Shown piece by piece: positions 1 through 27,093 of a DNA stretch of 27,093 bases. A model generated the notes under the pieces. The model saw only the letters and a program-made list of their open reading frames with translations. It was not told where the DNA came from and searched no databases. Source of the DNA: a virus; the IMG/VR virus record IMGVR_UViG_3300033148_001517, positions 1 through 27,093 of that record; one strand, written 5' to 3'. Each line of letters starts with the position of its first letter. Position 1 is the first letter of the stretch. The position numbers and the translations under genes are program-made.

Positions 1-38
1 CCTTAGTTGAGTTCCTGTTGAGCCGTTTCGCGCTGTAA

Positions 39-1517
39 TCAGCCCTGCATTATATTCACTGTACTCATATTAAACTTATCACTATATATAGCATATCTTA
101 ATGCCGCCATAAGATCCCAATGCGTTCCCATAGTATCCTTAACAAATGGATCCTTGGCGTTCTTGCTCTGGTCCTGTTTATAGCGAATACGAGTAATCTG
201 TCGGATCAACTCTTCGAGCTCCTGGTTAATGTACAGCTTCGGGCGATTATTGTAACCCGTTGGTGTTAGTAACTGATTAATATACTTGATCGAAGGGGCA
301 ACAGCATTATCCGCCTTGGATATGTCATAATCATAATCGATAATGTAATCGTTAAGCGTTTGGGCTGCTGCGGGATCACCATATCTCATATCCATATCAC
401 CTTCGAGATTATATTCATGTTCTAGATATGCTCTATGATGCTGAGCTGTAGATTTGTTACTCTCACTATATGCGGCGTGAATGTAATAGCGATCACGTTC
501 TCTATATACCCATATTTGAGCCGTACTATCTGACCATCCAATATCGATACCAGAAATCCATAAGCTCTGACCGGAGAATTTAACCTTAGAGGGGTCGTAT
601 AGATTAGTCTCTCGATCGAATGCATAGAATACATTATCATCCTGTCCGATAAACTCTGCTAGAATCTCCTGACGATACAACATCTCCCCGAGTTCCTTCC
701 GCATCTGCTCAAAGTAAGTAGCAGGGAGAGTAGGATTTGTCATAGATGGAGACGTAAACGACTTCCAGTTGTCTAGATCTAACTCTTTCTCGTAGTATTC
801 AAACAGTTGATTATCGACTCCACGCGACGTTCCAATGAATAAGGCACGTCCATATAGAATACCACTAGGGCGAACACCATAATCCAGCATGGTAGGCGCA
901 AGCATCTGCTTATATATGGTATCAGCATTTGCAATTGACTGGAACTCCTCAAATAATAGCAGCGAGAAGTGTCCACCAAGCGCTGATTCTATATTAGATG
1001 ATGAGTTGGCCGTGAAACGTGATCCGTTTTCGAGCTCAAAGTTGAACTGTCCCTTGTTCATCTGCTTGATTGGCATGCCGAGCTTATTGACCAGCTTCAA
1101 CACTTCGTTGAAAATAATCTTAGCATTGGCGAATGTCGGACATACCAACACGGTTGCGCTGAAGGGAATCAATAGTTCTCTCATTCCGATATGTGCCAAA
1201 CTATATGATTTCCCGAAACGACGTCCAGCGGCTATAACAAAGTTATTATATATGCTGTTTTGACGATCAAAACTATATATGATTGGCTGTTGGCCCGAAT
1301 GAGGTACATTGTCACATAGCTCCCAGACCGTTTTAAGGTCTATATTATCCGTTTGTTGCTGATATAGGAGTATTTCATCGTTTGTTACAACGCGAACCTC
1401 TGAGGCGCCATGGGCGAACCCCATAAAGTATTCAAAGCTACTCTTATCGTCCCCTTCGAGATCAGCATAGGTTGCTCGTTCGTCTTCCGTTAAGGTTGCT
1501 AGTTGTATATTAGTCAT
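39..1517 (-). CDS. terL: Terminase large subunit (packaging ATPase and headful/end nuclease)
   Basis: The motor that translocates phage DNA into the prohead through the portal and cuts it. Seen in the 492-residue product: a Walker A motif GRRFGKS at about residues 98-104, a Walker B-like LLLFEE at 186-191, a coupling motif FIGTSRG near 227-233, then an RNase H-like nuclease domain with candidate metal-binding aspartates in GIDIGW (D325), YGDPAA (D381) and HWDLMAALRYA (D468). Order and length fit terminase large subunits. The ATG overlaps the stop of the upstream Zn-ribbon gene as ATGA, so translation is probably coupled. It is the last complete gene of a leftward four-gene operon and is transcribed away from the portal. 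The Walker B has Glu-Glu where Asp-Glu is more usual. The 38 bases beyond its stop hold no supported gene start. Confidence 0.95.
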   Translation of the reverse strand: MTNIQLATLTEDERATYADLEGDDKSSFEYFMGFAHGASEVRVVTNDEILLYQQQTDNIDLKTVWELCDNVPHSGQQPIIYSFDRQNSIYNNFVIAAGRRFGKSYSLAHIGMRELLIPFSATVLVCPTFANAKIIFNEVLKLVNKLGMPIKQMNKGQFNFELENGSRFTANSSSNIESALGGHFSLLLFEEFQSIANADTIYKQMLAPTMLDYGVRPSGILYGRALFIGTSRGVDNQLFEYYEKELDLDNWKSFTSPSMTNPTLPATYFEQMRKELGEMLYRQEILAEFIGQDDNVFYAFDRETNLYDPSKVKFSGQSLWISGIDIGWSDSTAQIWVYRERDRYYIHAAYSESNKSTAQHHRAYLEHEYNLEGDMDMRYGDPAAAQTLNDYIIDYDYDISKADNAVAPSIKYINQLLTPTGYNNRPKLYINQELEELIRQITRIRYKQDQSKNAKDPFVKDTMGTHWDLMAALRYAIYSDKFNMSTVNIMQG

Positions 1518-1729
1518 TTACACTTCTCGCAATCGCATCTCTTCGCTTTGTCCGTGAATGGATCAGGCTCTACAAACTCAGATGGTGTAGCAACCTGCTC
1601 CGTTATTTGTTTACTCAATGCTGATGGCGTCGAACACTGCCCGCAGAACGTACCGAAATACATCCCTGGTGAAACAAACATAGTCGTTCCGCAGTTGTCA
1701 CACTGTACTTGTACCAATTCGCTACTCAT
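1514..1729 (-). CDS. Small zinc-ribbon protein between the terminase subunits
   Basis: A 71-residue protein with a CxxC pair at C10/C13 and a second CxxC at C29/C32, the spacing of a zinc ribbon or rubredoxin-like knuckle. A Cys-rich end (C65, C67, C70) could bind further metal. It overlaps the terminase large subunit start (ATGA) and is itself overlapped at its start by the stop of the 73-residue gene, so the operon is probably translationally coupled. No family can be named with confidence. Its place between the terminase genes suggests a packaging accessory role, for example DNA or terminase binding, but that is inference from position only. Confidence 0.8.
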   Translation of the reverse strand: MSSELVQVQCDNCGTTMFVSPGMYFGTFCGQCSTPSALSKQITEQVATPSEFVEPDPFTDKAKRCDCEKCK

Positions 1730-1947
1730 TCGTTCTCCTTAATAACTATAGCTGCTTTCACCAGAGCTATATTGTCGTCTAGGGCAATTAGTAACCTATC
1801 CTGGTAGTCTCCAGCTTGCTTTAATAACATAAGCTTCTCTTTGTCAAAATCATCATATATCTCGTCTATCAAATCGACTTCTGAGGATAATGCTGTGCGT
1901 TCCCAACTCTCGCCGTTAAATGCGATTTGTGCTTCTTCTCTAGTCAT
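1726..1947 (-). CDS. Hypothetical 73-residue acidic protein in terminase operon
   Basis: A small, acidic, probably alpha-helical protein. It has no membrane segment, cysteine or recognisable motif. A good ribosome site, AAGGAG, lies just upstream of its ATG, which itself lies 8 bases inside the end of the small terminase gene. Its stop overlaps the next start as ATGA. Both junctions make it a real member of the leftward operon rather than a chance reading frame. Function unknown. Confidence 0.75.
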   Translation of the reverse strand: MTREEAQIAFNGESWERTALSSEVDLIDEIYDDFDKEKLMLLKQAGDYQDRLLIALDDNIALVKAAIVIKENE

Positions 1948-2419
1948 CTATACTCCTTGGTATTACGTCTGTTACCACAGGTACGTCTATAGCTTCCGCA
2001 TCGCGTTGCTGGATCACGTTGATCTTCTGATATATGATCGCCATAGGATCTTTAGCGGCATCCTCGCTGGCGCTCGTACCCTTAAGCATATCCTGTAGCG
2101 TCTTAGCGATCTCTATATGATCCTTCTTGGTACTGTTACCCAAGCGCTTGTCCTCATCCTTATCGATAATATCCATCTTATCCCGGAGTGTAGCCGCTAC
2201 GACCTCTGTAGCATACGTTAACATCTGCTCTTTACGTGCCATCTTGAGTTCTGCTAGGTATTCCTTCACACCCTTCTTTGCTAAAAGTTGAGCTACTGCC
2301 TGAACTGGTATTCCAAGACTATCTGCTACGCTTGACCGACTTGTATTGGTTGCAAGCTGCATTAGTATCTCATTCTCTATCATACTCAATGCTGGAGCAC
2401 TAATTACATCATTTGTCAT
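1940..2419 (-). CDS. terS: Probable terminase small subunit (DNA recognition)
   Basis: First gene of the leftward operon, 159 residues. The N-terminal third reads as a helix-turn-helix: helices around the stretch SSVADSLGIPVQAVAQLL, about residues 29-46. It is followed by a long charged helical region (about residues 50-115) and a loose C-terminus, the usual build of small terminase subunits: DNA-binding head, oligomerisation helices and a tail contacting the large subunit. The ribosome site AAAGGA precedes the ATG. The call rests on this architecture and on sharing an operon with the large subunit; sequence alone does not prove it. An alternative is a generic HTH regulator. Confidence 0.72.
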   Translation of the reverse strand: MTNDVISAPALSMIENEILMQLATNTSRSSVADSLGIPVQAVAQLLAKKGVKEYLAELKMARKEQMLTYATEVVAATLRDKMDIIDKDEDKRLGNSTKKDHIEIAKTLQDMLKGTSASEDAAKDPMAIIYQKINVIQQRDAEAIDVPVVTDVIPRSIDD

Positions 2420-2476
2420 GTTTTATCCTTTAATACGTTTTATTTTTGTCGCCCGGAGACTTATACTGATATATCT

Positions 2477-2505
2477 ACTATATCTGGTACTAATCAGGTA
2501 GTCAC
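2477..2505 (-). promoter_or_regulatory. Leftward sigma70-like promoter of the terminase operon
   Basis: Read on the minus strand, GTGACT (2505-2500) and TATAGT (2482-2477) are separated by exactly 17 bases, giving 4/6 and 5/6 matches to the sigma70 boxes. Transcription would start near 2470, leaving a leader of about 50 bases before the terminase small subunit ATG at 2419. The spacer holds one arm of a 14-bp inverted repeat, an operator-like placement. Seen in sequence; activity is inferred. Confidence 0.5.
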
Positions 2506-2541
2506 AGTCTATCGCTGCTATACTTACCTGATTAGTACTAG
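2484..2541. repeat. 14-bp perfect inverted repeat overlapping the leftward promoter
   Basis: GTACTAATCAGGTA at 2487-2500 and its exact reverse complement at 2525-2538 are separated by 24 bases. With one mismatch the arms grow to 17 bp (2484-2500 and 2525-2541). The left arm fills most of the spacer between the -10 and -35 boxes of the leftward promoter, and the right arm lies just upstream of the -35. This looks like paired operator sites for a dimeric regulator, though an RNA hairpin is not excluded. Confidence 0.7.
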
Positions 2542-2543
2542 TG

Positions 2544-2708
2544 TAAGGTTACCTCTATCGTTTTATCCGTTCGCCCGCCGGCTCTCTACTCTGTATATTA
2601 CATCAAAAGTGGTCTTTACCACACTTTTGACAGAGATTTGGTCAAATTCTTTTGTTTTTAAGCTATATTTAAGGTTAAACACCTCTTTTTAAGTTTCCTT
2701 TAAGGTTA
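2544..2708 (+). repeat. Three direct copies of TAAGGTTA
   Basis: The octamer TAAGGTTA occurs in the same orientation at 2544-2551, 2670-2677 and 2701-2708. The last two are part of an 11-base repeat TTTAAGGTTAA starting 31 bases apart. They lie in or next to the AT-rich core between the arms of the long inverted repeat. They could be iteron-like protein sites, but in such AT-rich DNA short repeats also arise by chance. Confidence 0.4.
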
Positions 2709-2839
2709 AGATATTAACTAATATTAGGAAGAAAATTATACTAAATTAAGCAAAATCTCGTTAAAATGTGTAAAATCTTAACGAATTTGACCAAATCTCT
2801 GTCAAAAGTGTGGTAAAGACCACTTTTGATGTAATATAC
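2593..2839. repeat. 57-bp perfect inverted repeat with AT-rich 133-base centre
   Basis: The segment 2593-2649 is the exact reverse complement of 2783-2839, 57 of 57 bases. The 133-base centre (2650-2782) is very AT-rich. Each arm contains its own imperfect dyad: in the right arm TCAAAAGTG (2802-2810) pairs with CACTTTTGA (2821-2829), with GGT/ACC next to an AAAG loop. The arms are therefore identical, outward-facing modules, one toward the terminase operon and one toward the portal operon. The inner ends are bounded by a further TCGTTAA (2758-2764) and TTAACGA (2778-2784) pair. No target-site duplication flanks the element. Candidate roles are a two-way control element or a replication or packaging site. 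The rest of the gene-free interval 2420-2874 holds the promoter, short repeats and TATAAT box listed separately. Confidence 0.9.
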
Positions 2840-2841
2840 TA

Positions 2842-2847
2842 TATAAT
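2842..2847 (+). promoter_or_regulatory. Rightward TATAAT box before the structural operon
   Basis: A perfect TATAAT lies just outside the right arm of the long inverted repeat and about 28 bases before the first structural ATG at 2875. No good -35 is found at 16-18 bases; the expected position falls inside the dyad at 2802-2829. A protein bound to that dyad could replace -35 contacts, as activators or phage late factors do. The ribosome site is a strong AAGGGGAGG at about 2862-2870. Confidence 0.4.
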
Positions 2848-2874
2848 AAGACTAGATCACTAAGGGGAGGTGTT

Positions 2875-3225
2875 ATGTCATTTTTTAATACTAAACAAAT
2901 AGCTCTACAAAGAGTGAGTCCATCTTCTTATCTAGAGATTGATGTAGAAACCTCTATATCATACTATATAATAGATCCTGGAAATGCTATCGATCTAACC
3001 TCTGTTGAATATAAGATTGATAAACTATCTGGAAGAGCTACAACAAACGTCATAGCATGGACAGTTTTAAATATAACTGGAATTACTGATGATATTTATC
3101 AACTGGACCTCACATTACCTTCTGCATCTGTAAGCACATCTGACTCTATACAGTTAGTTATAAAAGCTACAGACGCAGACGGTATGGAATACTACCATAA
3201 AGATACGGAGGTAACACCTATATGA
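2875..3225 (+). CDS. Hypothetical small beta-rich structural protein upstream of portal
   Basis: First gene of the rightward structural operon, 116 residues, with a strong ribosome site (AAGGGGAGG). The sequence alternates hydrophobic and polar residues throughout, suggesting an all-beta fold such as an Ig-like or jelly-roll head or tail accessory protein. No signal peptide, membrane segment or catalytic motif is visible. Its stop overlaps the portal ATG as ATGA, so it is probably co-translated with the portal. I do not recognise the family. A small virion or head-completion protein is a guess from position. Confidence 0.75.
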   Translation: MSFFNTKQIALQRVSPSSYLEIDVETSISYYIIDPGNAIDLTSVEYKIDKLSGRATTNVIAWTVLNITGITDDIYQLDLTLPSASVSTSDSIQLVIKATDADGMEYYHKDTEVTPI

Positions 3226-4586
3226 GAAATAAACCGTATCTAAATAACATTCGCTCTAAGCATCCAACAATAGCACAAGATGCTGTTGCTTATGAGTCGG
3301 GTGCAAATAAAACATTCGATGAATTATATTCAAACTATGTACAGTCCGTTGAGACTGTCGATCTAGCTGTCAGAACAATAGCAAATACTGTTTCTTTATG
3401 TAAGATGAAAGTATTTGCTCAAGACTCTGATGGTACACTAAAACCTGCTATACTTGATAACGTTGATATGGACTTTCCAAATGAAACAGATTCGCGTATC
3501 GACTTCATGCGTAAGATCGCTGTTAATATCTGGACACAAGGTGCTGGCCTAATCGTTACAGAAACAAATCAAAGAGCCAAACGTGGAAAGTTTCTAAACT
3601 TCTATAATATGGATATGTCGAAAGTTACTGCGGTATCTGATGGCAAACGTATTATTAGCGAATTCGTGTATACGGCTGAAGATAGTTCAGAGATTAGATA
3701 TAAAGCTGATCAGTGTATATACATTAACGATAGTATCGACCCAACAAACCTATTATATAGTTTATCTCGTTTAAAAAGTTTGAACGATGTATTACTGATG
3801 CAAGCAGGTGTTGTTGGTCAAGCTAAGGGGATGCTAACAGGTGGGGCTAAGAAAGCTTCTATTATCTCAGCCGATACTCCTATATCAGAACGTAATATGA
3901 AAAAGATCAAGACAGAATTTGATTCCTTCATGCAGTCCGCAACGGCTAGTTCGTTCTTTATGAATACGAAGTTAGACGTGCAACAAATTGGTAACGCGAT
4001 GACTGGTGGGGAAGTGTTATCTCTATTTACAGAGATTAACGAAACAATCCTAAAGCATTTTGCTATTCCGTCATTCTTACTTGGTGTTACCTCGAAAGGT
4101 GCAAATAAAACTGAAGAGGTCTCACTATTATTAAGAACGTTTTTTAATAGTCAGTTGGCTCCGGTTCTTAATAACATTGAATTACACTTTACTCGTTTCT
4201 TTAGAGAACAACTTGCGTTAGAAAACTTTGTAGTTAAGTTTGACTATTCGGATCTTAATATTCTTAAGATGCCTGAAGAGATTCAAGTTGAGTTAACTAC
4301 TAAGAAACATAAAGCTGGTCTAATCACATTGAACGAAGCCCGTGAGATGATGGAACTTCCTAAACGCGAGGATGAAGCTGCTGATAAGATTTACATGCCT
4401 GCTTATTTATTAGGCGCTGCTCCTGTATCCTACGACGACTATGATGCTGACCTTGAGCGTATGCTTAACGTTGCATCTGTAGGCGGAGGTACTGCAGACG
4501 ATCTTCCAACTGGTAACGCTGGGGATGAAGATAATACGTCTGTTACAGACGGTACGCGAGGCGGTGATGCCGAGAAGGAAGCTTAG
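3222..4586 (+). CDS. Portal protein (HK97-type)
   Basis: The dodecameric ring at the special capsid vertex through which DNA enters and to which the neck attaches. At 454 residues it has a normal size for the phage_portal family. Characteristic stretches are the N-terminal region with LAVRTIANTVSLCKMKVF (about residues 48-65), the central GVVGQAKGMLTGG, and the MTGGEVLSLFTEINETILKHFAIPSFLLG block (about residues 260-288) followed by the long helix ending QLAPVLNNIELHF. The acidic, Gly-rich C-terminus is low-complexity. The start overlaps the upstream stop (ATGA). Its last 20 bases are overlapped by the start of an endonuclease gene, and the prohead protease, normally next to portal, is pushed about 1.1 kb downstream by two endonuclease genes. 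Confidence 0.93.
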   Translation: MRNKPYLNNIRSKHPTIAQDAVAYESGANKTFDELYSNYVQSVETVDLAVRTIANTVSLCKMKVFAQDSDGTLKPAILDNVDMDFPNETDSRIDFMRKIAVNIWTQGAGLIVTETNQRAKRGKFLNFYNMDMSKVTAVSDGKRIISEFVYTAEDSSEIRYKADQCIYINDSIDPTNLLYSLSRLKSLNDVLLMQAGVVGQAKGMLTGGAKKASIISADTPISERNMKKIKTEFDSFMQSATASSFFMNTKLDVQQIGNAMTGGEVLSLFTEINETILKHFAIPSFLLGVTSKGANKTEEVSLLLRTFFNSQLAPVLNNIELHFTRFFREQLALENFVVKFDYSDLNILKMPEEIQVELTTKKHKAGLITLNEAREMMELPKREDEAADKIYMPAYLLGAAPVSYDDYDADLERMLNVASVGGGTADDLPTGNAGDEDNTSVTDGTRGGDAEKEA

Positions 4587-4914
4587 ATGCATCCATAATG
4601 GTAAGCGTCTCTATTACCCTAGACGACAAACCTTATTATACTATATAAAGTTTGCACCTAAAGGTCGTGCACCAATCTATAAAATAGGTATTACTACTCA
4701 GAGCGTTGAACAACGTTTTAAGTATGAAAAGATACCTTATACGGTAATCTTTACGGTCACTTATTCTGGTGGTCGGGAAGCCTATATAGAAGAGCAACGC
4801 ATACTTCTTGAGTATCATGATTATCTTCTACCATACCAAAAGATACTAAAATCCGGCAATAGCGAATTATTCTATACGGACATTAGACAACATTCAAACA
4901 AAGGTTCTTTATGA
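4567..4914 (+). CDS. Short GIY-YIG-type homing endonuclease (bare catalytic domain)
   Basis: A 115-residue protein with all landmarks of a divergent GIY-YIG nuclease: LLYYIKF (GIY strand), YKIGIT (YIG strand), an Arg after it (QRFKY), a Glu in YIEEQ and an Asn in GNSELF. The same domain, with LLYYIKF, YKIGIT and GNSELF conserved, forms the C-terminal half of the protein at 12242-12976, so the two are paralogues. The zinc-binding DNA-recognition repeats of that relative are absent here. I chose ATG 4567 (upstream GAGG) over an earlier ATG at 4525 because the earlier one has no ribosome site and lies well inside portal. It overlaps portal by 20 bases and the next endonuclease by ATGA. It could be a truncated, possibly inactive remnant. 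Confidence 0.7.
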   Translation: MPRRKLRCIHNGKRLYYPRRQTLLYYIKFAPKGRAPIYKIGITTQSVEQRFKYEKIPYTVIFTVTYSGGREAYIEEQRILLEYHDYLLPYQKILKSGNSELFYTDIRQHSNKGSL

Positions 4915-5690
4915 TTTATAACGTTACTAAAGAAGACTCTTCGAAGTCTGGTATCTATATTATAAAGAATTCGATTGACGATCGTATCTATATAGGGAGT
5001 ACTATGAATATTAAAAGACGTTACACCCAACACTTAGGTACCCTACAACGAAGTGAGCATCAAAACCAGTATTTACAGAACTTTGTTAATAAGTATGGAC
5101 TAGATATACTAAGCTTCCAGACTTTAGAGTTATGTACCCCAGGCCGGCTACTACAATGTGAACAATCTTATATAGATTCCTACGACTTTAATAAGGATTT
5201 ATTTAACCTAACACCTACAGCCGGTAGTACATTAGGTTTAAAGTGGTCAGACGAAAGTAGAAAACGCTTAAGTAACTCTATTAAGTCAAAGGCGAACACT
5301 GAGAAGCGTAGAGCTGTTGTAAGAGCTGACAGTACACTCGTTTCTAAGTACTTGCGAGTTATAGCGATGTTAGACGGTACAAGGTCGGTGCGGGAAGTGT
5401 CAAGATCTTTAGACCTGCCCTATAGTGACGTCAATACTATACTAAATAGGAGAGCTTATACCTGGTTAATAGATGAATTAGTACAGAAATTTGGTATATT
5501 ACACCCTAGAAAGTTATCACGGCATGACTATACTACGAGAAATCTCTCGACTATCACTCCAGAAGTACTCCTTCGTATGTTATCACTACGTAACGACGGA
5601 TTATCCTACACTGCTATAGCTTCCGCAGTTGGTATTAAGTCAGGTACTACGGTATCAAATCATATAAGGAAATTTAATGAAACAGGTTAA
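4911..5690 (+). CDS. GIY-YIG homing endonuclease with NUMOD and HTH region
   Basis: A free-standing mobile endonuclease of 259 residues. The catalytic domain is at the N-terminus: GIYIIKN (14-20), RIYIGS (25-30), Arg in IKRRY (about 34-38), Glu in CEQSYID (E84) and Asn in FNLTPTAG. Then comes a NUMOD3-like DNA-binding motif, GLKWSDESRKRLSNS (about 109-123). Last are two helix-turn-helix-like segments, one near SVREVSRSLDLPYSDVNTILN and one near the C-terminus (SYTAIASAVGIKSGTTVSNHI). This order is classic for segment-type phage homing nucleases. It is overlapped at its start (ATGA) by the short GIY-YIG gene, and its last 14 bases contain the start of the prohead protease, whose ribosome site lies inside it. 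Both insertions were thus fitted without breaking the operon. Confidence 0.9.
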   Translation: MIYNVTKEDSSKSGIYIIKNSIDDRIYIGSTMNIKRRYTQHLGTLQRSEHQNQYLQNFVNKYGLDILSFQTLELCTPGRLLQCEQSYIDSYDFNKDLFNLTPTAGSTLGLKWSDESRKRLSNSIKSKANTEKRRAVVRADSTLVSKYLRVIAMLDGTRSVREVSRSLDLPYSDVNTILNRRAYTWLIDELVQKFGILHPRKLSRHDYTTRNLSTITPEVLLRMLSLRNDGLSYTAIASAVGIKSGTTVSNHIRKFNETG

Positions 5691-6834
5691 GCTTTATCAA
5701 GATATTGAGTTTAAACTCGTCGGAGCCCGCGACATGGATCCGCGAGACGTCCTTCCTGACGCACCAACTGCGATTGGGGATAGGACATCAGAAGAAGACC
5801 CATCTATGGGAGACATTGCGCGAGTTTCTGACGAAGCCGCTACGGTTATATATTTGGAGGGTTACGCAAGCGTTTTTGTAAACGCTGATGGTAGTAGATT
5901 AGAAGATCGTGATGGTGAGAGCGTATCCATCGCGTTGTTGAACATTGAGAACTTTAAAAAGAATCCAATTATGGTTTTTGATCATAATTGGTCTGATGCT
6001 ATGGGTAAAGTTACCCATATAGAAAAGGATGCTAAAGGTTTATACGTTAAGGCTGAGATGCATAAACTTACAGGACGTGAAAACGTATTTGAGGCGGTTC
6101 AAAAAGGTATAACTAAAACCTTTTCCATAGGTTTTATAGCGAAGACTTATACTTATCTGGAAGACGAGGATATTTTTGAAATATCATCAGCAGAGTTAGT
6201 TGAACTTAGTATAGTAAATGTTCCCTCTAATCAGGATGCTATCTTCACCCCTACAAGCCAGAAGAGTATGACGGTATCTAAAAGGATGCTTAAAGAACAA
6301 AATAATATGACATGCGATGAAGTAAACGGGTTATGTAGCATGTCTAAACAAATAAAAGGTAAGAAAATGGATTTAGAAAATAAAGATACTGATACAGTAG
6401 CTGCTAGCACGACTGAGACAACTGCCGAAGCAACAACTACTGAAACTACAAAAGTAGCTGCAGATACAACTGAAGTGAAGGTTGATGTTACAAAGGTAGA
6501 GGCTTCAAAAGACGATCCTAAGACAGAGATGTCGGTTGAAAACTTAGCAGATGCTATCTCACAAGCTACTGAATTAGCAGACGAGAAAAAAGCTGAGAAA
6601 GTTAAACAAGAAGAAGATGAGAAGACTGCCCAAGACCAAGCTGAAAAAGACGCTGCAGCTAAACGTGTTGAAGACGTATTTAGTTACATTCGTGAACAAA
6701 AAGCTGAAATTGAAGCTACTGAGGCTGGAGATATTGATGTTGATGCCCTTGGTGATCTTTATGAGTTACTATCTGATACTGTTGAGCTTATTGACAATAA
6801 AGTTACTTCTGCTGTAAGCAACGCTTCAGCATAA
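5677..6834 (+). CDS. HK97-type prohead protease with fused scaffold-like C-terminus
   Basis: Serine protease of the S78/HK97 prohead family that matures the capsid. About residues 58-192 form the protease: EGYASVF, catalytic His in VFDHNW (H103), catalytic Ser in KTFSIGF (S150) and the family-typical ELVELSIVNVPSNQDA. Residues from about 231 on are Ala-, Glu-, Lys- and Thr-rich with a predicted helical or coiled-coil stretch (about 295-340), typical of an assembly scaffold, so protease and scaffold appear fused. Total 385 residues, longer than a bare protease. An internal ATG at residue 231 has its own ribosome site (listed separately). The start sits inside the end of the preceding endonuclease gene, with AAGGA upstream. 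The capsid gene follows after a 70-base gap. Confidence 0.92.
   Translation: MKQVKLYQDIEFKLVGARDMDPRDVLPDAPTAIGDRTSEEDPSMGDIARVSDEAATVIYLEGYASVFVNADGSRLEDRDGESVSIALLNIENFKKNPIMVFDHNWSDAMGKVTHIEKDAKGLYVKAEMHKLTGRENVFEAVQKGITKTFSIGFIAKTYTYLEDEDIFEISSAELVELSIVNVPSNQDAIFTPTSQKSMTVSKRMLKEQNNMTCDEVNGLCSMSKQIKGKKMDLENKDTDTVAASTTETTAEATTTETTKVAADTTEVKVDVTKVEASKDDPKTEMSVENLADAISQATELADEKKAEKVKQEEDEKTAQDQAEKDAAAKRVEDVFSYIREQKAEIEATEAGDIDVDALGDLYELLSDTVELIDNKVTSAVSNASA
6367..6834 (+). CDS. Possible nested scaffold protein from internal start of protease gene
   Basis: The in-frame ATG at 6367 (codon 231 of the protease) is preceded by AAAAGG at 6354-6359 with a 7-base gap. It is exactly where the protease domain and its short linker end and the scaffold-like region begins. 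Initiation here would give a free 155-residue scaffold, as lambda makes Nu3 from inside gene C. Sequence supports the start; whether it is used is inference. Confidence 0.4.
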   Translation: MDLENKDTDTVAASTTETTAEATTTETTKVAADTTEVKVDVTKVEASKDDPKTEMSVENLADAISQATELADEKKAEKVKQEEDEKTAQDQAEKDAAAKRVEDVFSYIREQKAEIEATEAGDIDVDALGDLYELLSDTVELIDNKVTSAVSNASA

Positions 6835-6839
6835 TTTCG

Positions 6840-6890
6840 ATGGAGACGCGTCGCCATAAAGACCGCAAATCTTAAACTCGGGTAATACCC
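6840..6890. repeat. Two short palindromes in the capsid gene leader
   Basis: An 18-base near-palindrome with GACGCGTC at its centre (6840-6857, one mismatched pair) and an 11-base palindrome GGGTAATACCC (6880-6890) fill the 70-base gap before the capsid gene. They precede its ribosome site AAGGAT. They could fold as small hairpins in the leader (processing or stability) or be protein sites. No convincing promoter boxes were found here. Confidence 0.45.
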
Positions 6891-6904
6891 ATAAGGATAT
6901 AAAT

Positions 6905-8131
6905 ATGGCAAAATTAAGCGAAACTGTAGCTAAGGCTATGAAAAAAGACGTTACAGCTGGTATCACAGCTTCAGCTAAAGAAGTTGCGACTACTGTTGAG
7001 AAATCAGTTGGCGTTGTTGGTGGTAAACCAGTATTAACTGGTGATCAAGGTAAACTTGCAGAATTAGGCTTCATTGCGAAGACACTTCGTGGTGGTAAGT
7101 TACTTGATATCGATGCAAAAGATCTAAATGCACGTGGTAAGGCTGTTGGCGTTACTGGTGATTTAGCTGAAGCATTACCAGACGGTTTTACTGGATCTCT
7201 TTTAAGAGATATTCAAGAAGAGTTAAACGTTGCTAAATTATTTAGCGTTAAACAAATCAAGGGTGGTATTGCTCACGATCTAATTGCGTTATATGGTATC
7301 TCTGCGTACTTAACGTCTGAAGAGACTGATGGTACTGATAGTGGAGAGAGTTATACAACTTTCGTTGCAACTACTAATAAAGTTATGTCTGTTGTTCGTA
7401 AATCTTACGAATTACTAGATGATTCTTTAATTGATATTGCTGCTGAAGTTCGTTCAGGTATCGTTCGTGCGGTTGCTGAAGCTGTTGAGACTACTGTTAT
7501 TAATGGTGATATCGCTGGTACTCAAGATTCTGGTACTGCTGCTGCTTCTCCAGTAAAAGTTTCTAATGGTCTTCGTAAGACTGCTTTAAACAAAGCAACT
7601 GTTGATTTTGGTGGTGCTGCTTATACTGGCGCCGAGTTCCGCGCTAAAGTTACTGAAATGCAACTTGCTGGTGGGGTTTATCTTGATCAAAGAGCTGTAA
7701 GTCGTGGTGATGTTGTTCTTGTAGTTGATCAACATACTTATGGTAAGATTCGTGAGTTTGATGGGTACAAAACACTTGACACTGCTGGTAGATTAGCAAC
7801 GTTATTCGGTGGTAAAGTAGATACTATCTATGATATCCCATTCATCGTTACTTCTGGTTTACCTGCTGTTGATGCAAATGGTGTTATCCATGCAACTGCT
7901 GGAAATAACACTCTTTCAACTTGTGTATTAGTTAATGTAGCAACTTGTCGTTTAACTATGAACGGGAATGTAATTTCTGAAGCTGATAAAAACATCGTTA
8001 ATCAAACGTTTGTTTACACAGGCAGTTTAAGGTACGGATTCAGTTCAGTTTATGACTCAACTGAAAGTTCTCCAAACGTTATCGACAACACGTATGTAAA
8101 TCTTGTTGCCGGCATTAACATGGCTCGCTAG
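6905..8131 (+). CDS. Major capsid protein (HK97 fold)
   Basis: 408 residues directly after the protease, with the layout of HK97-fold coat proteins. There is a charged, Ala- and Lys-rich N-terminal segment (about residues 1-75), likely a delta or assembly domain. The body contains the E-loop/spine-helix region (SYTTFVATTNKVMSVVRKSYELLDDS, about 148-173) and the long helix VRSGIVRAVAEAVETTVINGD, a classic coat signature. The ribosome site is AAGGAT. It uses many GGT, GCT and ACT codons, the bias expected of the most highly expressed phage gene. Two strong hairpins follow the stop, consistent with a stable transcript end. The protease cleavage point cannot be placed from sequence alone. Confidence 0.93.
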   Translation: MAKLSETVAKAMKKDVTAGITASAKEVATTVEKSVGVVGGKPVLTGDQGKLAELGFIAKTLRGGKLLDIDAKDLNARGKAVGVTGDLAEALPDGFTGSLLRDIQEELNVAKLFSVKQIKGGIAHDLIALYGISAYLTSEETDGTDSGESYTTFVATTNKVMSVVRKSYELLDDSLIDIAAEVRSGIVRAVAEAVETTVINGDIAGTQDSGTAAASPVKVSNGLRKTALNKATVDFGGAAYTGAEFRAKVTEMQLAGGVYLDQRAVSRGDVVLVVDQHTYGKIREFDGYKTLDTAGRLATLFGGKVDTIYDIPFIVTSGLPAVDANGVIHATAGNNTLSTCVLVNVATCRLTMNGNVISEADKNIVNQTFVYTGSLRYGFSSVYDSTESSPNVIDNTYVNLVAGINMAR

Positions 8132-8139
8132 TCATAACC

Positions 8140-8159
8140 TCTAGGGCTTCGGCTCTAGA
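8140..8159 (+). terminator. UUCG-capped hairpin just after the capsid gene
   Basis: TCTAGGGC and GCTCTAGA-type arms form an 8-bp stem (one G-U pair) closed by the extra-stable C(UUCG)G tetraloop (loop 8148-8151), 8 bases past the capsid stop. There is only a short T stretch after it, so it may terminate weakly or protect the 3' end of the capsid mRNA. Confidence 0.6.
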
Positions 8160-8162
8160 ACC

Positions 8163-8224
8163 TTTAACAATAACTATGTACATCTGCCGTTGTGGGCATG
8201 AGGGTGTACATAGTTATTGTTAAA
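8163..8224 (+). repeat. 20-bp perfect inverted repeat, long hairpin between capsid and HNH genes
   Basis: The 20 bases 8163-8182 are perfectly complementary to 8205-8224. The 22-base interior contains a second small stem, TGCC (8185-8188) with GGCA (8195-8198). The hairpin begins 3 bases after the UUCG hairpin and ends 11 bases before the ribosome site of the HNH gene. It lacks a T-tract. It may block 3' exonucleases, attenuate the endonuclease or mark an insertion boundary. Confidence 0.8.
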
Positions 8225-8245
8225 TCAAATACACAAAGGATGACA

Positions 8246-8899
8246 ATGTTAAGGAAATGCAAAACATGTAGCCTAGAAGCTACTACAGAGGAAGATTTAG
8301 AGTTATTTGTTAAAGATAGTTCGATGTTATATGATAGATCAAATACGTGTAAGACGTGTCGTCAAACAGAGCGTAGAGAGCGTGACATTACTAATAAAGA
8401 ACACAACGCTAAACGTGCTGCTAACTGGTATCAAGAAAATCTTGAGGAGCGTCGTGCTTACGGCAAGCGCTACAATATAGAACACAATACTGAGCGTAAA
8501 GCGTACCGTAAACAATATCGTGAGGATAACAAAGAAGAGTTAGCACGTCAGAATGTTGAGTATCATCAAAAGAATCCTGAGAAGTTGAAAGCACGTTCAG
8601 CCAAATACAGAGCCGCTAAGCGTTTCCAAACACCTGAGTTAACAGCGAACGAAAAGTATAAGATACAACTTCTTTATAAGATCGCATTAAACATCGAGAA
8701 GCAGACCAGCGTAGCCATGCATGTCGATCATATCGTGCCGATCGCTAAGGGTGGATTACACCACCCACTAAACTTACGCGTTATCACGACTGAGGAAAAT
8801 CTTAGTAAGTCCGACGAATTACCAACGCTATCTGCTGAGCTTATAGCTCTTCATAGTGATTATTACGGGACCAATAATAGTTGGTCAAACACAAAATAA
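8246..8899 (+). CDS. HNH homing endonuclease
   Basis: A free-standing mobile nuclease of 217 residues inserted between the capsid gene and a small head gene. The N-terminus has a four-Cys zinc site (C5, C8, C35, C38). The middle is a highly basic, repetitive helical region rich in Arg, Lys, Tyr and Glu (about 45-125), with several NRxxYRxxN-like units that probably grip DNA. The C-terminus is an HNH domain: VDHIVPIAKGG (D161, H162), then HHPLNLRVI (N177) and ENLSKSD (N185). ATG 8246 was chosen because AAAGGA lies 5 bases before it. Reading frames beginning at 8192 would start inside the long hairpin with no ribosome site. Confidence 0.9.
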   Translation: MLRKCKTCSLEATTEEDLELFVKDSSMLYDRSNTCKTCRQTERRERDITNKEHNAKRAANWYQENLEERRAYGKRYNIEHNTERKAYRKQYREDNKEELARQNVEYHQKNPEKLKARSAKYRAAKRFQTPELTANEKYKIQLLYKIALNIEKQTSVAMHVDHIVPIAKGGLHHPLNLRVITTEENLSKSDELPTLSAELIALHSDYYGTNNSWSNTK

Positions 8900-8909
8900 A
8901 AGGAAACAT

Positions 8910-9167
8910 ATGAACGTAAAGTTTACATCAAAAATTGCAATGACCTCTAATGGTATTGCGTTTCAAGACGGAATTACATACGACATCAACGAAGAAGAAG
9001 CAAAACGCTTGGTAAAAACCTTCCCAAACAAGTTTAGACTTGCGCCGGAAGCCGCACCTCAGGAGGTTAAGCCCGAGGCTGTGGAGCCAGAAACCAAACC
9101 TAAGGCGGTTGCAAAACCTAAACCTAAGACGTCTAAACCTAGACGTACAATATCTAAAGAGGATTAA
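8910..9167 (+). CDS. Small head-region protein with Pro/Lys-rich tail
   Basis: 85 residues starting at ATG 8910 behind AAAAGGAAA; a longer frame from 8856 would overlap the HNH gene end and lacks a ribosome site. The first 50 residues form a compact domain (KFTSKIAMTSNGIAF..., then an EEEAKRLV helix), resembling small phage proteins that follow the coat gene. The last 35 residues are a Pro-, Lys- and Glu-rich, probably disordered tail. Likely a head accessory or head-tail joining factor by position; the family is not recognised. It is spaced two bases from the next gene. Confidence 0.75.
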   Translation: MNVKFTSKIAMTSNGIAFQDGITYDINEEEAKRLVKTFPNKFRLAPEAAPQEVKPEAVEPETKPKAVAKPKPKTSKPRRTISKED

Positions 9168-9169
9168 TT

Positions 9170-9496
9170 ATGAAAGTATCAATAGCATTAGGCGAACTAG
9201 ACGCAGCAGGAACATATGCAACAGTATTAAAAACAGACGACGAAGCAACAGTAGCAGTACAAGGCGTTTTAACTGGTGACCCAACAGCGGTTACAATTGA
9301 CGTTCTAGGTTCATTAGATGGTACAACATATGGTATCATCGACACTCACGTATTTACTGCAGATGAATTAACAGCTGAAAACGCATTCTTTTTCGTGTTA
9401 GCTAAGCCAACACCATTCATGAAGCTTGATGTTAGCACATACACAATTTCATCAGCATCTACACTTAATACATTCGTTCGTTTCGACGATAGATAA
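9170..9496 (+). CDS. Small beta-rich head protein (decoration candidate)
   Basis: 108 residues, mostly beta-prone, acidic and without cysteine, with the stretch VLGSLDGTTYGIIDTHVFTADEL seen in small phage virion proteins. Its place two genes after the coat and before the connector gene suits a capsid decoration or head-stabilising protein. That is inference; no catalytic motif is present and no family can be named safely. It has its own start close behind the preceding stop. Confidence 0.72.
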   Translation: MKVSIALGELDAAGTYATVLKTDDEATVAVQGVLTGDPTAVTIDVLGSLDGTTYGIIDTHVFTADELTAENAFFFVLAKPTPFMKLDVSTYTISSASTLNTFVRFDDR

Positions 9497-9506
9497 AGGA
9501 TAACCA

Positions 9507-10046
9507 ATGGCAGCCAGCGATTTTAACTACGCAGACTATTTATTATACGCTGCTGCACAGAATGTAAATCATTCACTTTATGCAACAGTCGCTCATGGAG
9601 TTCTTGGAACTCTTACGAGCCAGTATGGTATCTATGCTGAGACTGAAACATTAACATACCAACGCTTTATAGAGGAAACTACATTTGATTTATTAGTGGT
9701 CCCCGTTACAGCTATTACGAGTATTACGTATGACGGTACAGAAATAACGACAGACGGATATGCCTATTATGGCCGAGACGTAAAACTCGTAACAGCTTTA
9801 ATTGATTATGACGTCCCATTAGATATTGTAGCTGAAGTTGGCTACACAATACTACCAACAGACTTAAAACTTGCAATATACCGTCATATTGACGCGATTA
9901 TATTTGCAATTAACAAAGATACAGATAGTGTTGATAAAGTAACAAATAGCACGGGTAACACAACTTACTATAGAAGTGACGTTATACCAATCCCGGTACA
10001 GTCCGTTTATGAATTCTATTCGGCGAGACTACAGGTACTAGGTTAA
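9507..10046 (+). CDS. Head-tail connector protein (gp6/adaptor-like)
   Basis: 179 residues with the layout of the HK97 gp6 / SPP1 gp15 adaptor group. It has an N-terminal helical part, a central beta part (VVPVTAITSITYDGTEITTDGYAYYGRDVKLV) and the typical helix after VAEVGYTILPTDLKLAIYRHIDAIIF (about 129-154). Such proteins form the first ring below the portal. The ribosome site AAGGATAA precedes the ATG. Four bases separate it from the next gene. Assignment rests on this motif and on order. Confidence 0.72.
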   Translation: MAASDFNYADYLLYAAAQNVNHSLYATVAHGVLGTLTSQYGIYAETETLTYQRFIEETTFDLLVVPVTAITSITYDGTEITTDGYAYYGRDVKLVTALIDYDVPLDIVAEVGYTILPTDLKLAIYRHIDAIIFAINKDTDSVDKVTNSTGNTTYYRSDVIPIPVQSVYEFYSARLQVLG

Positions 10047-10050
10047 TCTT

Positions 10051-10494
10051 ATGCTTAGTGATCTTACTAAACGTCTAAATGTCCTTGTTCGGAAAAAAGG
10101 TATACACCTTGCAGAGCGTAGAATAGAGACTATTAGAAAACGTGTTGTTCAGACTATTAAAAGTTGGCGTCTTGAGGTTAAATTTCTTTTAAGCCGCCCT
10201 TATAATGGTAAACGTAACATATCACTATGGCCTATGCTGCGTACAGGCGCTTTGAGTAAATCTGTACCTACCTTTAAAGTTGAAACCCGAAAGACCTTTA
10301 GAGGTAGTGGGTTAAACTTAGGCGAAGCTGTTATATCCCTAGGAAGAAAACCCCATAGAGTGCCTTGGCAAACTTATGGTGAGGAACTTAATCAGTGGGA
10401 TTATCCTGGTACACAACTAACCAACTGGAAAGATCGTGCATATAACATGCTACAAGATGCTGTCCATAAAAAGATAAAAGGTAGTATCATATGA
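10051..10494 (+). CDS. Neck/tail-completion protein (HK97 gp10-like)
   Basis: 147 residues, basic, with a long amphipathic N-terminal helix (about 1-50) and then RTGALSKSVPTF (about 68-79) and a beta region ending in LGRKPHRVPWQTYGEELNQW. The 'R-TG-L-S' loop after a basic helix is typical of HK97 gp10-type minor head-tail proteins. It overlaps the following gene by ATGA. The role, joining the head connector to the tail, is inferred from family resemblance and order. Moderately sure. Confidence 0.65.
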   Translation: MLSDLTKRLNVLVRKKGIHLAERRIETIRKRVVQTIKSWRLEVKFLLSRPYNGKRNISLWPMLRTGALSKSVPTFKVETRKTFRGSGLNLGEAVISLGRKPHRVPWQTYGEELNQWDYPGTQLTNWKDRAYNMLQDAVHKKIKGSII

Positions 10495-10907
10495 CAAAAC
10501 ATGCAACGATAATGAAAGATCTTAAAGAGATTCTTAAAACAGTTCCTCGTATGGCTGATGTTATAATAGGTAAACATGTACCGCTTGATCAAGAGACGGC
10601 ATTTGCTACGGCATACCTATTACCTGGTGCTGATACATTTGAAGGTAGACGTCCGGGAACTGGTGTATCAAGTTACGATAACGCGTTCTTTGTACGTTGT
10701 CTTGTAAATGAAAATTGTGAAGCTGATGATTTACAGTGGGCAGATACTCGTGACGAAGTTATACAAACAGTCCTTAAAGATTCTCAAATATGGACTACAG
10801 CAACTGATAGAGATATCGCAGCTGTTACTTATGACGACTTTAATAATTTCCCTAAGATGACGATGGAAATTGTCTTCGAGTTTACTATAAGAGAGATCTG
10901 TACATAA
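10491..10907 (+). CDS. Probable tail terminator / tail-to-head joining protein
   Basis: 138 residues immediately before the tail tube gene, the standard position of the tail terminator (lambda gpU-like) that caps the tube. It starts with a long helix (MKDLKEILKTVPRMADVIIG) and continues with alternating strands, including VRCLVNENCEADDLQWADTRDEVIQTVL and a final strand MTMEIVFEFTIREI. This is the alpha/beta pattern of that family, in which the C-terminal strand reports the summary of a sheet. Start overlaps the previous stop (ATGA). No diagnostic residue exists, so the call is from order and fold pattern. Confidence 0.62.
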   Translation: MTKHATIMKDLKEILKTVPRMADVIIGKHVPLDQETAFATAYLLPGADTFEGRRPGTGVSSYDNAFFVRCLVNENCEADDLQWADTRDEVIQTVLKDSQIWTTATDRDIAAVTYDDFNNFPKMTMEIVFEFTIREICT

Positions 10908-10911
10908 CATT

Positions 10912-10958
10912 TGGACACCATGTCGATAACTGGATATAATCTCCTGCAGGATGTTATA
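10912..10958 (+). promoter_or_regulatory. Sigma70-like promoter with palindrome at the start site, before tail tube
   Basis: TGGACA (10912-10917, 5/6) and TATAAT (10935-10940, 6/6) are exactly 17 bases apart, the best sigma70-type promoter in the window. A 10-base perfect palindrome TCCTGCAGGA (10942-10951) lies over the expected start near 10947 and is framed by TATAA and TTATA, giving a 24-base imperfect palindrome (10935-10958). This could be an operator or a 5' mRNA hairpin. The ribosome site AAGGAT follows. Confidence 0.6.
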
Positions 10959-10979
10959 AATTAACTTTAAGGATTTAAT

Positions 10980-12146
10980 ATGGCTTATATTGACAAAGGT
11001 TCCCAGTGGAGCGTAACTAAGGAGGTAGCATACGGAGATAAAACAGCTCCAACACTACCAGCGGATTTCGTGGAACTAATTAATCCTACATTGGACGCAT
11101 CTACAGAGATGATCGACCGTGAGGTTTTAAAGAATAGTATGGTAATGGCTCAGCCTTTACTAGGTAAAGAGACGTCAAGCGGCTCTATGGAAGTAGAATT
11201 TGCAACGGCTACTGGTGTAGCAGCGTCTAAAGTTGTTAATGGTGACTTATTATATGAATCAGGTATGGGACACAGAATTGCTGATGTTGATGCTACGGCT
11301 GGTACAATTTCATCAGGAGTAATTACATTTACTAATGCTACTGATTGTGATTCTTATGAAGTAGGTCAAGCAGTTGCTTTAACTGGTGGTGCTGCAAATG
11401 AGTTCGCAGTTGTTCGCTCAATTGTTGCTAACACATCAATGACAGTTGCTCCAACTCCTGCTGATGATCAAACACTGTTTGGTGGTTTATTATCATACAC
11501 AATTAATCGTCCTGAGGCAACTCAGATTTCATTAGCGATTCAAGAATACTTTGAAGGTACTGGTAGAATTGAATATACATATGGTGGATGTGTTGTTACA
11601 GATATGACAGCTACATTTCCTGTTGCAAATATCGTTAAAAGTAACTTTTCAATTGCCGGTGCTGGTTTCTCAGTAGAGGAAGAAGGCGTTAGTGGTGGTA
11701 CGGTTGCTGATCGTGATCCAACATGTACTTCTTTAGCACCTTATATCGCAAAAAACATGACATTTACCTATGATGGTGCATCTTATGATATTGAAGATCT
11801 TGAAGTTAAAGTTACTTCTGATATTTATGATACAGAAGCTCTTACAACTGATGGCTTAACGAATAAGACTGCTACAGGTAAGTCTGAAGTATCGTGTTCG
11901 TTTGGTCTTGAGTACTTAGGTACGACGCTATTTAGTGCATTCCAAGCGGGAACTTCAGGAGAGCTTTTCGGGTCAGTTTCAAATGCAGGATCGACTGCGG
12001 TTGTATATGCACCAAAAGTTGTTCTTACAGAGAGTGCAAAATCAATTGATTCTGGTATCTATAAAGAAAGCCTATCTGGGACATTCCTTAGTTCGGATAT
12101 CTGTTCTGCGACGAGTGAGGATGCAATTACACTGGCCTTCGGGTAG
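10980..12146 (+). CDS. Major tail tube protein
   Basis: 388 residues; Gly-, Thr-, Ala- and Ser-rich and beta-dominated, beginning MAYIDKGSQWSVTKEVAYGDKT, an opening seen in siphovirus tube proteins that start with an 'xxKGSxxsiakEttyG' motif. Sections such as LINPTLDASTEMIDREVLKNSM and the late IYKESLSGTFLSSD support the tube-fold family. It is longer than minimal tubes (about 150-250 residues), so an extra surface domain is probable in about residues 95-160. It has its own promoter and a strong hairpin after the stop, as expected for the most abundant tail subunit. It precedes the chaperone and tape measure genes. Confidence 0.82.
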   Translation: MAYIDKGSQWSVTKEVAYGDKTAPTLPADFVELINPTLDASTEMIDREVLKNSMVMAQPLLGKETSSGSMEVEFATATGVAASKVVNGDLLYESGMGHRIADVDATAGTISSGVITFTNATDCDSYEVGQAVALTGGAANEFAVVRSIVANTSMTVAPTPADDQTLFGGLLSYTINRPEATQISLAIQEYFEGTGRIEYTYGGCVVTDMTATFPVANIVKSNFSIAGAGFSVEEEGVSGGTVADRDPTCTSLAPYIAKNMTFTYDGASYDIEDLEVKVTSDIYDTEALTTDGLTNKTATGKSEVSCSFGLEYLGTTLFSAFQAGTSGELFGSVSNAGSTAVVYAPKVVLTESAKSIDSGIYKESLSGTFLSSDICSATSEDAITLAFG

Positions 12147-12154
12147 TATTTACT

Positions 12155-12196
12155 GTGAAGGAATTACATAATTCCTTCACACTTTAAGCTTCTTTT
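12155..12196 (+). terminator. Perfect 12-bp hairpin after the tail tube gene
   Basis: GTGAAGGAATTA (12155-12166) is exactly complementary to 12169-12180 around a two-base centre (four or more unpaired in RNA), 8 bases past the tube stop. It is followed by a T-rich stretch reaching TTCTTTT at 12190-12196. The T-run is displaced, so termination may be partial. TTTAAGCT is directly repeated at 12183-12190 and 12194-12201. Confidence 0.55.
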
Positions 12197-12215
12197 AAGC
12201 TAACTTATGGTAATA

Positions 12216-12224
12216 TGTTATAAT
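12216..12224 (+). promoter_or_regulatory. Extended -10 promoter for the third GIY-YIG gene and tRNA
   Basis: TGT followed directly by TATAAT gives the TGn-TATAAT extended -10 form, which can work without a good -35 (none is seen). It sits between the tail tube terminator-like hairpin and the endonuclease ribosome site AGGAG, so it could drive the endonuclease and the tRNA-Gln as a separate unit. Confidence 0.45.
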
Positions 12225-12241
12225 TAATTTAGGAGAAGCTT

Positions 12242-12976
12242 ATGGGTAAGAGAGTAACAACGAATCAATTTATCAAAAAGGCTATTATATTACACGGTAT
12301 TAAGTACGGGTACGACACTGTAGACTATGTATCAGCAAAAACTAAAGTAACAATTATGTGTAAAGAGCACGGAGAATTTGAACAGACTCCAAATAACCAT
12401 CTATCTGGTAAAGGTTGTAGAGATTGCAGATCATCACTAAATAGTACAAGACTCTCCAGTAATACCACCACTTTTATCAACAAAGCTATTAATACTCATG
12501 GCAATCGTTATGATTATACAAAAGTGGTCTATAGTAGAAGTTGGAATAAAGTGACTATAACTTGTAGTGTACATGGAGACTTTCAACAGACACCAAATTC
12601 TCATCTTATGGGTAGTGGGTGTAAACAATGTGCACAAGCATTAACACGTAAGAAATATTTTAAAGAACCTACACTGTTATATTATATAAAATTTGTGGTA
12701 CCTAGTGGCACCTTTTACAAAATCGGGATTACCCTAAAGCGTATAGGGATCAAAAATCGCTATAGAGGGTTAGGATATCCGCCGCATATAATCATTAAAT
12801 CTTGGTTATTCGAAACCGGTAGAGGGGCTTATCAGATGGAGCAGATGCTGCTAGAGGATTTTAGTAATTCTTGTTACGTAGGAAACCCAATACTACGGGA
12901 TGGCAACTCCGAGCTCTTCACAAAAGATATATTAAATCTTGATACACCACTCAGGGATAGCACAGCGGTAGTGTAA
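12242..12976 (+). CDS. GIY-YIG homing endonuclease with two zinc-binding repeats
   Basis: 244 residues in three parts. Residues about 18-62 and 86-130 are tandem copies of one module: HGxxYxY, then VTIxC...HGxFxQTPNxHLxGxGCxxC. Each carries a probable zinc set (C40/H43/C59/C62 and C108/H111/C127/C130), the DUF723-like DNA-binding unit often attached to phage endonucleases. Residues about 145-230 are a divergent GIY-YIG domain: LLYYIKF, YKIGIT, R173, E200 in YQMEQ and N222 in GNSELF. It is the full-length relative of the short gene at 4567-4914. Start ATG 12242 has AGGAG in front and an extended -10 upstream. The last 26 bases, including the stop, lie inside tRNA-Gln. It has no part in tail assembly and is a mobile insertion. 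Confidence 0.88.
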   Translation: MGKRVTTNQFIKKAIILHGIKYGYDTVDYVSAKTKVTIMCKEHGEFEQTPNNHLSGKGCRDCRSSLNSTRLSSNTTTFINKAINTHGNRYDYTKVVYSRSWNKVTITCSVHGDFQQTPNSHLMGSGCKQCAQALTRKKYFKEPTLLYYIKFVVPSGTFYKIGITLKRIGIKNRYRGLGYPPHIIIKSWLFETGRGAYQMEQMLLEDFSNSCYVGNPILRDGNSELFTKDILNLDTPLRDSTAVV

Positions 12977-13025
12977 CAGTTTTTGGTACTGTAGGCCGTA
13001 GGTTCGAATCCTACTCCCTGAACCA
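12951..13025 (+). tRNA. tRNA-Gln (anticodon UUG)
   Basis: A complete 75-base tRNA with encoded CCA. Acceptor stem TCAGGGA/TCCCTGA (7 of 7); D arm GCAC/GTGT with G18-G19 in the loop; anticodon stem ACAGT/ACTGT with loop TTTTGGT, giving anticodon TTG and G37; T arm GTAGG/CCTAC with TTCGAAT. The first pair is U1-A72, usual for Gln tRNAs. It reads the CAA codon, which is common in these genes. It overlaps the end of an endonuclease gene and lies 115 bases before the next coding region; the 13026-13140 interval shows no second tRNA or clear terminator. Confidence 0.96.
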
Positions 13026-13140
13026 TTAATACAGTCGAGCAGTCATTGGACTTCTTTATCGGTATTAACACAAACGGAACGCCCTAGTGGCTTATCAACA
13101 CCAAAACGGTATGCACAAAGTGCACATAAAAGGAATTATC

Positions 13141-13542
13141 ATGGCAATAGTATTTAATAAAGAATTAGCAGAAGGCTTTACATACGTAGTAGAAAGTGAA
13201 AAAGGCGAGAAGAAACCATTCTCAGTAATATTACAACCAATCGACTCTGTGAGACTTGTAACGTTAGAAGATGGTTTACTTAAAAGAGGTCAAGATAATA
13301 CATTAAGTATTTCTACAGGTTCGTATAACGTATCATTATGCCGTAACGCGGTTACTGGTTGGGATAATATGAACGACTCAAAAGGTAAAGATATCGCATT
13401 AATTAAAGATGCTAATGGTTATATCTCTTCAGAGTCTCTTGCAATGTTACCAACAGCGGTTATTACAGAGATAGCTGGAGTAGTAGCTGCAGTTTCTCAA
13501 GACCCTTCACAAGTTCAGCTATTCGCTGATAGTTCTGAGTAA
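13141..13542 (+). CDS. Tail assembly chaperone candidate (gpG position)
   Basis: 133 residues starting at ATG 13141 behind AAAGGA; a GTG frame from 13087 has no ribosome site. The gene lies between the tail tube and the tape measure, the place of lambda G-type chaperones that bind the tape measure during tail assembly. It has a beta-rich N-terminus (FTYVVESEKGEKKPFSVILQ) and helical C-terminus. The stop overlaps the next ATG as TAATG, so the second protein is made by coupled restart. I see no slippery heptamer near the end, so the usual frameshift fusion is not evident. Call is from order. Confidence 0.65.
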   Translation: MAIVFNKELAEGFTYVVESEKGEKKPFSVILQPIDSVRLVTLEDGLLKRGQDNTLSISTGSYNVSLCRNAVTGWDNMNDSKGKDIALIKDANGYISSESLAMLPTAVITEIAGVVAAVSQDPSQVQLFADSSE

Positions 13543-14249
13543 TGGGATTACCGTTTAAGTATGGTAATCCTTTATTCTTTCGAACCCCTATATGGACAAC
13601 ACTCCCAAGTGACGCGGAGTGTTCTGTTCTAATTAAACCAATCTCCTACTCTACAATCACATCATCAAACGAAATCGTCTATATGAAGCAACAAGACGAT
13701 GCTCTATTCAAACACGAAACATTACATACATTATTAGATGGAGTAGTACTTAAAGTACGAGGTGCTATTGGCTTTCCATCAATAGCTTCATTCTTATCAC
13801 AATTATCTCCAACAGATCTTACATCCATATACAAGAAAGTACTAAGTATCAGCACGCTGACTAAAGAACAGTTAGACGCTCTTGATCAGATATTAGATAT
13901 ACAATTCAATCCTCAGTTTTCGGATGATTCGTGGGATTGTACAACATGCCAATCTAAAGGTCTAGATTATAGTCGTGGTTGTGGATTTCTTGATAAAGAT
14001 AAACGAGATTCATCACCGATACTTCCTAGGATTAGTGGTAAAAGGTTAACAGAATGCCCAATTGCTTCACTAGACGCGTATGTGCTTAATAAGGCATCAT
14101 TATGTCACAGTATGTATATCTCTGGTTTACTTCCTGAAGATGGTGGTATAGGCGATCAAACAGAATGGTTCGTGAGAACTGCATTATTATACAAACGGAA
14201 AGTTGCAGAAGCCGAACGTTCGGCTATGGAAGCACAAAAAAAGAAATAA
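13542..14249 (+). CDS. Second tail assembly protein with Cys cluster (gpT position)
   Basis: 235 residues, coupled by TAATG to the preceding gene and directly upstream of the tape measure. A largely helical middle (about 85-120) follows a beta-rich start with RTPIWTTLPS. A Cys group C133/C136 (DCTTCQSKG), C147 (SRGCGF) and C172 (TECPIA) suggests a metal site or disulphides, unusual for a cytoplasmic tail chaperone. The C-terminus is a charged helix (KRKVAEAERSAMEAQKKK). Its position matches the lambda T half of the G/GT pair, but no sequence signature confirms this. It could instead be a tape-measure-linked structural protein. Confidence 0.6.
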   Translation: MGLPFKYGNPLFFRTPIWTTLPSDAECSVLIKPISYSTITSSNEIVYMKQQDDALFKHETLHTLLDGVVLKVRGAIGFPSIASFLSQLSPTDLTSIYKKVLSISTLTKEQLDALDQILDIQFNPQFSDDSWDCTTCQSKGLDYSRGCGFLDKDKRDSSPILPRISGKRLTECPIASLDAYVLNKASLCHSMYISGLLPEDGGIGDQTEWFVRTALLYKRKVAEAERSAMEAQKKK

Positions 14250-14299
14250 ACGGATGGTTCATCGCGCCTAGCGGTAATATAACTTAACAAGGATTACTT

Positions 14300-17200
14300 A
14301 TGGCTGCTGAAAATGAAATTGAATTACTAGTTACCACAAAGGTTGACCGACCTACTCTTGCATCAAATATTAAACTACTAAACAAGAGTTACTCTGATTT
14401 AGAAAAGCAACTGCGTAAAGAAGTTACTACTACTTTTGACTTGCGTACTACTAAAGGTAAACAAGCAGCAAAAGAAGCAGGAAATAACGCAAAACTCATT
14501 AAAAAAGAAATGTCAAAGATTTCTATTGAGTTACAGGAACAGAAAACTACACTTGCTAGTGTTATTAAATTAGAAGCACAGCGCGTATCTGGATTACTAA
14601 AACATCTTGATGCATTCGATAAGATGTCTAAATCTATAAGGCTACAGCATAAAGGTCAAAATGTTTATCAGGAAAAAGTTCTTGCAAAGAAGAGAGAAGA
14701 ACAGGCCCTAGAGAAAACACTAACTAAAGAGTACGCGAATCAAGTTAAATACTATAAACAGTTAGAAATCGCTTCAGCAAAAACTGCTAAAAGTGAAAAA
14801 CGATCTTTAGGCAGGATTAAGGCTAGAAATTCTGGGTTCAATCAGATGTACAAGAATGCACAACATCTTCTGAACACAAACAAAGCAGATTTAGCTATAC
14901 ACGAACGTATAACTGCAGAAAATCGTAAACAGGCAGAGTTGGCTTATAAAATAAATAAGGCACGAAAAACTACTGGTACTGGCAGAAGTATGGCTAGAGG
15001 CACTGGTACAGCGAATGGTAAAGAGGACTTTTTTGGTACTATGTTTGGTACTGGTGGGACATCATTTGGTCATAAAATAGCTACTACAGCTCAATATGCT
15101 ACTGCAGGTTCTGGTATTTATGCTGTTGCAACAGCATTTCGTTCGGTAATAGAAGAGTCAGTTCGTTTTGATAATGCTCTATATAATAATATGGCGGTAC
15201 TTGAAGCAACATCTACACAAGCTAGAATGTTAGCAGAAACTTCTCGTGATATTGTTGCGGCGTATGGTGGCACGATAGAGGCTACAGACAAAACTATACT
15301 TACACTTGGACGTGCTGGTGTAGCTATTCAAGATCTTGCTAAAGCAACTACTGTAGTTTCTCAGTTATCAGCTATTACAGGCGATACACTGGAAGATACA
15401 TCAACGGTTGTTAGTTCATTTATTACAAACTTTAAAGATGCAGGTGTATCCGTAGAAGAGTTAGGTAATAAGTTAGGCTTTATGGCCAATGAATCTAAGA
15501 TGTCTACAAAAGATCTTGGAACATTTGCAAACTTCGGACTACAAACTGCGAAGTCTATAGGACTAACTGTAGATGCTATTGGCGGACTTGCGACAGCTCT
15601 ATCAAGAATGGGTATAAGTGCTAGTACTATTGGTACACAGATGCAAAAACTCGACTTCGTATTTAGAGGGTCGCAGAAAGAAGTCAAGGAATTCTGGGCT
15701 ATTGTAAATGCAAACTCTGACACAGAATTCATTCAAAGTGAATATTTAGATCGTTTAAGAGGTACTGCTGAAGAAAGTAACCAAGCGATGATCGACTTTA
15801 TCAAGACAGTATCGTCATTAGATGATACAGGTTTCGATCAAGCAACTGAGGGTATGAATATACGCCTAAAGAACTTTCTTACTGCTGTCCATAAGGGTGG
15901 TCCAATTATGGAGCACTATATAACGAATATACAAAAAGCAGCGGATATTAATGTACAAGCGTCTATTTCGGCGCAGGGTATTACAAAGATCTGGGAAAGA
16001 CTTTCAGCTGCATTTACAACAGCAGCTAACGGAGCTGTAACATACGCAGCTGATGTAGCTCTTAGCAGAAAAGAGGTTCTAAGTTACAATGATGATTTAG
16101 TTGAACAAAAGAAAATAGCTGATGATTTAGTAGATTCTATGGTGGATCTTAAAGTCGGTACAACTGAATATACAGAAGCAGAAAAGAAGCTTGCAGTTTC
16201 TACAGCTAAGATCACAGGACTACGTAAGAAGTTAGCTGATTATAATAAAGAAACTGAGGAAGGTTTAACATCGTTCGTTGATAAATCTTTAGCTGCCGTT
16301 AAGATTTTAGGTACGATGGCTGCTGCATATAGTTTGACTACTTTAGCTACTACTGCTTATACAGGATCTACAATTCTTGCTATTGCTGCTACAGGTAGAT
16401 TAACTGTTATGCAAATAGCTGCTATACGAACTATGAGAATTTTTAATGCTGTTGCTAAACTAAACCCTATTGTCCTTGCTATTACAGCAGCAGTTGGTGC
16501 TTATATGATTCTTAATGAAGCTATTGATGAAAATCAAGCACGTCTTAATAAGGTACATGAAACACATAAAAAGATTACAGATGAGCTCATTAGGCAGCAA
16601 CAGACTGAGAAAAATCTAGCGGCTGCTCGTAAGGGTGGATTAACTGCTGCTATAGGCAATCTTGAATCAATGTTAGAAAGATTACAAGATAAAGCTAAAG
16701 ATGATAGCTCAGAAGCCCTTAGAACGCAAATTGGATCGATCATAAAGGAAATTAAATATTATCAAGATCTCCTGAAGGTAATGGAACCAGATGAAGCTAA
16801 GGCAAAAGACTTAGATTTACGTAATTCAAAAGATCTTGCTTATAAGCATAAAATAGCTCAGCTTGATGCTGCTATCGCAGGTAAAGCGATGGATAAACTT
16901 AAGATCTTAAAAGATCAGCTTGTAATTGATAAGCTGATCTTAAAAGAAGCGGAAGGCCTAACGAAACCGGAAGATAAACTAAGAGCTACGCGTGAAGCTA
17001 CAATAGCAATGAAGCGTACAGAATTAGAGATATTCAAAGAAGTAAATCGTGAGCGACTGAAAGCTCTTAAGCTTAGTATGAAAATCGCAAGTGCTGAAGC
17101 TAGTATAGATCCTTACGCTAAACTAATTAACTGGCGTAAGCAACATATAGAAGAAGCAAAAGGGGATGCAAAACAGTTATTAGCAATTGATGTTGCCTAC

Positions 17201-20200
17201 GATGCTCAACTAGAAGCCTTAAACAATAAGAAAATTGAACGTTACGATAAAGATGTAGTAGCAGCAGATAAAGCACTGAAGCGTAAGCAGGCTAATCATG
17301 CAATAATGATGAGTCGTATTAACGAACGTGAGGCGAAGGTTCAAGAAGAACTTCTAAGAAAGGCTGATAAGTATCAAACGAAGCAGGAGGCGATTGCTAG
17401 TAAATATAGATTACGCTATAAATCTTTAGATAAAGAGATTGCACGCGTTAAGCATCTTAACCTTCTGATGGGAGATCATAATGAAGAGTTAGATCATCTC
17501 AAAAAGATTCGTGAAGATATCGAACAACTCGAACTTCGCGAACTTGAGAATGCTTCGCTATACCAATCAATTATGATTGACACGATTGATATCATGCATG
17601 ATGGATTTTCAGAATTCTTTGACTTCTCGAAAGACGGCTTCTTAGATCTTGGAAAACTTGGTAAGGATGTATTAGGTAATCTTGGAAGTGCTGTTGGTAG
17701 TAATATATCATCAAGTATAACTGACACATTACTTAATACGTTTACAGGTGGCGGAGGTACTACTGCTAGTGGTATTTCAGGCTCTATTCTTAATGTAGTT
17801 ACAAGTAGTCTAGGAATACCTAGTGCTGCAGGCGGTACTTCTGATGGGGGCGGTTCTAGCTTATTAGACGTGGCTTCTGGCGTATCTTCTGCATATACTC
17901 TGTATGGGCTAGTTACTAAAGGGATTGCAGCACCATTCTTAAGTGCTTCGGCTTCGCTTGGTGGAATTGCCTCAACGCTGACAGGAATAGGGGCTTCAAT
18001 GTCTACTGCGGCTGGGACTGCGGCTGTAAGTGCCGCGGCTCAAGCTGGCATCCCTGCAGCACAATGGGCTGCAATACAAAATGCAGCCGCAGCAGGTGGA
18101 CTTGGTGGTGCAGCAACGACTGCAGGCGGTTTCTTTGCAGGTGGTGCAAACGTACTTGGCGGTGGGGGATTAACAGGCATGTCTGGTGCAACACTAGCGG
18201 GTGGTATTGCCACTGCAGGTTTAGCTGGTGGTGCAGCAGGTTATGCCATAGGATCATTAGGCGATCTGCTATTTGGTGCAGAAACTAAAGCAGGAATAGG
18301 CGGCGCTTTTGGTGGAGCTGCTGGTGCTTTAGCTGGCGCAGGTTCTCTACTTGGCCCTCTTGGAACAATAGGTGGTGCACTAGTTGGAGCTATTTTAGGC
18401 TCTGTTGTTGGTGGTATCTTTGGTACGACTAAAGTTAAAGGTAGCGGGTTATTTGCCGGTGAAGCTATAACTGCTGACAGCTTAGACTCGCTTGTGTCTT
18501 ATATTGACTACAAGAAGAAGTCGTGGTTCAAATCTAAAAGCTGGACAGATTATAAAGAACTTGGTAGTGATACCAAAGATCAAATCGGTGGTATTTTCAA
18601 ATCTTATGACTACCTCCTTTCACAACTTGGAGAATTTGATAAGATCTCCGTGGCAGCCGGTAAATATAAAGGCGTTTCTATTCAAGATGCGATCGCTAAA
18701 AGTATGCTCTCAAGTTTTATAGGCATAGAGCAGACAGTCTCAAAATTAGAGTCTGTTTGGGGTGATTGGGGGGAATCTCTTACCGAAACAGTCCTAAAAA
18801 CTGTGGAAAATCAAGATTTTACGGAGATTTATGGTGTATGGGTTAAGTACGCAGAAGAAGTAGATAAATCTGTAGGTGAAGCTTTATCAGAAGCATTTAG
18901 TAAGCTAGTAGGTACAACTAGAGATTGGACCATGTACACTTTTGGTTTAAATAACGATACTCTGGGAGGTCTAAGCTATCAAGCAGATTACTTAGCTGCG
19001 GACTTTAAAAACCTTGAAAACATGATGGGTATTACTGGAGTAACGGCAGATAACTATCTAGATATGATGAATAAATCTCTTAAGGAGGACTTTACACCGG
19101 AAAACTTACAATCTTGGGAAGCTCTAGGAGAAAGTTTTAAAGCTTCAGAAGGTGCTGTAAGAGCTCTTAAACAGGCTATGGACGAACTTGAGTTGGGTTA
19201 TACTAGTCTTCAACGCTCATTTGCCTTAGGCGTTGCTGGATTATCTAATACAGGTATGGGTACGGCACAACTTAACTTAGAATATGCAACACAAGACATC
19301 GCAAGATTAAGCGGTGAATTAGATGTTACAGGTGTTAATTTAGGTAACTTTAGCGAGCGTTTAGCGGATGTTCATGATGCATTAACTCCAGAGGAACTTC
19401 AATCTTGGAATGCTTTCGGGGATGCCTTATTACGTGCGGGGCAAGCTCAGAAAGCCTTACAAGAAATTACGAAAGCTTCTAATCAAGAACAAATAGAAAT
19501 AATTAAAGCAACTAATCAAGTTCAGTTAGATAGTTTAAATTTATTCTACGATGGTATAACTGATTCAATTAAAGAACTTACAGATGTTGTGGGTAGCCTT
19601 CAAGATATCATGAACAAACTTCGTCTATCTTTAGACCCTACATTAGCAATTGGTGACTTCTATCGTAGTATGGAAGAAACCTTAAAACTTATGGGTTCAG
19701 GAGATTTCGAGGCTTATACAGAATCTTTAGATAAAACTATAAAAGCTTCTTCGGCATTATTTGAAACGAGTTATTTTACTTCAGCAGTTGCTCAAGACTA
19801 CGCCCAAGGCGTGGCATACAATCAATTTGAGAGTATGGAAGTATCTGCTTTAACACAGATAGACTATCTAATGATGATTGAGGCAAATACTAAAAATCAG
19901 ATAACAGCATTAGAAAATCTTCCATCACCTTTTGAGGCGCTCGTGAATCAGATGTACCAAGAAGTTTTAGGTCGAGAAGCTGATATCGAAGGGTTAAAAT
20001 ATTGGGTGGAAGAACTTACGTCTGGTAATCTGTCTTTTGCTAATCTTGATGATGCTTTAGTTGCTGCGGGACTTGAAAATTTAGAGGCAATTAATTTAGG
20101 TGTTGTTGAATTCGCCGAAGGTTCTACGGAAGCACTTGTTAAAGCTGCATACGAAGAAGTTCTGGGAAGAATCCCAGATATTGAAGGTTTTGAATATTGG

Positions 20201-20788
20201 GTAGACGAGCTTAAAGAAAACAACTTAGCAATTAGTGATTTAACAATTGCAATAGCAAATGCTGGGGTAACTTCTACAGGTGTGGCGACAGATATCGCAA
20301 GTGCTTCTACCTGGTTAGATTCCACAACAACCGCAAGTACTACACCTGTAACCTCTACTACTACTACAAGTTATACACCAGATACAACAGAGCTAAGTGC
20401 AGTTGCATCAACGGGAATAAGTATAGCTGGTGGTGGGTATATTTATCCAGAATCATATGCTCCCCCATTATCTTCGGTTGATACTTCAAGTATGACATCA
20501 ACAGAGCAGTTTACATATGGGCAAATAAATGGTTTTGCTGGTGGTGGTTATACCGGAGATCTTGGTATTAGTGATGTTGCTGGATTTGTACATGGGCAAG
20601 AGTATGTTGTTAACGCAAGAACTACTAAAGATTTGGGACTTAATGGCTCAAGTGGGGTATTTGAAGATATCCTAGAAGAACTTGCAGATATGAGAAAACT
20701 TCAAGTTAAACAAACGGCAAATAGTAATAGACAATTAAGTGCTCTAAGAGGGTTACTCGATGAGACTTTAAGACAAGGAGAAGACTAA
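14300..20788 (+). CDS. Tail tape measure protein, 2162 residues
   Basis: The ruler that sets tail length and passes into the host at infection. Seen in order: a coiled-coil N-terminus (about 1-240); a TP901-like tail core (about 265-455, with SVRFDNALYNNMAVLEAT and the LGFMANESKMSTKDLGTFANFGLQTAKSIG stretch cut by Gly turns); helical stretches; hydrophobic segments near 671-742 (GTMAAAYSLTTLATTAYTG and LNPIVLAITAAVGAYMILNEA); long coiled coil (about 755-1075); a Gly/Ala-rich hydrophobic block (about 1150-1380), a likely membrane-insertion region; a roughly 95-residue repeated unit (about 1541-1634 and 1635-1727); two DUF4214-like units (about 1881-1929 and 1945-1990); a Ser/Thr linker; and a C-terminal coil. 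No peptidase or muralytic domain was recognised. Its size implies an exceptionally long tail. Start follows AAGGAT; the stop overlaps the next ATG (TAATG). Confidence 0.95.
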   Translation: MAAENEIELLVTTKVDRPTLASNIKLLNKSYSDLEKQLRKEVTTTFDLRTTKGKQAAKEAGNNAKLIKKEMSKISIELQEQKTTLASVIKLEAQRVSGLLKHLDAFDKMSKSIRLQHKGQNVYQEKVLAKKREEQALEKTLTKEYANQVKYYKQLEIASAKTAKSEKRSLGRIKARNSGFNQMYKNAQHLLNTNKADLAIHERITAENRKQAELAYKINKARKTTGTGRSMARGTGTANGKEDFFGTMFGTGGTSFGHKIATTAQYATAGSGIYAVATAFRSVIEESVRFDNALYNNMAVLEATSTQARMLAETSRDIVAAYGGTIEATDKTILTLGRAGVAIQDLAKATTVVSQLSAITGDTLEDTSTVVSSFITNFKDAGVSVEELGNKLGFMANESKMSTKDLGTFANFGLQTAKSIGLTVDAIGGLATALSRMGISASTIGTQMQKLDFVFRGSQKEVKEFWAIVNANSDTEFIQSEYLDRLRGTAEESNQAMIDFIKTVSSLDDTGFDQATEGMNIRLKNFLTAVHKGGPIMEHYITNIQKAADINVQASISAQGITKIWERLSAAFTTAANGAVTYAADVALSRKEVLSYNDDLVEQKKIADDLVDSMVDLKVGTTEYTEAEKKLAVSTAKITGLRKKLADYNKETEEGLTSFVDKSLAAVKILGTMAAAYSLTTLATTAYTGSTILAIAATGRLTVMQIAAIRTMRIFNAVAKLNPIVLAITAAVGAYMILNEAIDENQARLNKVHETHKKITDELIRQQQTEKNLAAARKGGLTAAIGNLESMLERLQDKAKDDSSEALRTQIGSIIKEIKYYQDLLKVMEPDEAKAKDLDLRNSKDLAYKHKIAQLDAAIAGKAMDKLKILKDQLVIDKLILKEAEGLTKPEDKLRATREATIAMKRTELEIFKEVNRERLKALKLSMKIASAEASIDPYAKLINWRKQHIEEAKGDAKQLLAIDVAYDAQLEALNNKKIERYDKDVVAADKALKRKQANHAIMMSRINEREAKVQEELLRKADKYQTKQEAIASKYRLRYKSLDKEIARVKHLNLLMGDHNEELDHLKKIREDIEQLELRELENASLYQSIMIDTIDIMHDGFSEFFDFSKDGFLDLGKLGKDVLGNLGSAVGSNISSSITDTLLNTFTGGGGTTASGISGSILNVVTSSLGIPSAAGGTSDGGGSSLLDVASGVSSAYTLYGLVTKGIAAPFLSASASLGGIASTLTGIGASMSTAAGTAAVSAAAQAGIPAAQWAAIQNAAAAGGLGGAATTAGGFFAGGANVLGGGGLTGMSGATLAGGIATAGLAGGAAGYAIGSLGDLLFGAETKAGIGGAFGGAAGALAGAGSLLGPLGTIGGALVGAILGSVVGGIFGTTKVKGSGLFAGEAITADSLDSLVSYIDYKKKSWFKSKSWTDYKELGSDTKDQIGGIFKSYDYLLSQLGEFDKISVAAGKYKGVSIQDAIAKSMLSSFIGIEQTVSKLESVWGDWGESLTETVLKTVENQDFTEIYGVWVKYAEEVDKSVGEALSEAFSKLVGTTRDWTMYTFGLNNDTLGGLSYQADYLAADFKNLENMMGITGVTADNYLDMMNKSLKEDFTPENLQSWEALGESFKASEGAVRALKQAMDELELGYTSLQRSFALGVAGLSNTGMGTAQLNLEYATQDIARLSGELDVTGVNLGNFSERLADVHDALTPEELQSWNAFGDALLRAGQAQKALQEITKASNQEQIEIIKATNQVQLDSLNLFYDGITDSIKELTDVVGSLQDIMNKLRLSLDPTLAIGDFYRSMEETLKLMGSGDFEAYTESLDKTIKASSALFETSYFTSAVAQDYAQGVAYNQFESMEVSALTQIDYLMMIEANTKNQITALENLPSPFEALVNQMYQEVLGREADIEGLKYWVEELTSGNLSFANLDDALVAAGLENLEAINLGVVEFAEGSTEALVKAAYEEVLGRIPDIEGFEYWVDELKENNLAISDLTIAIANAGVTSTGVATDIASASTWLDSTTTASTTPVTSTTTTSYTPDTTELSAVASTGISIAGGGYIYPESYAPPLSSVDTSSMTSTEQFTYGQINGFAGGGYTGDLGISDVAGFVHGQEYVVNARTTKDLGLNGSSGVFEDILEELADMRKLQVKQTANSNRQLSALRGLLDETLRQGED

Positions 20789-21072
20789 TGGCACAACCAT
20801 CACAATTTTTAATTAGGTTTTTAGGTAGTGTAGAGGTTACTGCGGGGGATACATATACTACTGCAGCTATCCTTACAGCTTTTCCTGCCGCTACTATAAT
20901 GATAATGAAATCAAAAGGAACCTCTTCTAATCCTATAAAAGTAAGTATAAATAGTACTGCAGCAATAGAGATAGATTTTAATGAGGTAGGTAGCATAACT
21001 ACAGGAGATACTTTCGTCTTTAATCAAGCTTGTCTTATAGCTGTCGGTGAATATGTAAGTGGGGCTGCATAA
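20788..21072 (+). CDS. Small tail protein after the tape measure
   Basis: 94 residues, beta-rich, with a hydrophobic core (AATIMIMKSKG, IKVSINSTAAIEIDF) and no cysteine-based site. It starts in the TAATG overlap of the tape measure stop and ends in a TAATG overlap with the next gene. The place after the tape measure is usual for small distal-tail or tip components. No family is recognised; a virion structural role is inferred from coupling on both sides. Confidence 0.75.
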   Translation: MAQPSQFLIRFLGSVEVTAGDTYTTAAILTAFPAATIMIMKSKGTSSNPIKVSINSTAAIEIDFNEVGSITTGDTFVFNQACLIAVGEYVSGAA

Positions 21073-22286
21073 TGAGGTATTTAAAACAAGGGATAACAGA
21101 TTTACTTTATAGCTCCGTAGCTGAAGTTTGGGCTCCTTATGATTCTGAAACTACTTATCAAACAGAAGAGGGAACACTAACAGATACCTCAGTGGTTAGG
21201 GTTGGTAATTATTACTATAGGACTTTAATAGATGATAATCTCGATAACGATCCTGAAGATACTCTAGGAGTTAAATGGATCCGCTGGCAAGTTTCTAATA
21301 AACATGCTATGATTGACCTTAGGTCTACTACTGTAACGGTTTCTGAAGATGAAGAGTTAGTAGTAGAAGCTTCTTTAGACTTAGATGATATGTTGGCGTT
21401 GGGTTACTATACTGCTTCAACCGTAACGGTAGATAACTTAGATGATACTGCGGGGATTATTTCAGGCTTCACAATAGCCGACTCTGCAGACCTTGATTCC
21501 ACAGTAATAGCTGGTGTAGCCTATTTAGGTGACCCAACAACGGAACGAATCATTACTGAGGATGAGCCGAAGACTTTTACGGCTTCTAAAGATACCTATG
21601 TAGATATTTCAACTACTGGTTTAGTATATACCGAGACAACTTTAGGTGCTGGCGATCCAGGAGTTGCTGGAACTGATAAACGTATCGCTAAAGTAGTTAC
21701 AGATGGTACCGAGATAACCTCCGTAGACGATCAGAGAGCGTTGGTAGATAATGTGGTTTATACACAGAGTGATACACAATCATTTAATGAATTCGTTGAG
21801 GATTATTACACGTATATCTATGAGGAATACTCTCTAGAGTTTAATAGAGCAAGGGTTTTTGACATCCCTAAAATTGGTTCTAGATTACGCATTACATTTT
21901 CGGTAGACGTTAATATACCGGATTCCTCTTGTGGGTTTATGGTACTAGGAGAGTCTCAAGATATGGGAGATACCTTATATGGAGTAGATTTTAGCTTTGC
22001 TAGTTACTCGGTAAAAGAGACGGATGACTTTGGCCTTATAAGTATTACTAAACGCGGTATACAGGATTTAGTGGATTTTGAAACAATAATTCCAAGTACT
22101 ACGGTGGCGAGAAAGAAAAGAGAGATTAAAACAATCTACGATGATATAGTAGCTTTCATCTTGGATCCTGAAGAGGACTCTGTATACGAGAATCTAATAA
22201 CACTAGGAACGATTGAAAACGTGAGTACGGTGCTGGCTAATCCAGTACAGACAACAATAGCTTGGTCAATCCAAGAAGTAATTTAA
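21072..22286 (+). CDS. Tail tip / baseplate-like protein with N-terminal CBM5/12-like motif
   Basis: 404 residues. Near the N-terminus it carries a recurrent phage-tail motif: VWAPYDSETTYQTEEG, then VVRVGNYYYRTLIDDN, NDPEDTLGVKWIRW and NKHAMID (about 17-80). This is the carbohydrate-binding-like 'spaced aromatic' module common at tail tips. The remainder is beta-rich with acidic loops (about 85-300) and an unresolved C-terminal part with helical segments. It probably forms part of the distal tail or a baseplate hub, binding either other tip proteins or surface sugars. The start overlaps the previous stop. The next gene follows after 11 bases with AAAGGAG. Substrate and partner cannot be read from sequence. 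Confidence 0.7.
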   Translation: MRYLKQGITDLLYSSVAEVWAPYDSETTYQTEEGTLTDTSVVRVGNYYYRTLIDDNLDNDPEDTLGVKWIRWQVSNKHAMIDLRSTTVTVSEDEELVVEASLDLDDMLALGYYTASTVTVDNLDDTAGIISGFTIADSADLDSTVIAGVAYLGDPTTERIITEDEPKTFTASKDTYVDISTTGLVYTETTLGAGDPGVAGTDKRIAKVVTDGTEITSVDDQRALVDNVVYTQSDTQSFNEFVEDYYTYIYEEYSLEFNRARVFDIPKIGSRLRITFSVDVNIPDSSCGFMVLGESQDMGDTLYGVDFSFASYSVKETDDFGLISITKRGIQDLVDFETIIPSTTVARKKREIKTIYDDIVAFILDPEEDSVYENLITLGTIENVSTVLANPVQTTIAWSIQEVI

Positions 22287-22297
22287 AGGAGCCCTAA

Positions 22298-24727
22298 ATG
22301 GCAATAGAAACAATAATAACAGCGATACCTGAACCAGGACATCGTGGGGTCGATGCTAGAGATACATTTGTAACGAAGCAAGAAGCCTTTCAAGATGCTT
22401 TATATGGTACGACTGTAGATGAGATGAATGATGTCGCGACGGAGATGAATACAATAGCGGATGAGGTAGAAGCAGATAAAGATACTGTAGCAGCTGATAA
22501 AGCAGTTGTTGTAGAAAAAGAAGCTCTAATGAATCCTCATTATACAGAGATTGGTATATGTGCGGACAACATAGGGGACATAAATGCTGTAGGAACGGCT
22601 ATAATAAGTAGTAATACGCAATTAATAGAAGCAAACAGTTCAGCTTATGGATACACAGTAATGGCTAAAAAAGATGCTAGATGGTTAGAAACAGATACAC
22701 CAAATGTAATCGTTGATAAGCTTGGGGATGATTGTAGGTTTCTTGATGGGTTGTATAGTAGACTTGGGGATGAAAAAGTTGCTAATGGGACTTTCGATAG
22801 TGATACTACAGGATGGACTCAAGAAAGCGGTGCTACCATCTCTTCGGAGAATGGAAAACTAAAAATAGATGGTAATGCAGGGAAAGGGGCTTATCAATTA
22901 TTGAGTAGTGTTACTACTGTAGATAAGACATATCTTGTTTCCTTTACAGGTATGCTTGAAACATCAACAGATGGTTATGTTATGATATATAACGGTACAG
23001 CATTGGAGACAGTTTACTTAGATGGTGCTACTGAACTAGAGTTTACATTCACAAGAGCAAGTGAGTCAGCCATTTCTCTATATGCCAGAACTTGGGACGA
23101 GGGGGTTATGTATTTCGACAATATCTCAGTAAAAGAACTCCCACAAGCAGAATTACCTGATACACCATTCGCAAGTGGTTCAACAGATGAACTACTAGAT
23201 GATGCAGTTAATGGTGTTGAGACACAGTCAGACCATAGTGTAGGGGATATAATTGTTACTGGTAATGAGTTGGTTACTAATGATGTTGTTGGTGATTGGG
23301 ATACATCAGATGGAGTTACTTCTTTTACAGTAACAGATGGAGAGATTGACCTTGCTGTTACTTCAATATCTGGTGGTGGAATATTTCAAGTTATTTCAAC
23401 GATAATTGGAGAAACATATTTATTTTCTATAAATGTAAGTGCTTTTAGTGGTGGAGCAAGTATATATATTGAAAAAACTCATAAAGGTGCAGACTTACTA
23501 GTTCTTCCATTATCTGATACTGGGATATATGCTGGTGCTTTTGTTGCAACTGGGACAACGGCATATCTTAATATTAGAGAGGCAGGTGCAACTGATACTT
23601 GTGCGATAACTGCTAATAACGTCTCAGTAACCCTAAAAGACACAATCTACCAAAACATAGTAGCATCAACAGCAGATGATTTACTTACAGATACAGAGAA
23701 GTTCCAAGTGCTTACAAGAGTAACAAGAAAAGACTTAATCCTTATCACTAAGACAGGATACAAAACTGTTAAAGGTTTACACCTATTTGAAGCTAATGTT
23801 TCTAATGATGCAATTGCTGTTGAATATGGTTATTCTAAGTTAGGCAATGGTTTATATCATGATGGTACAGAGGAAGTTATTATTGCTGGTTTAGTTGATA
23901 GATTGAATAGTGGAGGATACCATCCTACTTATAATTCATTTGGATGTTCTAAATATGACTATGCAACATTAGGTGCTGCTGGTTCAGGTAACTGGTATGA
24001 TGATTATAGTGGTCAATCTTTTTCTGATTATGTAAAATCTACTTATACTACCTTTATTTATGATGACGACGATAACGGAGATATAGCTGCTAATGTTTCA
24101 GGTAGACCAGAAGAAGACCCTAAATTCTACGACAAAATATACTTCGAGTCTAACGGTGGAATAATCTTTAAACCAACATACACACAACAAGCTAACGAAC
24201 ATGATTTGCTAGCTGAGAATATTGATTTAGATATGGCTGAGAGTTGTGGGGTTGAGACTAGCATAGATATTGATGTGGCTATAACTGATATAGCTGGAGA
24301 TAGTACAGCCGATGCAAGATTTACTGTAGATATAAGTGTATTTGGGGATACATATCAGATAAAACAAGAAGTTGCTGGTGAAGATTGGCTGTTTGAACTA
24401 TTTGGGTATACAGTAGATGCAGCAACAGCAAGGTCATTCAATGATAGAAGTGTTACTGTCTATGATGGAACTGATTTATATTATTTATATGCTAATGGAA
24501 CTCATGGGTGGATGCAGTTAAAGAAATTTAGTGATGATAGTATCCAACAAACAATACCTACAACTTTGACATTCTCTGTAGTTAAAAAAGCCCAACACAA
24601 CCTCACACAAGGTACAACACTATCTATTGATACGATTGGTGACCCTGCTAATTATCCTTCTGATTGGTTATCATATTTAGCTGGTGGTAATAATGTTGAT
24701 TTTAATCTTTTGTTGGTGGAAGCTTAA
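22298..24727 (+). CDS. Tail fibre / receptor-binding-like protein with two lectin-type modules
   Basis: 809 residues, built in blocks. The N-terminus opens with TIITAIPEPGHRGVDARDTFVTKQEAF, a start shared by phage tail-associated fibre proteins. It is followed by a helical coiled segment with VEADKDTVAADKAVVVEKEA (about 50-75). About 160-283 and 318-445 are two beta-sandwich modules of CBM4/9-like type. The first begins VANGTFDSDTTGWTQE and ends FDNISVKEL; the second begins with NELVTNDVVGDWDTSDG and ends NNVSVTLKD. The remainder (about 455-809) holds Gly/Tyr/Asp-rich beta material including YDDYSGQSFSDYV and DDDDNGD, which may bind calcium. The build suggests an exposed fibre or tip protein that binds host surface glycans. 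No pectate-lyase motif was recognised. Confidence 0.72.
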   Translation: MAIETIITAIPEPGHRGVDARDTFVTKQEAFQDALYGTTVDEMNDVATEMNTIADEVEADKDTVAADKAVVVEKEALMNPHYTEIGICADNIGDINAVGTAIISSNTQLIEANSSAYGYTVMAKKDARWLETDTPNVIVDKLGDDCRFLDGLYSRLGDEKVANGTFDSDTTGWTQESGATISSENGKLKIDGNAGKGAYQLLSSVTTVDKTYLVSFTGMLETSTDGYVMIYNGTALETVYLDGATELEFTFTRASESAISLYARTWDEGVMYFDNISVKELPQAELPDTPFASGSTDELLDDAVNGVETQSDHSVGDIIVTGNELVTNDVVGDWDTSDGVTSFTVTDGEIDLAVTSISGGGIFQVISTIIGETYLFSINVSAFSGGASIYIEKTHKGADLLVLPLSDTGIYAGAFVATGTTAYLNIREAGATDTCAITANNVSVTLKDTIYQNIVASTADDLLTDTEKFQVLTRVTRKDLILITKTGYKTVKGLHLFEANVSNDAIAVEYGYSKLGNGLYHDGTEEVIIAGLVDRLNSGGYHPTYNSFGCSKYDYATLGAAGSGNWYDDYSGQSFSDYVKSTYTTFIYDDDDNGDIAANVSGRPEEDPKFYDKIYFESNGGIIFKPTYTQQANEHDLLAENIDLDMAESCGVETSIDIDVAITDIAGDSTADARFTVDISVFGDTYQIKQEVAGEDWLFELFGYTVDAATARSFNDRSVTVYDGTDLYYLYANGTHGWMQLKKFSDDSIQQTIPTTLTFSVVKKAQHNLTQGTTLSIDTIGDPANYPSDWLSYLAGGNNVDFNLLLVEA

Positions 24728-24728
24728 A

Positions 24729-25382
24729 ATGCTAGTAGATAACCAATTAATAAAAGTCAGTTGGAATTGGAAGAGTAAAGAACACTGGCTGTCTAAAGGA
24801 TATTTTCTACCTAAAATGGGTGTTAAGTTTGAAGTTAAAGCAGAAGATTTACAAGCTAGTTCTAATGTGACTGTAGCAATAGAGTGTGATAAATGCTCTG
24901 CTGTGCGACTAGGTAAGGCTTACAGACAAAACAAGTTATGTAGAAGCTGTGCTAAGAAAGGTATTAAACATTCAGATGAGCATAAACGTAGAAACTCTGA
25001 ATGTAAGAAAAAGCTTTATTCTGAACAAGGTCACCACAGGACAGGGTATAAGTATCCAACTCCTCAAGACCACCCTAGTTATAATCCTGATTTATCTGAT
25101 GCAGATAGAGCAGACAGAAGAGGTAATAGAGAGTATAAGCAATGGTCTTATGATGTAAAAATGGCAGGCAATTTTGCTTGTCAAGTATGTGGAGATGATA
25201 AAGGTGGAAATCTAGTTAGTCATCATATAGAGGCTCATAATTCTAATGTGGAATTAAGATACAATGTTAGTAACGGAGTGTGTCTATGTGATACATGCCA
25301 TAAAGACTTTCATTTTCATTTCGGCTATGGTAATAATACCTCAGAGCAGTTTGAACAATATACCGTAGAAAAGGATAAGTAA
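24729..25382 (+). CDS. HNH homing endonuclease between tail fibre genes
   Basis: 217 residues starting at ATG 24729, one base past the fibre gene stop. It is a two-part nuclease. The N-terminus has a Cys-rich zinc finger (ECDKCSA..., then KLCRSCAKKG) and a NUMOD-like basic helix after it (KHSDEHKRRNSECKKK). The C-terminus is a Cys-bearing HNH: CQVCGDD, LVSHHIEAHNSN (metal-binding His pair), RYNVSNGVCLCDTCHKDFHFHFGYGNN. This motif, with its FH-FGYG-N ending, is typical of phage HNH proteins inserted among tail genes. Its stop overlaps the following ATG as TAATG, so it is woven into the tail operon. It is not a structural part. Confidence 0.88.
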   Translation: MLVDNQLIKVSWNWKSKEHWLSKGYFLPKMGVKFEVKAEDLQASSNVTVAIECDKCSAVRLGKAYRQNKLCRSCAKKGIKHSDEHKRRNSECKKKLYSEQGHHRTGYKYPTPQDHPSYNPDLSDADRADRRGNREYKQWSYDVKMAGNFACQVCGDDKGGNLVSHHIEAHNSNVELRYNVSNGVCLCDTCHKDFHFHFGYGNNTSEQFEQYTVEKDK

Positions 25383-26470
25383 TGGCAACTGGAGATAGTT
25401 TAATCCCTGATGGGATAATTGATGATTTTAAAATGAGTGAAAAGTTTACATCTTTTTCTCAACAAATAAGAACTACAGATAGTGGTGATACATGGGCTAC
25501 AGATACAGATACGACAGACAGTGTAAACAATAAGATAACTATGACAAATGAGCCTACAGGCAATATAGTAATATTAAGCTATATCTCTCAAAACGAACCA
25601 TACACACAAACAGACCCTATGCCAGTACAATTAGTACAACCTAAGGTCATTGCGACGAATTCACATTCCGTTTATCGTGGGGCGATGCTTACTAAATCTG
25701 TAACAGGCAAAGTAGCTGTAGGAAATGGAGTGCGAGGGTATGAGAGTAAGGTGTTAGAGAATGCTGAGATAGGTACTTATGATTATAAAAACACAGGAGT
25801 TTCAGTATCTGCAACAATGAATACAGGAGAAACTGTATATAACTTAGATGGGAACGACACTAATGGATTAAGTGGGTATGTTTATGAAATCTTAGCTGGA
25901 GGAACTATTGACTTATCAACAGCAAACTACTCAAATACAGGAGCATTTGGTCTTTTAGGAAAATATCCTATTATTGGAACTACACCAGAAAACACACCAA
26001 TAACCCTAGATGAAGAAGATAGTGCAGGTTGTAAAGTATTCAAAACATTAGCTGTAGACCCTGATAACAATGAGTATTGTTTACAGGTTGTGGGTGAAGA
26101 GATGATTTGGGATTTTGATTTGGATTACCACACAGAATTTACAGATATAACTGTATCAACTGTAGTTAATACACTAACTATAAATAATATATATAATATT
26201 ACGGATGGTGATTATAAAGGATACTGGAGATGTGTTGCTAATGGTTCTGCTAGTGCAATAAGTGATAGTAAATTCACAATAGGCTCAGGTGGCGATACTA
26301 TAGTAAGTTATGGTAATGTGGTGTTTTTTGAAATTTGGGATGGTAACGGTAGAGGTGAAGATGGTACATTCTCACAACAAACTAACGGTACATTGACAGA
26401 CTTAAATGGACACCCCGTAAGAACTTACAACGGCTTTAAAAGAACCGGTCACTTTAAAAAGGATAACTAA
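25382..26470 (+). CDS. Tail-associated structural protein, distal fibre/tip candidate
   Basis: 362 residues, Asn-, Thr- and Gly-rich and beta-dominated, with no Cys motif and several repeated TDTDTT- and NGDTI-like strands. It opens MATGDSLIPDGIIDDFKMSEKF. Much of it reads as strands separated by Asp/Asn/Gly turns, as in fibres. The overlap of its start with the HNH stop suggests it used to follow the fibre gene directly. The last 60 residues (SQQTNGTLTDLNGHPVRTYNG) resemble the ends of fibre proteins. The exact role, receptor binding or fibre support, cannot be fixed; family not recognised. Confidence 0.68.
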   Translation: MATGDSLIPDGIIDDFKMSEKFTSFSQQIRTTDSGDTWATDTDTTDSVNNKITMTNEPTGNIVILSYISQNEPYTQTDPMPVQLVQPKVIATNSHSVYRGAMLTKSVTGKVAVGNGVRGYESKVLENAEIGTYDYKNTGVSVSATMNTGETVYNLDGNDTNGLSGYVYEILAGGTIDLSTANYSNTGAFGLLGKYPIIGTTPENTPITLDEEDSAGCKVFKTLAVDPDNNEYCLQVVGEEMIWDFDLDYHTEFTDITVSTVVNTLTINNIYNITDGDYKGYWRCVANGSASAISDSKFTIGSGGDTIVSYGNVVFFEIWDGNGRGEDGTFSQQTNGTLTDLNGHPVRTYNGFKRTGHFKKDN

Positions 26471-27063
26471 TGGCAACTATAAAGCAAAGAATAGAGCATA
26501 ACTTAAAACTGGGGAGACTTCCCCTAGCTAAAGAGGCACTAAAAGAAAAATACAACAAAGAGCATATGTCGGCTAGGCTAGAAGCTATGAGGGCTGAGTA
26601 TGATGTGACTTACCCATCTATTAGATTAATGACTGAAGTAGAATGGAATGAAGTAAACGAGTCTGATTTAACTTGGAGTGAACTAAGTGATGAAGATAAG
26701 AGTGAACTATCAATTGTTATAGACTACTCAGAAGATGAGAACTATGTAACTTTTAATGAGTGGCTAAATGAAACAAGAGTTATTCAAGAAGCAGTAGATG
26801 CTAAAGGTAATTTAGAAGATGATACTTATGTAGAACCAGTACTTGAAATCACTGAGCCAGTGAGACCTTATACAACTATGACTACAGAAGTTTTAGATGG
26901 AAAAGTATCTACTTACTTCAAAGAAAACTATTCAAGCCTTAGAGAGCAAGCTTATCCAGATTGGAAAGAGTTTGCCGATGCATGGGTTAAGAATGATGAA
27001 ATAGCTATGGAAGAGTATAGAGCCAAATGTTTAGTTGTAAAAGCAAAGTATCCTAAGGTTTAA
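26470..27063 (+). CDS. Acidic helical protein, tail-fibre assembly candidate
   Basis: 197 residues, acidic (many Glu and Asp). The N-terminal part is helical (KQRIEHNLKLGRLPLAKEALKEKYNK), then charged loops and a C-terminal helix ending in REQAYPDWKEFADAWVKNDEIAMEEY and VVKAKYPKV. The terminal 'YP-x-x-x-DA-x-KND ... K-YPK' pattern is seen in small phage proteins that follow fibre genes and help fold or attach them. No enzyme motif. The start overlaps the fibre-like gene stop (TAATG). The role is inferred from the pattern and order, moderately uncertain; other tail or virion roles are possible. Confidence 0.62.
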   Translation: MATIKQRIEHNLKLGRLPLAKEALKEKYNKEHMSARLEAMRAEYDVTYPSIRLMTEVEWNEVNESDLTWSELSDEDKSELSIVIDYSEDENYVTFNEWLNETRVIQEAVDAKGNLEDDTYVEPVLEITEPVRPYTTMTTEVLDGKVSTYFKENYSSLREQAYPDWKEFADAWVKNDEIAMEEYRAKCLVVKAKYPKV

Positions 27064-27064
27064 T

Positions 27065-27093
27065 ATGAAACTAAATCATCATAAAGACTACAA
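27065..27093 (+). CDS. Start of another gene, cut by the window edge
   Basis: An ATG one base past the preceding stop, with AAGG at 27055-27058 in front, opens a frame reading MKLNHHKDY before the window ends. It continues the tail operon in the same tight spacing. Too short to identify. Confidence 0.45.

Follow-up and report, generated by a model that had tools for sequence, protein, structure and literature searches.

A perfect 57-nt inverted repeat between the terminase and portal operons of an uncultured tailed phage, probably made by local inverted copying

The stretch of DNA analyzed here (the window), a 27-kb fragment, comes from an IMG/VR virus record. The probable small (terS) and large (terL) terminase subunit genes are transcribed leftward, and a small ORF followed by the portal, protease, major capsid (MCP), and tail genes is transcribed rightward (Table 1), as the sequence-only reading had described for this divergent terminase/structural setting. 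The probable terS has no match among PHROGs families. The source is a tailed phage, uncultured so far, whose terminase is distantly T5-like; scans of GTDB genomes with TerL and MCP returned no relatives and hence neither a prophage nor a host. The Rfam search identified one tRNA as the only known structured RNA in the window, and none at the repeat described below. A tRNA-Gln (TTG) at 12951-13025 overlaps the end of a probable mobile endonuclease ORF in the tail operon. Homing-endonuclease-like genes are found among the structural genes in the regions 4525-5690, 8192-8899, 12242-12976, and 24684-25382, including a GIY-YIG match (4911-5690) and a weak HNH match (24684-25382), while the endonuclease-like ORF 8192-8899 has no Pfam match. 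The listed start of the latter ORF is overlapped by a perfect 20-nt inverted repeat (8163-8224), which directly follows the major capsid gene and could mask a ribosome site.

Table 1. Features of the divergent region and its flanking genes, in window positions
Feature	Position	Strand	Basis
Terminase large subunit gene	39..1517	-	PHROG 2, E 5e-29; 29% identical to T5-like TerL
Probable small terminase subunit gene, 159 aa	1940..2419	-	Adjoins TerL; 61% identity to same-place ORF in L004 (G001)
Left arm (terS side), probably ancestral copy	2593..2649	-	Perfect repeat; top match in 93.6-kb relative is the syntenic terS-side position, same strand
28-nt imperfect dyad in left arm, TCAAAAGTG-N10-CACTTTTGA	2603..2630		Dyad search
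AT-rich spacer, orientation as in relatives	2650..2782		78% AT; alignment to relatives
TTTAAGGTTA motif copy 1	2668..2677	+	Exact
TTTAAGGTTA motif copy 2 (AAGTTTCCTTTAAGGTTAAG, near AAAGTTTCTTTAAGGTTACG of relative)	2699..2708	+	Exact
Right arm (portal side), probably derived inverted copy	2783..2839	+	Perfect copy of left arm; no significant syntenic match in either relative
28-nt imperfect dyad in right arm	2802..2829		Dyad search
First ORF of rightward operon, 116 aa, no assigned function	2875..3225	+	Same-place ORF in L004 and L025
Portal protein gene	3222..4586	+	PHROG 12, E 2e-34

The intergenic region between the two operons contains a long inverted repeat, in which the left arm is identical to the reverse complement of the right arm at 57 of 57 positions. 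A longer call of the arms (2593-2652 and 2780-2839) gives 60 nt at 98%, and beyond the 57-nt arms identity drops abruptly (9/30 in the outer flanks and 12/30 in the inner flanks). By our own arithmetic, such a perfect pair would arise by chance within 300 bases in 27 kb with a probability of order 1e-26; as single-stranded DNA, the arm region folds far better than shuffled sequences (z = -14). The dyad TCAAAAGTG-N10-CACTTTTGA is present once in each arm and nowhere else in the window, and it is absent from shuffled sequences even when 3 mismatches are allowed. These observations agree with the sequence-only reading with respect to the perfect repeat, its AT-rich 133-base centre, and the smaller dyads. 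That reading also envisaged two identical outward-facing sites, one per operon; the arms are indeed identical, but their placement relative to the genes is not symmetric: 173 nt separate the left arm from the terS ATG, and 35 nt lie between the right arm and the start codon (ATG) of the 116-aa ORF upstream of portal. By our count, the centre of the right-arm dyad is located ~26 nt before a TATAAT box lying immediately outside this arm. A second, shorter inverted repeat (2484-2541, 17 nt, 94%) is found in the leader of the terS operon, where the relatives described below likewise fold hairpins, though of different sequence.

The possibility raised beforehand that the repeat is an assembly artefact is unlikely, because the right arm is seen from position 2809 onward in an independent assembly and the left arm has syntenic homology in a relative. 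The independent contig, IMGVR_UViG_3300033153_003114, has 4 differences from the window in 6,775 bases; being the only close contig known and beginning within the right arm, it does not cover the left arm. A search with 22-mers from the arms matched only this near-identical contig, and no assembly spanning both arms was found besides that of the window itself. Position 1 of the contig, which comes from another data set, corresponds to window position 2809, 31 bases from the outer end of the right arm; an assembly break, a hairpin, or a genome end may be the cause of this start.

Two relatives, both from record set 3300028030, are informative for the comparison of this region, namely G001 (93.6 kb; TerL 79% identical) and G003 (44.9 kb; TerL 65% identical), which share the divergent terS/portal layout with the window. 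The G001 genome has one rightward structural block at 5.9-39.4 kb and almost all of its remaining ORFs are leftward, so the repeat region corresponds to the main divergence point of the genome. The portal, protease, and capsid genes of G001 are consecutive and lack endonuclease-like insertions. G001 also encodes a reverse transcriptase (L019 8491-9399, minus strand; RVT_1, E 1e-23), possibly part of a diversity-generating retroelement, and the same 12-bp tandem array is found at both ends of its record, which therefore probably represents a closed circular genome. The arrays at record ends (L015 1-127 and L019 13484-13610 for G001, L032 1-127 for the start of G003) have 12-bp and 46-bp units and are exactly 127 bases long, which is likely the k of the assembler, with the array longer than k. 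In a further distant relative, L039 (portal 42%), terL and portal share one strand and are not separated by a divergent region, and it is uninformative on the arms; a perfect TTGACA-17-TATAAT precedes its portal operon.

The syntenic regions of G001 and G003 both lack a long inverted repeat, and no comparable repeat (spacing up to 1 kb; pieces of up to 20 kb searched separately) was identified anywhere in the 138 kb of these two genomes. The terS-side half of the region, arm included, aligns between the window and G001 (p 0.004 relative to shuffled sequences). The same half also aligns when G001 is compared with G003, with a score reached by 0 of 500 shuffles. When the 57-nt arm was compared with both strands of the whole G001 genome, the top score fell at the syntenic terS-side place in the expected orientation, with a small margin (best 32, next 30), and in a composition-matched test 0.03% of comparable segments equalled this score (p 0.0003). 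This result holds under three scoring schemes, although it depends on one informative relative. In contrast, the arm match is at background in the portal-side segments of both G001 and G003 (p 0.13-0.5); in the more distant G003 no arm match is detectable on either side, and within each relative the two sides do not match each other. In a deletion scan of the alignment to G001, removal of the left arm is among the costliest of 499 deletions (ranks 404-464), whereas removal of the right arm ranks about 230 of 499 for G001, with no clear improvement of the alignment, and 4 to 16 for G003. Since the arm matches the terS side of G001 only and both portal sides are at background, we propose that the left arm is probably the original and that the right arm arose from it as an inverted copy in this lineage. 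A perfect repeat of this length had been expected to be either used or recently made, and the one-sided match in the relative favours the latter. Relatives with one arm and identical expression had been named as evidence against a regulatory role; relatives with one arm-like sequence (G001, terS side only) or none detectable (G003) and the same gene order do exist, which goes part of the way towards this.

The centre of the repeat aligns to the relatives in forward orientation. It includes the only two exact copies of TTTAAGGTTA in the window. Three exact copies are present in G003, all in the syntenic region and nowhere else in the record, and none in G001. Just upstream of terS, G003 also has three 22-bp direct repeats, GAAAGTTCGTTTAAGTTTAGTA (L032 5880-5944), of the same family. 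TTTAAGGTTA, which is shared with the more distant relative, looks like a better candidate than the arm pair for a conserved control element or origin.

We consider it probable that the repeat was made by local inverted copying after the split from the known relatives, likely by a short-range template switch during replication. Perfect inverted repeats are a known outcome of such switches, in which the template lies at a distance of tens to hundreds of bases (PMC7954356, PMC8604942, PMC8794818). In the proposed scheme, the strand being synthesized close to the portal-side end of the control region would switch to the nearby complementary strand, copy some 57 bases of terS-side leader/promoter sequence in inverted orientation, and then return, so that the copied segment would replace the original portal-side sequence. 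We infer the switch from what is directly observed, i.e., the perfect copy, its sharp ends, and the match to the terS side only in the closer relative. One arm is a sharply bounded perfect reverse complement of nearby sequence, and one arm appears ancestral in place while the other does not, as judged from one informative relative. Replacement is proposed rather than pure insertion because removal of the right arm gave no clear improvement in the G001 deletion scan. By eye, the portal side of G001 shows the possible microhomologies TTAACGA (inner end) and ATGTAA (outer end), which would be consistent with the switch points. Against inverted copying, there are only two informative relatives, their intergenic region is greatly diverged, and no pre-event sequence is found among them. 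The term "recent" is relative to the split from G001 and does not necessarily mean very recent, since by our own arithmetic up to about 5% differences per site would be compatible with 57 identical bases.

An alternative explanation, which we regard as rather unlikely, is that both arms are old and functional, each facing outward and binding a late activator or repressor of the terS and portal operons, and that they are kept identical by selection together with repeated template-switch or gene-conversion homogenisation. The 28-nt dyad in each arm and the position of the right dyad relative to TATAAT fit this explanation, the latter being suggestive of a place where an activator could act. Likewise, sigma-70 promoters are no more frequent than expected by chance in this region, be it in the window, G001, or G003 (in the window, 5 pairs of -35/-10 boxes at 1900-3300 versus 4.9 expected, none using the arms), which makes an activator-dependent promoter plausible. 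In addition, the arm ends somewhat resemble the portal side of G001 in alignment, leaving room for a possible older imperfect twin site that was later perfected. However, the portal-side match to the relatives is not significant, the two sides of each relative are unlike each other, the dyad is not repeated elsewhere in the window, and its exact matches in IMG/VR (nine stretches) sit in unrelated contexts. A divergent pair of sigma-70 promoters within the arms was rejected, as no properly spaced hexamers use them.

Other readings concern the intergenic region as a whole. That it is a replication origin, with the arms as a part of it and the TTTAAGGTTA copies as iterons, appears improbable. Its AT-rich centre shares a repeated motif with the more distant relative, which has the 22-bp tandem array there, the cumulative GC-skew minimum of the window is near 3.3 kb, and the gene directions of the G001 genome diverge at this point; but the skew follows the coding direction, which also turns here, the G001 minimum is at 91.7 kb, and the relatives manage without the arm pair. 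Direct repeats are shared in the intergenic region, while no initiator was identified and the relatives carry a rival array elsewhere, the 12-bp tandem array at the G001 record ends being another origin candidate. We give very little credence to a packaging or genome-end site (cos, pac, or hairpin telomere): although the repeat adjoins terS and the independent contig begins inside the right arm, the window continues straight through the repeat, the arms are 133 nt apart, unlike a telomere-type contiguous palindrome, relatives with similar terminases lack the arm pair, and the start of that contig may reflect a break in coverage or assembly. The intergenic region as a whole may still serve as an origin or packaging site, but the arm pair is not its conserved part. 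Least probable is an invertible switch, suggested by the sequence-only reading, in which recombination between the arms would flip the 133-bp centre and swap promoters between the operons. While 57-bp inverted repeats could recombine, no tyrosine or serine recombinase match (Phage_integrase, Resolvase) was found in the window, whose genome is incomplete, or in G001 and G003, and the centre has the same orientation as in the relatives; this suggestion therefore finds no support. A MITE or small transposon was also rejected: there is no target-site duplication (ACTCT on one outer flank, TATAT on the other), and the centre belongs to the site, with its motif and orientation common to the same intergenic region of a relative.

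The repeat is largely ordinary; we regard it as real, probably of recent mutational origin, and possibly with a regulatory effect. As a consequence of inverted copying, the portal operon would carry a terS-type dyad module just before its likely -10 box (the TATAAT outside the arm), and one DNA-binding regulator could then act on both operons. We tentatively raise, as a doubtful extension, that one template switch copied a whole regulatory module, a dyad operator with promoter-upstream sequence, from one operon to the opposing one, i.e., promoter capture by inverted copying, which if true would have placed the terminase and structural operons under one regulator through a single mutation. If the copied arm works as a regulatory site, a single copying error would have rewired the control of two operons in a natural phage; if the arm is passive, the repeat would still show, in an uncultured phage lineage, that a perfect inverted repeat may have arisen recently and need not imply a conserved function.

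Among known systems, the T5-like phages are the nearest by TerL, with 29% identity over 83% of its length, and genes for a family A polymerase, a DnaB-type helicase, and a ligase are present in the relative G001; however, INPHARED gave no nucleotide match to the window (first 9 kb searched) and no MCP match. By analogy, late promoters with a phage activator, such as the Mu C protein (PMC4461284), have a dyad near a -10-like box before late operons; here, an activator would be hypothetical, and the exact dyad does not occur at other sites in the window. The repeat also resembles the products of the short-range template switch in the four-point model and in bacterial quasipalindrome correction (PMC7954356, PMC8604942, PMC7202029), which likewise involve a local reverse-complement copy, a perfect repeat, and one ancestral arm, although for our case no close relative preserving the earlier state was found. 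In the classical bacterial examples, a near-palindrome that is already there becomes perfect, whereas the 57-nt arm of this phage appears to replace unlike sequence.
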